From Prorocentrum cordatum (taxonomy: Eukaryota > Sar > Dinophyceae > Prorocentrales > Prorocentraceae), in NCBI GenBank assembly GCA_963575745.1, contig CAUYUJ010012736.1, forward strand, positions 237,501 through 301,500: DNA of 64,000 bases, in the 5' to 3' direction. A program made the translations under genes and the position numbers. Below the pieces are notes generated by a model. It saw only the letters and a program-made list of their open reading frames with translations, searched no databases and had not been told where the DNA came from. The first letter of the stretch is position 1. Every line of letters begins with the position of its first letter. Of this stretch, positions 1-64,000 are shown one piece after another.

Positions 1-352
1 CTCCACGGCGAGCGATGCAGCGGGGCGTGTGGGCTTCGGCAGAGTTCTCATGGAATGGGCGCTGCAACGGGGCGGGTGGGGGGAGTTCGCGTGCCCGGAG
101 AGACACCCTGAGCCGGCCCGTGCCACTGGTCACCTTCGCCATGTGTAGAGGGCAGAACACCCACCCCCGTCATGATCACCCCGACACGCGAAGCCGTTTC
201 GCAAACGCACCCCAAGAAAGAATCAGACAGGGCAGGGCTGTTCAGTACACGCCCCAGGCCGTTTAGGAAACACAACAGTCGGGTCCAGGCGTTGCTCCTC
301 CCTTGAGTATGGACGGTACCCTCCCTGGCGCCGGTCGTCCCTTCCTGAGCCC
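1..352. other. Unassigned sequence at left edge
   Basis: No coding similarity, tandem repeat or foldback was recognised here. Short ORFs exist on both strands but have no recognisable motif and run into the GGA array that follows. Confidence 0.4.
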
Positions 353-354
353 CC

Positions 355-640
355 CAGGAGGAGGAGGAGAAGGAGGACGAGGCGGAGGAGGAGGAGGAGG
401 AGGAGGAGGAGGAGGAGGAGGAGGAGGAGGAGGAGGAGGAGGAGGAGGAGGAGGAGGAGGAGGAGGAGGAGGAGGAGTGGAGGAGAAGGAGGAGGAGGAA
501 AACGAGGAGGAGGAGGAGGAAAACGAGGAGGAGGAGGAGGAGGAGGAAGAAGCGCAGGCGGAAGAGGAGGAGGGGGAGGAGGAGGAGGAGAGAAACGAGG
601 AGGAGGAGGAGGAGGAAAACGAGGAGGAGGAGGAGGCGGC
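355..640. repeat. GGA/GAG trinucleotide array
   Basis: Almost pure GGA repeats on the plus strand to about 475, then the same triplet broken by AAC and GCG codon-like interruptions. It reads as poly-Gly, poly-Glu or poly-Arg depending on frame, and as poly-Ser/Leu/Pro on the other strand; these ORFs are treated as repeat translations, not proteins. Confidence 0.95.
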
Positions 641-733
641 TCGTCCTCACGGCCGGGCCTCGAGAGCGGGCCAGAACGGAGCCCCCCGGGAGGGGGCCGA
701 GGCCCGTGGTGCAAGCTGGCCATGGTGGGTTTA

Positions 734-889
734 CTTTCCACCACCACCATGGTCCTCCTCCTCCTCCTCCGCCTCCTCCTCCTCCTCCTCCTCCATCTCG
801 TCATCCTCCTCCGCCTCCTCCTCCTCGTCCTCCTCTTCGTCCTCCACCTCCTTCCCCCCTCGAATGCCTGGTGGTGGTGGTGGAAAACA
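734..889. repeat. Foldback repeat with CCACC/GGTGG arms and TCC core
   Basis: The left arm CTTTCCACCACCACCATGG is complementary to the right arm GTGGTGGTGGTGGAAAAC. A TCC-rich trinucleotide tract fills the loop. The same plan, with a GGA core, occurs at 61,681-61,870, where the sequence outside the right arm (a CGCCCATCAC-like stretch) also resembles the CAGGCCCATGAGG found here. Confidence 0.6.
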
Positions 890-949
890 GGCCCATGAGG
901 CCACTCTCCGAAGAGAATGGGAGGGCCCAGAGTGAGGCTGACCCGCCAG

Positions 950-1175
950 TGGCAGGATCGGTCGGCATCGTATCGGGAAGCCGGAGCGAGTCTGAGTGTG
1001 AGTCGGATCGGGCTGCGCCGGCACGGAGTTGAGAGCGAATCGGATCGGCTGCGCCAAAATGCGCAACAACGCAGAGCAAACCTCATCGGATCGTCGGGCT
1101 GTAGGAACCGAATCGGACTCCGCCGAACGGAACCGACATCGAATCGGATCGATCGGATCGACAGGGACCCTGTGC
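950..1175. repeat. Degenerate CGGATC/CGAATCGGA repeats
   Basis: Short units of the type GAATCGGATCGG and GGAACCGA recur irregularly. They give open frames on both strands with no recognisable protein. Downstream to about 1,320 no feature was recognised. Confidence 0.5.
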
Positions 1176-1330
1176 GGGAGGAAATCTCACAATGTGATCT
1201 CCTGGAGCTCCCCCATGCAAGCCATTTCGGGCTTCGCTGTGGGCGCACCGCTGGCGCCTGGCAAAATAATCCCACCATATTTTTCTTGGCGTAAATCGCA
1301 AGTGGTCCAGGGAGGTAATTATTCCAACCT

Positions 1331-1648
1331 CCTTCCTTCCTCCTCCTCCTCCTCCTCCTCCTCCTCCTCCTCTTCCTCCTCCTCCTCCTCGTCCTCCTCC
1401 TCCCTCCTGCTCCTCCTCCTCCTCCTCCTCTTTTTCTTCCTCCTATGATTCCTCTTATTATTATTACTATTATTATTACTATTATTATTATCATCATCAT
1501 CATTATTATTCGTATTATTATTATTAATAATATTATTATTAGTATTATTATTATGATTATTATTATTATCATTATTGTTATTGTTTTTATTGTTATTATT
1601 ATTAATAGCATTAGTATTGTTAGTATTATTATTACTATTCTCATTCCT

Positions 1649-1683
<35 letters not shown>

Positions 1684-1816
1684 TATCCTTCTTCTTCTTA
1701 GTATTCTTCTTACTATTCATAATCGTTTGATTATTATTGTTATTCCTCTTCCTCCTCCTCCTCCCTCCTCCTCCTCCTCCTCCTCCTCCTCCTCCTCCTC
1801 TTCCTCCTCCTCTAAC
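1331..1816. repeat. TCC - TTA - TCC microsatellite sandwich
   Basis: A TCC array (1,331-1,440) changes abruptly into about 300 bp of TTA/ATT triplets with scattered substitutions (1,445-1,740) and then back into TCC (1,741-1,816). The centre is far more AT-rich than anything else nearby. Open frames read as poly-Ile or poly-Asn and are not proteins. Confidence 0.9.
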
Positions 1817-1819
1817 GTG

Positions 1820-2560
1820 CCTCCAATGACTGCCCCAAGACGGGCCGCGAAGTCTCCCAAGGAACCCCCATCGAGAGGCCCATTTCCTTCCAATACCTAA
1901 GGCGCATCCGCGCGTTGCTCTCCTTGCCTTCGCGCTTCCGATGGGCGCTTGAAGCCCTCAAAATGGATCACACGTTGTCAACATATGCCCGACGAGGAGC
2001 CCGACAGAAGCCCTAGGCGGCCCCAACAGCGCGGCGCCACAGGGAGGGGGGTGTAATCGGGAACCCCCACTTCTTTGATCGATGGCCTGCAAGATGGCAT
2101 CCAGGATGGCCCAAATAGGGCCCCAGCAGTTGGTCCAAATAGAGCCCGAAATGCCTCGTAAGTGGCCCCAGAGAGGGCCCAACGAAGCGTGACTGCATGC
2201 TCCCAGTCCGTGACTGCATGCTGCTACACATCCCTGGTCAGGGTCGCTCGCCTTGCGATAGTTTTCGGATGGGTTGGTGGGGCTATTTTTTTGATCGCGA
2301 CCGTAGCGACAAATCGCTCGGCGTCAAGTCGAAGCGCGGCTATCGAGCAGCGGACTAAATTAGGCACTAAGCGCGCAGGAGCGAACTACACTGCGGCTCA
2401 GAGGGCGAAGCCGACGCTGAAGAACAGGTAGGACACGCCGAAGCCGACGGAGACCAAGGTGCTGGCCTGGATGCAAGCCAACATGGCGAAGCCATTGAAG
2501 CCTATGACCACGTCCAGGAGGAGGACCGAGACGAGTCCGCAGAGGGCAGCGTGAAGGCGA
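1820..2560. other. Unassigned sequence with short dispersed motifs
   Basis: No gene was recognised. At 2,050-2,096 a stretch (TGTAATCGGGAACCCCCAC, then TTTGATCGATGG) resembles 56,562-56,605, so it is a short dispersed repeat. A truncated copy of the GATGGGTTGGTGGGG motif followed by a T-run lies at 2,268-2,290. Confidence 0.4.
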
Positions 2561-2563
2561 AAA

Positions 2564-2592
2564 GCTGGTGGGGAGACGCGAAGCGTCAAGAA
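2564..2592 (+). repeat. Dispersed GCTGGTGGGGANACGCGAAG motif, copy 1
   Basis: The sequence reads GCTGGTGGGGAGACGCGAAG and continues GCGTCAAG. Nearly the same string is found at 5,138-5,170, 36,873-36,901, 56,909-56,930, 56,981-57,010 and, inverted, at 23,106-23,135. Its function is unknown. Confidence 0.7.
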
Positions 2593-2726
2593 TCATGCGA
2601 CTAACGTCTGGAAACGATACCCTGGCGCCAGGCGTAGGAGGAGCAGCTGGGAGGGCGGGGTCCTTGACTGCTTCCTAGGGTTACGTGGAAGGAAAAGGGG
2701 GGAAGGGGAAGGAGGAGGAAGAGCCG

Positions 2727-3276
2727 GATGACCGACGACGCCGACGACGACGCCGACGACGACGCCGACGACGACGCCGACGACGACGCCGACGACGACA
2801 ACGACGCCGACGACGATGACGACGACGACGCCGCCGCCGACGACGACGACGAGAGCGAGCAGTCCGCGCCCGCCTGCGCCGCCCGCGCGTCCCCAGACAT
2901 CCGAAGCGGTGGCTTCTCGACACGGGGGCCCCAGCTGGCCGGGCTCCTTCTCAACAAGGGCCGGCCTGAGTCGTTTTGTGGACGGCCCTGGGGCCCACGG
3001 GAGGTCCCCAAAGGGCCGAACACGGAGGAGGATCGTGATGATGATAATGATGAGGATGATGGTGAGGAGGGTGTGAATGAGGATGATGGTGATGGTGATG
3101 GTGGTGATGGTGGTGATGGTGATGGTAGTGGCTTAGCTGATGCTGATGATGATGAGGAGGATGAGGACAACGATGAGGATGACAATGATGACGATGATGA
3201 CGAGTATGACGATAATGGCACTAATGACGCTAGTGACGATAATGACGAAGATGCTGATCAAGATGGAGGTGCATAC

Positions 3277-3312
<36 letters not shown>

Positions 3313-3352
3313 AATGATGCTGACGATGAGGATGAGGATGAGGATGAGGATG

Positions 3353-3387
<35 letters not shown>

Positions 3388-3414
3388 ACTGATGCTCATG
3401 ATGATGATGACGAC

Positions 3415-3451
<37 letters not shown>

Positions 3452-3520
3452 GTGATGATGGTGATTGTGATGATGATGCTGGTGGTGACGATGATATTGA
3501 TGATTATGGAACGCATTATT
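2727..3520. repeat. GAC/GAT triplet array with an internal non-repetitive segment
   Basis: GAC/GCC triplets (2,727-2,850) and GAT triplets (3,028-3,500) flank about 150 bp of non-repetitive GC-rich sequence (2,855-3,020). The plus frame is open for 264 codons and very Asp-rich. Because the other frames are equally open, a protein is unlikely. Part of the internal segment (GGACGGCCCTGGGGCCCACG) belongs to a dispersed family also seen near 46,100, 46,990, 47,660 and 61,610. Confidence 0.85.
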
Positions 3521-4015
3521 AGTTATTGTATTGATATGAATCAGTGTTAATCGTACGATTGTGGATAGTAAGATTGCTTTTCTTCCCAACTTGACAGTAT
3601 TTTTCGTTTTGGCATCAACGTATTTAACGTTATCATTCGTATGACCATTGCGATTAGCATTATTGTGGTGGTGATGGCAGTAATGGCGATGAAGATGATG
3701 AGGATGAGGACGAGGATGAGGATTAGGGCGACGACGACGAGGAGCAGGAGGAGGAGGAGGAGCAGCATCAGGGGATGGACACCTGCGCTCCCTTGGGCCC
3801 GCGGCGAGAGGCGCTGGCGGCGAGAGCGCCCGCGGCGAGGGCGGCGGCCGAGGCCAGCGGGCGCTCCCCGCCCCGTGTGCGGTGTGCTGCCTGACGGCGT
3901 GGCCGCTATCTCGTAGATCTGCACGATGTTCTCGTGCCGCACCTGCCTGCGCGCGCGCGGAGGGCGGGGCGGAGATGGGGCCTGCGGGCTGCTCAGCGAG
4001 CGCAGGCCAGTGAGC
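3521..4015. other. Unassigned; small GAT/GAC and GGA patches
   Basis: A short AT-richer stretch (3,520-3,690) is followed by GAT/GAG triplets (3,690-3,770) and CpG-rich sequence. No gene motif was recognised. Confidence 0.4.
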
Positions 4016-4017
4016 AG

Positions 4018-4079
4018 AGAGGAGGAGGAGGAGGAGGCGGAGGAGGAGGAGGAGGAGGAGGAGGAGGAGGAGGAGGAGA
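4018..4079. repeat. GGA array
   Basis: GGA triplets over about 60 bp. A direct repeat of roughly 15 bp (CAGCGAGCGCAGGCCAG) flanks it on both sides at 3,993-4,013 and 4,091-4,108, as if the array had expanded inside a duplicated stretch. Confidence 0.8.
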
Positions 4080-4194
4080 GCAGAGCTGCCCAGCGAGCGC
4101 AGGCCAGCCTGTCGGGAAGCGATTCGGGGGGGAGGGGTCGCTGATGAGGAGCGACAAAAGGGGGGGGGAACTTCGGTTGTTGCTAGGAGTGCCC

Positions 4195-4705
4195 CTGGCC
4201 CAAGGTGCTCCCCAGGACTTCCAAGGGGGCCCCCACGGCCTCCAGAGCACCCCATCACCAGGCCTAGGGTTCCCAGGGTGTCTAAAATGGAACGGAAAGC
4301 GGGGGGGGGCCAGGGGGGCCCCCACAGGGGCCCACGGGGCCCCCGAGACGCCCCCAACAGCGCCCAATGCTGCCCCAATAGCGCCCCAAATGGCGATGTC
4401 TGGGACTCCGAGAGGGGTGGGCCTACTTGAAGTTCCTTCTTTGTTGGCAGATGTCGTCCAAGATGGCTCCAAAAGCGCCCATAAAGCTCACAAGAGCGCC
4501 CAAAGATGCTCCCCAGAGGCGCCCAGGCGGCCCAAGAGGCGCCCAAAGGGCCTCCAAGAGGCACCCAAGAGCCCCCCAAGAGGCCTCAAGAGGCCAAGGC
4601 ACCCAAGACGCCCAACAACTGCCCTGGGCCTGCTAAAACGCCCCCCCCCACACCAGACGTCCCAAAAGGCCCCCAAGATCCTTCCAAGAGACATCTGAAG
4701 AGACT
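4195..4705. repeat. Degenerate CCCAAGAGGCCCCCAAGA array
   Basis: Units of about 9-11 bp of the type CCCAAGAGG and GCCCCCAAGA, strongly degenerate. The same family recurs at 10,480-11,060, 22,230-22,800, 23,270-23,350, 33,830-34,140 (inverted), 37,540-37,660 and 63,285-63,595. Translations give Trp/Gly/Leu-rich strings with no domain. Confidence 0.75.
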
Positions 4706-4747
4706 CCGGGAGGCATTCTAGAGGCCTCTGGCTCGTCCGTTCGCACA

Positions 4748-5060
4748 TGTTTTCCTCCTCCTCCTCCTCTTCCTCCTCCTCCTCCTCCTCTTCCTCATCT
4801 TCCTCTCCCTCCTCCTCGATTCCCCTCCTCCTCCTCTTCCCCCCTCTGCTCCTCCTCCTGATCCACTTACGTATCCTCCCCCCCGCCGCCTCCCTCCTCT
4901 CGCCCATTTCCTGTTATCCTCCTCCCCCGGTTCCTGCTCCTCCTCCTCCCCGTTATTTTCCACGGTATCCTCTCCAGTCCTCCTCCTCATCCTCGTCCTC
5001 CTCCTCCTCCTCCTCCTCCTCCTCCTTCCCTTCCTCCTCCTACTCATCCGGTTCCTCCTA
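4748..5060. repeat. TCC array with degenerate centre
   Basis: TCC triplets at both ends (4,750-4,860 and 4,978-5,050) flank a CT-rich degenerate section. No gene is supported. Confidence 0.85.
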
Positions 5061-5137
5061 TTTAGTCTTCGTCTTGGGGTACGACGGTGTCTCCATCCCC
5101 GTGCTTGATCATGGCAACTCGTCTGGGCATCTTCTCT

Positions 5138-5170
5138 GGATGGGCTGGTGGGGACACGCGAAGTGTCAAG
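5138..5170 (+). repeat. Dispersed GGCTGGTGGGGACACGCGAA motif, copy 2
   Basis: GGATGGGCTGGTGGGG is followed by ACACGCGAAGTGTCAAG, matching the copies at 2,564, 36,873 and 56,981 with one or two changes. Confidence 0.7.
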
Positions 5171-5373
5171 TTGTTCCACGATGGTTCGCCCTGGTGTATA
5201 GCAGAACCACAACAAAGCGCGAACCCACAACCAATGTAGCTAGTGCGACGTTTTGCAGACCTCACTGTACGACGCCTGGAGCCTCTTGAAGCCCTCGCGC
5301 AATACTTCGGCTGTGGCATCTTCTGCAACCTGTACGCCTGCTGCCCCCAGAGTGTCACGCATGTCTGCCACAT

Positions 5374-6270
5374 TCATACCCACCATGTCGGCATCCTCAT
5401 CGTTCCTGTAGGTATGTCAGCGACAGCGAGAGTATGAGGCTGAGGCACTGCAGGAGAAGGAGGACTTGGGGCTGGGGCTGTGGAGGCTTCACGCAGAACC
5501 TCCGCCGTCGCGCTAAGCCCCCTCGTGAAACCCTCGCACAGCCACAAGCTTGCAGCCACCCAGCCCAACTGCGCCACTGATGCGGCGAAGTCTGACAGGA
5601 TTTCGCGCAGCGTGGGCAACTTGGACGTTTCTGGCGGGCGCACCTGGGGCATCGCCTTGTGTGTCTCCTCCTCCAGCCTGACCGCTTCGGCCGTTGCCTC
5701 AGTAAGGTATGTGCCCGATGTTTTGAGCTGCTCCTGCAGCTCGTTGACCTTGGCACGCTGGGTCCCCACCAGCCTGCGAGGAACTGTCTCATGTGCGCGA
5801 GCCCGCTGGTGGCGAGCAGCCAGAGATCACGCCTGATCTCGTTCCAGGATCTCCCTCTGCGGCTTGTGGGAGGCGGCGGGCTCCGCATCGGTGTCCACCG
5901 ATGACGCCCTCAAGCCGCATGACGCGCCAAACCTCTCCGCCATCTCGCTGTCTGCCGCGAGCACGCTGGCCCAAAGCGGAGGAGGTAAACGGGGGTCGGG
6001 AGACTTGTCCGACTTGACATGCTTGATCTGCTCCTCGAGCTCTGCGCAATTCGCCGATGGGCTTTTGTACTGGGAGCCCCTGGAGCTGACGCTGGGGGCC
6101 TGGGCTCGCTCGCGCCCTTCGAACACCGCGCTTTTGTGGAACTGGCACTGGCGGCGCTCAGCGTGGCTGCACGGGGCTGCGCAGCCCAGGCGAGTCCGCT
6201 CGGCGCGGCGGAGTGGCGCGCGGGAAGGAGCGCAAGGCGGACTGCGCCCCTGACGTTGAAGACTGACCAC
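5374..6270 (-). pseudogene. Coiled-coil protein relic with in-frame stop
   Basis: Two minus-strand ORFs (6,270-5,827 and 5,769-5,374) are in the same frame and are separated only by a TGA at about 5,829-5,827, after the residues ILERDQA; the protein-like sequence resumes at once (SLAARHQRARAHETVPRRLV). The second part has a heptad-like helix (KVNELQEQLKTSGTYLTEA, then EAVRLEEE) that would form a coiled coil, followed by a more hydrophobic stretch (LGWVAASLWLCEGF). No family was recognised; a gag-like or other retroelement first ORF is possible. Low-complexity sequence is absent, which argues for true coding ancestry. The upstream start is not defined. Confidence 0.4.
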
Positions 6271-6499
6271 GGACTAGCGGCATCCGTCTTGCACTCACGG
6301 AGAAAAGGAACCCGGGGCCAAATTGGCCGCGCAGGAAGAAGAGGGAGGGAGCGGCAGCAGGGGGCGCCTGGCCCGCGCACTCGAGAATGCGCGGCCCAGC
6401 CGGGGAAAAGGGGCAAGGCAAAAAGCAAGCGGGTTGCCGCAGAATTCACACCAAGATGCAGTTCAAAACCTCGCCTCCGACGACGGGGCGCACGGGCCT

Positions 6500-7221
6500 A
6501 CGGACGAGCGGTTCCTCCCGCGGGCCACGACGTGGTTCCATCCCTTCTAGGGGAACTCCACGTTCGATCCCGTTTGTGATTGCGCGCTGACTGGCTGCCA
6601 CGTGGCCAGGGCGCATGGCCAGACCGTCGGGTTGGCCTCCTCCATGCTGAGCGACGCGACCCGGGCGCCCGCGCGCCATGATTCATAAGCGAACAGCGAA
6701 GCTCACTTGGAACACGATTACATCGAATGACAATTGGCGCCTGGACAGCGGGCGAGAACTGGCGCTGCATTCAAACCGACGTTCCCACACAGCACATATT
6801 GGATATCGTCGCCATTCCACCGAACTTTCTGCGCCAGGGGAAATATTACACCTTCTGCAGCGCAAGCCGTGTCTACCCATCCCACGCTGCTTCGTCTGGC
6901 GCCCGCTGTGGACCTCCGAGAGCACGGCGGGCGGCGCCCTCGATCCGCTGGGCCACATCTGCAACGGTTCCCGAGGCACGCTGCTCACATGGGTCCTGGC
7001 CAAAAGGTGCTGCCGCAGTTCCAGGTTACCTGCGGCTGGATGTCTTTCGTCGCCTTTGCCACTGCTGCCCCGGCAAGTTCGCCCGCCGCTGAATTTGCGA
7101 GTGAAGTTTCTGGGCCCTGGCGTAGGAGGTCCCGTTCATCCAGGTGCAAGTAGCGCCTCTTAAGAGCGGTGCCTTCGCGTTCACCTAGCCGATTGTCAAC
7201 AGCTTGTTTGCCTGCTATCCA
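6500..7221 (-). other. Unresolved minus-strand coding-like segment
   Basis: Minus frames contain peptide-like runs, for example QKVRWNGDDIQYVLCGNVGL at about 6,836-6,777, without repeats but broken by stops. A Cys-rich alternative frame lies at 7,003-6,683. It may belong with the neighbouring minus-strand ORFs. No family was recognised. Confidence 0.2.
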
Positions 7222-8355
7222 TCAACTGAGATTGCTTCCTGCGGCGTCGACGTCTCGACCTGCCTGCCACCCATCGCACGCATTCCGCGCGTCTGCCCAT
7301 GCAAGAACGCCTGCTTCCGCAGTAGCGACAGCGGAAACCAGCGACGCAATCCCAGAGCAGGGCACCGTCTGCTCGACAGAAATGAATCCATACATTTCAA
7401 ATCCAGGACCTTCGCATTGTAGATAGCAGCCCCGACTTGCCCTCGCCGCTCTCTCGCCCGTTGAATTAGCAGAGCCAGCTAGAAACGCCACCTTCGCACG
7501 AATCATGACTCCTTGCGATTCCGCAAAGGCATGGATGACGGGAGGCGGTCCATTAAGTTGAACATCTGCAGAGCTGAATAATTTGACGCTGTACTCCCGC
7601 CGCGAGGTAGGAACAGGCACGTGGCCCGATGTCCCGGGGGCACCCCATCGAAGCCGCACGGGGCGAAGTTCAGCATCGCCCGCCAACGACTGCCGAGCAC
7701 GGCTGGGGAGGTCCACCGTTGTCTCCAGCATGGGGTACTCGATGCTCCTGCTGCACTCGCCTCGATGGGTGTCAAAGCCCACCTGTGACGAGTGCCTCCA
7801 TCGCGCCAAGTTCTTTGGCAACAACTTTGTGCGTGGGGGTGATGGAATCTCGCAGTTGAAATGAGTCCCCTCGCGAATTGCCCTGAACGTCCATGCGCGT
7901 GGTAGCTTTTCCAGGGGCGCGCGCTGATACTTATATTCGTTGTTCTGGCATCGATCTGCGAGGTCCAATTTTACCCCATCTTGAGATTCCGAGGCGTCGC
8001 TCTTGTCGTCGATCCACTGGTCGGATAGAGAAACGCCCCATCCGATCTCTGATGAGCCTGTGAATAGAGCAGCCGGTGGGCCAATGACCGCTCGCCAGTG
8101 TGCGCTGGCTTCCTTACCCATGAAGATGCTGCTCATGTGGCCCCAACGTTGCTTGCGCCTGGCGCGTAGAAGTTCCTGCCTGCGCCACAATTTGAAACGC
8201 TCCGTAGCCTGCTGACGCAGTGCCTGTCGCGCTGGCTCACGACCGGGAATAGCGCGGCAGCATGGCCGCTGCGTTGCAGTGTCTTCGTCTGGCGAGACCT
8301 GCCACGAAAGCGGTCTGACTGCTTGACTGATTCGCGAGGGGAACTGGTAGTCCAA
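7222..8355 (-). CDS. Hypothetical protein, 377 residues
   Basis: This is the longest ORF in the left half that is not a repeat translation. It starts MDYQFPSRISQAV and has a basic, helical-looking region around residues 45-75 (ERFKLWRRQELLRARRKQRW), then mixed sequence with acidic (DKSDASESQD, about residues 115-124) and Trp-containing patches. No signal peptide, membrane helix or known motif is evident. It sits in a 5-kb block in which all coding-like sequence is on the minus strand, so it may be one exon of a larger gene or part of a degraded element. The ATG is simply the first in frame. Function is unknown. Confidence 0.35.
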   Translation of the reverse strand: MDYQFPSRISQAVRPLSWQVSPDEDTATQRPCCRAIPGREPARQALRQQATERFKLWRRQELLRARRKQRWGHMSSIFMGKEASAHWRAVIGPPAALFTGSSEIGWGVSLSDQWIDDKSDASESQDGVKLDLADRCQNNEYKYQRAPLEKLPRAWTFRAIREGTHFNCEIPSPPRTKLLPKNLARWRHSSQVGFDTHRGECSRSIEYPMLETTVDLPSRARQSLAGDAELRPVRLRWGAPGTSGHVPVPTSRREYSVKLFSSADVQLNGPPPVIHAFAESQGVMIRAKVAFLAGSANSTGERAARASRGCYLQCEGPGFEMYGFISVEQTVPCSGIASLVSAVATAEAGVLAWADARNACDGWQAGRDVDAAGSNLS

Positions 8356-10335
8356 GCGCGGGGGCGTCGTGCGAGGCCTTGGCCCTGACGCTAGATGAGA
8401 AGAGGTTGGATGTTATGTTACCATCGCCGTGCTCTTGTGGGGAAAGATTATGGCCCTCGATGCTCTCCTGCTGTCCGCTTTGCGTCGAGCTCTAGCTGCG
8501 GCCGCCGCGCGGTGCCGGCCGCGCATGGCATCCAAGCCCGACATCTCTGACGCGCAGCTGCAACTTGATGGAGATGTTGAGTGGCTCGAGCTTCTCCGCC
8601 GCCGCGTCGCGCGCAGCTTGTGGAGCCAGGGAGGTCAACTTATCTGATACATGTACACCAGCTTGTAAACAGCCACTTGCACAGGGAAGAGACGCCTCCG
8701 AGAGATGACATTTGACGGGCGCCAGAATGCCTTCAAGTCTGAGCACTAGATCGCCCGCGCATTCCCAACCGAAAGCCCCCCCCGTGCTGCTTGCGCGCGG
8801 CCCGCAGGACGCGGCGCGGCATTCCCCTGGCAGAGCGACCCGCAGATATCCCACTGCACGGACAGATCGCGCGACCTGCACAAACTCCGCAGGCGCGAAG
8901 AACTCTTGGATCCAGTTTGGCGAGGAAAGCTACGCGCAGCTCCATTGGCCGGCAATAGATCCCCCATGCCAAGAAATTCCGCGCGGGCACAAATGCACAA
9001 TCGCAAGAGCCCCACAGGCCCAAAAACAACTCGGCCACCGCTGCGTCTCGGAAGTGGAACGCTGCCGCGTCCAGCGCAGGAGTCGCCAGCGCCGCCTGTA
9101 ACAACGGCGATCCTTGAAAAGCATTGCCCCGAAATCCTGCGCGCCGGTCGCCCAATCGGAGAGATCTCACATGCAAGGCTTGCCGCGGATGCGATTTGGC
9201 ACGGGTCATCCGCGGCTGTCTCGGCCAGCGCGGCAAGCCGCGCGCGCGGCCATTGCGTCGGCCACCACAGGGGCCCAAGCGCAGACGCGCGCAATCTGCT
9301 AATTGAGCCCTTCCCGCCGGCGGTATCGCGGCGAAGCGAGCAGGCGCCCGCCGATCTACTCCAAGAACCGCGCCGGGCTCAAGCTGCGTCGCCGCCTTGA
9401 GGATCTGCGCGCGCCGGCGCGCAGAAGCTCTGGCAATCTCCATCGCGCGCCCTTCAAGCGTCGCAGCGCACGCGGAAGCTCGTCGTCTCGCGTGCGACGC
9501 TGCCATCGCGCGCCGCTGCTCATATCGCCACTACATGCCACGCTGCACATCTCTCGCGGCTTCCACTGGCCCGGGGGAAACACGCGGCATCCGAATAACT
9601 TGTTCCACTGTTTCGGGAAGGGGGCCTGCGCGTCTTGACCATCGACCCATTGCGCTTCTGTTGCCCAGAAGCCTCTCCACGAAATTGCCGCCGGAGGGCG
9701 TTGACGGAGTCCACCAGCTGCTGGAGCCACACTCGTCGGCGATGCCGGTGAGATCCTGGCAGGTGACTTAGGACTTGTCGTGGGTCATGTAACTGGGCGT
9801 GATAAACTCCCGTAAATTTGGGCTCGTGCTCCTTCTCCTCCAGCTCCAAAGAGCGTCGCCTCGGCCGTTGAGGCCCGCCGTCGCCGGCGCTGGCCCAAAT
9901 CTGGCGCATCTCCACTCATCTGCACGGCGACCGACGTGCGAAATGCTGCAGGTCAAACTCCAGGCGTAGAATTGATTGCCGATGATCACCACTTCGCCCA
10001 TCCGTCGTCCCTCGCCGCAGCTGCCACTGACTTTGCATTGCTGACATTATGAAGCTCGCTGTGGAGTTGGACTAGCGAATTCGCTTGGCCCAGTTCGTCA
10101 ATGGAGTCCGGGCCAGTCCTCTGGAGAAACGCTCGACGGTCACGACTAAGCATCTTCGGGCCTTTGGGCGCCGTGATCTTGCCCATCGGGGCCCGAGGCT
10201 GTCAGTTAGACCATTGCGGCTCCAGGCCCCGGGTGAAGATGCAACTCCAGCCCAACGTGCCGCCCCCGCGGTGGCCCCGGGATTGGGATGAGCTCGTAGG
10301 TAACTCTACGCGCCGCCTGTGCTAATCCGCCGATC
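8356..10335 (-). other. Block of minus-strand coding-like fragments
   Basis: Several minus-strand ORFs lack simple repeats and look protein-derived: 9,915-9,520 (containing PKFTGVYHAQLHDPRQVLSH), 9,506-8,733 (containing FRDAAVAELFLGLWGSCDCA and PMELRVAFLAKLD) and 10,186-9,986 (containing AFLQRTGPDSIDELGQANSL). Frames change between them and no family was recognised. They could be exons or relics continuous with the ORF at 7.2-8.4 kb. Confidence 0.25.
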
Positions 10336-10384
10336 CGGCGTGTGAGTTTAAGAAAGCTACAACCTGAGCTTCAGCTCTGCTGGG

Positions 10385-11060
10385 GGGAGGCCGGGGCGGC
10401 TCTGCCGGGGTAGGGGGGGAGGGGGGGGGGGGTCATCGGGCCCGCCCCTTCTCCCCCCCCCCCCCCCTGGAATCCCAAACCGCCCCAAGACGGGCCAAAA
10501 CGGGCCCAGGAGGCCACCACAACGGTCCAGGACGCGCCCGAAACGGCCCAAGAGCGCTCCTGGACGCCCAAGATGGTCTGAAGACGCCCCAACAGGCCTC
10601 CAAGACGCCTCAAGGAGATCCCAAGAGGACCCCCAAGAGGGTGCACTAATAAAGTTGCTAATAGGTGCTGACGCATTTTAACATTATCGCCTTTTTTTTG
10701 TTTTTGAACCGCCGAAGACGGTGCAAGAGGCCCCCAATATCGCCCCAACACAGCCCAAGAGGCCCCCAAGAGGAGCCAAGACGGTCCAAGAGGGCCCCAA
10801 TACATCCCTGGAGGCCCCCCACGACGACCCCGAGAGGCCCCCAAGATGGCCTCAAGAAGGTGAACCCGAACGGACCCTTCTAGTCCTCCGCCCCAAGATG
10901 ACCCCAAGAGCCCCTAAGATGCCCCCTGAGGCGCCCCCAAGGGGCCCCCATGGGGCCCCCAAGAAGTCCCCAAGAGGTCCCCAAGAGGACCCCGAGAGGC
11001 CCCCAAGAGGCCCCAAAGGCCCCCAAGAAACCCCAAGAACCAAGAGGCCCCAAGAGGCGC
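10385..11060. repeat. Poly-G/C runs followed by CCCAAGAGGCC array
   Basis: G-runs and C-runs of 9-14 bases (10,408-10,468) precede a degenerate CCCAAGAGGCC/CCCCAAGA array (10,480-11,060) interrupted at 10,640-10,730 by AT-richer sequence. Same family as 4,195-4,705. Confidence 0.75.
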
Positions 11061-11139
11061 TCACTCGCGTTCTGCCAGGCACGAGGTGCACGGCCTGACT
11101 TGGCATTGCTCGGAAGCGAAACCGATGAACGAAGAACCT

Positions 11140-11197
11140 TCCACCCGTCGCCGTCGCCAGTCGTCGGTCGTCGGCCGTCGGCAACCGTTCGCCGTCA

Positions 11198-11234
<37 letters not shown>

Positions 11235-11320
11235 GTTCGTCGTCATTAGCTCCTTCGTCGGTCGTCGTCGTCATCATCCCGCTCGTCGACCGTTGGTCGT
11301 CCGTTGTCGTCGTCATCGTC
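11140..11320. repeat. GTC (CGT) triplet array
   Basis: CGTCGTCGT triplets with degenerate flanks of CGTCGGTCGTCGGC. Frames read as Arg-, Ser- or Val-rich strings on plus and Thr/Asp-rich strings on minus. Confidence 0.85.
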
Positions 11321-12067
11321 CATTCCAAACAACAATAGCATCAGGAGCGCCACGGATCGGCGGCACTGGCCGGAGGCCACTACAATAATACCCTATCGAT
11401 GAAGCCTGCATTGCCAAATCGATGTGGCTCCTTCTTTGACATGCACAAAGCCGTTGACGCTGTCGCATCATGAACCTCTGATGGGGGTTGTGCGATCCAG
11501 ATACCAACCGCCAGGAACTAGTCAAGGCACTTTCACTGAACGAGCCACAGTCGAGATATCGTAGACATTCCTGACATTTGCTCTTTGCTTCAAGCTAATG
11601 CCATGGTCCAGGTAGATGCTGTTGCACGAGGAACATGACCAGCGCCGCGCCCGCGAGAGCGCCACCCACAATACCTTTACCCGAGGTTACTACGCCATGC
11701 GCGAAGGTGTTTATGTGCGTGCGCCTACGCCACAGCGCCCAAACGTTTGAGCCTATGCCTGTCGATGTCGTTCAAGTAACCTAAGTAGCCCATCCTTTCG
11801 GAAAGCGTTCTCTCGCTCCTATCGATTTGGTATGCACGAGCCTGGTTCCAACAGCTCCAACCAAATCGCGTTGAGACTGGGGGATCCAGCCCCGAACCTG
11901 CTTTGAGTACGCAGTGATGATGATGAAATAGCCCTTGAAATCTTTTGGGGGATGGATGCTGGCTGCGAGCGGGAGAGAATACAACGCGTGGTAGACCACT
12001 GCTCTTGAACCACGTTTCTCGCCACGATTGCCTTACCAACTCCAAAGCCGGCACGGAATCTGCTTCA
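11321..12067. other. Unassigned unique sequence
   Basis: Moderate-GC sequence without repeats. A 109-codon minus ORF (12,054-11,725) has no recognisable motif. The right end adjoins an inverted-repeat element. Confidence 0.35.
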
Positions 12068-12378
12068 TACTGGGATGACCGTGGGGGGTTCTAAGCGCAT
12101 CATACAGTTTCGAGTGGATGCTACGGTGGGCTACATCTGGCCCAGCCTGGCATATTACTAGGTTGCAACCTTACATCTTAGCGGCCTAGTGGCATACTAG
12201 TGGCAGGTTAGTGCTCAGGGGGCTTAGATAGCTCCGCACAATGGGCGAGGCCCACATAGCACGGATCGCGAATCCCCTTAAACTACCACTTATAGACTAG
12301 GATGGGCCAGATATAACCCACCTTGGCATCCACCTGTACCCCACCTATTCGCCCAGAAACCCAACGGTCATCCCAGTA
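12068..12378. mobile_element. Inverted-repeat (MITE-like) element, family A copy 1
   Basis: The ends TACTGGGATGACCG and CGGTCATCCCAGTA are perfect inverted repeats. Complementarity continues imperfectly for about 100 bp per arm; both arms contain a GTGGATGC and ATCTGGCCCA pair. The centre carries a CTCAGGGGGCTTAGATAGC tract. Related copies are at 43,042-43,333 and 57,989-58,433. No transposase is encoded. A target-site duplication could not be fixed by eye. Confidence 0.7.
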
Positions 12379-12379
12379 G

Positions 12380-13085
12380 TCCGCTTCTCCTTTAAATGAG
12401 AGGAAGTGGAAGCCATATTCTGGAGAACGGTGGCCACCAAAAGGTATACGATTGACTGTTACATATGTGTTTGTGCAATTCGCCAATCCCACGCGCCACT
12501 GTCCTGCCTCATGCAATATGGAATTCAGGACAACGTCTGTGACCAACCTGTTAATGCAGAGGGCGGGTGTCGTTTTGACATTTGTAGCGTTGCGGCCATC
12601 AGGTGCTCGAGTGTGACCATGATCGTCTCGAAGAAAGTGTAGAGTGACAAGAAGTGAGCTTGCCTCACAATGTGCACACTAATCTACCAACTCCATCAGA
12701 TGCTTGGTCGTCTTCCGGACCTTTTCGTGCAGGTCGGGTGCGACGCATAGTCTGGTGCCAACCGCCCCAAAATGTTCCTGGACATATTGCGCACATCCGA
12801 CATTGCGTGCCGGCTCCTTTAAAAGATATCCAAACAATCCTGCTGGAAACCTGTCTGGAGCAAATCGACAAATGACTGGCGAGAGTCGGCAGACCGAACA
12901 CATCCGCTCATGCAAGTCGATGTACAGCTGGCGCTACCCGTTTTCAGGTAAGTTGAGCCAGGTCGTGACGAACGGCGTGCACCATCTTCTAGAATGTCGT
13001 TCGATGTTGAACTCGATGCCTCGAAGGTCGCGGATCCACGCTTCTCCCCAGTACCTAGCCGCACGTTGTAGTTCCAGACCTCTTT
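12380..13085 (-). pseudogene. Unidentified minus-strand coding relic
   Basis: Minus-strand peptide-like segments follow one another with stops between them: 13,084-12,940 (ending VTTWLNLPENG), 12,915-12,679 (containing FPAGLFGYLLKEPARNVGCA and LHEKVRKTTKHLMELVD) and 12,546 downward (VVLNSILHEAGQWRVGLANC), which runs into inverted-repeat element A. The residue composition and lack of repeats suggest a former protein. The family is not recognised. Confidence 0.3.
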
Positions 13086-13139
13086 GACGTCGATCTGGTG
13101 GTGGATGTGCTGGAGGTGAGGGAGGCGGTGGTCCCTTGT

Positions 13140-13320
13140 TCTGCGGTACTTCACTTTTGAAGGGGGCCCTGGGACACACAAATAGATACACACAAATAAG
13201 AGGATTCCCCATATTTTCACATATTTTCTGGGTTTTTGTATTTCCCTCCGCTTCCCATATTTTCGCAAATTTTCTGTGGAGTCGACGATTGATTGTGTCT
13301 GTATGATTCTTTCCCTCTTG
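13140..13320 (+). repeat. Dispersed repeat R1, copy 1
   Basis: Contains GGACACACAAATAGATACAC, CCCATATTTTC motifs and GATTGTGTCTGTATG. It matches 47,385-47,560 over about 175 bp in the same orientation, including the order of three CCCATATTTT-type blocks. Confidence 0.75.
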
Positions 13321-13429
13321 AACTTTCTCCAGCCCAAGACAGAATCTGTGCAACGGCTGCGTCCTTGGACCAGTTCTCCTGCCCAGACATTCGCCGGGGC
13401 TCTGGATGCCTTCCTGGGAACAGGAACAG

Positions 13430-13565
13430 GAGGGAGGGAGGAGAAGGAGGGAGAGGAGAAGGGAGGGACGGAGAAGGAGGGAGGAACGGAGGAGGAAGAG
13501 GCGAGGGGGAGGAGCAGGAAGAGGAGGACGAGGAGGGAGGGAAGGAGGAGCAGGAGAACACGAGC
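13430..13565. repeat. GGA-rich purine tract
   Basis: Degenerate GGAGGGA/GGAAGAGG purine repeats. Long ORFs crossing it on both strands are repeat translations. Confidence 0.8.
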
Positions 13566-13639
13566 ATGAGCACCACCATGGGGCGCCAATCCATGACCAC
13601 TCTCTCGACTGCAGCACTGCTAACGTGCAGACGAAACAG

Positions 13640-13880
13640 ACCATGGCAAGAGGGCCCCGGGGGAGGAGGACGAGGCGAGGCGAGAGGCAGGACGAGGAGA
13701 CAGGCGAGAGTTCCCCCCCCCCGGGAGGAGGCCGGGGCGGAGGTCGACCGGGCAGCGCCTGCTTTAGAAGAGGAAGAAAACAAAAAGAAACAAACCAAAA
13801 ACAGCCACTTTTGGCGTTCCGCACGGATTCCTAGGATCCGTGCTGGCCCCCCCCCCCCCCGCGGCGCCTCAAGTGTATGG
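13640..13880 (+). repeat. Dispersed repeat R2, copy 1
   Basis: Starts GAGGGCCCCGGGGGAGGAGG, contains GGAGGTCGACCGGGCAGCGC and CACTTTTGGCGTTCCGC, and ends near GCGGCGCCTCAAGTGTATGG. It matches 18,285-18,540 closely in the same orientation. Homopolymer C-runs differ in length between copies. Confidence 0.8.
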
Positions 13881-13999
13881 TTATGGCGGGTTCTCTTCTT
13901 CGAAGCGGGGCCCGGGGAGCGCGGCGGCCCCACGGCGGGCGCGCGGGGGGGCCTCCGGACGCCCAGACGCATCGCGCTGGCCTGAGCAGGGGCCGACCG

Positions 14000-14060
14000 T
14001 CCCGGCATTCCTATAGGCCTACCACGAGATGTTCTCAGAACCCCAAAACGTTCCCATAAC
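14000..14060 (+). repeat. Short dispersed repeat R3, copy 1
   Basis: CATTCCTATAGGCCTACCAC followed by GAGATGTTCTCAGAACC matches 16,727-16,780. A third partial copy of the ATGTTCTCAGAACCGCAAAA portion lies at 14,352-14,372, and an inverted-like GGTTCTGAGAAC at 14,484-14,495. Confidence 0.65.
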
Positions 14061-14505
14061 AGAAACAATATTCTTAGAGCATAAGCCCGATGTGCAAAAA
14101 AAAACTCCCGGCCAGAGGTGTTCAAAGAACACGTGCGGACCACATAAGGTTCTAAGTCTTAGAACATGATTTGGTGAGCCAATAAGCAAGCCAAGATGCG
14201 TCGCCACAGCTTGAGTGGTGAGACGGTCAGGAACTTCTGCCCAGCGCGTCGCGGTGACGGCCCCGGCGAAACGCCATGCCCTGCGAGCTAATATCGGCTC
14301 GTTCCGCTTCGTGAGACGGGAGGCTGGGAGGAGCAGGGGCTGGAGCAGGGACATGTTCTCAGAACCGCAAAATGTTCTAAGATGACAAATAGTGTTCTTC
14401 TACCACAAGCCCGAGGTGCTTACACAAAACGGCCTCAGCCAGAAATGTTCGGAGAACACCCCGCGTAGACCGCAACCGCAACAGGTTCTGAGAACAGTCT
14501 TTGTC

Positions 14506-14680
14506 TAGGCCTCCAAGATGGGGTCGGAGCAGATGGGGTCGGAGGATCGCGCCGCATCGCCGATGCGTCGCCGGTGCATCGCCGATACATCGCCGATGCA
14601 TCGACGATGTATCGCCGATGTATCGGCGATGCGGCACGATCCTCCGACCCCATCTGCTCCGACCACATCTAGGAGGCCTC
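14506..14680. mobile_element. Foldback element, family B copy 1
   Basis: The arms begin AGGCCTCCAAGATGGGGTCG and end, inverted, at AGGAGGCCT. Both arms contain GGGGTCGGAGCAGATG or its complement, and then GGATCGTGCCGCATCGCCGA-like sequence. The centre is a run of CATCGCCGATG-type units that are themselves self-complementary, so almost the whole 175 bp can pair. Copy 2 is at 16,128-16,327. No protein is encoded. Confidence 0.75.
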
Positions 14681-14859
14681 TGCTTTGGTGGGCCTGCAGG
14701 CAGGCGAGGCTGCTTCGCCACTGCTTGACTGGCGCCCTCACGAGAACGGCGACTCCTGGCGATCGTGCGCGAGCGCCGCGGGCTGCGCGCCGCCCGGCGG
14801 GGCCGACGCCGGGCCCGCCGGGCCCGGCCGCGGCCCCGGGCCCTGCATCTCACGTCCTC

Positions 14860-15130
14860 GGGACGGGGGGGGGGAGGGGAGGGCTCGCCGCTCTCGCTGC
14901 CTCGCACTGCCTCGCGCCCGCTGCTCCTCCACTCCTCCCTCCCTGCCTCCCAGCCTCTTCCTCCGCCGGCTCCGGCTCCGCCGCCTCCTCCTCCTCTTCC
15001 TCCTCCCTCGCTCTTCTTCCCCTAGCCCTCCTCCTCCTCCTCCTCCTCCTCCTCCCTCGCTCTTCTTCCCCTAGCCCTTCCTCCTCGTCCTCCTCGAGGG
15101 GAGCGTGGTCGCTCTCCGCATCCTCCCGTC
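14860..15130. repeat. CT-rich tract with TCC array and a short direct repeat
   Basis: Pyrimidine-rich sequence containing TCC repeats. The string CTCGCTCTTCTTCCCCTAGC occurs twice, at 15,008 and 15,056. Confidence 0.7.
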
Positions 15131-16127
15131 CTCTGCATCTCGCGTCCTCTGCCCCTGAGGGACAGTGCAGATAGCACAGGCCGTGGGCCTGCGAGCATAG
15201 GGCCCTGAGGAAGACGAGTCCCTAAACATGCTCGCGCCAAGAAACAAATAGTGAGCGTTTTTTTTTACTCGGCGTCTCGACATCGGGCGAAAGGGGGGGG
15301 GGGGAAGGGGAGGGGAGCTGGCTCTGGATCTCTGCCTAGTGCGACTGTCTGGAACCGTGCGCCCTTCGAGGGGAGACTGCACCCGCTCGACACAGGCGCC
15401 AAACAGAGCCAAGATCCACTCCAGGGGGGGTGTTTGAGGGCCCGCGCCGATCGGCAAAACAATGAATACAGTCGGGCCCTGAAGAAGGAACCCTTTTGGT
15501 TGGGGAGGGGCTCCGCGTTCCTTAAGTGTTTCACAGCTTGCCTCAGGTTTTCCTTATGTTTTCGATAGGAAATCGAAGTTTAACATATGGAAAAAAAGGG
15601 GCCTTGTTCCTTATTTAGGGTTCCTTAGGTCAACGCCCCGACTGTAAAAAGACGATCACCATGGAACAAATAACGACGTTTTTTCTACCCGTCCCGGCCT
15701 CGGGGGGCCCTCCCCGGGCCCCGCGACCGTCAAAAACAAACGACTCGGGGGCAACGTGCGGAGAAGAATAGGGCATCGCATGTCTGGGCCTGGGCATTGC
15801 CGAATCGACTCCCATCCCTTCCGTCAGGTCTGGCCTGTCCTCCTTCCGGCGGATTTTGGACGAATCATGAAAGGTAGTCAAAACCATATGCAAAACTAGC
15901 CAAACGTAGTCGAGACAATTCTGGCATGTCTTCCTACTTTCGAATATTCCCCCTGCAGAGGGACATGCCCGACTTAACCCTACTGGCATAGTCTTGGCCC
16001 CGCTGGCCGGCGCAACCCCCCAAACTGTGGTGGCCTGTGCGGTTCCCTCTGGGCTTCCCGCGGGGACCCCATCCCCGCCGCGGGAGGGTGGGCTGAGGTT
16101 GAGCCGAGCTGCCCTGGCCGAGTGTAG
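15131..16127. other. Unassigned sequence
   Basis: About 1 kb with no recognised gene or array. Minus ORFs here lack motifs. Short A/T runs (15,590-15,600) and G-runs (15,294-15,304) are the only local features seen. Confidence 0.35.
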
Positions 16128-16327
16128 AGGCCTCCTGGATGGGGTCCGAGCAAATGGGGTCGAAAAATCGCTCATCGCCGACGCATCGGCGACGCACTGG
16201 CGACGTCGGCAATGCACCGGCGACGCCAGCGCGGAGAAAATCGGGCTCCGCGTCAAGCCGCGCCGCCGATGCATCGATGCGGCACGATCCTGCGACCACA
16301 TCTACTCCGACCCCATCCAGGAGGCCT
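16128..16327. mobile_element. Foldback element, family B copy 2
   Basis: Arms AGGCCTCCTGGATGGGGTCC and the inverted GGATGGGGTCGGAGTAGATG match copy 1. The core of GCATCGGCGACG-like units differs in length and includes a non-matching insert (16,230-16,255), so copies share ends but not core. Confidence 0.7.
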
Positions 16328-16381
16328 GGAGAGTGAGGCTGGGGATCGGCTCGACGATGCTGAGTGCCCTCTGGGTCCCAG

Positions 16382-16400
16382 TGCTCTCTCTCTGTCTCTG

Positions 16401-16433
<33 letters not shown>

Positions 16434-16437
16434 ATCT
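16382..16437. repeat. CTCTGT/CT microsatellite
   Basis: TCTCTG hexamers followed by CT dinucleotides directly abut foldback element C. CT-rich sequence also follows that element (16,594-16,618), as if it had inserted into a CT tract. Confidence 0.85.
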
Positions 16438-16439
16438 TT

Positions 16440-16593
16440 ACCAGCCTGGAACATATCCCTATCCCTAAGCTGGGCATCGCCTCAACACAATGCCAATCTT
16501 AGGGATTCCCTTGGTTTTTCAGGGCGCATCCCTAAGATTGTCATCGCCTTTTGGCGTGTCAATCTTAGGGATAGGGTTAAGTTCGAGGCTGGT
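16440..16593. mobile_element. Foldback element, family C copy 1
   Basis: Ends ACCAGCCTGGAAC and GTTCGAGGCTGGT pair. Arms continue with ATCCCTATCCCTAAG and its complement CTTAGGGATAGGGTTAAG. The interior repeats CAATCTTAGGGAT and its complement. Copy 2 at 44,992-45,144 has almost the same length and order. No ORF is retained. Confidence 0.75.
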
Positions 16594-16726
16594 GATCTCT
16601 CTCGCTCTCTCTCTCCAGGACAGGACCCCGCAGCCCAAGACGGCTCGTGGACGGGCCCCCGTGGCCCCGAGGGCCTGGGAGCCCGGGGGCGGTGCAGGGC
16701 CGCAGGACTCGAGCAGGGACCGACCG

Positions 16727-16800
16727 CCCGGGCATCCCTATAGGCCTACCACGACATGTTCTCAGAACCGCAAAACGTTCTAAGAACCCGAAAACGTTCT
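16727..16800 (+). repeat. Short dispersed repeat R3, copy 2
   Basis: CATCCCTATAGGCCTACCAC then ACATGTTCTCAGAACCGC matches 14,000-14,060. It is followed by a short tandem of AAAACGTTCTAAGAACCCG (16,763-16,830). Confidence 0.65.
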
Positions 16801-16832
16801 AAGAACCCGAAAAGAGCCCGAAGACGTTCTAG

Positions 16833-18230
16833 TTATCCCGGCAAAGCAACCTAACAGCGATGTGTAGAAGCATATATGGAAGCATTCCCCTTAAGATTCA
16901 GATGAGAATCCAGTTGTAGAGTTCTGCTGTTCTCGCAGCCTGCCTCAGCCTCAGCCTCAGCCTGCCTCAGCATCAGCCTCAGCCTGCTTCAGCCTCAGCC
17001 TCAGTCTGCCTTCAGCCTCAGCCTCTGTGCCTCAGCCTGCCTCAGCCTCAGCCTGCCAGCCTCAGCCTCAGCCTGCTTCAGCCTCAGCCTCAGCCTCAGC
17101 CTCAGCCTCAGCCTGCCTCAGCCTCAGCCTCAGCCTGCCTCAGCCTGCCCTCACCCTCAGCCTCAGCCTCAGCCTCAGCCTCAGCCTCAGCCTGCCTCAG
17201 CCTCAGCCTCAGCCTGCCTCAGCATCAGCCTGCCTCAGCAGCCTCAGCCTGCCTCAGCCTCAGCCTGCTTCAGCCTCAGCCTCAGTCTGCCTTCAGCCTC
17301 AGCCTCTGTGCCTCAGCCTGCCTCAGCATCAGCCTGCATCCGCCTCAGCCTCAGCCTCAGCCTCAGCCTGCCTCAGCATCAGCCTGCCTCAGCGTCTGCC
17401 TCAGCCTGCCTCAGCCTCAGTCTGCCTTCAGCCTCAGCCTCAGCCTCAGCCTCAGCATCAGCCTGCCTCAGCCTCAGCCTCAGCCTGCCTCAGCGCCTCT
17501 CAGCCTCAGCCTGCCTTCAGCCTCGGCCTCAGCCTCAGCCTGCCTCAGCCTCATCAGCCTCAGCCTGCCTGCCTCAGCCTCAGCCTCAACAGCACCCATT
17601 CTCAGCCTCTGCATCAGCATCAAAATGTGGCCCGGGAATGGAGTTCTGGGAACTCGAAGAGCACGAAGTGGCCTACAGTTGGCTCCGGGCATTCAAAATG
17701 TGGCCCGGGAATGGAGTTCTGGGCACTCGAAGAGCACGAAGTGGCCTACAGTTGGCTCCGGGCATTCAAAATGTGGCCCGGGAATGGAGTTCTGGGAACT
17801 CGAAGAGCACGAAGTGGCCTACAGTTGGCTCCGGGCATTCAAAATGTAGCCCGGGAATGGAGTTCTGGGAACTCGAAGAGCACGAAGTGGCCTACAGTTG
17901 GCTCCGGGCATTCAAAATGTGGCCCGGGAATGGAGTTCTGGGAACTCGAAGAGCACGAAGTGGCCTACAGTTGGCTCCGGGCATTCAAAATGTGGACCGG
18001 GAATGGAGTTCTGGGAAGTCGAAGAGCACGAAGTGGCCTACAGTTGGCTCCGGGCATTCAGAATGTGGCCCGGGAATGGAGTTCTGGGAGGTCGCAAAGA
18101 GCACGAAGTGTGTGACTGTTTGCGAAAAACAAGTTCGGACACGAGTTCGGACACAGCTCCCAGGATGCTGCCCAGACCCCCCTGTGGAGTCATCTGCTGC
18201 TCTCTTTTGAGACCACTAGAAACCTATCAG
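16833..18230 (+). repeat. Composite satellite, copy 1 (5' unit + AGCCTC + 73-bp + 3' unit)
   Basis: Four modules in fixed order: a 106-bp 5' unit (16,833-16,938, starting TTATCCCGGCAAAGCAACC); a degenerate AGCCTC hexamer array with frequent AGCCTGCCTC variants (16,939-17,600); a 73-bp tandem array of about 6.6 copies (17,621-18,108; junctions at 17,694, 17,767, 17,840, 17,913, 17,986 and 18,059); and a 122-bp 3' unit (18,109-18,230, containing GAGTTCGGACACAGCTCCC). All three plus frames stay open through the 73-bp array, but no known protein results. Confidence 0.9.
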
Positions 18231-18284
18231 TCTTCGCTGTTAGGTAAAAACCCGAAGCCTTGTGCGTGCGTTCCCCGAAGCAAG

Positions 18285-18690
18285 AGGGACCCGGGGGAGG
18301 AGGACGAGGCGAGGCGACAGGAAGGACAAAGAGACAGGCGAGAGTTCCCCCCCCCCCCCAGGGAGGAGGCCGGGGCGGAGGTCGACCGGGCAGCGCCTGC
18401 TTTAGACGAGGAAGAACAAGCAGAACAAAAACAATAAACATCAACTTTTGGTGCTCCGCGCAGATTTCTGAAACCCGTGCTGGGCCCCCCCCCCCCGGCG
18501 GCGCCTCAAAGTGTATGTTTATGGCGCCTCAAGCGTACGTGACGAAGCAAAAGCATAACAAAAACAATAAACATCAACTTTTGGTGCTCCGCGCAGATTT
18601 CTAGGACCCGTGCTGCCCCCCCCCCGGCGGCGCCTCAAAGTGCATGTTTGTGGCGCCTCAAGCGTACGTGACGAAGCAAAAGCATAACAC
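18285..18690 (+). repeat. Dispersed repeat R2, copy 2, with a 133-bp tandem duplication
   Basis: 18,285-18,540 repeats 13,640-13,880. Its 3' part, from AACAAAAACAATAAACATC (18,424) to GACGAAGCAAAAGCATAAC, is duplicated in tandem starting at 18,557, a spacing of 133 bp. The core CTTTTGGTGCTCCGCGCAGA also resembles 46,765-46,790. Confidence 0.8.
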
Positions 18691-18693
18691 AAA

Positions 18694-20390
18694 TTATCCC
18701 GGCAAAGCAACCTAACAGCGATGTGTAGGAGCATATCTGGAAGCATTCCCCTTAAGATTCAGATGATAATCCAGTTGTAGAATTCTGCTGTTCTCGCAGT
18801 CGTAGTCGCATTCGCGATGACAGTCGCAGTGGCCTGCATCACAGCCTCAGCCTCAGCCTCAGCCTGCCTCAGCCTCAGCCTCAGCCTGCTTCAGCCTCAG
18901 CCTCAGTCTGCCTTCAGCCTCGGCCTCAGCCTCAGCCTGCCTCAGCCTCAGCCTGCCTCAGCCTCAGCCTCAGCCTCAGCCTGCCTCAGCATCAGCCTCA
19001 GCCTCAGCCTCAGCCTCAGCCTGCCTCAGCCTCAGCCTCAGCCTTCAGCCTCAGCCTCAGTCTGCCTTCAGCCTCGGCCTCAGCCTCAGCCTGCCTCAGC
19101 CTCAGCCTGCATCAGCCTCAGCCTCAGCCTCAGCCTGCCTCAGCATCAGCCTGCCTCAGCCTCAGCCTCAGCCTGCCTCAGCCTCAGCCTCAGCCTGCTT
19201 CAGCCTCAGCCTCAGTCTGCCTTCAGCCTCGGCCTCAGCCTCAGCCTGCCTCAGCCTCAGCCTGCATGAGCCTCAGCCTCAGCCTCAGCCTGCCTCAGCA
19301 TCAGCCTGCCTCAGCCTCAGCCTGCCTCAGCCTCAGCCTCAGCCTGCCTCAGCCTCAGCCTCAGTCTGCCTTCAGCCTCGGCCTCAGCCTCAGCCTGCCT
19401 CAGCCTCAGCCTGCATCAGCCTCAGCCTCAGCCTCAGCCTGCCTCAGCATCAGCCTGCCTCAGCCTCAGCCTCAGCCTCAGCCTGCCTCAGCCTCAGCCT
19501 GCCTTCAGCCTCAGCCTGCAGTCTGCCTTCAGCCTCGGCCTCAGCCTCAGCCTGCCTCAGCCTCAGCCTGCATCAGCCTCAGCCTCAGCCTCAGCCTGCC
19601 TCAGCATCAGCCTGCCAGCCTCAGCCTCAGCCTCAGCCTCAGCCTCCCTCAGCCTCAGTCTGCTTCAGCCTCAGCCTCAGTGCCTGCCTCAGCCTCAGCC
19701 TCAGCCTGCCTCAGCCTCAGCCTCAGAAGCCTGCCTCAAGCCTCAGCCTGCATCAGCCTCAGCCTCAGCCTGCCTTCAGAATGCTCTGCATCAGCCTCAG
19801 CATCAGCCTGCCTCAGCATTCACTTCGGGAACTCGAAGAACACGAAGTGGCCTACAGTTGGCTCCGGGCATTCAAAATCATGCCCAGGAATGGAGTTCTG
19901 GGAACTCGAAGACCACGAAGTGGCCTACAGTTGGCTCCGGGCATTCAAAATCATGCCCAGGAATGGAGTTCTGGGAACTTGAAGAGCACGAAGTGGCCTA
20001 CAGTTGGCTCCGGGCATCCAAAATGTGGCCCGGGAATGGAGTTCTGGGAACTCGAAGAGCACGAAGTGGCCTACAGTTGGCTCCGGGCATCCAAAATGTG
20101 GCCCGGGAATGGAGTTCTGGGAAATCGAAAAGCACGAAGTGGCCTACAGAAAATGTGGCCCTGGAATGGAGTTCTGGGAAGTCGAAGAGCACGAAGTGGC
20201 CTACAGTTGGCTCCGGGCATTCAGAATGTGGCCCGGGAATGGAGTTCTGGGAGGTCGAAGAGCACGAAGTGTGTGACTGTTTGCGAAAAACGAGTTCGGA
20301 CACGAGTTCGGACACAGCTCCCCGGATGCCGCCCAGACCCCCTGTGGAGTCATCTGCTGCTCTCTTTTGAGTCCACTAGAAACCCATCAG
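18694..20390 (+). repeat. Composite satellite, copy 2
   Basis: 5' unit 18,694-18,799; AGCCTC hexamer array about 18,840-19,815; 73-bp array about 19,826-20,270, with some units altered (two read AAAATCATGCCCAGG in place of AAAATGTGGCCCGGG, and one has lost part of the unit near 20,150); 3' unit about 20,270-20,390. The order and flanks equal copy 1. Confidence 0.9.
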
Positions 20391-20414
20391 CAAAAGCTGT
20401 TAGGCAACAGTAAA

Positions 20415-21562
20415 TTATCCCGGCAAAGCAACCGAACAACGATGTGTAGAAGCATATATGGAAACATTCCCCTTAAGATCCAGATGAGAATCCAGTTGTA
20501 GAATTCTCCTGTTCTCGCAGTCGCAGTCGCATTCGCGATGACAGTCGCAGCGGCGACGGCAGTCACAGTCATAGCCTCAGCCTGAGCCTGCCTCAGTATC
20601 AGCCTGCCTCAGCCTCAGCCTCAGCCTGCCTCAGCCTCAGCCTCAGCCTGCTTCAGCCTCAGCCTCAGCCTCAGCCTCAGCCTCTGCCTTCAGCCTCGGC
20701 CTCAGCCTCAGCCTGCCTCAGCCTCAGCCTGCATCAGCCTCAGCCTCAGCCTCAGCCTCAGCCTGCCTCAGCATCAGCCTGCCTCAGCCTCAGCCTCAGC
20801 CTCAGCCTCAGCCTCAGCCTCCTCAGCCTCAGCCTGCTGCCTCAGCATCAGCCTGCCTCAGCCTCAGCATCTGCCTCGGCCTCAGCCTCAGCCTGCCTCA
20901 GCCTCAGCCAGCCTCAGCCTCAGCCTCAGCCTCAGCCTGCATCAGCCTCAGCCCCAGCCTCAGCCTGCCTCAGCACCAGCCTGCCTCAGCGTCTGCCTCA
21001 GCCTGCTTCAGCCTCAGCCTCAGCCACAGCCACAGCCTCAGCCACAGCCACAGCCTCCGCCTCAGCCTCAGCCTGCCTCAGCCTCACCCTGCATCAGCCT
21101 CAGCCTCAGCCTGCTTCAGCCTCAGCCTCAGCCTCAGCCTCAGCCTGCCTCAGCCTCAGCTTCAGCCTGCCTCAGCGTCTGCCTCAGCCCGCCTCATCCT
21201 CATCCTCATCCTCATCCTCATCCTCAGCCTCAGCCTCAGCGTCAGCCTGCCTCAGCCTCAGCCTGCCTCAGCCTCAGCCTGCCTCAGCCTCAGTCTGCCT
21301 CAGTATCAGCTTGCCTAAGCCTCAGCCTCAGCCTGCCTCAGCCTGCCTCAGCCTCAGCCTCAGCCTGCTTCAGCCTCAGCTTCAGTCTGCCCTCAGCCTC
21401 AACCTTATCCTCAGCCTCAGCCTCAGCCTGCCTCAGCATCAGCCTGCCTCAGCGTCTGCCTCAGCGTCTGCCTCGGCCCCAGCCTCAACCTCAGCCTCAG
21501 CCTCAGCCTGCCTCAGCCTCAGCCTGCCTCAGCCTCAGCCTCAGCCTGCCTCAGCAGCAGCC
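20415..21562 (+). repeat. Composite satellite, copy 3 (truncated: 5' unit and AGCCTC array only)
   Basis: 5' unit 20,415-20,520, then a short bridge of GTCGCAGTCGCATTCGCGAT-like sequence and an AGCCTC array (20,572-21,562) with local variants such as CATCCT (21,190-21,225) and AGCCAC (21,020-21,055). The 73-bp array and 3' unit are absent. The array ends against a minus-strand coding relic. Confidence 0.85.
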
Positions 21563-22068
21563 TGCTCGGGCGCGGCCAAACCGACCCCTAGCAAACCATA
21601 CCCTTGCGTAACGAGTTTTGCGTTTTCGATGTCAATGCGGTCCGCGCGTGCGTTGGCTGCAGACTCGAGCAAAACGAATTGCCCACGCGCGAAGCGCTCT
21701 CGGGGCACGACCGGCGCCGCCCCAAAGGAATTCGCAAACAGAAGTCATGAAGTGCAGCAAAGGTGCCGCGCAGCTTCCTCGATCGAGTCGGAAAGCGTGC
21801 TTGTTTGGCGGAGTTGGCGAAGGAGCAATGGGAGCATCGCTGCCATTCTTGCGCGTGCGTCTACAATGTTTTCAGATGCGGCACCATCGCATCTGCATCT
21901 TGGGGCGCGAGCGGCTTCGCAACTAGAGGAAACATATGATTGCCCGCTGACACTTTTCGGTGCTACTGTTGACTCGATCATCTTAACCACTCGCGTGCGT
22001 TTTGTGTTTGTCTCAGAATCAATGCTCGACAGTGGCCCCTCGCGGAAATTGCAGGGATTTGACAACAA
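21557..22068 (-). pseudogene. Unidentified minus-strand coding relic next to the hexamer array
   Basis: A minus ORF (22,068-21,745) is in frame, through a single TGA, with a further 60 residues of non-repetitive peptide (GAAPVVPRERFARGQFVLLE, then SAANARADRIDIENAKLVTQ and GYGLLGVGLAAPE) that ends exactly where the AGCCTC array begins. No family was recognised. The last 13 residues reappear in nucleotide form at 26,476-26,512, again next to an AGCCTC/73-bp array. Confidence 0.35.
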
Positions 22069-22204
22069 CTCGCCGTCGATTTCGGCTGACGCCCGGGGCC
22101 CCGCTTTCCTAGGTTACCGAGAATGTTAGGATATGCGGGGGTTGCCAGACGATTGATGCTGGCGGTCGGACTCCGGAGCTCGCGGTTTCCCTCGAGCGAG
22201 CTGG

Positions 22205-22860
22205 GCGAGGCCCCCCCCCCCCCGAAGCCGCAACGAGGCTCCGAAAAAAGTCTTCTGAGGCCCCCAAAAGAGCTCCGAGAGGGCTCCAAGCCGACCCCCA
22301 GTGGGCCCCAGGTCAAGGTGCACGGTGCATCATGCAACCGCAATGGCATGGCGGGGGGCGTCGTTGTTGAGCACGACGCCGCGCCGTGGGGCAAACGGCA
22401 ATGCGTGCCACATCGAGGAAAACCTTACCCTCTTGCTTCAAGGGAGCACGCAGAAACAATGCGACGTAAAAGTGTGCATGCAAATGTCGCTTGCAGGAGC
22501 CTCCTTGGGACTCTCTCGGGGTTCTCTCGGGGCGTCCTCGGGGCTTCAGGACAGCCCCAGCGCGGCCCAAGACGGCTCCAGGAGGGCACCGGCGTGGCCC
22601 ACGCAACGGCCCAAACTCATGTTGCACCATGCATCCTGATGCGGGCCCTCCAAACATGTATTTGGGCCCCTTCTGATGGGCGCCCTCTGGGGCGTTCTTT
22701 GGGGCCCTCAATGGGTTCGAGGGGGCTGTGGGTGGGCCTTGGGGAGAACCCCCAGGGGGGCTCCAGGAGGGCCCCGGATGGATCCCCAGATGGCCCAGAG
22801 CCAAAAAGCATTTTGAATATTGGATTTGGGCCTTGGGGGGTAACTAGATTTTATTAAAGC
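22205..22860. repeat. Degenerate GGGGCCCTC/CCCCAAGA low-complexity sequence
   Basis: Irregular 9-11 bp units related to the CCCAAGAGG family, on both strands (GGGGCTCTC and GCTCCAGGAGGGC). The ORFs crossing it have no domain. Confidence 0.55.
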
Positions 22861-23570
22861 CGTATTAGCGAGTTCTCGGCGACACGGGCTCTCTCCGGCT
22901 TCGGGCGGGTTTCAGGAAGTCCCGGAGAATGCCCCCACGGGGCATCAAGTGGACCCCGAGACATTCCTGAATCAGGATGCCCCGCGCGTCCTAACTTTGG
23001 ATTTTCTTGGAGTCCAGGCGGGGCTCTCCCGAGGTCCTCTTGTGGGCCTCACGGGGCCCACTTGGGGCTCCCTTGAACCCTCAGGCAGGCTTCCAGAAAT
23101 TGTTGGCGCTCCGCGTATCCCCACCAGCCCGTCCAAAAAATCACCAGGCGACTTGCCCTGATCATCAGGAGGAGCGATGAGGGTGAAGGGATGAGCCAGG
23201 AGGGAGGGGTGATATACAATAGCAGTCGAATACGAGAGTGGTCATGGCCAGCAGTGTTCATATACGCAAGTGGTCGTGCACAAGAGGCCCTCTTGGGTAT
23301 CTCTTGGGCCCCCTTGGGGCCCTCGTGGGGCTCGCTGAGGGCCGTCTTGAGGCCCTCTATCACCTGAAAAACGGCCGCAGAAGCGGCGATCTGATTTTTT
23401 CTATCGATTTGGCCCGACCTGGATACAACGATATATCGCAGTTTGTCGTTCGCCACATCGCTAAAACTCCAACGCTGAATTGCGCGCGTGGGTCCGCAAT
23501 ACACACCCTACCAGACCTCGCCATGATGCACCGCGATGCGCTGCCTCATCCGCCCAGAAAGGGTCGACGC
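22861..23570. other. Unassigned sequence
   Basis: No gene recognised. It contains an inverted copy of the dispersed GCTGGTGGGGATACGCG motif at 23,106-23,135 and a short GGGCCCTCTTGGGG low-complexity patch (23,270-23,350). Confidence 0.35.
23106..23135 (-). repeat. Dispersed GGGCTGGTGGGGATACGCG motif, copy 3 (inverted)
   Basis: On the minus strand this reads GGACGGGCTGGTGGGGATAC then GCGGAGCG. A T-run precedes it on that strand. Confidence 0.6.
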
Positions 23571-23578
23571 CATCAGCG

Positions 23579-23768
23579 TCCGATTTTGCCACCGATTTTG
23601 CGTCCAATTGTGCGTCCGATTTGCGTCCGATTTTGCGTCCGATTTGCGTCCGATGCTTGTCCGATTTAAAATCCGATTTGCGCCTGATTTATTTTAGTAT
23701 TGAATCGACACACAACAAAATCGGACGCGAAATCGGACGCGAAATCGGTCGCAAAATCGGTCGCTTCT
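23579..23768. repeat. Inverted array of GCGTCCGATTTT units
   Basis: The left half carries CCGATTTTGCGTCCGATTTG units, and the right half carries the complement, AAAATCGGACGCGAAATCGG. About 25 bp of AT-rich spacer (TATTTTAGTATTGAATCGAC) separates the halves, so the whole can form one long hairpin. Confidence 0.7.
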
Positions 23769-23965
23769 GGGCGCACTTCCGGGCGCTCTTTCGGGCGCTC
23801 TTCCAGATTCGCGTCTGGGCCATATTCTGGGCACTCTTGATGGCGCTTTCCTGGGCCCTGTTCTCGGCACTCTTCTGGGCTCGCCCGGGCGCTCGCCCCA
23901 GCGCGCCCCCAGGCGCTCCTCCGGGCGTTGTTCTGGTCGCCCCCAGCGCACCTTCTGGGCGCCAG
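23769..23965. repeat. Degenerate GGGCGCTCTTYCGGGC array
   Basis: Units of about 15-20 bp of the type CTGGGCACTCTTC and CGGGCGCTCTTTC follow the inverted array. No protein is supported. Confidence 0.55.
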
Positions 23966-24049
23966 GCGCGCGCCCAATTTGCAATGTGAAAACCGAAAAA
24001 CCAAAAAAATCAAAAGCAAATCTGCTCTGCCACCGCGGCGAGGTGACCC

Positions 24050-24460
24050 TCTAGGGGCCCTCTTGGAGCATTGCCCGGGCCCTCCAGGGCCTTCCAGTGC
24101 GATCCGGAGGGCTTCAAGCGGGCTCAAAGTTCGTCAATATTTGAAATATTGAGGCCCTCCTGAGGCTCTCTTGGAGCCCTCTTGAGGCCCTCCGAGATTG
24201 CATTGGAAGGCCCGGAGGGCCCCGAGAGGGCCCCCCCGAGGGCCCCCGACCAGGAAACCTCCGGGGGGGGGTCGTCACGGTAGCCTCCGGTTTGGGCGCC
24301 CCCTCGTCACGGAAGCCTCCGGTTTAGGTTGCGCCCGGGCCCCCCCGAGCTCGTCGCGGAAGCCTCCGGTTTAGGCGCAAATCGGGAAACAAGACAGACG
24401 GGCGGGGGTCCCGGGGGGGGTCGCCACGGAAGCCTCCGGTTTGGGGCGCGCCCAAATGAT
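24050..24460. repeat. Low-complexity GAGGGCCC patch and CACGGAAGCCTCCGGTTT repeats
   Basis: Degenerate GAGGGCCC units (24,050-24,250) are followed by at least four copies of a TCGTCACGGAAGCCTCCGGT unit (near 24,272, 24,306, 24,349 and 24,422) with variable spacers. Confidence 0.65.
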
Positions 24461-24639
24461 GCCCTACCGCGACGAGCTCCGGGTCCACACTTTCGAAATC
24501 CCCATTCGGGGATCCGCCCCGGGCGAGCCCCAAAAGACAGTCGCGCGGCCCCCGCGAGCCGCGCGAGTGCAGCTTGGGCCTCGCTGGGGGGCGGAGGGCA
24601 AGGTTTTGTCGCAGGTGCCGCGGGAGTCCAGGCCGGCTG

Positions 24640-25150
24640 GTCTTTCCCGATCTTCTCCCCGTTACTCCGCCGCCATCCTCTCCTCCTTCCTTGCTCCTTC
24701 GTGTCTCTCCCTCCCTCGCCGTCCCCTCGCCACTCTTCCCTTGCTCTTCACTTTGGCCTCTCGCCATCTCCCTCTTTCCATTCTGTCCACTTCTCCGCTG
24801 TCCTCACAACATCCCCACCTTCTCTGTCTCTCCTCCTTGCCCTCTTTTCCTCCCCCCGCTTTCCTCGCTTTTCCTCGCCCCCCCCCTCCCTAGTGCCCCT
24901 TCCCTCCCATCCCTCCCCCCTCGCATTAGCCCCCCTCGCCCGCATCGCCCTTGCCCTCGTTTCTTCCTCTCCCCCCCTGCCTCCGACATTCCTTCCCTCC
25001 CCCGCTCCCCCCGTATCTCTCCTACCTCCTCTGGCTCCCCTCCCGCGCCCCCCTCCCTGTGTGCGTCTTTCGCCCTGTCTGCCTTCCCCCCCTTCTCTCC
25101 CCTCCCCCCTCCCCCCTCCCTCCCCCCTCCCTCCCTTAGTTCCCTCGCCT
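24640..25150. repeat. 500-bp pyrimidine (CT) tract
   Basis: The plus strand is almost entirely C and T, degenerate rather than a pure microsatellite. It switches to a purine tract (GGAGGAGGGG) at 25,197-25,270. Open frames through it are Pro/Ser-rich and are artefacts of composition. Confidence 0.8.
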
Positions 25151-25270
25151 GGCGACGCGCTGCGCAATGCACTCCGCCGCGAGGGCGAGCTGGGCCAGGG
25201 GTCGAGGAGGAGGGGGGCGGAGGAGGGGGAAGTTGAGAGAGGGTGGGGAGGGGGAGGACGAACGGGGGCG

Positions 25271-26500
25271 GCAGGGGAGGGAAGGATATATAAAATATGT
25301 GGACGGGATATCAGGCGGAAATGGAAGGATAGGGGTTACACGTGCGGTTTGTGCGGCATGTGCTGGCATGTTGCACCCAGGCATACTATTGGTTCCCAGT
25401 ATTTGCAACTCCTTGCCTCAATATGTGCGTTGCGTCTGTGGGGATGCGTGGCCAATGCCTTGAAACGTCCGCAGTCTTTCATGGGGCGCGTGAGCCTGGT
25501 CGCGCAGCACGTGCGTGCTCATGCGCCTGGCTCGGCACCGGAGCCATACTTGCCAACGCAGACATGGGCGCTCTGTGATAGAGCCAAGTGTGGATCCTAT
25601 GATATGTCTGTTTGTGCACTTTCGAGGCTCCTGATATGTTTCTGGTACGCGCTGTCAAAACCCCTCCACAGGAGGACCGTCTCTTTGGGCCATCATTGGC
25701 TCGATTCGCCATCCCTGCACGCGTATGCGAACGTCAGGGTGGGTGACGTTTCACTTGCTCGTCCATATACAAAAGGCGTGGTGTTCCTTTGTCAAATTCC
25801 CGAAGTAGCGAAACGATTTATTTGTAATTCTGGCGTCGTGAGTGTGCCGGTCACTTTTGAGAAATCGTTCAAGGTTTGCCAGGTATGTTGTAAGACTGTT
25901 CAAACCCTGGCGGTCGTACTTCACCGCGCGCAAAGCATGCGACTGCTTCGTTGGGGTATGTTCGTTTTGGGGGTGGTTGCGTTGTTTTCCTAGCCGCCCA
26001 GGTTCAGTGCGCGTTTCGGCTCACCGACATCACGTGCGCACCTCGGAGCTCTGATTCGCATTAAGAAAGAGTTGCGCTACGCAGCGCAGGGCCGAAGCAT
26101 GATATTTTGAATGATAAACGCCCGTCCCAGCGCAGACGCGTCGCTCTGGCCGGCCACCGTTGGTCACGCCATTCGAAGGCAGCGAGTGGATTTCATGCGC
26201 CGTTGACATTCCCCGATGACTGTCCAAGGGCCGTGCTCCTTATCTTGCGTCGTTCTTTCTGCCGGCCCGTCGTCGCGACTTCTGCCCGCGCTGGCGCTTT
26301 CGTTTATGTTCGTCCCCGAAGCTCTTGACTGGTGCAGTGGCTTCCAAAACGTCTCGATTTAGTTGTCTCTCCGCATGCCCCTGGGACCGCGACCCGGTCT
26401 TGCGAGAGCGACGCTCTCAGGAAGGATCTCATTCGCTCCCTGTGTTTGCGCACTTCCGCCTTCTTTGAAAAAAAAATATGGTTTGGTCGGGGTCGGTTTG
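25271..26500. other. Unassigned, lower-GC unique sequence
   Basis: About 1.2 kb without arrays. A plus frame stays open to 25,993 (containing RDIRRKWKDRGYTCGLCGMC and later Cys-rich segments), but its upstream half is the CT tract and no domain was recognised. At 26,476-26,505 the sequence TATGGTTTGGTCGGGGTCGG then TTTGGCCGC matches the relic at 21.57 kb. Confidence 0.3.
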
Positions 26501-26505
26501 GCCGC

Positions 26506-27146
26506 CCCTGAGCCTCAGCCTCAGTTGGCTCCGGGCATTCAAAATGTGGCCCGGGAATGGAGTTCTGGGAACTCGAAGAGCACGAAGTGGCCTACAGTTG
26601 GCTCCGTGCATTCAAAATGTGGCCCGGGAATGGTGTTCTGGGAGTCGAAGAGCACGAAGTGGCCTACAGTTGGCTCCGGGCATTCAAAATGTGGCCCGGG
26701 AATGGAGTTCTGGGACGTCGAAGAGCACGAAGTGGCCTACAGTTGGCTCCGGGCATTCAAAATGCAGCCCCGGGAATGGTGTTCTGGGAAATCGAACAGC
26801 ACAAAGTTGCTTACAGTTGGCTCCGTGCATTCAAAATGTGGCCCGGGAATGGAGTTCTGGGAAGTCGAAGAGCACGAAGTGGCCTACAGTTGGCTCCGGG
26901 CATTCAGAATGTGGCCCGGGAATGGAGTTCTGGGAAGTCGAAGAGCACGAAGTGGCCTACAGTTGGCTCCGGGCATTCAGAATGTGGCCCGGGATGGAGT
27001 TCTGGGAAGTCGAAGAGCACGAAGTGCGTGATTGTTTGCGAAAAACGAGTTCGGACACGAGTTCGGACACAGCTCCCCGGATGCCTCCCAGACCCCCCTG
27101 TGGAGTCATCTGCTGCTCTCTTTTGAGACCACTAGAAACCTATCAG
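26506..27146 (+). repeat. Composite satellite, copy 4 (73-bp array and 3' unit)
   Basis: Only two or three AGCCTC hexamers remain, then about seven 73-bp units (26,525-27,028; one has an extra C, one an A-rich variant near 26,790) and a 3' unit (27,028-27,146). The 5' unit is missing. It lies immediately outside the retroelement terminus. Confidence 0.9.
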
Positions 27147-27176
27147 CAAGAGCTGTTAAGTAAAAACGACGACAAT

Positions 27177-27235
27177 GCCAACTACCGTTGTCTGAACTCG
27201 CCCTCCTCTGACGCAGTCATCGCGCTACCAAGCGG
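27177..27235 (+). repeat. Flank repeat C, left copy
   Basis: The sequence CTACCGTTGTCTGAACTCGC then CCTCCTCTGACGCAGTCATC matches 40,916-40,970 (CTACCGTTGTCTCAACTCGC) with few changes, in the same orientation. The two copies lie just outside either end of the retroelement. Confidence 0.7.
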
Positions 27236-27420
27236 AAAATTGCGCTGCGAAGCGGCCGCGGCGCCTGCGGCTCAGGGAGCGGCGGCGGGTCCGCGCTGGC
27301 AGCAGCAGGGAGGGACAGCCCTATGGGCCACACGAGCCCGCACTGACCTGTGGCATCGCTCTGTGGGTGCCTCGGGCTCAGAAGCCCAGCCCCTGGCATG
27401 CGCCCAAAAGGGGTTGGGCG
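27236..27420 (-). repeat. Terminal repeat B2 of the retroelement
   Basis: Begins (plus strand) AAAATTGCGCTGCGAAGCGG and repeats B1 (27,677-27,861) at a spacing of 441 bp with only scattered differences, e.g. CTGTGGGTGCCTCGGGCTCA in both. Confidence 0.8.
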
Positions 27421-27426
27421 GGTGGG

Positions 27427-27675
27427 AAAATCGAGGGATGGACCCCGACTCCCTGCCGGGCCAAGCGAAAGCGCGCTCGCGGCAGACGCGGGATCAGAGG
27501 CCTCGGGCCGACAACCTAACCAGACCCCTTCCAAGCAAATCGATTTCAAATTCGAGCCACCCCGACCTCCTTATCAGCCAAGGGGACGATCTCCAGCACG
27601 GAAACAACGTAATCAATCCGAGCCGCGACACTTCCCAACGAATTCTCCGATACATTACATGCGTTTACGTCTGCA
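27427..27675 (-). repeat. Terminal repeat A2 of the retroelement
   Basis: Runs (plus strand) from AAAATCGAGGGATGG to CGTTTACGTCTGCA and matches A1 at 40,457-40,703 along its whole 249 bp, with substitutions and 1-2 bp indels. It sits exactly between B2 and B1. Confidence 0.8.
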
Positions 27676-27676
27676 C

Positions 27677-27861
27677 AAAATTGCGCTGCGAAGCGGCCGC
27701 GGCGCCTGCGGCTCAGGGGGCGGCGGCGGGGCCGCGCAAGCAGCAGCGGGGAAAGACAGCCCTATGGGCCACACGAGCCCGCACTGACCGGTGGCATCGC
27801 TCTGTGGGTGCCTCGGGCTCAGAAACCCAGCCCCTGGCAGGCGCCCAACGCGAGGGCTGGG
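27677..27861 (-). repeat. Terminal repeat B1 of the retroelement
   Basis: Near-copy of B2. It directly follows A2 and lies just downstream (minus strand) of the recombinase stop codon. Confidence 0.8.
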
Positions 27862-27954
27862 CGCGCTCTCTGCCCGACGCGCGCGCCACTACTGGCCCTC
27901 CGAACCGCTATCGCTGTGGTCGGCCAGCAACTGCGCACAGGCGCCCGTTTCTAA

Positions 27955-29217
27955 TTAGTGTTCTCCCATGTGCGCCATGAGCGCGGCCGATTTCCATCCT
28001 CTGGCCTGAAGGGCCCCCCGGAGCTGGCAGCGCAGGGCGGCCGCGTCTTGGGCGGCGCCCCTGCGGAACGCGCGCGCCCCCGCGCCGGGGGCGCCAGCGT
28101 TTTCGCCAAAAGAGCGCGTGCGCTCCAAGAAGAACCGGTAGCTGAACGAAAACGCGCACGAGCGTCTGCTGACCCTCGCGAGCTCTACTGCGCACCGCAA
28201 ACGACGCAAGGCGCGCGTGCGTCGCCCTTGGTTCGCGCAGGCGCGCCCCCTACGGAGGGGGACCGGAAACGCATGGTTTTTCCGGCGAGCTAGCGCGACG
28301 TCGACGCGCCGTGCGCTATAAACGATGCCTGAAGCCTCACGGGGCGTGAACTGCCCGACTTCCAAGCGCAGCATCTTTGACTGGGCGCGGAAGAAAAAAC
28401 TGCGCGCGATCACAAAAGCGTCGGCCAATTCCTGTTGGCCTTGCGCCTCTGCAGCAACGACCATCTTTCGCGCGGCGCCCCCGCGGAGCACGGGGCGCCT
28501 CGATTGCACGACGGGCGCGCCCCTCTGGGAGGCGCCCTTTGCCAGTTGCTGAAGGCCGCCGCTCCACCAGCCGACCAACTTGTGGGCCCGCCGAGGATGT
28601 TGCAAATACTTTGCTAAAGTTGTCCCGCGCGGGACAAAAATAACTAGCTGCCAAGCGCGCGCGATGGCGGCAGGGAAGCGAGGCAAATGGAAACATTCAC
28701 AAAATTCTGCCCGCGCGCGCAGGGCGCCCAGCGTCGACTTCCACGAGCCCCCGATGGCTCCCAGAGCTGACCTCCGAGGCCCTTCGAGCAGCGAGCCGGC
28801 CTGCAACTCGCCCGCAGGGCGCCCCCGCCGTGCTAACCGCAATGCCCCGAGGCGTTTCCTCGGGCCGCCGTCGGGCGGGAATTGCTCTGCGAAGCGCGCT
28901 GCGAACGGTCTCCGGCCCAAAGCTGCGCAAATCACCTGCTCGTCGAAATATTCGCCCATAGCGCGCGCAACGTCGACGGCAAAGGATTGGCCCCGAAGGA
29001 CCTGCGACAAGGTTTGGCCCCCTCCAGGCCTCGGGCGGCGGGGGTTCGCCAGCGCAGTCGGCTGTGGGCCCCTGAGCGGCGCGGCCTGCCCGCTGCCGGG
29101 AACGCACGGCACCGCGCGCCTGGAAACAGAACCGAGGCCACGCGGCCCGCCGGCGGCGTGAGTGAGCCAAGCTGGCTCGCGAGGGCGCCTGGGATTCCTG
29201 CTGCGCAGGACCGGCAC
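27955..29217 (-). CDS. Tyrosine recombinase of the retroelement, probably inactive
   Basis: An uninterrupted 420-codon frame. The N-terminal 150 residues are Arg/Pro-rich and unassigned. Residues about 158-218 look like the helical core-binding domain (CECFHLPRFPAAIARAWQLV, then GTTLAKYLQHPRRAHKLVG). The catalytic domain follows: Arg277 in FFFRAQSKMLRLEVG (box I), Lys313 in ARRKNHAF, RAFRRGAAQ at 382-390 (box II, normally HxxR) and GWKS at 407-410 with the terminal MAHMGEH, where families usually show a Tyr. So Arg, Lys, the second Arg and Trp are present, but the box II His reads Arg382 and the nucleophile position reads His416. In life it would join circular cDNA to target DNA. Family assignment rests on motif order. 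The start codon is arbitrary. Confidence 0.55.
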   Translation of the reverse strand: MPVLRSRNPRRPREPAWLTHAAGGPRGLGSVSRRAVPCVPGSGQAAPLRGPQPTALANPRRPRPGGGQTLSQVLRGQSFAVDVARAMGEYFDEQVICAALGRRPFAARFAEQFPPDGGPRKRLGALRLARRGRPAGELQAGSLLEGPRRSALGAIGGSWKSTLGALRARAEFCECFHLPRFPAAIARAWQLVIFVPRGTTLAKYLQHPRRAHKLVGWWSGGLQQLAKGASQRGAPVVQSRRPVLRGGAARKMVVAAEAQGQQELADAFVIARSFFFRAQSKMLRLEVGQFTPREASGIVYSARRVDVALARRKNHAFPVPLRRGRACANQGRRTRALRRLRCAVELARVSRRSCAFSFSYRFFLERTRSFGENAGAPGAGARAFRRGAAQDAAALRCQLRGALQARGWKSAALMAHMGEH

Positions 29218-29229
29218 CCTGAAGGTACT

Positions 29230-29960
29230 TACTTGCGCGCGTCCATGCTAAGCTTTATGAGGCGTTAGGGCACTGCATAACTCTTTAGCTAACTCCAGCT
29301 CGATCTTTAGGGCACTTTAGTGCACTTTAACAACTTTAGCATGTTGACTTCGCATAGTTTAGCATCTCCTGCTATATTTTAACATAATTCAGGGCACTCT
29401 GGGACTATTTTAAGCTAATTTAGCATAGTATGAAGATGCACGTCTTTCTGAACAAAACAGTTTCCTCGCATGTCTGCATTGCAAACTTACTTCGGTTTTT
29501 GCTATAGGTCGCATAGCACGCGAACATGTTGTTGTTTGTTGTTTTTTCTGGTATTTCAGCGTTGCAAGCGTATGTCGCATTTGTTGTTTGTCATAGGTTG
29601 TATGTCGCGCGAACGCAGTTTTGTAGATGACACTTTAGCACAAGTAGTTTGACTTGCTTCTGTTAGTTTAGCATTGCAAACTGCTTCGCATGTTGTTTGC
29701 GATCGGTTGTAAGATACGTTAGCACCGTTACGTTCAGTGTTCTGGCTTTTAACACTTACCACGTACAGCACCATTGCATGTTCCTGTTTGGGGTTGTTTG
29801 TTATTTGATACGCATCGATGTATTATGGTGTTATGTCTGTGTATATACTTCACATACTTCACAGCCAAGTGTTTACTCATTTCTTTTTTGTCTAACATGT
29901 GCGTGAGCTTTTTTGTGTGCTAGCACCTGGCACTTTTGAAAAGAATACATGCCCACTCAA
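29230..29960. other. AT-rich island with TTTAGCA motifs and a decayed ~100-bp tandem repeat
   Basis: Composition drops sharply in GC. TTTAGCA or TTTAGCT occurs many times between 29,284 and 29,680. Three degenerate units begin near 29,476, 29,561 and 29,673 with CATTGCAAAC or CGTTGCAAGC and contain GTCGCAT/GTTTGC/ATAGGTTGTATGTCGCG blocks. No ORF of note. Confidence 0.5.
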
Positions 29961-30631
29961 CCTGATATGAACGCAATGAAAGGCACACCCTCTTGAAACG
30001 ACTACAGGTCTATCGTCCATGTGATGCGTTTGTTCCATCGCGTCGAGCTGTTGGCTCCGTTTCTCTCTATTTTGGCGGGGCGATCGAGCTGCCCGCGGAG
30101 GTCCCGCGCGCTCGCGGCTGCAGCCCGCGCAAGCTCGCGGCTGCAGCCCGCGCGACCTGCAACGCCCCGCACAATGCAGCTATTCCAGCATAGTTTAGCA
30201 CCCGTCGCCCGCGACGGCTCCTGCGCGCGCGGTGGCCACGCAATCGAATGACTAGGTCGCGCCGGGCGAGTTGCCCCGCCGCGTCATGCGCCACGCGCAA
30301 GCGGGGGGCGCTCATGGCTGAGCGGGGGCAGGTCCGCGCTCGCCCACTCGAGGTCGGCCTCGCGCGGGAGCTAACGGCGTCCCCTGAAATTAGCGCGCCG
30401 ACGCGTCCCGCCGCACTGCGTTTTTTGAAGGTTCGAAGAGGGCGTCCGACGCCGAGCAGCGCCCCAATGTAGATTGGCGGGTCGGAACCGTAGGCGTTCG
30501 TGCCAGTGGCCGCAGCGGCGCGCTGGCGGGCGTCGACGAGATCACCAGCACGGATATGGGATATTCACGAGGCTGCTGCCGATCCAGATCGGCGCTGCAG
30601 CGGGGAAGAGCTTGCCGCGGCAAGCGGGGGC
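29961..30631. other. CpG-rich sequence with a short tandem duplication
   Basis: GCTCGCGGCTGCAGCCCGCG occurs twice in tandem (30,111-30,157). No protein was recognised. It may be the upstream region of the plus-strand exon-like block that follows. Confidence 0.3.
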
Positions 30632-31043
30632 ATGAATGCTGCAGCGACCCGCGGGTTTAAAGGCGGATCCTCGTTCCGCAAGACGCAGGGCGCGACGGCG
30701 ATGGAGGCGCCGCCGCTTGGCAGCGCGGAACTTAAGAAGGCCATCGAGAAGAACCAGGAACTAGCCCAGCGCTCGGGGGGTCGACTGCCCCCCCCCCCCC
30801 CTGTCATGGGGCCGCGTGAGGTTGTTCGCCATTGGGGGCAACTGCGCGAACGCTTTCTGTGGGGAGGTAAAGGCAGGCTGCACCATGCCAGTGGCGGAGC
30901 TCACAGAGGACGACCCCAGGCTGTCAATGAAGAAGCTCGTGAACCAGAGTGCGGTCATACAGGCCGTGGCGGAGGGCCTCAAGTGGACCGTCATCTCCTA
31001 CGCTGTAGAGACGCAGGTGCCAACATTCGTGGACTTCGCCTAA
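30632..31043 (+). CDS. Possible host-gene exons 1-2, hypothetical protein
   Basis: Two plus-strand segments look like spliced coding sequence. The first (from the ATG at 30,632 to about 30,781) contains GSAELKKAIEKNQELAQRSG, an amphipathic helix. The second (about 30,876-31,043) follows a plausible acceptor (AAAGGCAG) and contains VAELTEDDPRLSMKKLVNQS and AVIQAVAEGLKWTVISYAVE. They are in different frames and separated by a poly-C run and likely intron. There are no simple repeats in the coding parts. Function is unknown; the boundaries are inferred. Confidence 0.3.
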
Positions 31044-31066
31044 GCAGCTGCCGCTCCACCGCCGCC

Positions 31067-31125
31067 CTATATATACATATATATGTATATATATATATAT
31101 ATGTATATATATAATCGTATATTTA
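31067..31125. repeat. TA/TATATG microsatellite
   Basis: About 58 bp of TA dinucleotides with ATATACATATATATGTATAT palindromic interruptions, lying between the exon-like segments. Confidence 0.9.
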
Positions 31126-31442
31126 TTTCACGCACGCAGCCAGCCAGCTGAATTCAACCAAAGGCTGCGCCAACGGCTGCCCGTCCGCAGCGACATGGGA
31201 CTTAGCCCGATCGTTGCATCGCGCTGCGGCGGACACATAAGGCCCTTAACGTTGAGGTGAGGGAGGAGAAGACTGAGATCACTGCGACGATGGGCATGTG
31301 AAACGCGATCGGCGCGGCCAGCAACGCAGGGATGGAGCCGCGCTGGAGCGCCAGCATCCACGCGAGCATGTCTGAGCAGCCAGCGCGTTCGGATTGGTCG
31401 GTGCACCTGCCGGCGCGCGCCAGGGAGCGCGGCGGGAAAAAG

Positions 31443-31909
31443 GGGTCTGCTCAAGGATTTGGACACGTACGCGAAGGCCGATGGCTGCAGCCATTTCCTT
31501 CGCCCCCCTGCCCCCATTGCGCCCGCCGCGAATCGCCGCTGTGGCAGCGACGCAGGTGGAGGCTGGCGCGATCAAGGTCATGGGCTCGGAGCTCATGCAG
31601 AGCATCGTCGCCGCCTGGAAGAAGCTCAAGTCCAACCCCGCCCCGCGCATGCGCAACGCGATGCCGAAGGGCCGCGTCGCGAGCCCCGCGCCTCGGGGCG
31701 GAAGGTGCGCGCGCATTAACCGATTAGTGTTGCTTATGTTGGTTGCGTCGCTGCTGCTGTTGCTAGCGTTGTGTGATGGTGCTGTTGCTGGTGTTGGTGT
31801 TGCCGCTGCCCACGCAGAACAAGGCCGTGATGTCATTAAGCAAGAGAGAGGAAGACGCGAAGCGGGTCGAGAAACTCACGGGCGCGGCGCGCGCGCTCAT
31901 CGACTCGGC
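31443..31909 (+). CDS. Possible host-gene exons 3-4, hypothetical protein
   Basis: A plus-strand segment (about 31,548-31,705) reads VEAGAIKVMGSELMQSIVAA then WKKLKSNPAPRMRNAMPKGR and ends near a GGAAG|GTGCG donor-like site. After about 110 bp the acceptor-like GCTGCCCACGCAG is followed by NKAVMSLSKREEDAKRVEKL then TGAARALIDSAG and a GGCAG|GTGACG donor-like site at about 31,911. The phases of the first donor and second acceptor do not join directly, so an extra exon or shifted site is needed. Possibly the same gene as the 30.6-31.0 kb exons. Confidence 0.3.
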
Positions 31910-31911
31910 AG

Positions 31912-33240
31912 GTGACGTGGAGGACCCCCGGGCTGAGCTCGCGGGGCCACTGCGTTCGGGTTTGCACCCTTGGGCTGATGCCCGCGCGGTGATAAGCATT
32001 GCGCCGCGCGCGCCGTCCGACGGATCGCTCTTTGGCGTTGGCCCTCGGGGTGCTCGACTGCAAGTGCGCGAAATTATTGGCGGGCAGGCGGGAATTGGAG
32101 TGCAGGGGGGAAGATTGCGAAAGTATTGGCGACATTGCCGTGGACCTTTGCCGCGGCGGTCGGCTGCAGCTGACTGCGCGCGCCGCGTTAGCAACAATCG
32201 CGCGGTGCTGGGTCATCGCGGTTGGTTAATAGTGGCGCTTGCCAGCCTTCCTCGCGTTTCTCCCCATGCCATTCTTCGCGCGTGATCGTCGCCATCGCCG
32301 TTGTCAGCGCCGGCGCAGCCACTGCGGCCATGGGCGAACCATGGGGCAGCGAAGCGCGCGATGGTGCGCCGAAATGCGCGCGACGGAACCAAACGGACAC
32401 ACCTGTTGAGGCATTCGGCGGATCACATGCGGATGCGAAGCGCGCGCGCGTTGCCGACGAAGGCGCGCGGCGCGGGCGACGGGGGCCGCGGCCCAACGCG
32501 GACGCGCGGACAACGACGCGGCTATTTCAACAACTGCTGCAGCCCAGCTCGGGCGAGCGGGCGACGCTCTGCGAGGGCCTGCGCTGCGGCGCGGCGGCGC
32601 GCCGCCCATTCCGAGATAACAATGGCCTGCAGCAGAATGGGAATAGATTGCGAGGAGGGGGATGGGGCGGGGTGGAGACGCGCCTCAATCGATGGCCCGT
32701 CGTCCGGCTTCTCGGTCTCGCCGCCGTCGCTGCTCTCCGTCTCCTCGCTGCTTTCCGTGCCCTTGTCCTCGATATTGTTATCGCCCTCCGCCTCTTCCTC
32801 CTCCTCTCCTCGTCGCGCAGCATGCCCGCGTCGTCGTTGGGTCAGGGCGTCGACGCGGGCGAAGTGCTGCAGCCGCCGCCGCCAGCCTCGTGACCGCCGC
32901 CGTCCGCGCCGTTGCCGCCGCCGTCCGATTCGCCGTTCAGCGGCGGCGGCGGAGGCGGCGCCAGCGCCGCGTCGGGGGCGACCGCCCCCCCCGCCCGCGG
33001 CGACCGTGACGGGGGAGGGGGTGGCAACCCCTCCATAGCCCGCGCGCGCCGAACGATTTGTTGCGCCCAGCTGTAGCTGGGCATCGGCGCAACGCGTTAC
33101 ATCGCATGAGCTGCAGCTCTTCTGCCTGGCGCTTAAGCAGGATTGAATGATTCGCCTGGTCAGTCTGAAGCCCCTCGGACTTTGAGGCCCGCGGGGAGTG
33201 GAGACGCGGCCTCGCTTCGCCAGCTCAGGAGAGCGAGGCT
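31912..33240. other. CpG-rich unresolved sequence
   Basis: Very GC-rich with long ORFs on both strands. The plus ORF 32,222-32,893 contains TTRLFQQLLQPSSGERATLC, which could be coding, but no domain or clear splice site was seen. GCCGCC-rich low complexity occupies 32,870-33,010. Confidence 0.25.
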
Positions 33241-33249
33241 CGAGCCAGG

Positions 33250-33450
33250 CCAGGAGGAGGAGGAGGGGGGGCCGGGGGGGGGGCGCGACGAGGGCGATGC
33301 GATGAGGAGGAGGAGGGAGGAAGCGAGAATAAGGGGGACGAGGAGACGGGCGAGGGGGAGAAGGAGGAGGAGGAGGAGGAAGGGGGATGAGGCGGAGGAT
33401 GAAGAGGAGGAGGAGGAGGAGGACACCGAGGATGAGGAGGAGCGAGACAT
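33250..33450. repeat. GGA-rich purine array
   Basis: GGA/GGGGGA triplets with interruptions; translations are Glu/Arg-rich. Confidence 0.85.
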
Positions 33451-33529
33451 ACGGCTTCTGGGTCGCACGCTTCGCTCAGGTGCTCTGCAAAATCCGCCGC
33501 GGGTGTAGGGGTGGCACGTTTCTTCCCCG

Positions 33530-33790
33530 TCCCTCGTCTTCCTCCTCCTCCTGATCTCCCCCCTCCTTTTTCGTTATACTTCCCCCCCTCGTCCTCCTCC
33601 TCCTTCTCCTCCACTTCCCTATCTCCCCCCCCCCCCCTCCCTTCTCACATCATATTTCGTTCCTCTCCCTCCTACTCCTCCTTATCCCCCTTCATCCCCC
33701 GTCCCCCTTTTTTTCCCCCCCCTCCCTCCCCCCCCCCCCCCCCCCCCCCCCCCCCCACATCCCTCCCTCCTCCCTGCGCTCTACTTTATC
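33530..33790. repeat. Pyrimidine tract with a 29-base C run
   Basis: CT-rich TCC/CCCT repeats; an uninterrupted C homopolymer spans about 33,728-33,756, with shorter C and T runs on its left. Confidence 0.9.
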
Positions 33791-33829
33791 TCTCTTCCTT
33801 CCTCCTCCCCCCCTGTCGGGGCCACCCTG

Positions 33830-34175
33830 GGGCTCTTTTTGGGCCTCTCTTGGGGCCCTCTCGTGCCCTCTTGGAGCCGCCTTGAGGCGTCGGAGGGCCA
33901 TCGAAAACAAAGAAAGCGAGAAGGCGACAGCCATTGTTATTTCTCAAGTGCTTGAAGGATATTGGCCTCGTGGCGGCCTCCTGCGGAGTCTCCGAGGCCA
34001 CTTGGAGCTGTCTTGAGACGGTCTCGGGGCCCCTCGGGGCATCTGGGAAACCATCTTGGGCCATCTTGAGCCACCTTGGTGGTCATGTTGGGCCCTCGGC
34101 GGCCCCCTCGAAGCCATCTCGGGCCATCTTGGACGGCCCGGCCCCCCCCCCCCCCCGGAAAACCCCCCGGCGGGT
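33830..34175. repeat. CTTGGGGCCTC array (inverse of CCCAAGAGG) and G/C runs
   Basis: Degenerate units such as TCTTGGGGCC and CATCTTGGGCCATCTTGAGC, then C and G runs at 34,141-34,190. No gene is supported. Confidence 0.7.
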
Positions 34176-34815
34176 AAAGGGGGGGCCTGCGCCCAAAGAG
34201 CTGGCTGGACTTAGAGGCAACGCTCGCGTGCCTCATCATTATTCTCATTTGGAGTCAGGGCTGGTTGTTCACTTGTCATTGCGATCTGTCCGGGCGGAAC
34301 AATTTCGAGTCATGCGCCAGCGCCATCGTGACTCCCATGTGGAGTCAACGAGTCAACGAGCCAGGCTGGCTCGACCAGCGACTCTGAATAACATTCGGAA
34401 TGGCGCGCGCACGAGCGGGGGAAAGGTCAGCCAGCGACGAGCGCAAAGCAGCATGCCCTAGGCCACTGCGGCGGCGGAAGACGAGAAGGAGGAAGAGAAC
34501 GAGGAGGACGGGCGGAGCGAGGAAGGATGCGTCGGGGGAATTAAGAACGAGGAGGATGAGAAAAAGGGAGGGGATGAGGAGGGGATAAACATGCGAGGGC
34601 GACGGACAAAGAAGACAGTAAGGGTATGCAGGCAACGCGGGCGCACCCTGGCAGCTCGGCGCTCTGTGCATTTTGCTATTGATCGTGTTCCTCTTCTCCC
34701 CCCACTTGCCCTCCTCCTCCTCCTCCTCCTCTTCCTCCTCCTTTCCCTCCTCCTCCTCCTCCTTTCCCTCCTCCTCCTCCTCCTCCTCCTCCCCCCTCCT
34801 AGTCACTTAGCGAAA
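34176..34815. repeat. Unassigned spacer with GA-rich and TCC arrays
   Basis: 34,200-34,460 has no recognised feature; 34,470-34,600 is purine-rich (GAGGAGGAC); 34,700-34,800 is a TCC array. All lie just downstream (minus strand) of the methyltransferase relic. Confidence 0.6.
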
Positions 34816-34819
34816 TCAG

Positions 34820-36511
34820 CTATGCCCGCCCGTCGAGCAGCTGGCCTTGATTCGCCGACCCCGCCGAAGGCGACAGCTGCACAAACAAACGCCCCAAGAC
34901 ATTCTGGCCCATTGCGTTCCCCAGCGCGTGGCCGAAACACACGCGGCCCGGGCCCATGCCTCGCGCGCGCGCCTCCTCATCAACGGCGGTCTTGCGGCGC
35001 CGGGATGCCAGCCAGATACCAGGAGATGCACCGCGCGAAGCGGTCAAGCAGGGTATCATGTTGACCTTGCAGATCAACGCGCTGGAGCCCGCATCAACGG
35101 CCACCTCGTGTTTGGAAGTGATCTCGGGGCCATCGTAGGTCTTATTGCGCAGCTTAACCTTGGGGGCGGGCTGCTCCATCATCCTTCCCCCCTCCTCGGG
35201 CCCCCTCGCTACGGATCCGGGGCCGCGCTCTGACTGGCCGGGAGTGCCGGGCGAATCCGGCGATGGCAGCGCGGGGCCTCGCATGAGGCCCCACGTGGCG
35301 AAGCCGAGGCAAAGGCAGCAGCGTCGGCGCCATTCCGACGGCGACCGCGACCGCGACGACCACGTCGACTAAGGACGACGATGCAAAGGTGGATAGCCCC
35401 CGAGAGCCCCGGCCTGTTTGCGCTGGCGGTTCGCCGTCGCCGCGAGCTGGCCGTTGGCGACCCTCATGGGGTTGGGGGTCGCGGCGAGGTCCGGAGTGGG
35501 CGAGGGCCTCATGGGGGGGGGCGGTCAGAGCAACATCTTCGTCCTCCTGCTCCTCCCCCTCCTCGGCCTCCTCCTCACTTCCTCCTCTTCCTCCTCCGTT
35601 GTCGTCTGCCCCTCCTCCCCATTCATCATCACCCCCCCTGCTCTTCATGTCCCTCTCATGTTTTTGCAAACGTGCAGTGGCCCGCGGGAACTTGAAGGGG
35701 TGTTTCGTCTGGCTCTTGAGCGTGCCAACGATGCGCACGCGCGAACGATGAAGCGGCGCGCCGTGTTCCCAAGTGCGAAACATCTGCTAGCGGACGTCGC
35801 GCAGGGGCCGGTTATTCTGGCCTTTGATGTCCTCGAGCTGCTTCAGGATCCAAGCAAAGTATTCGGAGTGAATCTTAACCTACCCTGGGACATTTTCAAG
35901 TACGAAGGCCCACGGCTGCGCACGCCTGCGGTACTTGATAATGTCTATGATGACGTCGCCCCGCTCATCATTCTGTCCGAGGTGGCGACCACTCTGTGAA
36001 AATGGCTGGCAAAGGGAACCAGCCGTGAAAAGATCGGCCCGCCCACGAGGGCATCCAGGCAGTGGCCTTATCACGTGTCCATCTCCTTGCCCTCACACCT
36101 CCCCGCCCGCCATCTCCCTCCGCGGCCCTCCTGCGACTGGGGGGTCTGACGGGCCGCGTCAGCGATGCAATGGGCGAACGGAGCGCGCCTCGTGAACAAG
36201 GTGGACGAAGCGTCGTCCAAGATGAAATCGCAGGCGGGGAGATTGGCGGCCAAATGCTTGCGCAATTGCACCTTCTGCTCGCACATGAAGACGGGTGCTG
36301 CGTTCACGCCGATGGCCTCCAGGGCCAATTCGTCAGTCCCCAACCCTGTGCAACAACTCCCGGTGGTCACCTTTGGCTTGTGAGTAGTGGGCTCAACAGC
36401 TGCTGCTGGGCAACGCCGAACCGTCGACGACATGGGGGCGGCAGCTGCTGGGCGCCGAAGAGTCGTCAGCGTCGATGAGCCAGCCGAGGACTGTTTCTTG
36501 ACAAGAACCAT
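34820..36511 (-). pseudogene. Cytosine-5 DNA methyltransferase relic
   Basis: Minus-strand pieces carry C5-methyltransferase motifs in the right order: motif I GSCCTGLGTDELALEAIG (36,361-36,308); motif IV SLCQPFSQSG, with the catalytic Cys kept but the usual PCQ Pro replaced by Leu (about 36,017-35,988); motif VI FVLENVPG (35,906-35,883); motif VIII GAPLHRSRVRIVG (about 35,762-35,724); motif IX-like PCLTASRG (about 35,053-35,030); motif X ALGNAMGQNVLGRLF (34,927-34,883). Lesions: a frame change near 36,074, in-frame TAG codons at 35,882-35,880 and 35,789-35,787 (protein similarity continues across both), another frame change before motif IX, and a low-complexity insert at 35,400-35,670. It would have methylated cytosine in DNA. 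It sits between the RT start and the recombinase of the same-strand retroelement. Confidence 0.75.
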
Positions 36512-36689
36512 CGCTGGGTTTCAACGGGCCTTCTTCGCAGGCGAGCCGACGACATCCCAACCCAGGTCCATGAGGCCGACGGGCGTGCCCAGAGTTGGGG
36601 GCACAGAGAAGCGGGGGCGCACGCAGAGCCACAACAGCTTCCATACGAGTCGAAACGCAGTCAACGCTTTAAACATTGGAGCTTATTTG

Positions 36690-36840
36690 AATCATCATCA
36701 GGTCACCCCTCCTCCTCCCCCTCCTCCTACTTCTCCTCTTTTAACGCCTAGCCTTGCCGATCCCCCTCCTCCTTCTCCTGGGGCCCTCCTCCCCCATTCT
36801 CCCCCTCGCCCTCCTCCCCCTCCTATTCCTGCGCATCCCT
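36690..36840. repeat. Degenerate TCC/CCCCT array
   Basis: CCTCCTCC and CCCTCC pyrimidine units. Confidence 0.8.
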
Positions 36841-36872
36841 GATCGTCTCAACTCGCGTGGGCGTCGGTTATG

Positions 36873-36901
36873 GATGGGTTGGTGGGGGTGCGTGAAGCGT
36901 C
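36873..36901 (+). repeat. Dispersed GGTTGGTGGGGGTGCGTGAA motif, copy 4
   Basis: GATGGGTTGGTGGGGGTGCG then TGAAGCGTCAGGAAT; same string as the other copies with a few changes. Confidence 0.65.
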
Positions 36902-37009
36902 AGGAATGAGGATTTTTGCTTATGGCCCTGTAAACGTGGGCGCTGGCGCCAAAACATAGTCGGCTCCAAATATGAATCCAGATCCCGGCCCCTCCTCCTC
37001 AAGCCTCCC

Positions 37010-37423
37010 CCTGCCAGGGAGGGCCGCGGGGGGCGACGGCCGCTCGGGGGCCGCGACTTCCCGTCGGGAGGGCCGCGACGGCGGCGACGGCGACGGCTGC
37101 GACGACGACGGCGGCCACAACCAAGAGGAGCAGAAATATAACAAAGGGACGGGGAGGGCGAGGGGGGCGAGGGGGGCGAGGAGGAGGAGGAGGAGGAGGG
37201 GGAGGAGGAGGAGGACGAGGAGGATGAGGACGCGGCTGCGGGGGCGGAGGCGGATGAGGAGGAGCAGGAGGAGCAGGAGGAGGAGCAACGAGGGGAACAG
37301 CCGCCATCGCTCGAGGCAGGAGGAGGGTGGATGAGGGTGGAATGTGAAGGATGCTGATTTTGCTGATGAGAAGGAGCTGCAGTAGCGGGAGGAAGGGGGG
37401 GAGAAGCACGAGGAGAAGGAGGA

Positions 37424-37454
<31 letters not shown>

Positions 37455-37500
37455 GAGGAGGAGGAGGAGGAAGAGGAGGAGGAGGGGGGCTAGCAGACGA
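37010..37500. repeat. GCGACGG/GAC and GGA arrays inside the retroelement
   Basis: GGCGACGGC units (37,030-37,110) followed by GGA/GGC triplets (37,155-37,300) and a purer GGA array (37,410-37,490). They replace or interrupt where the remainder of the RT and RNase H domains would be expected. Confidence 0.8.
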
Positions 37501-37539
37501 GCCAGAAGCCCCTTGAATGCCTCTCGGAGTCTTCTCGCT

Positions 37540-37700
37540 TGATGTATTGTGGAGGCCTTGTGGAGGCCTGTCGGGGCGTCTTGGGGCCTCTCGGCGGCCC
37601 TGGGTGCGTCTTTGAAGAGCGCATTGGGTGCCTCGGGGAGCCCCCTCGCCCATCTTGGGGGTCTGCTCCTGGCTAGGGCACGCCGTCTTGAAGCGCCGAC
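37540..37700. repeat. GGGGCCTC degenerate array
   Basis: Units such as TCTTGGGGCCTCTCGG, related to the CCCAAGAGG family in inverse orientation. A G-run follows at 37,729-37,742. Confidence 0.6.
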
Positions 37701-37769
37701 GAAGCCGTCCTTCCCGATAAGAACCCCGGGGGGGGGGGGGGGCCCTGCGGGCGGGGCGCGGCGCAAGCC

Positions 37770-38093
37770 GTGCAGTAGAGCCAACTCGTCGTGAGACAAA
37801 TGGTCGCGCTTGTCATTCCACGCGCGCTCTGTCATGAACGCACAAGCGTTGACGCCATTCTTCTTGAGGTTGTCAATTATGCGGATTTTGCGTTCCCCCT
37901 CTCGCTGCCCCTCAATTCCGAATCTTTCAACGAGGAGGACATGGCCTAAATCCACTTCGTGGAGAGCAAGCGGCGGCCCAAATTTCCCCGAAGCTACCTC
38001 CTGCAAATGTTTCTGCCATGCGGCCTCCGCATGGGGGCCTGGCCTCGCCCCGGCTATCGCGGCGTCATTAATCGCCCGACATTGGTGGAACAA
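37770..38093 (-). pseudogene. Reverse-transcriptase N-terminal fragment
   Basis: About 108 residues of coding-like sequence, including VERFGIEGQREGERK then KIRIIDNLKKNGVNA (37,889-37,845), which resembles the K-[IV]-R-x-[IV]-D start of the fingers of retroelement reverse transcriptases, followed by MTERAWNDKRDHLSHDELAL. The palm motif with paired Asp was not found; the frame runs into poly-Pro from G/C runs and then GGA arrays. Its place between the gag-like ORF and the methyltransferase supports the call. Confidence 0.45.
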
Positions 38094-38755
38094 TTCATCT
38101 AGGCCTTCCCTGCATTGCGCGGCAACGCCGGATCAGGCAGTTGTCGCCCGGCGCCACCAGCTCCATACAGGGCCAGAAACAAGGGAACATCGGGATAAGT
38201 CCCCCATGGAATTGCCGTCTTGGTGGCCTACGGCCCAAGGCCGTGGATTCCCCAGGGCGGGTCGGAATTTCGCTCGGAGGGAATCGACCCACTGCAGGCG
38301 ACGGTCCGACAGCGCCGCGGACCGAGCTTTCCAAAAGCTTACAGTTTCTTCCCTCTGGGCGGCCACGCCTGCGGCGTCGCTCAAAATCCTCCGGATATTG
38401 TCTGAAATGTCGGGGCCGCGGGGAGGGAGCGGGTCGCCCTGCGGGCGGGCCTTCAATCCGACGCGGGCGTTTTCCCCCGGACCAACAGGGGGGCCCCGGC
38501 CAGACACACGGCGCCGCAAATGCCCGCCGCCCTCCGGGCGAGGCGGAGCGAGGCGGACGCGCGCGTCAGCGCAGGCAGGCTGGTCGGCAGGCGCGCGGCC
38601 GGCGGCCCTGTCCGCGGCGCCGCTAGGGCCCGTGCGAGCGCCGTTCCAAAACCTGCCCTGCGGGCCATCCCTCGCGGGGGTTGCAAGAGGTCGGAGAGGG
38701 GGGTGGGCAGGCGGGGGGGGGCGGGCAGGGGGGGGGGGAGGAGGGTGGGGGGGCA
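38094..38755 (-). other. Retroelement internal sequence, no domain recognised
   Basis: Minus ORF 38,888-38,133 contains DISDNIRRILSDAAGVAAQR then WVDSLRAKFRPALGNPRPW, non-repetitive and probably part of the polyprotein upstream of RT. No motif could be assigned. Confidence 0.3.
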
Positions 38756-39165
38756 ATCTGTCCACCTTGACACCGCGCCTGCGGCGCAAAGCGTTGCGCG
38801 CTGCTATCCGTTGGCCTGCGGCCGCCATCATTCGCGCGCGCAGCGCTAACCTCTGCTTCGCCAGGTACGCGGCGATGTGCATCGCCATTCAAACGACTGC
38901 CCCGCGGGCGACACCCTGCGGGGATGATAGGAAGAAGCGGGAAACGAGGAGGGGGGGGCAAAGGGGGCGAAGAGGCAGGGGGTCAACTTGTCCACCCTGA
39001 AAAGGCGCCTGCGGCGCAAAGCATTGCGCGCCGCCATTCGATGGCCTACGGCCGCCATCACTCGCGCGCGCAACGCGCGTCCCTGCTTCAACGGGTACGT
39101 GGCGATGTGCATCGCAGGGCCCTGCGGGCGTTCACTTCCAAACCTTGCCATTTCCCATCGGGCCG
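38756..39165. repeat. 230-bp tandem duplication inside the retroelement
   Basis: CCTGCGGCGCAAAGCGTTGC at 38,778 recurs at 39,008 (CCTGCGGCGCAAAGCATTGC). The upstream TTGTCCACC and downstream GCGATGTGCATCGC also recur, a spacing of 230 bp. Minus translations of both copies read ARNALRRRR-like peptides. Between the copies is a G-rich patch. Confidence 0.75.
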
Positions 39166-40167
39166 GCCCGCGGGCGCGGGCGCCCGCGCTCCGGGGCCAG
39201 GGGCGGCGGCGGCAGCGCCGCCGCCTTCCCGCGCGCAGGCTGGCTCGCGTGGCCCTGAGGGCCCCTGCCCGCGCCCCAGCCGCTGCGGCCTGCGCCGTCG
39301 CCGGCCTGCCTTGCCCTGTTGCTCTGCTCCTTGACGTCGCTGCGCAAGGCGTGGCCGACCTTCTCGAAGCTGGCGCCCGGATCTACCGAGGGATCCTTGT
39401 GCTCGATCTGCGTGCCGAAGCGGAGCCATTCCTGGCGGTCGTACTCGTGCGCGACCGTGACGCCGAGCTCCTGCGCCATGTGGCACAAGTCGAGGAAGCG
39501 CCTGGGCAACCGCTCGGAAGTGACGGCCTCGCTGTTGAGGTCCGCCTGGAGCGAGAGATGGGGCAGCACCCTGGCCCACCAGCAGCTGGTAAAGTGGGCG
39601 AACGACTGAAACGGCCACCTGGCCCTTCTGCGGCGGGCGCAGAGTGGCGTCCGACGTCCTCTTCAGCGACTCGACGTCTTTCTGCAAATCGCTGGTGACC
39701 CACGGGAGCCGCCCGTGGCTGGCCTTGCGGCGGCTCCGCCAAAGCAGCCGCTGAAGGGGAGCCAGCTGCTGCAGGTGCTCAAACGGCAAACCGTTGAGCC
39801 CGTAGCGCTTCAACCCCTTGCACACGTTCACCGAAGCGGAACCCTCGTCGTCCGAGTCGGATGACACCGAGCGGTCCCCGTGCTGCTTGGCGCCGCCGGC
39901 CCTCGCCCTGCGGGCGATGGCCCGGAGTGTGGCGACGGACTCCGCCTGGAAGTCGGCGCCTGCTGCGGCAGCGCTCGGGGCACTGCCGTCGCTGCCAGCG
40001 GTCTGCTGTACCTTCTCCACGACGGCCGAAGCCAGCAGAAAGGCACGGTGATCTAGATTGAAAGTGAGCGGATCACGGCACGCCGTCTGGAGGATTTCCC
40101 GGTTCACACATGTGAATTGCCACGCCTCGTGGAGGCCAGCATCCTCAAGGAGACCGGCGACCCTCAA
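39132..40167 (-). pseudogene. Gag-like first ORF of the retroelement, frameshifted
   Basis: The minus frame from the ATG at 40,167 (MRVAGLLEDAGLHEAWQFTC) is coding-like for about 199 residues to PLYQLLVGQ. At about 39,570 the frame shifts by one base and the protein resumes as LPHLSLQADLNSEAVTSERL then PRRFLDLCHMAQELGVTVAHEYDRQ, to the stop at 39,132. The predicted helices and an acidic Ser/Asp patch (SVSSDSDDEGS) fit a structural or nucleic-acid-binding ORF1, but no zinc knuckle is visible. Placed about 290 bp inside terminal repeat A1. Confidence 0.45.
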
Positions 40168-40456
40168 AAACTCCAGTTCAGGACGCCCTGCGGGCTAAAG
40201 GCACGAAGCAAAACTTCGGAGCTCTTGCCCGACGCCGTACGGCGAGGCTTTTCCGGAAGCTCGAGGTCTACCAGTGAGGGAGAGCGCCCCTTCGCGGGGG
40301 CAGCAAAGCCAGCGGCTACGGGGCTGCCGGGCTCGCGGCGGCGCCGCGAGCGGGAGCGCCGGGAGGAAGGGCTTCGGGCCGACTCCCGGCGAGCATCGCC
40401 CGGGGGCGGCATCGCGCGCGGGGCGGTAGGGGGGGGCCCGACTCTGTGCTTGACCC

Positions 40457-40703
40457 AAAATCGAGGGATGGAACCCCGACTCTCTGCTGGGCCAAGCGAG
40501 CGCGCGCGGCAACCACGGGATCGGAGGCCTCGTGCCGACACCCTAACCAGATCCCATCCAATCAAATCGAATTTCGAATTCGAGCCACCCCGACTTCCTT
40601 GCCAACCAAAGGGAGAACCTCCAGTACGGAGACAACGTATTCAATTCGAACCGCGACCCTTCCCAACGAATTTTCCGAGATGTTAAGCACGTTTACGTCT
40701 GCA
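40457..40703 (-). repeat. Terminal repeat A1 of the retroelement
   Basis: Runs (plus strand) from AAAATCGAGGGATGG to CGTTTACGTCTGCA and matches A2 (27,427-27,675) throughout, e.g. ATTCGAGCCACCCCGAC in both. Marks the 5' end of the element on the minus strand. Confidence 0.8.
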
Positions 40704-41095
40704 GAACACTCGCGCAGAACAAATTGTAGGAAATCACGAACAACGCTTTCCTACGTTCCAAATGTGCGAACGTATCGAGTGAAAGCGACGCAGCGAATTG
40801 TAGGGAAGCGCGAACCACCATGTCCTACAATTGATTTGGCCACGAACCAATCCCACCTACAATGCCGAAACCTACATCGCCGTTATCTACGTCGCCGTTC
40901 GCGCGTCGACGGCACCTACCGTTGTCTCAACTCGCCTTGCTCTGATGCAGTCATCGTGCCACCGGGCGGAAAGCTGAGTAAAGAACACAAGGACTTGCCA
41001 GGCCACGGCAGACTTCCGCCGCGCAAAGCCTCTCCGAAACCCAGACCCGAGGCACGGCCCGAACAGCGCAACCCCTCCTGAGACCATGGTGGCCC
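40704..41095. other. Right flank of the retroelement with flank repeat C
   Basis: Contains internal repeats of AATTGTAGG...CGCGAAC type (40,721-40,830) and, at 40,916-40,970, the second copy of flank repeat C (CTACCGTTGTCTCAACTCGC). No gene recognised. Confidence 0.45.
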
Positions 41096-41109
41096 GTACT
41101 TCAGCGGCT

Positions 41110-41925
41110 GAACCTGTACTCCTCCTCCGCCTGCCCCTCCTCCTCCTCCTCCAACTTCTCCTCCTCCTCCTCCTCCTCCTCCTCCTCCTCCTCCTCCTCA
41201 TCATCATCATCATCCTCATCCGCCTCCTCCTCCTCCTCCTCCTCCTCCTCATCTGCTTCCCCCTCCTCCTCATATGTTTCCTCCTCCTCCACCCTCCTCC
41301 TCTCTCTTCCACCTCCTCCTCCTCCTCTTCCCCCTCCTCCTCCTCCTCCTCCACCTCCTCCTCCTCCTCTCTGCCTGCTCCTCCTCCACCTCCTCCTCCT
41401 CCTCATCTGCTTCCCCCTCCTCCTCATATGCTTCCTCCCTCCTCACCTCCTCTTCCCCCTCCTCCACCTCCACCTCCTCCTCCTTTTCCCCCTCCTCCTC
41501 CTCCTCCTCTCCTCCTTCCTCCTCCTCCTCCTCCTCCTGCTCCTCTCCCTGCCCTCCTCCTCCTCCTCCCTCTCCTCCCCTCCTCCTCCCTCTTCCTCCT
41601 CCTCCTCCTCCTCCTCCTCCCTCCACCTCCTCCCTCCGCTCCCCTCCCCCCCTCCTCCTCCTCCTCCTCCTCCATCCTCCTCCTCCTCCTCCTCCTCCTC
41701 CTCCTCTCCTCCTCCTCCCCTCTCCTCCTCCTCCTCCTCCCCTCCTGCTTCCTCCTCCTCCTCTCCTCCTCCTACCTCCTCCTCCTCTCCTCCCCTCCCC
41801 CTCCTCCTCCTAGCTCTTCCTCATCCTCCTCCTCCTCCTCCTCCTCCTCCTCCTCCTCCTCCTCCTCCTCCTCCTAATTTTATCCTCCTCCTTCTCCTCC
41901 TCCTCCTCCTCCTCCTCTTTACCAA
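41110..41925. repeat. 820-bp TCC array
   Basis: The longest trinucleotide tract of the window: TCC with patches of TCATCA (41,197-41,215), CCCC interruptions and higher-order near-repeats such as CATCTGCTTCCCCCTCCTCC at 41,250 and 41,405. The 263-codon plus ORF is Leu/Pro/Ser-only. Confidence 0.95.
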
Positions 41926-42110
41926 CCGAAAGGCGGCCGGCGCTCCTAGCGCGGGCTCTGTGAGCCCCGGCGGCAGGCCGCTGAGCCGGCGCGCGAACGC
42001 CACGCCGGCGGCTGAGACGCCCATCAGGCACACGCCTGCACGACGCGTGTTGTGACGATAGCGGAAGACAGATTCGCCGCGGGGCAACTTCAAGACCAGC
42101 ATCCGCCGCG
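41926..42110 (-). CDS. Possible terminal or internal exon, hypothetical protein
   Basis: The minus segment reads LKLPRGESVFRYRHNTRRAG then VCLMGVSAAGVAFARRLSGL and GLTEPALGAPAAFRL, ending next to a TTG|GTAAAG donor-like site, beyond which the TCC array would be intron. A mildly hydrophobic stretch is present. No family recognised. Confidence 0.2.
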
Positions 42111-42838
42111 AAGAAGGATTGTGGAGAGGACGACCAAAGAGGCTCGACGACGACGACGACGCCCACGAGCAGGCCTGAGACCCTATGCTCGCCCAATGTG
42201 CTGCTGCGTGACGGCTCCGTGGACATTTCTAATCGTCATCATAAGTCAAATCTGGAGAGGCGATGAAAACATCGCAACGGCGAAGACGGCGACCGACACT
42301 CACGAGCAGACCTGGAATCCGAGTTGTGGATCATGGCCCGGTGCACTGCTGCATTAACGGCCCACGGGCAGGTCTACAATGGAGGCTGGTCCACAAGAAA
42401 CCTTCCACAAAAAACCCAACCCTGAGACCCCAGGACGTCCATTGATGTTTGGCGTGGGAACGTCACGTTTTCCAGCGCAAAAACATCGAAACCCAAGAAA
42501 CCCAGGGCACCCCGGAGGCAAGCAGGGTGTGTCTTGGCATGGGACGGGTGAGGCGCGGGAGAGCGGGAGTGGGGGGGCGAAGATACACCTGCAACGGCTA
42601 CAAATCGTAGAGGTCTTGAGGAATAAACGCCCCCCGAGTGCGGGGGGATGCGCCACAGTGCGATAACCCATCACCCGCTCCATGCAAACAACTTCGGATG
42701 AATTTTGGCCAATGTCGAAGCGGGCCCGAGGCTCCATAGGCCAAAACTCTTCCGCAAATGGTTCCAGTCAGCAAAGGCGCTGGACAATAACGGAAACGGA
42801 CAACGGAACAACCGATCGGAAACATCATTCCATTGTTT
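42111..42838. other. Unassigned sequence
   Basis: No gene recognised. Two partial repeats of a GGCGACGACGACGAC / GATCATGGCCCGGTGCACTG type were noted (42,140-42,350), but no array. Confidence 0.3.
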
Positions 42839-43500
42839 AATTTCCAACTTCCGTTTTCCGGAATCTGGTCTCCATTTTCCGGATTGTTTGTTCTGTTTTC
42901 GGATTGCCGTTTTCCGCTTGCCGGTTGCCGTGTTCCGCTTTCCGTTGCCAGTCTTCCATTTCCGTTCTCCGTTTCCTGTTTTTCAATTTCCAATTTCCGT
43001 TTTCCGTTTTGCTATTTCCAATTTACAGTTTGCGGCTTCTGCTGGAATGAACGTCGGGGCTTCTAAGTGGATAGATCGGTTTCAAGTTGACGCCAAGGTG
43101 GTTTATCTGGCCCAACCTGGCCTATAAGTGAGTTGCAAGTGCGTTAAATAGCTTTGGGGGGTTAGCGACCTGGACTAAGTGGGCTCCGCCCACTTAGCTG
43201 AGTTATCTAGCCCCCCTAAGCCACTCGGGGCACGTGTAACCCACTTATAAGCCAGGTTAGGCCAAATATGACCCACCTTAGCATCCGCTTGTAACCCTCC
43301 TATCCATTTAGAATCTCTCACTGTCATCCCAATGGTTTCCGTTTACTGGTTTCCGTTTTCCGGCTCTCCGTTTTACAATAATTTCCGGCTTCCGGTTTCC
43401 GCTGACTCTTTGACGTTTGTTGGTTTTAATGTTCCGGTTTACGTTTTCTGTTTTCCGATTTCCGCTTTCGTTTTTTCCAATTTCTGACGGCCTTCGAAAA
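42839..43500. repeat. TTTCCG/TTCCGTTTTCCG degenerate array, interrupted
   Basis: Pentamer-hexamer units (TTCCG, TTTCCG) fill 42,839-43,041 and 43,334-43,500. Between them lies inverted-repeat element A copy 2, so the element apparently inserted into an existing array. Similar arrays occur at 45,225-45,600 and 45,715-45,840. Confidence 0.8.
43042..43333. mobile_element. Inverted-repeat (MITE-like) element, family A copy 2
   Basis: Left end CTGGAATGAACGTCGGGGCT and right end CTGTCATCCCAAT are imperfect inverted repeats. Arms pair further through GATGCCAAGGTGG/TATCTGGCC-type blocks and TATAAGTG. The centre GTGGGCTCCGCCCAC is a tight palindrome. Homologous to 12,068-12,378 and 57,989-58,433. Confidence 0.75.
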
Positions 43501-43890
43501 TCCCTCTTCAAGAGAATTATCAGGGGCGCCCGCGAGGGGGAGCGCAGACAGACCTTTGAGCTTCCTGCCCAGAGACGACCCCGAAATCGCATCGCCAGCA
43601 CGCTACCGAGCGACCTTCAAGATGCCCCCAGAGGCTCCCCAAGAGGTTCCGAGGACGTCCAGAAAGGTCAGAAAAACAGATCACGCGGGAAGGCCAGCAA
43701 AGCGCGCTACCACGTCGAGATCCCCAGGAATCCAGGCATGAGTCTCTGCCCCTTACAGAGTACCCAGTATCTACGACACCGCATATAGAGATGCAGAAGA
43801 AACCTGAGGACACTTCACTCGCTGTTTCCTGCGCTGTTGCGGAAACTGCTTTTTCTGCGGTGTACGGGCGCAGTTCGTAAGTGGCTCACC
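43501..43890. other. Unassigned sequence with a small CCCAAGAGG patch
   Basis: GAGGCTCCCCAAGAGGTTCC-type units (43,620-43,670) are the only recognisable structure. Confidence 0.3.
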
Positions 43891-43894
43891 ACGA

Positions 43895-44710
43895 GGAACA
43901 GTGAGCTGAGGGAGCAGTTTTAAGCCAGCGGTGTGTGAGGATCTTGTGGGAGCAATTTTAGGCCAGGGAGTGGGGAATATTTCGGGTGCAGTTGTTAACC
44001 AACGGCGGGGGTGAGGATATTTCGGGGGGCAGTTTTTAAGGCACGAGTGGGTGAGGACATTTCGGGGCAGTGTTTTCTGCGGATGAGGATATTACAGGGG
44101 GGCTGTTTGAAGCCAGCGATCGATGATATGTCGGGGGCAGTTGAAGCCAGCAGGATGCTTCACATTGCTTTACATTGCTTTATGCGTTGTTTTGAGTTGC
44201 GTTGTTCTACATTGCGTCGGAGCGAGAGTGACGGGGAGGAGGCGGAGGTAGGCGTAGGAGGAAGAGGAGGAGGACGACGAGGAGGGAGGAGGAGGCGGAG
44301 GACGAATTAAGCCACGGGGGGTGGGGTGAGAATATTTCTGGGGGAGGCACTCGTGGGTGAGGATGTTTCGGGGTAGTGTTTGAAGCCAGCGGGTGAGGAT
44401 ATTTCAGGGGAAACGTTTAAGTCAGCAGGCGATGCTATTTCGGGAGCAGTTGAAGCCAGCACATTGCTTTGCATTGCTTTGCGTTGCGTCGCTTTGCTTC
44501 GCATTGCTTTGCATTGCTTTGCTTTGCATTGCATTGCTTTGCATTGTGTTGCGCTGCTTCGGAGGAGGGGGAATGACGGGGAGGAGGGGGAGGTAGGCGT
44601 AGGAGGAAGAGGAGGACGACGACGACAAAGAGGGAGGAGGAGGCGGGGGACGAGGATAGAGAAGGAGAGGGAAGAGGCGGCGGCAGGAGGAGCCAGCGGT
44701 GTTGAACGAC
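43895..44710. repeat. Duplicated three-part satellite (TGAGGATATTTCGGGG / ATTGCTTT / GGA)
   Basis: Units of about 45-55 bp containing GTGAGGATATTTCGGGGGCA and TTTAAGCCAGCG (43,895-44,155) are followed by ATTGCTTT-type octamers (44,160-44,215) and a GGA/GTAGGCGTAGGAGGAAGAGG tract. The same three modules recur at 44,325-44,700; the string AGGTAGGCGTAGGAGGAAGA occurs at 44,246 and 44,591, a spacing of 345 bp. In the second copy the ATTGCTTT part is longer. Confidence 0.75.
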
Positions 44711-44714
44711 TGGG

Positions 44715-44830
44715 GGGTGCGGAGGGATGAGAGGGAGGGCGGAGGACCAATGAGGGGAAGGAGGAGGACGAGGAGGAGGAGGAGGAGGAGGAGGAGGAGG
44801 AGGCAGAACCGGGGACGAGGAGGGAGGAGC
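44715..44830. repeat. GGA array
   Basis: GGA triplets between a degenerate purine tract and GC-rich sequence. Confidence 0.8.
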
Positions 44831-44991
44831 CGAGAGGAGTTGTGCTCGGTGCGGACCTCCTAACGCCGTGCGACGCAGTAATTGGGTCTTCGCTCGGCTG
44901 CCCCAGCCGATGACCACGCGTCCAGCGCGGTGCTGCGCCCGCATATTGCCTACGGAGCCTCGCCCCGAACTTCGCGCTGCGTGCAATTCTT

Positions 44992-45144
44992 ACCAGCCTG
45001 GAACCTATCCCTATCCCTATGTTGGGCATCGCCTCGTCACGATGGCGATCGAAGGATTCCCTCAGTTTCTGAGGGTGCATCTCTAAGATTGTCATCGCCT
45101 TTTGGCGTGCCAATCTCAAGGATAGGGATAAGTTCGAGGCTGGT
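44992..45144. mobile_element. Foldback element, family C copy 2
   Basis: Ends ACCAGCCTGGAACC and GTTCGAGGCTGGT pair; arms ATCCCTATCCCTATG and AAGGATAGGGATAAG follow. Same order and nearly the same length as 16,440-16,593, including the inner ATTGTCATCGCCTTTTGGCG. Confidence 0.75.
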
Positions 45145-45224
45145 TAAATTCAATAGGTCCTTCTTGGACGTATCGTCACTTGCTTTTGTTCTTGGGGAAC
45201 GTCGGGCTCCATAGGTCCTGCTCT

Positions 45225-45840
45225 GCTTCCGACTTCTGGTTTCCGTTCGCGGGCTCCTGATTTTCTTCAAAGGTGCGGTTTCCGCTTTTTGGTTTCCGTT
45301 TTCCGGCTTCGGGCTTCCATTGTCCGCTTTCCGCTGTCCATTTTCCGTTTCCCAATTTCTGGTTTTCGGCTTCCCTTCTCTGGCTTCCGCTTTCCGGTTT
45401 CCGGTTTCGGGTTTCGGATTTTGATTTCTGGCTTCCCATTTCCAATTATGGTCTCTGCCCCAAAAATTCCCTCGCTTCCCGCTTTCCGTTTTCCGGTACG
45501 GGCCCTCGTCCGAGGACCTCCCCGCTCTTTCTTTTCCGCTCTCCGTCTTCAGGTTTCCGATTCCGGTCCCTGCCCAGGGAGTCTCCCTCTTTGGGCGCCC
45601 GAGTTATCCGGGGTAACTCGGGTCCGGGGTAAGTCGGGTTTGGATTCCCGAAAAACGAACCCGAGTTACCCCTGACCCGAGCTACCCCTGATGATTCGGG
45701 GCTCTGACCTCTTTCTCTTGTTCGCTTTCCGCTTTCCGATCTCCGCTCTCCGTCCCTGCGCGGGCGGCCTCCCGCCATTCATTTTTTCTGGTCTCCGCCT
45801 TCCGTTTGCCGTCTTCTGCTTCCGGTGTCCGCCTTCCCCC
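45225..45840. repeat. TTTCCG degenerate arrays with a central hairpin
   Basis: TTCCG/TTTCCG units at 45,225-45,580 and 45,715-45,840 flank a hairpin at 45,598-45,698, whose arms contain GGGGTAACTCGGGTCCGGGG and CCCGAGTTACCCCTGACCCG around AAAAACG. Confidence 0.75.
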
Positions 45841-46740
45841 ACAGCCGGCGGCGGAACCATCTCTTTCGGTGACCTCCCATATAGGCCATGGGTCCCGCTG
45901 GCTGCCCTCTGCAACGCCGAATGATTCAGCCAGCAGCTGTCAGCCCGAAGTTCCGTCGAGCAGAGCCTCGTTCCAGCATCGAGACAGAGGTCACAGAACT
46001 GCCAAGGCTTCCGACTCCGACTCCGACGACTCCTCCTCCTTCTCGGGCTCTGATCCCGGACAGCGCGTCCCGAAAAAATCGAGACGGGAACCTCTGGGCC
46101 ATGTTCGGCCTCGAGGGACCTAGCCGTGCCCCCGAGACCGTCCAAAAACGAGTCGGAGTGAAAAGCAGGTCCCGGGGGAGGGGCCCGAACCTCGAGAGGG
46201 GCCATGCTGTGTTAGAAAGTCACGACGTCGATGGTCTGGGCTTCTTCTGCTCGGCTACTCGCCCCCCCCCTTCTGCCCAATGCACATATCGAAAGAATTA
46301 CCCCAGTTTGCCCTCCGGCCAACGTCGCGTCTCTTCCTCCTCCTTCTCCTCATCACCCTCCATCTTCCTCATCGCACCCTATCTTCCTCTTCCTCCTCCT
46401 TCTCCTCCTTGTCCTCCTCCTCTTCGTCGTCAACCTTCTCGTCATCCTCAACCTCCGTCTCATCCTCCACCTCATCCGCGTCCTTCTCATCTCGCGATCT
46501 CGGGGCAACCAACGACTACCCAAACATCCGATTACCTGTTCTTGTTCAGGGCTCCCGGGAAGCCCCGACCTTTCGGGTCGGGGGAATGAGCGAATCAGCT
46601 CACGTAGCTGGTTTGACCCGCGCCTCATGGCGCCAGGGGCGCCAATGTATCGAGGCAAGCGCCTGGCGGCGGGGCCGAAACAGGTTACACGCAGCAGACT
46701 TCCCCTCCCCCCCCCCTGCCCATACCCTCGAAGAAGAAAA
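45841..46740. other. Dispersed repeat R4 copy, TCC patch, unassigned sequence
   Basis: 46,070-46,170 (GGGCCATGTTCGGCCTCGAG) belongs to a dispersed family whose translation repeats a GLxGPxxxPxTVxxRxG pattern; other copies are near 46,940-47,060 (inverted), 47,640-47,760 and 61,590-61,650. 46,330-46,500 is TCC-rich. No gene recognised. Confidence 0.4.
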
Positions 46741-47384
46741 ATCGCCGTAAACATTCACTGTTGGCGCTCTGCGCGGATTTCTTGGTTCTGCGCTGGAGAC
46801 GGCCTCCAGACAATTTGCTAGAGACGGCCTCCAGCACCTTCGTCTTGCTCTGTGTAAAACGTGGGTGCAAAAGAACAAGAAAATACGAACATCTACATAA
46901 CCAGACCCCCGACGTCCTGAAATTTTCATGACGCGGACCCCTGGCGGTCTGGACCCACTGCCCGGCACCGGTTCCTCATCCCGAACCGTTCCTTGACTGC
47001 CCCGAGGCCCGGTCCAGGGCCGCAGAGGCCGAACTTTGCGAAACACCTGCCGTCGCGATTTTTCAGCCCTCGAGGGGGTCTGGGTCTCGCCATCGCTCGG
47101 ACGTCCATTTTCTGTGCTTTTTTGGTTTCGTGCGTGGTTTTTTCGCGAAATGATCAAGGATGCTCCTCGATGGTCCTCGCCGAAGGAAACATGCACACGT
47201 CCGAGCGATGCCAAGGGGTACACATGTCAGCTGTGGGAAGTCCGCGGGAATTTCTCGGATCGACGCTGCGCCCCCACCTGGGAGCCCAGCGCCGACCCCA
47301 AAGACATATGCGCGGGCCTCGGAAGCTTGTGCTGATGATAGGTGTTTCTCCCCGCTCGTGGCCCCAGACACCTGCCGTCCTTCT
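46741..47384. repeat. Dispersed R2 fragment and R4 copies
   Basis: 46,745-46,795 (TGGCGCTCTGCGCGGATTTC) matches the core of repeat R2. 46,930-47,060 is an inverted R4 copy. 46,790-46,830 holds a small tandem of GAGACGGCCTCCAG. No gene recognised. Confidence 0.5.
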
Positions 47385-47560
47385 TTGAAGGGGCCCCAGG
47401 ACACACAAATAAATACACACCAATAAAACTATTCCCCATATTTTCCCATGTATTCTAAGGTTCTGTCTTCCCCCCCACTTCCCATATTTTCCCATATTTT
47501 CTGGGGAATCGAGGATCAATTGTGTCTGTGTGTTTCTTTCCCTCCTGAGATATGTGTTCT
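47385..47560 (+). repeat. Dispersed repeat R1, copy 2
   Basis: Contains GGACACACAAATAAATACAC, three CCCATATTTTC-type blocks and CAATTGTGTCTGTGTG, matching 13,140-13,320 in order and orientation. On its right it is followed by a second copy of a GTGGCCCCAGACACCTGCCG string (47,361 and 47,570). Confidence 0.75.
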
Positions 47561-47911
47561 TCCCCGATCGTGGCCCCAGACACCTGCCGTCCTTCTTCGT
47601 TCCGACGTCGGCCAACGGGGGTCCCTGAAGTCCAGCCCCTCTCTTTCCCGGGCCGGCGTCTCGTCTCCCGAGCCGCTGTCTGACAGTCCGAGGGCCCGGC
47701 GAGGGCCCCTGGAGGCCGAGAGCTGCCGAGAACCTCCCGTCGTGGTCGTGGCTCATGGCGAGAGCGTGTCTGGGATTGCGGCCTGACTGCTTTCTCAGAG
47801 CGAGCGGGCCGAACGGTCATTCGTGGTCCCTGGGCGCGTGGCAGACGTGGCGTTCTGTCTGTTGGACGATGCCTGCCGTGCTGCTGCCGCGCTGTCGCCG
47901 TCCTCGCGCGC

Positions 47912-47990
47912 GACCCACCCCGCGACCCACCCCGCGACCCACCCCGAGACCCACGCCGGCGATCCACCCGCGACCCACCCCGCTCCCCGC
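47912..47990. repeat. 12-bp CGACCCACCCCG minisatellite
   Basis: Four to six copies of a GCGACCCACCCC-type unit, with decayed copies to the right. It lies directly downstream of the candidate exon ending at 48,005 and would be intronic in that model. Confidence 0.8.
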
Positions 47991-48004
47991 CCCCTTACCC
48001 TTAC

Positions 48005-48975
48005 CCGCAGGGGCCACTGGCGGGGTACTCGCCCGCCGCGGCCCGATCCCCGCACGGCCCCCGCGCGGGCGCCGGCCTACGAAGGAGTCGAGCCAAGCCT
48101 GCAGCCCGCCCGGCTTCCGCCCGACCACGAACATCCCCAGGAAGAGGTAGAGGCCCGCCCGGCCGCCCAGCCCGGACAGGAAGGGCGCGTTCTCGCTGAT
48201 CAGCGGGTGCGGCCGGATCTCGGCCGACACCCCTGCCCGCGAGCGGCCCGCACATCCATGCCGGAGCCCCGAGGGGCGAGAGGACTTTTTTGCGCGCGGG
48301 TCGAAGCGCGTTCCACTCCCCGCCCTCCGCGGCGGGAGTCTGCGCGGTGTCCTGGCTCCCGGGGCCCTGACCATGCCCCCTTCCCCTCGCGGTGCGTACG
48401 CCGAGGCGGGACCCGACGGGCACGCGATCCCGTGGGCACGCTCCGCGCGGGGCGTCCGCGCAGAAGCCGCCCCGTGGTCCAAGGGGGTCGTGGCCGACGG
48501 TCTGGCCCGCGAGGCCGCGGACATTGAGGAAACCAAAAGATATCGACACCTCTGCTGCGCAACTCCCCACGGGAGGCGCTGTGACCAGAACTTCGAGGCG
48601 AATCCAGCCGTGGCGACGAGGGCCTTCCGAGGAGGCCCTAGAAGACAAGGCGAAATCGAGGAAGGGGTATCTCTACCCCTCCCTCCTCCGAAGCATGGAG
48701 ATGTCCCCCGCCCGCGAACCTGCCGCGCCCCCAACGCCCATGAGCAGGCACTCGGCGAGCGCGTGCGCCGCCGTGGCCAGCTCGCCTCTCGCCAGCGCGG
48801 CCGCGGCGTCTGCCACGAACGCGAGCGCCGCGCACACGCACAGCAGCGCGCACACCAGGCCCCCAGCCAGCCGGAGCACCGCCTGCGAGGAGCGCATGGG
48901 CCGCTGCGCCCCGGGGCGCGCGGGGCGCACCGCCGGTGCGGTGCCGAGCCTGGGGCCGGAGCCAGGCTGCGAAAT
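48005..48975 (-). CDS. Candidate split gene for a small membrane protein, COPI-associated-like
   Basis: Two minus-strand exon-like parts. Exon A (about 48,975-48,680) encodes SSQAVLRLAGGLVCALLCVC then AALAFVADAAAALARG and HALAECLLMGVGGAAG: at least one membrane helix. Exon B (about 48,234-48,005) starts after an acceptor-like GCGGGCAG|GG and reads VSAEIRPHPLISENAPFLSG then LGGRAGLYLFLGMFVVGRK, ending at a CTGCGG|GTAAGG donor. The pattern of helices, then xFLxxxGRxxxYxFxG, recalls COPI-associated membrane proteins; this is motif-level similarity only. The intron between holds a copy of a short dispersed repeat (48,584-48,640). Exon A's own donor is unclear. A GTAAGT lies only 23 bp before its acceptor. 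Confidence 0.35.
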
Positions 48976-49064
48976 GACCGCGAACTTACGTTAGGAGGCA
49001 AATGCTGGGAGGTCTTCGTCGGGAAATTAAGGAGGATTGAAGCAGAAGCGTCTCATAAGCCTGT

Positions 49065-50090
49065 CATAAGCCTCTCGAAAGCCTTTCAGAAGCCTCTCAG
49101 AAGCCTCTCATGAGCCGTTCAGGAGCCTCTCAGGAGCCTTTCAGAAACCCCTCGGAAGCCTCTCAGAAGCCTCTCATGAGCCGCTCTGAAGCCTCTCAGA
49201 AGCCTCTCATAAGCCTCTCAAAAGCCTCTCACAAGACTCCCAGAGGCCTCTCAGAGCCTCTCAGAAGCCTCTCAGAAGCCTCTCAGAAACTCTCAGAACC
49301 TCTCAGAAGCCTCTCAGAAGCCTCCCAGAAGCCTCTCAGCAGCCTCTCAGAGCCTCTTAGAAGCCTCTCAGAAGCCTCTCAGAATCTCTCAGAACCTCTC
49401 AGAAGCCTCTCAGAATCTCTCATGATCTCTTTCAGAAGCCTCTCAGAAGCCTCTGTTTCTCAGAATATATCATGATCTCTCTCTTTCTTTTTTTTTGTTC
49501 TCTCTCTCTCTCTCTCTGGAAAGCCTATCAGAGGCCTCTCAGACATTTGTTTCAGAAGCCTCTCATGATCTCTCATAATAGATCAGGATCTCTCTCAGAA
49601 GCCTCTCATAATATATCATGATATCTCCCAGAAGCCTCTCTCTGCCTCTCAGAATCCCTCATGATCTCTCTCAGAACCTCTGAGAAGCCCCTCAGAGCCT
49701 GTCAGAAACCTTTCAAAATCTTGCAGGATCTCTCAGAAACCCATCAGAATCTCTCATAACCTCTCACGATTATTCAGAATCTCTCGGAATCTGTCAGGCT
49801 CTCTCAGAGCCTCGCAGAATCTCTCAGAACCTCTTAGGATCTCTCAGAAGCCCCTCATAATCTCCCAGAATCTTTCAGCATCTCTCAGAATCTCTCAGAG
49901 TCTCCCACAGTCTCGCAGAATCTCCCAGAGTCTCTCAGAGTCTCTCAGAATCGCTCAGAATCTCCCGAAGTCTCTCAGAACCTCTCAGAATCTCTTAGTA
50001 TTTCTCAAATTCTCTCAGAAGAATCTCTGAGAATCTCTCAGAGTCTCTCAATTTGTTGCAGAACCTCTCAGAATCTTTCAAAATCTCTAC
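49065..50090. repeat. 1-kb degenerate TCTCAGAAGCC array
   Basis: Units of 11-12 bp (CTCAGAAGCCT) are fairly regular to about 49,460, then shift to TCTCAGAAT and CTCAGGATCTCT variants with a T-run and CT microsatellite at 49,480-49,515. Units drift further toward TCCCAGAATC and fade out near 50,090. Confidence 0.85.
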
Positions 50091-50329
50091 GATCTGACTG
50101 GAAAAGAACCCAGTTTACCGGGAAATGCCCCAGTTTACCGGGACAACGAATGTTTTCGACTCAGGAATAGCGCTCTCGCTTGGATACCTCCTCACAATTT
50201 AACAACTTCGGGGATGGCCGAACGGCTCTCGACCGATTCTAATTCGCAAGGTCTTGCGCTGCTCTCGTGCTGGCGAAAGGGAGGAGGATAGGGGAGGGGG
50301 GGGGGGGGAGATGAGGATGGGAATCGGAG

Positions 50330-50819
50330 GCGGAGGAGGGGGATGGGTGCTCGAATGCAGCACCGTGTACTCGTCTGTGCCATCCATGTACCACGCATGT
50401 GCCCCGTACGCCTGGTGAACGCCAACGGCCGCCAGTGACCGCGACAACCTGTACCTGGTACTCGAGGCGGTCCTGCCGCCGATCCCACTAGCCTCACAAT
50501 TCGCACGCATTCGTTTGCCTCCATGGCACACCCAACAATCATGCCGACGCATGGACCAGAAACCACAACGTCGTTGATGTAGAACTCTTTGCCATCAAGG
50601 CGCACGCCGCACGCCCCTGGCGATGGCGGCAGCGGGGTAATCAGGCAGGGACCCTCGGGGGCCAATGAGGCCGCTCGCGAAGTGCAGCCCGCCTGCGGCC
50701 AACTGGTTATACTTCTTGGTCAACAACGGGCATGGGACCGACCGCTCCCAGACTTCCGTGTTCTTGACCGCCTCCGCAACCTGTGTCACGCGTGAGCTCA
50801 GGCGCTCGACGACGAACAT
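50330..50819 (-). pseudogene. Frameshifted protein relic, possibly transposon-derived
   Basis: Three consecutive minus frames give one plausible protein: MFVVERLSSRVTQVAEAVKN then TKKYNQLAAGGLHFASGLIG (50,819 to about 50,610); GVRLDGKEFYINDVVVSGPC then VGMIVGCAMEANECVRIVRL (about 50,605-50,480); SSTRYRLSRSLAAVGVHQAY then AHAWYMDGTDEYTVL (about 50,470-50,350). Two frame changes near 50,605 and 50,475 break it. No simple repeat is involved, and no domain name could be given with confidence. Confidence 0.35.
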
Positions 50820-50825
50820 GTCGGC

Positions 50826-51070
50826 TTGGTTGCCCAGGCTCCTGAAAATGCATCAAGTGAGGCGCTTGCTTCAGTATCCCAAGGGGGATCCGCCAGAGAT
50901 GGTTGCACGGCCCCGTTCGCGCCCAGATTGCGGGGAGGTCTCAGGCAGTTTGCCTTTTTTGGTTGCTCGGTTCGCGCCCAGGGTGCGGATGTATCGAGCG
51001 ACGCGCTCGCTTCAGCAGCCCAAGGGGCCCAGATTGTGGGGATGGAGCGGTTTGCTGGTGACACCCATCT
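50826..51070 (+). repeat. Repeat R5 (peptide-coding-like, ~150 bp), plus-strand copies
   Basis: Two linked units: ...GCTTCAGTATCCCAAGGGGG...CGCCCAGATTGCGGGGAGG... and ...GCTTCAGCAGCCCAAGGGGC...CAGATTGTGGGGATGG. Plus translation contains CTAPFAPRLRGGLRQFAFFG. Related units occur inverted at 51,450-51,570 and 52,800-53,225. Confidence 0.6.
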
Positions 51071-51900
51071 CTGGGGGGCGGTGGGCGCAGAAGGTAGAGG
51101 ACGAAGGCTGACGAGGACAGGGCGAGCATGCTACGGCAAGGCTGCATCGCTGCAGCGCGTTTCCTCGCGCCCCCCCATCCCTTCCGCACCGTGCGCCCAT
51201 GAAGCGTCGCCCCCGTCGTCATAGGTCTGCGCCGCAGGCGGGCGGCGCTGGGCCGCCACGCAACCAAACCGCTCGAGCCACGCCCACGATCTGGGCACGC
51301 GGCTTCCCCCTGCGAGGTGTTTATCAACCGGCGCCCCGCCGGAGACACCTTTGAGGCCTGCTCGGGACGCAGCAGGGAGCCGAGGCATCCAGACAGTGCT
51401 GGCGCCGGCGGCGAGGCAGGGGACGCCTGCGCTGGCGAGGGGCTGCCCAAACCCTAAAAACGGAAATGCCGCTAGAGCGAACAGAGGCATCCAAACAGGC
51501 AAGCCGCCGAATGCATCCCCGCACTCTGGGCACGGACGGGGCCGTGCAGCCGCCCCCGGCGGCTGCCCATCGAAGGGCGGACGCCGGCGCCTCGCCTCGA
51601 GGCGTCCCCACGGGCCGCGAGTCCAGTCTGCGAGTCCGAGTGCGGGTGGCGCTGGGGATGAGCGGGTCTGCGTGGGAGCGGTTCTGCGTACGGGTGTGCC
51701 AGAGCGGGGCGGAGTTCTAAAATGCGCGAACACGAGTGTGAGTCTGGGTGTGCATCTTCCTATAACACCTCCCTTCGGGAGATGAGGGGGTTGGGTGGGG
51801 TTGGGGGGAAGAACCAATCAACTGCGATGGGTGTGATGATGACGATGTTGGTGACGCGCCCTGGAGTGAGCCACGGCACGTGATGACATGTTGCGCAGCG
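51071..51900. other. GC-rich sequence with one inverted R5 unit
   Basis: Minus translation near 51,560-51,455 (CTAPSVPRVRGCIRRLACLD) shows the R5 pattern. Other ORFs have no recognisable domain. 51,780-51,900 carries no feature. Confidence 0.35.
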
Positions 51901-51904
51901 ATGT

Positions 51905-52170
51905 GATGTCACTACCGTCCCCGATTTCGATCTCACTCGATCGATCCCGCTATCGACCTCGCGGCCAGTCTTGGTATCAATGGTTTCAGCGGTCGATCCC
52001 ACAATCGATCCCACTGGCGATCTCACAATCGATTCCTCGATCGATCCCACTATCGATCTCACAACCAATGCCACAATCAGCCTCACTGTCGATCTCATGT
52101 TTGATCTCACTGTACATCCCACTCTAGCAATCTCATTATCGATCTCACAATCGACTTCACTATCGGTACC
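51905..52170. repeat. Degenerate ATCGATCYCAC repeats
   Basis: Units such as TCGATCTCACTATCGATCCC recur irregularly, about 18-21 bp apart. Confidence 0.7.
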
Positions 52171-52440
52171 CGGGCTGGACAACCCCGGCCAACGCCCGCC
52201 CACCGCCGACGGAACACTGACGGGACACCCACGGGCACAGGACACCACGGCGAGACACCCCGGGCCACCGGGCGCCCACAGGGGCGGAGGGGCGGTCCAC
52301 TGCATCCGAATCGACCTAACGACGACGGGGTCAGTCCTCTCGCGCGCCCACGCAGCTTCGCCTCGGTCGCACGCTCGGTCGAAATCGATTTCCCAGTCGG
52401 GAGCTCCCCGTTCCACTGGGATCTCACCCCTTAACCTCCG
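52171..52440. other. Unassigned GC-rich sequence
   Basis: A patch of ACACCGACGGGACACCC-type short repeats (52,205-52,265) is the only visible structure. Confidence 0.3.
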
Positions 52441-53612
52441 ATGATGGAGTCTGAGTGTGAGCGACTCTAAGTGTGTCTGAATCTGAGTGTGACTGAGTCT
52501 GACTGTGAGTGGGCCCAGGTGCGTGTGAGTCTGAGTGTCTGTGAGTCTGAGTACAGGCGAGTTGGAGTGTGAATGAGTCTGGGTGTGGGTGAGTATGAAT
52601 TTGAGTGAGCCTCGGCGTGAGTGAATCTGAGTGCGAGTGGTCTGTGTGTTAGCGCATCTGAGTAATTATGAGTGCGTACGAGGTGCGTATGAATGTGAAT
52701 TGGCCTGGATGTGACTGCACATGGGTGTGAGTGAGTCGGATCACGATGGAGGAGGCGGGAGAGAGTGGGATGGGGGGGGGGCGGGGGCGTCAGAATAACA
52801 AGCATACCACCTGAGACATCCTCACAATCTGGGCGCCACGATTTGAGTGCCTCCACCCATGGCGCCCCCTCCCTCCCTTAGGGGTGCTGAAGCCAAAGTC
52901 TCGCGTGAAACATCCTCGCAATCTGCTCCGGTCGCAGAAAAATCTGCGGAGGCACAACCCGCGACCCGCTTGAGACATCCCCGATCTCTGGGCGCGAACA
53001 GGGGAGTGTAACCACCCCTAGCGTCACCTTTGGGTGCCAGAACCAGCACCTCGCTAGAGGCATCTTCACAACCTGCTCCGATCGCAGGAGATGATGGGAA
53101 AGCTAAACGAGCAAACTGCCTGAGACACCCCCGTAATCTGGCCGCGAACAGGTCGGTGCAACCACCCGTGGTGGCTCCGCCTTGGGGTGCTGGAGCGAGC
53201 TCATCGCTCGAGGCATCCTCACATTTCTGCAAATCTGAATGTGCGTGAATCTGTGCGTGAGTCTGAGTGCGAGTGAGTCTGGTTGTGAGTGAGTCTGAGT
53301 GTGGGAAAGTGTGGGCGTGCATGGGCATGCATGTGGGCAAATCTGAACGCAAATAAGCGCGAATCTGAGAGAGTCGGAATGTGAGCTGGTGCGGGTGTGA
53401 GAGAATCGGGGTGTGAGTGAGCCTGGGTGTGGGTGACTCTGAGCATGATAGGTCTGACTATCGCTGTGTGAGCGCCTGCGCATGATGCGTCTGACTAACC
53501 GAGAGTCTGAGTATAAGCGAATCTGAGTGTGAATCGCCAACAAACCAGTCTGGGTATGAACGGGCTTGGGAGTGAATGTGAGTGAGTCTGCGTGCGGGTG
53601 AGTACTAGTTAG
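52441..53612. repeat. GTGAGTCTGA array split by inverted R5 units
   Basis: Degenerate GTGAGTCTGAGT dodecamers fill 52,441-52,760 and 53,226-53,612. Between them, 52,800-53,225 holds three inverted R5 units about 155 bp apart (GACATCCTCACAATCTGGGC at 52,813, with related starts near 52,973 and 53,126), with minus translations such as LFAPRDRGCLKRV and CEDASSEVLVLAPKGDARG. Confidence 0.75.
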
Positions 53613-53985
53613 CGGGGGCGGAAGGAGACGGAAAGGGAGGAGGTGCTATATAAGAAGGCGGAAGCGTCAGACAAGTAACAAGGAACCATCTTGGTGCAGG
53701 GGGAATTCCAATAGAGGTAGATGCAGGTATTGTTGATGGGGGAGGGATGAAAGGGAAACACCCTCACTCATCATCCCCCATATTGTTCACAACCCTTACT
53801 CATGTTCCTCATACCCTGTCGTACTCCGCATTCGCCGTTCGTCGTGTTCGCTTCGCCCTCGTCCCCCATAGTCTCGTGAATCGCCCGTTCCTGCACCTTC
53901 CTCATTGGCAGTGTCCTCTCTCGTTCGTCACATGCGCCCTCCAAGGATGAGGAGGATGGGCGGTGACGAGGGGAGGGTGGGACAA
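53613..53985. other. Unassigned sequence
   Basis: Contains a TATA-like GCTATATAAGAAGG at about 53,644 but no ORF with motifs downstream. Short repeated ATCCCCCATA/CCTCACTC words at 53,760-53,830. Confidence 0.3.
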
Positions 53986-53989
53986 AAGC

Positions 53990-54710
53990 ATGCGGGGAGA
54001 TGATGATGAAACCGACGAAGACGATGATACTGAAGCGGAGGCGGAGGAAGCAGAGGGGGAGGATCATGTACATGGCCATCCTCCTCCTTCTGATGAGGAT
54101 TAAGTTGTCGATGGCACTGATGATCCAGATGCTGCTTATGATGAGGATAATGCGTCTGATGATGATGCTGAAGAAAACGAAGACGACGGTGATGATGAGG
54201 ACGATGCAGGTGAATATGGAACCCATACATGAACATGATGATTATAATGACGGTGATCATCATCATCGTCATCGCCATCATCATCACAATCACCATCACC
54301 ACCATCAGCATCACCCTCAGCACCAGCATCATTAGCATTATCATGAAGATGCCGATAATGGCAGTGATGATGATGCTGCTGCTGCAGTTGCTGCTGTTGC
54401 TGCTGATGATGGTGATGCTGATGATGATGGTGCTGATGATGGTGATGATAATACTGCTGCTGCTGTTGCTGATGACGACAGTGGCACATGGGATGATGAT
54501 GATACTGATGCGGATGACGATGATGATGATTATGATGCTGCTGATGACGAGGATGGTGATGGTTATGATGATGATGGTGATGATGGTAATGTTGATGATG
54601 ATGCTGATGATGTTGATGATGATGATGATCCCCGGGTCTGAAGGGGTCAGGAGCTCCTATTGTTGATAATGATGATGACCTGATGCTGATGCTGTTGCTG
54701 ATGCTGATGC

Positions 54711-54761
<51 letters not shown>

Positions 54762-54765
54762 GGGG
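53990..54765. repeat. GAT/CAT triplet and hexamer region
   Basis: GATGATG triplets with GATGCTGCT, GCTGTTGCT and CACCATCAC variants, ending in an uninterrupted GAT run (54,710-54,760). Plus frames read poly-Met or poly-Asp; minus frames poly-His. Confidence 0.9.
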
Positions 54766-54849
54766 GCCCTCCTGGAATCCATGAGGGGTCCTCCAGAAAC
54801 CCTTTACGGGCCTTATTGAGATCCTGAAGAAGCCATTCTGAAACCCTGA

Positions 54850-55215
54850 ATGAGGGACTAAGGATTTACTTCGCGAAGACACTTAGACGTGTGTCCTAAG
54901 TGATTGGCAGCTCGAGCTAACCACTAAGCTAAATTCTTAGCTTAAACATCAAGCAGACTTAGAAGAGGCTTCTCTCAGAGACTGAGAAGACAATTGTTAA
55001 ATCTTTCGCAAGTGTACTCAGAAGAGACTTCGCAAGTCTAGCTGAACACATGTCACAAGGCGAGCTAAGTACTCAGCGAAGTACTTGGCTTCGACTTGGA
55101 AGCACACTCAGACAAACACGAGCAATCTACGAGAAAGTCTTAGCTGAGCACTCTCCAGGAGGCTTCTGCGTACGCCAAGCACTTAGCAAATCTGCTAAAT
55201 ACCTGCAGGAAGCTT
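54850..55215. other. AT-richer segment dense in CTTAG/CTAAG words
   Basis: CTTAG, CTAAG, AAGTACTT and GAGAAG words recur many times, several as local palindromes (CTAAATTCTTAGCTTA; AGTACTCAGCGAAGTACTTG). Composition differs from the arrays on both sides. No tRNA cloverleaf or ORF was found. Confidence 0.5.
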
Positions 55216-55221
55216 GAACCA

Positions 55222-55385
55222 CCACCAAAGGAGGAGGAGGAGGAGGAGGAGGAGGAGGAGGAGGAGGAGGAGGAGAAGGAGGACGAGGAGGAGGAGGAGG
55301 AGGAGGAGGAGGAGGAGGAGGATGAGGATGAGGAGGAGGCGGAGGAGGCGGAAGAGGAGGCGGAGGAGGCGGAGGAGGCGCTGGA
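55222..55385. repeat. GGA array with GGC interruptions
   Basis: GGA triplets turning into GGAGGC units at the right end. Confidence 0.9.
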
Positions 55386-55582
55386 GCCCTCGCCGGCCCC
55401 CGGATCCGTCAGGGCTCGCGGCCCTGGAGGTTGGACAAGCTGGGCCCTCGGACGTCTGGGCCCCTCCCCGACCAGCCACGGCTGGACGGCCGGGGGAGCT
55501 GCGTGCTGCCCCCCCCCCCGGGATGAGGAGCCCACCGCATTGGCAGTCTGTCAAAATCGGTACCGGAGCCGATGGATCCCCT

Positions 55583-56020
55583 GGGGGGGGGGGGGGGGGG
55601 GGGGGGGGGAGGAGGAGTGCAAAAAAACCCAGGATTGCAAAAAACATGAAATGCAAAAAAAACCGTTTTTTTTTGCAATCCGGTGTTTTTTTGCAATCCT
55701 TGTTTTTTTCAATCCTGGGTTTTTTTGCAATCCCAGGGTTTTTTTTGCAATCCTGGAACGCAGCAGCTCCCCCGATCCCCGACATTCGACAAGGGGCGCT
55801 CGACACCGTCTCCGCGGGCCCCCTCGGTCTCGACCCCTTTCCCCAGAAGTGAAGTCCCGCCCTAGTTCAATCATTCGGTTTTGCACAAAAGGATTGCAAA
55901 AAAACCCTTCGGGTTGCAAAAAAAACCCTTCGGGTTTTTGTTGCAATCCTTCCTTCGGGTTTTTTTGCAAGCCATCATTCGGTTTTGCAATCCTTCGGGT
56001 TTTTTTGCAATCCTTCGGGC
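55583..56020. repeat. 27-base G run and bidirectional T-run/GCAATCC array
   Basis: A G homopolymer (about 55,583-55,609) is followed by units of T(6-9)GCAATCC in both orientations: GGATTGCAAAAAA forms at 55,632 and 55,893-55,915, and TTTTTTTGCAATCC forms at 55,670-55,755 and 55,930-56,015, where CTTCGGG is added. Confidence 0.85.
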
Positions 56021-56345
56021 ATTGGGTCAGGAACCACAGGATGATGAATCTAGGCTCTGGAGGCTATGACCAATCCAAGATTGGTCATAGATGTCTGAAG
56101 CTTCCTGGGCGCATTCCTGAACCAGGGCCCCCACCGTATTGAATTGCCCCAGGGCCCGAAACAGGACCCTGGAGTAGAGGAAGCAAGAACTGCGTAAACA
56201 TAAATCTTTCGGATGCCTCCTCGGTATTTTTGGATCGGGGCTGGGCCCCTCTCCATGGCGCGCGGAGCGCACCAAGGGCGGCGCCGCCACGGGGGCCCAG
56301 CGCCGATCAAACAAATCCGCGCGGAGCGCCGAAAGCATATGTTCA
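56021..56345. other. Unassigned sequence
   Basis: A short inverted pair (GGCTATGACCAATC / GATTGGTCATAG, 56,061-56,091) gives a hairpin. No gene recognised. Confidence 0.35.
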
Positions 56346-56346
56346 T

Positions 56347-56580
56347 AAATCCCACCAGCCCTCTGGGCGTCGGTGGTTTAGAGCGTTTCCTCTTCCACCC
56401 CTCCTTCGTCCCCTTCGGGGAGCGGTTTACCCCTCCCCCTACCCCCTCCCCACTGACCTGGACAGGGGGGGCCGCGGGTAGTTAGAGCGTCCAAGATCGA
56501 CTCCTGGGAAGGCTAAAATTCGACACCCCTCACGAGGATCGTGGCTCCTGAGGGGGGGGCTGTAATTAGGGAACCCCCCT
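56347..56580 (+). repeat. Dispersed repeat R6, copy 1
   Basis: AAATCCCACCAGCCCTCTGG ... CCCCTTCGGGGAGCGGTTTA ... GACTCCTGGGAAGG matches 62,899-63,115 in order and orientation. The start contains the CCCACCAGCCC word of the dispersed GCTGGTGGG motif. Confidence 0.75.
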
Positions 56581-56726
56581 TCGTTGATCGATCTCCTCCA
56601 AGATTGTTCCAAAAGACGTCTTGGACCCCCTCTTGGGCTCTGCGCGCGGGCGGGCGGAGCGCCGCCCGCCCGCCCGCAAGGCCCAAGAGCCCACCAAAAC
56701 GTTCGAAGACACTTCCAATACGCCAC

Positions 56727-56860
56727 CAGGGAGGAGGAAGAGGCGGAGGAGGAGGAGGAGGAGGAGGAGGAGGAGGAGGAGGAGGAGGAGGAGGAGGAGG
56801 AGGAGAGGAGGAGGAGGAGGAGGAGGAGGAGAAGGCGGAGGAGAAGGAGGAAGAGGGGAG
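56727..56860. repeat. GGA array
   Basis: Nearly pure GGA over about 130 bp. Confidence 0.95.
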
Positions 56861-56908
56861 GAGAACAGCTGCCGATCATCGGCGCTCTTCGTTCGAGTGC
56901 CTGGTGTA

Positions 56909-57015
56909 GGATGGGCTGGTGGGGATACTTTTTTTTTTACAGCCGCAGGCGGAAGCGCCAGCGGCGGAAGGTCGCGAACAAGCTGGTGGGGATACGCGAA
57001 GCGTCAAGAATTTGC
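56909..57015 (+). repeat. Paired copies of the GGCTGGTGGGGATACGCGAA motif
   Basis: GGATGGGCTGGTGGGGATAC followed by a T-run (56,909-56,939) and, 42 bp later, AGCTGGTGGGGATACGCGAA then GCGTCAAGAATTTG (56,981-57,014). A similar pair, truncated copy with T-run then full copy, is at 2,268-2,592. Confidence 0.7.
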
Positions 57016-57093
57016 TTTTCCCCTTCGACGGATGCCGAAATGGAAGAAAGAACAACCCCAGGATCGTAACCATCAGTCAACCGGAGGCTTGGG

Positions 57094-57210
57094 ACTGCGG
57101 GCAGCCCGCCCGCATGGCCGCGGGCGATGATCTCCGCGGGCAGCCCGCCCGCATGGCCGCATGGCCCGCCCGCATGGCCGCGGGCAGCCCGCCCGCCCGC
57201 CCGCCTGAGG
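57094..57210. repeat. GGGCAGCCCGCCCGCATGGC minisatellite
   Basis: Three to four copies of a GCAGCCCGCCCGCATGGCCG unit with deletions, ending in a CCCG tetramer run. Confidence 0.8.
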
Positions 57211-57344
57211 ATCGTGATCTCCCGCAGGACGCTCACGGGGAAGCCGCCGTACAGCGGGTCCTTCTGGCCGAATGCGCCAAGCATCCACGCCCAACGCTCC
57301 ACGAGACCCTCCGGACCACGCCCTTAGTGGGCCCTGGAAACGAC

Positions 57345-57560
57345 AATGCCGTTTTTTTTACCGGTTCCGTTTTGCCGTTTTTTGCCGGTTCCGACGCCGT
57401 TTTTTTACTGGTTCCGTCGCCGTTTTTTCGACCGGTTCTGGCTCCGGTTCCAATCCTGGAGCCGTTTTTTCGCCGTTTCCGGTCGCCGTTTTTTTGCCGT
57501 TTCCATTTTCGAGGGACATTTTTTGGGGAAACGGTGAAAAAACGGCCCTGCCGTTTCCGG
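57345..57560. repeat. GCCGTTTTTT degenerate array
   Basis: Units such as CCGTTTTTTGCCGGTTCCG, 20-30 bp apart, with variable T-runs; related in words to the TTTCCG arrays. Confidence 0.7.
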
Positions 57561-57988
57561 TGCCCACGCCCCGAACTCGGTGGACATACAGTGACCCGGC
57601 CCCAGGGCGCGAAGGGGGCCAGCTTCCCCCGGGCAACGCCCGAGCTCCGTGCCCAGGACAGCTCCGAGGCCTGCCCGGAGGCCTGGCGCTGGGGCGCCGA
57701 CAGCGGGGGGCCGCACCCGCGGCCTTCCTGGACGAGCCTCGGGCTCTCCTCCTCCTCCTCCCTCCTCCTCCGCCTCCTCCTCCTCCTCCTCCTCCTCCTC
57801 CTCCTCCTCCTGCTCCTCCTGCACCAAGACCACTGCGCGCGAGCGAGCGGGGGGGGGTGGGGGACAAGGTGAGCCACCGCGCACCAATCGGGAGCAGCAT
57901 GCCCTGGCAGGGCCCGGGGTCTCCGCGCAGACAGCCCGGGTGGAGGCGCGCGGCGGCTGGCGTCGGCCGCCCCCATCCCCAGGTAGGG
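57561..57988. other. GC-rich spacer with TCC array
   Basis: TCC triplets at 57,747-57,815; otherwise GC-rich sequence with no recognised gene. Confidence 0.5.
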
Positions 57989-58433
57989 TACTGGGATGAC
58001 CGCAGTTGCTAAGTGGAGATGGGGGGGTCACACGCGCATGTCAAAGTGGTGATGCGGTAGAGGGAACCAAGTACTGGAACACTCCCCCTCCCCCCCAGAG
58101 TCAAAGTTGGCGCGCGCAGGGGAGACTGCGGTCGAGGTGCAACTCACCAGACCCACCGCCAACTTTGAACATCGGGGGGAGGGGGAGGCGCTGACAGATA
58201 AATGTGGCATATGCGGCATAAGTGTTCGCTGTTTTTGTTCCGAGGCCTGTATCTGGCCCAGCCTGGCTGGCCCAGCCTGGCATGTTTGTGGGTTGCAAGT
58301 ATCCCCAGAGGCTCAGGGTGGGAAGATCAACTCCGCTGAGTGGGCGGAACCCAGTAAGCCCGGATCGCAAAGCCCTGGCCTTCGCTCATACCTCTCTTTG
58401 TCCCCCTAGCACCCCCCCCCGATCACCCCAGTA
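57989..58433. mobile_element. Inverted-repeat (MITE-like) element, family A copy 3
   Basis: Ends TACTGGGATGACCG and GATCACCCCAGTA pair. The right half shares ATCTGGCCCAGCCTGG, the GGTTGCAA word and GCTGAGTGGGCGGAACCCAG with the other copies. The left half is diverged and contains a nested hairpin (CAAAGTTGGCGCG / CGCCAACTTTG, 58,102-58,167). Confidence 0.6.
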
Positions 58434-58518
58434 GACACACACGCACACACGATCACGTATGCATCTTTCTATGCGACCTGTTGGGGCAAATCCGTCGTCG
58501 ATCCCTGAGAGTCTTCAG

Positions 58519-58701
58519 GTACTCCAGATTTCGTAATAAGAGGGAGGGGCTCTGGACCCTCCAAGACAAGCCATTTCAGGCCTCCCCCGTGGGAGAGCCC
58601 TCCAAAACGTCGTCCCCAGACCCCCCAGGCCCTCCAAGGTAGCCTGGAAGAGACCCCCCCCGAAACGAGACCCCCCTCCCTTTATTACGAAATCTGGAGT
58701 G
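58519..58701. mobile_element. Foldback element D (183 bp, ~27-bp inverted ends)
   Basis: ACTCCAGATTTCGTAATAAG and, at the right end, TTATTACGAAATCTGGAGT are almost perfect inverted repeats, extended by GAGGGAGGGG / CCCCTCCC. The 130-bp interior is GC-rich and has no ORF. Only one copy was seen in the window. Confidence 0.65.
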
Positions 58702-60336
58702 CCCCAGTTCCTCTGTGGGCCCCTAGGGGGGGGCCAATGGGAGACGACAGACCTCCACGGGGCGCCTGCCGGCCGGCTGGCCTCTTCTCCGAGGCGCCCG
58801 CTGCAGTCGCGGGTGGTCTCTCTCGGCATCCCCAGCCCGGGGGCGCGGGGCGCCACGGAGGCACTGCCGAGGCGTGTCCGGGCAGCCCGGGGCTGCCCCA
58901 GGGAGTTCAGCGGACTGCTGCAGTCGGACATGACTGGAGAAGACACGCGAGAGGACGCAAGGCCCTTTCCGAGGGCCACGTTGCCACAGGAATGCGGACG
59001 GCGTGGGTCTGGAAGCACAGGGCACGAGTGTACCCTTGAGTTGGCAAGGTCGACTTACTAATCAAGCTCGACTGTAGCCTAGGCAGCCTCTGGAGGTTGT
59101 CCTCTGCGCAGCCCCGAGCCTTCCCGATACAAAGTCAAGCTGATGCCATGGGCCACAAGGAGCGCTCAACGAGAAGGGCCTGGAAGGCGTCATTCTCGGT
59201 ATGGTGCGTGTGCGTGTGTGATGTCAGCATTTCATTGACTGCTCCTCTGCGAAGCAACTCCAGGGAAAGCTACGCCCCACTGCAGTTGAGTTGAAGCGAT
59301 CATCATGTCAGGCCGCAGTGCTTGGCACTAGACGTGCAGCATGCCACGCGTTGCCACGCGTGCTGTCTCAGGGTTCACCGAAGAAACGAGCCAGAGCCAT
59401 AGAGGAACAAACCATGGAGGGACCCAAGGGACAGCGGGCACTTCCGAACCGGAACTGCCCCTTGTTACAGCGTCTTGGCTGAAACATCGACCGTGCCCTT
59501 CTTGATCATCACTAACCCCTTCAGGAAGAGCTGGAAGGGCGGTGCTGCTGGTCACCTCTGGAGCCCACCCGCTCTCCTGGGTGGGTCCCCGACCCCCGTC
59601 GCAGAAGGCCGCTCGTGGGGCGCACGGGCCCGAAAGCCTGGCTCCAGGCGGCAGACAGACATAGGGGGAAAACAAACCTACCTCGCTTTTGACCACCCTC
59701 GCTTCCAAGAGATACCAAACGAGGCCAAACTACGGTCTGTACTGGTCAGGCCGCTTGACAAGGAGGCGCGTGGTATGACTTGGTTTTGCCTGGAAGCGAA
59801 AGCGGGGTAGGTAATTCACGCTCTGAAGACAGGCCTTGGGGGAACCCACATGTACCGATACCGCTCCTGCCGGGACCTCTCCCAGGGGGCGCTCGGACCA
59901 GCACCTCGAGGAGAAGCCGGCGGTGGCGACGAGGGCCTCCCGGGAGTGCACCTCTTCCTCCTCTGGGGCATGGCCGTGGCGGGGCTCGTCGGCACGGTCA
60001 GAGTGCTCCCATACTTCGCTCATCGGCAGCGCCTGCGGCCGCACGGACCGCCTGTGCGGCATCGGCGGGCCGCGCCAGGCGCGAGCGCAAGACTGCGTCT
60101 GGACACCCGGCGTCGTGACTGTCGCCAGACGGCGTCTCGCCAGGGGGCCTCGAAGTCGTGGGCAGCCGCCGCAGGGAGCCCGAGACCACCGCGCTGGGCC
60201 GCCCGATCCGTGAGCCCTTGTTCAAGAGTCGTGCTCTCGCCTCGATGCGGGCTACACTGTTTGGTCCCAGCAGCCACGATCCATGGCAGACTTCGCCTGG
60301 CGACAGACCCAACCAGTCGTGAGGACCGCGGTATCG
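58702..60336. other. Unassigned GC-rich sequence
   Basis: No gene recognised in 1.6 kb. ORFs on both strands lack motifs. 59,889-59,945 (GAGAAGCCGGCGGTGGCGAC) matches 48,584-48,640, so it holds a short dispersed repeat. Possibly contains exons that could not be identified. Confidence 0.35.
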
Positions 60337-61320
60337 TATTCGGTGGAGCCCCCATATGGGCCACGAAACGCTGTACTGGGCGGCGGGTGGCTGACACGCA
60401 TGCGGCCACGGCCACTGGGGCTTCCGGCGGAGCTCTCTAGGGGGCAACGACACGCTGTACTGGGTGGGATGGGGGGGGGGGGGGACGCACGCGGGCACCG
60501 CCACCGGGGCCTCAGGTGGAGCTTCCTATGGGGCCACGACGCGCTGTGCTGGGTGGGGGAGACGCACGTGGACACCGCCACTGGGGTCTCAGGTGGAGCT
60601 CCCCATGGGGCCACAAAACGCCGTGCTGGGTGGGGGAGACGCAGGTGGACACCGCCACTGGGGCCTCAGGTGGAGCTCCCCATGGGGCCACGAAGCGCTG
60701 TCCTGGGTGGGGGAGATGCTTGTGGACGCCGGCGCTGGGGCCTTAGGTGGAGCTCCCCGTGGGGCCACGACACGCTGGGCTGGGTGGGGAACACGCGAAT
60801 GGGCACCGTCACTGGTGCCTCAGGTGGAGCTCCCTATGGGCCCACGAAGCGCTGTGCTGGGTGGGGGAGACGCACGTGGACACCGCCACTGGGGCCGCAG
60901 GTGGAGCTCCCCATGGGGCCACGAAACGCCGTGCTGTGTGGGGGAGACGCATGTGGACACCGCCACTGGGGCCTCAGGTGGAGCTCCCCATGGGGCCACG
61001 AAGCGCTGTGCTGGGTGGGAGAGGCGCATGTGGACACCGCCACTGGGGCCGCAGGTGGAGCTCCCCATGGGGCCACGAAACGCCGTGCTGGGTGGGGGAC
61101 ACGCATGTGGACACCGCTGCCGGGGCCTCAGGTGGAGCTCCCCATGGGCCACGAAACGCCGTGCTGGGTGGGGGAGACGTCGGTGGACACCGCCACTGGG
61201 GCCTCAGGTGGAGCTCCCCATGGGGCCGCCCCTGGGGCCTGAGGTGGAGCTCCCCATGGGGCCACGGAGGGCTGTGTCGGCTGGGGGAGACGCATGTGGA
61301 CACCGCCACTGGGGCCTCGA
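60337..61320. repeat. 77-bp tandem array (~12 copies)
   Basis: The unit contains CCTCAGGTGGAGCTCCCCAT and CACGTGGACACCGCCACTGG. Unit starts AGGTGGAGCT fall at 60,514, 60,591, 60,668, 60,745, 60,822, 60,899, 60,976, 61,053, 61,130, 61,206 and 61,242, so the period is exactly 77 except for one 1-bp loss and one 36-bp partial unit. The leftmost units are diverged and one is expanded by a G-run (60,469-60,484). All three plus frames are open; translations are Gly/Trp/Thr-rich without a known domain. Confidence 0.95.
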
Positions 61321-61680
61321 GTGAGAGGTGAACCGAAGTGAGGGGGGTGCCGGGACGAGGGATGGGGGGGAAGGGGAGGAGGGGAGGGACGCGGAGCCTG
61401 TCTCTGCAAAACGAGCACCCAACACCACAGGACGGCTGAGAAAAACACCAAAGGTGCCCGCGGCCGTGCTCCCACCCCTGCCCCTGTTGGCCGACCTCCT
61501 GCTCCTCGACCCGCCTCTCCACTGCTGCCGCTGCTTGGGGTGCTTTGCTGGGGCCATTTCGCGACGTGGCTCCCCAGAGGGACCAGCGCTGCATCCCAAG
61601 ATGTGCTGTCTGATGGTCCCCGGGCCTGGCGGGGGCCACCGGAGGCCGAAATGAGCGCACGTCCTCTATGAGGAGGGCGC
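61321..61680. other. Unassigned; dispersed repeat R4 fragment at right
   Basis: 61,590-61,650 (CTGTCTGATGGTCCCCGGGC) resembles 47,670-47,720. No gene recognised. Confidence 0.4.
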
Positions 61681-61870
61681 TTTCCACCACCACCACCACC
61701 AGAAGCTGGAGGGGGGAAGGAGGAGGAGGGCGAGGAGGAGGAGGAGGACGAAGAGGAGGAGGAGGAGGAGGAGGAGGAGGAGGAGGAGGAGGAGGAGGAG
61801 GAGGAGGAGGAGAGGAGGAGGATCACCCCCCCCTCCAACTTATGGTGGTGGTGGTGGGGGTGGAGAACAC
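61681..61870. repeat. Foldback repeat with CCACC/GGTGG arms and GGA core
   Basis: CTTTCCACCACCACCACCAC and ATGGTGGTGGTGGTGGGGGT pair across a GGA array. Same plan as 734-889, but with the triplet core in the opposite orientation. Confidence 0.6.
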
Positions 61871-62064
61871 GCCCATCACTCCTTCGTCCAAGTTCTGTGG
61901 GGTACCTGTGCTGGCGGCGCGCGCAAGGGGGGGGGGGGGCTTCGAAGGAGGCAGGGTGGCCTCTGAGGAAATCCGCCCGGCCTCCAGGAGGCCTTCTTCG
62001 AAGCCGCCGGTCCCTCTCTGGGAGAGCCGCCGCCTTTTGCTTTGGACGCCCGACATGGGTACGG

Positions 62065-62215
62065 TAAGAGGAGGAGGATGAGGATGAGGAGGAGGAGGAG
62101 GAGGAGGAGGAGGAGGAGGAGGAGGAGGAGGAGGAGCGGGGGAAGAGGACGAGGAGAGTGAGGATGGGGAGGAGGAGGAGGGGGAGGAGGAGGAGGAGGG
62201 TGCCTCCTACTTCAG
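62065..62215. repeat. GGA array
   Basis: GGA with GGATGA interruptions at the left end. Confidence 0.9.
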
Positions 62216-62898
62216 ATGGACTGCGTCCGCGGCGGCACCGACAGCGAGTCCCGCTCGACACGAGCAGGAAATGCGGTCGGTCTGTGCAGCCATGTTCTCC
62301 ATCCCCTCCTCGAGCGCCCCGATCTGCGACGCCCCCGCGCTTGCTGGGAAGGCGGCCCCCTCGCGCCGGCGCGCGCGGCCACGAGCACGCCCAGACCTGC
62401 CACGCTCCTGGTCAAGTCGGCCTCCCGGGGCCGCTCTCGCGCGTCCGGCCTCCCGGGGCACACCTCCGGGGCCCAGGGCCATCAACCGTTTGTTTCTCAG
62501 GGGCCGCATGTTCTGCAGGCTCTGGCAGGACGTGCATGGAGGGGGGGGGGGCCTGACGAGGCCCTGAGGACACCCTGGACTTCATGCATGTCGGAACACA
62601 CGCTTGCACGCCGTCTCGGCCCAGCACTGTTTCAGAAGGCGGCGGAGGGGGGAGGGGGCGAGGTTAAATCCCATACAAGTCAACTTGCTCGAGCTCATGG
62701 AACAACATGCTCTTACCATCCAGCGAAGCCCTGTGGCGAAGAAACCAGGTCCGGGCGCGCGGCCCGCGGCCGGGCAGCGCGCACCCTGGTAGACAGCCGG
62801 AAACAAAAATAGACACTTTTAGAAATTCTGTGCTTCCCGTTGAGGCGCCGTGCACACAGTATCTATTAGTATCTATTTTTAGAAATAGACGCTTTTAG
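62216..62898. other. Unassigned GC-rich sequence
   Basis: No gene recognised. Near the right end TAGTATCTATTTTTAGAAA and AGACGCTTTTAGAAATCCC words repeat (62,805-62,905) and lead into repeat R6. Confidence 0.35.
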
Positions 62899-63120
62899 AA
62901 ATCCCACCAGCCCTTTTGGGCGTGAGTGGTTTAGGGAGCTCTCTCTGTTCTCAACCCCCTTTTTTCCCCTTCGGGGAGGGGTTTACCCCTCCCCCTACCC
63001 CCTCCCCTGGACCTGGAGAGGGCGGGCCGAGCGTTCTCAGGGGGGTCCATTTCGACTCCTGGGAGGGCCAAAAAACGACGACCCTCACAAGGATTCTGGC
63101 CCCGACGGGGGGGGGGGAGT
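62899..63120 (+). repeat. Dispersed repeat R6, copy 2
   Basis: AAATCCCACCAGCCCTTTTG ... CCCCTTCGGGGAGGGGTTTA ... GACTCCTGGGAGGG matches 56,347-56,580. Confidence 0.75.
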
Positions 63121-63145
63121 TTGGCCCCTCTGCTCGTCTTTGAAA

Positions 63146-63284
63146 CAGAAATCATTGATTTTACGATGGTTTTGGCCCCATTTTGGCCTTCTGAGGGGGC
63201 CGCGCTCATCTTCCCTCATAGCAAAATCATTGATTTTACCAAGGTTTTGGGCTCATTTTGTCCTTCTCAGGGGGCAGCTCTCAC
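63146..63284. repeat. 74-bp direct duplication
   Basis: AATCATTGATTTTAC starts at 63,151 and again at 63,225; the flanking GGTTTTGG...CATTTTG...CCTTCT...AGGGGGC order is the same in both units. Confidence 0.8.
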
Positions 63285-63595
63285 TTGCGCTTCTGAGGAG
63301 GTCGCAAGAGGCCCCAAGATGGCCCCAAGAGGCTCCCAGGAGGCTCCCAAGAGGCCTCCAAGAGGCCCCCAGGAGGCCCCCAAGCGGCCCCAAGAGGCCC
63401 CCAAGAGGCCCCCAAGAGGCCCCCAAGAGGCCCCACGAGGCCCCAAGAGGCCCCCAAGAGGCCCCCAAGAGGCCCCCAAGAGGCCCCACGAGGCCCCCAA
63501 GAGGCCCCCAAGAGGCCCCCAAGAGGCCCCCAAGAGGCCCCCAAGAGGCCCCAAGAGGCTCCAAGAGGCCCCCAAGAGGCCCCACGAGGAGCCCG
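63285..63595. repeat. CCCAAGAGGCC array
   Basis: The most regular member of the CCCAAGAGGCC family: 9-11 bp units with occasional CACGAGG variants. Confidence 0.9.
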
Positions 63596-63897
63596 AACGA
63601 CTCACACCAGGACGAGGGGCCCGAACGACTCACACCACGAAGAGCCCGAACGACTCACACCACAAGGAGGGGCCCGAACGACTCACACCAGGACGAGGCG
63701 CCCGAACGACTCACACCACGAGGAGCCCGAACGACTCACACCACGAAGGAGGGGCCCGAACGACTCACACCAGGACGAGGCCCGAACCTCACACCAGGAC
63801 CCCGAACGACTCACACCAGGAGCCCGAACGAACGGAAGAGCCCGAACGACTCACACCAGGACGAGAAACCCCAAACGACTCAAATCACGAGGAGCGC
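63590..63897. repeat. CCCGAACGACTCACACC array
   Basis: About ten copies of GCCCGAACGACTCACACCAG joined by variable ACGAGG/ACGAAG spacers, alternating short and long spacing. Units degrade at 63,780-63,880. A short CT-rich tail follows to the window end. Confidence 0.9.
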
Positions 63898-64000
63898 TTT
63901 CTCCCCCTCCTCCTCCGCCTCGTCCTTCTCCCGCTCCCCTCACAAGGGGGATGTGCAAGGAGGCGGGAGGAAGGAGGAACAGGGGGGATATGCGGGGCCA

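Follow-up and report, generated by a model that had tools for sequence, protein, structure and literature searches.

SymbioDIRS-Dnmt3, published in 2018 by de Mendoza et al., is described there as an element with repeats in the order A-coding-B-A-B, a C5 methyltransferase and a tyrosine recombinase (YR), in which the methyltransferase, conserved in many copies, lies in the Pol frame together with the reverse transcriptase (RT) (PMC5890265). According to the same account, DIRS elements without DNMT coexist with it in Symbiodinium (PMC5890265). C5 methyltransferases are moreover reported from DIRS and Gypsy elements (PMC6338049), and Ngaro elements are defined, in the description given in PMC4157794, by split direct repeats (SDR) downstream of the YR and by having no methyltransferase, such features being said there to arise repeatedly. 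A literature search on DIRS elements or retrotransposons of Prorocentrum gave no paper among those covered.

The locus analyzed here lies in a 64,000-nucleotide stretch of Prorocentrum cordatum DNA (contig CAUYUJ010012736.1 of assembly GCA_963575745.1), hereafter the window, in whose numbering positions are given. A preliminary description had read positions 27,236 to 40,703 as an SDR retroelement with a C5 methyltransferase in its coding region and had regarded this combination as worth defining as a family; C5 methyltransferase with SDR ends had already been published in 2018 as SymbioDIRS-Dnmt3 (PMC5890265). Compared by description, the locus shares with SymbioDIRS-Dnmt3 the dinoflagellate host, the A-coding-B-A-B repeats and the YR, and differs in that the methyltransferase there is part of the Pol frame, whereas that of the window is foreign DNA at one locus; a C5 methyltransferase within the Pol frame was found neither in the window nor in the relatives that were read. 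With the Symbiodinium DIRS elements without DNMT, again by description, the element shares the dinoflagellate host and the lack of a methyltransferase. The likeness to Ngaro is one of architecture: in two whole relatives of the window element (L069 and L073) no methyltransferase was found, Pfam being insensitive here, and the internal repeats are downstream of the YR. The differences are the dinoflagellate host and the state of the window copy, which is dead and split.

Repeats and coding remains in the window

The repeats and the coding remains of the element are arranged as follows:

40457..40703, minus strand: A1, left terminal repeat, 84% identical to A2; linked to gag also in L034, L037 and L038
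39144..40535, minus strand: gag-like region, broken, with pieces in two frames that match residues 54-526 of the 531 in the L069 gag frame (tblastn)
37695..39128, minus strand: pol, its first half alone, in two frames that match residues 2-489 of the 866 in the L073 pol frame (tblastn)
27895..29229, minus strand: C-terminal 449 residues of a tyrosine recombinase, with one internal stop (75.5% identical to L073 residues 242-690 of 690)
27677..27861, minus strand: B1, internal repeat
27427..27675, minus strand: A2, internal repeat, flanked by B1 and B2
27236..27420, minus strand: B2, right terminal repeat; outer end ...GCGCAATTTT

The coordinates of the repeats, their single orientation and the position of A2 between B1 and B2 were reproduced as first described. 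A1 and A2 are 84.1% identical over 252 aligned columns (35 mismatches in 245 compared bases) and B1 and B2 94.2% identical over 172 bp, with 19 mismatches over the full 185 bp; both alignments are far above chance (E 5e-65 and 6e-73), and neither pair is identical in the window copy.

The coding traces were located by tblastn with the frames of related copies as queries. The gag, RT start and YR that had been claimed for the minus strand were all recovered in this way, with the qualification that gag is broken, the RT ends before its catalytic motif and the YR contains a stop. The window pol stops short of the QPFGA and YVDD motifs, so that the RT is without its catalytic half. The catalytic positions of the recombinase are changed, HxxR to RxxR and Tyr to His, and the recombinase frame alone gave no match in the PDB. 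When the window was searched with Pfam, as had been proposed for the profiles PF00078, PF00145 and PF00589, a piece of the C5 methyltransferase (PF00145) alone exceeded the cut-off; neither the RT nor the recombinase did.

A 60-bp repeat (85% identity) was additionally observed at 27179-27238, directly outside B2, and at 40913-40972, 210 bp outside A1, readable as ..YRCLNSP.SDAVI... Furthermore, a 73-bp tandem repeat with a common flank occurs in the window at 26518-27166, 17617-18251 and 19824-20402; it is part of a high-copy repeat, about 180 bp of which are present at at least 39 further places among the 60 matches listed.

Related copies, element ends and inferred cycle

A genome search with the 626-bp B-A-B unit listed at least 42 matches, including the window's own, and all or nearly all of the unit was present in at least 16 other loci (in both cases with 40 of 65 candidates scored). 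The copies most useful for comparison were:

L069 (contig C12002): A1 251-547 and A2 6658-6951 (A pair 98%); B1 6483-6670 and B2 6958-7143 (B pair 96%)
L073 (C2955): architecture as in L069; gag frame broken by a short insert
L074 (C16277): part of gag and pol lost; recombinase split over two frames
L071 (C4594): 86-87% identical to the window; interior continuous up to gag, with A1 not seen
L070 (C1310): matches only in B-A-B and onward into pol

L069 and L073 are whole, with the order A1-gag-RT/RNaseH-YR-B1-A2-B2 in 6.9-7.2 kb, A pairs of 97-98% and B pairs of 96-98% identity, and in L069 long gag, pol and recombinase frames lie between the repeats. The feature by which SDR elements are recognized, A1...B1-A2-B2 at the ends, is present in the window, in L069 and in L073. 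The pol of the relatives contains YVDD and an RNase-H-like TDA stretch, both read by eye; the L069 pol frame, in which YVDD is present, shares 48% identity with P0001 and 27% with P0002. RVT_1 was detected only weakly in the pol of the relatives, with E 0.017 for the L069 frame and 0.057, both under the Pfam cut-off, and a comparison of this pol with the PDB gave no convincing match. Against Cre, the recombinase of L073 scores E 3e-9, and the alignment pairs HxxR, W and the catalytic Tyr; no Pfam family was found in this frame. Together, the whole copies and the Cre match back the earlier assignment of the A and B repeats as termini of an SDR-type YR retroelement.

Of the recombinases at 16 other loci, 15 retain the His of HxxR and 13 retain the Tyr. 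The exceptions at the Tyr position are L020 (identical with L069), which has His, L032, which has Cys, and L010, which is broken there; because of the His at its Tyr position, L069 gives no evidence for a working recombinase.

At the internal B1/A2 junction, 15 of the 17 loci where it was found have AATTTTC|TGCAG; the window, with AATTTTG, and L010 depart from this. Directly beyond the outer B end, 17 of 19 loci have a C, where L022 and L023, which have one common right flank, are counted twice. The outer A ends were counted after removal of the pattern hits that fell within the recombinase or away from A repeats and of L032, whose site is an internal junction, and with the common left flank of L069 and L073 taken once; the tetranucleotide preceding the end is TTTC in 8 of 13 distinct flanks and GTTC, CTTC, TTTT, TCTT or TCTC in the rest, and the flanks otherwise look unrelated.

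SDR elements are known to proceed by reverse transcription and then through a circular intermediate. By analogy, reverse transcription of this element would lead to a circle joined at the B/A junction, and the recombinase would join this junction to a T-rich target; the TTTTC-like borders seen at most ends, in unrelated flanks, are what such recombination could be expected to leave. The methyltransferase would have no part in this cycle, as suggested by its absence from the relatives read. L025-L028 are solo A-B remnants with foreign flanks and no coding region, comparable to solo LTRs, and correspond to what recombination between A1 and A2 would be expected to leave.

Breakpoints, foreign DNA and the methyltransferase

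The interior of the window element is interrupted between two sharp breakpoints:

37660..37664: right breakpoint, with element sequence above and foreign DNA below; the alignments of L071 and L069 begin at 37,660 and 37,663
33122..37659, minus strand: methyltransferase-bearing stretch, low-copy and dispersed, unrelated to the element (L040-L046, L072)
34823..36520, minus strand: C5 methyltransferase pseudogene, which as read by eye contains in-frame stops and changes frame twice
29228..33121: foreign DNA whose genome matches are all short or weak; microsatellite at about 31,068-31,127
29226..29227: left breakpoint, where other places stop and L069-L071 go on in element sequence

Between the breakpoints the window holds 8.43 kb, compared with 1.72 kb in L071 between the points matching 29,227 and 37,660, and about 1.7 kb, comprising the RT catalytic core and RNase H, is missing from the window element. 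With window positions 29,100-31,200 as query, all 18 other places end at query position 127-128; the matches at this left junction comprise 17 loci of at least 119 bp and one more, on C20669, of 68 bp with the same end point (40 of 433 candidates scored). For the roughly 3.9 kb from 29,228 to about 33,100 no full-length relative was present among the matches listed. Partial matches were pieces on C13940 (68% and 77%) and one on C21831 (65%), and the others were the microsatellite and further short ones.

That a C5 methyltransferase lies on the minus strand, as had been stated, is borne out by a PF00145 profile match at 35,883-36,092 (E 5.4e-13) and by a match to HhaI (E 1.7e-4). LCQPFS (in place of the usual PCQ), ENVPG, HRSRVRIVG and GNAM can be read in it, which we take to be the C5 methyltransferase motifs; from the PF00145 family the window copy differs by its broken frame. 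Across the same stretch L043 has a single open frame of 623 aa. Seven other copies match window 34.4-36.7 kb at 81-86% identity (L040-L046; L072 is a longer stretch round L040 and the same copy, so that the eight loci represent seven copies). In L041-L046 the similarity extends further, in pieces, to 37.65-37.66 kb, and in L041, L042 and L044-L046 these pieces are in turned orientation; two of the seven copies are in tandem on C16693, 7.65 kb apart. The 3.2-kb methyltransferase loci L041 and L042, on different contigs, are 100% identical and represent either a recent duplication or uncollapsed haplotypes. The genome search listed at least 129 PF00145 matches, many in open frames of 380-740 aa, and thus a large and varied C5 methyltransferase set in a dinoflagellate other than Symbiodinium.

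No methyltransferase was found in the four element interiors read (L069, L071, L073 and L074, in which a regular-expression search for C5 methyltransferase motifs also gave nothing), nor in shorter stretches at 24 further places. When the 33 element loci at these 28 places, most of them covered by 1.5 kb on each side of the match, were compared with two methyltransferase frames, the best E was 0.069; given this coverage, some copies may have a methyltransferase deeper inside. Nor did Pfam scans of the L069 and L073 frames match the Dam-like methyltransferase of DIRS elements, in a setting where Pfam barely detects the RT either. Conversely, with 1.5 kb covered on each side (about 3 kb for L072), tblastn gave no gag, pol or YR match near the seven other methyltransferase copies (L040-L046, L072; E<=1e-3) or at the other methyltransferase loci L001-L008 and L047-L068 (E<=1e-5). 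By eye and among the matches listed, the only contigs common to the two methyltransferase lists and the A/B list are C12732, that of the window, and C12002, on which methyltransferase and element are about 416 kb apart.

The genome was also searched with P0002 for methyltransferase-bearing DIRS elements. Among the 51 matches listed none covers residues 1-240; the one reaching furthest toward the N terminus starts at query residue 241, and three in all start ahead of residue 273 (49 of 9,361 candidates scored). The N-terminal part of P0002 has PCQS and ENP motifs that presumably resemble those of methyltransferases, a likeness that Pfam does not bear out. By eye, L075 and L077 look like gag-pol without a methyltransferase, and Pfam found no family in L075. 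A DIRS-like RT was observed at G000:C20499:590564-591859, inside an open frame of 2,177 aa.

Probable origin of the locus

The first reading, an SDR retroelement bearing a C5 methyltransferase in its coding region, fits the order and strand of the domains in the window, and such elements are described from Symbiodinium (PMC5890265). It was nevertheless rejected, and we consider it very improbable, in view of the breakpoints, the missing RT core, the mostly unmatched 3.9 kb, the relatives without a methyltransferase and the methyltransferase copies without an element: the gene is inside the 8.4-kb replacement, and A/B repeats are present where it is absent while its other copies lie apart from the repeats, which for the methyltransferase is the outcome that the first description had named as refuting it. 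The seven other copies without an element nearby and the 18 of 18 left-junction matches that stop at the breakpoint mark it as a neighbor and not a part. The methyltransferase was brought in with other DNA and is not an element gene. It is very improbable that the element took up the methyltransferase stretch and carried it along in later moves; in that event a few uncounted true chimeras would represent a further independent uptake by a dinoflagellate YR element.

The locus is very probably an SDR-type YR retroelement copy, old and dead, that belongs to a kind without a methyltransferase and was disrupted by 8.4 kb of unrelated DNA with the loss of 1.7 kb of the element; what looks like an element carrying a methyltransferase is most likely a composite formed by chance. 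The RT core and RNase H would have been lost together with the arrival of the 8.4 kb, which would carry a pseudogene copy of a C5 methyltransferase family resident elsewhere in the genome. Since no empty target site of the window element was found, in a match list dominated by the high-copy repeat at 26,980-27,166, the assignment of both halves to one insertion rests on their collinearity and common strand.

In a variant of this explanation, in which the methyltransferase is equally foreign, two pieces of the same family, each truncated on its own (A1-gag-pol start to the right, YR-B-A-B to the left), would flank an unrelated methyltransferase locus and would never have been one insertion. A1 and A2 are indeed not nearest neighbors (A2 ranks 9th for A1 and A1 ranks 6th for A2, of 29 A copies), in an A-repeat tree in which 3 of 24 forks are firm. 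The halves are, however, on the same strand, collinear and complementary, and divergence within the A pair does not differ clearly from that within the full-length B pair (p 0.24, compared with 0.006 for the ungapped 172 bp, so that the result hinges on the length of B); we regard two separate fragments as unlikely, with some weight left to them. Scaffolding could also have joined unrelated pieces inside the element, the published assembly being described as built with RNA-based scaffolding (PMC10666404); the window contains no N, and we consider such an artefact improbable.

The window element, disrupted as set out above, belongs in decayed form to a kind already known and is rather ordinary. 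A false positive of methyltransferase capture, suggested by domain order alone, is hereby removed, and the locus illustrates that, in large genomes, what looks like capture of a gene by a retroelement can arise from nested or composite loci. For Prorocentrum cordatum, the analysis sets out clearly how a family of SDR elements without a methyltransferase is built, including its ends, its junction motif and its solo A-B remnants.
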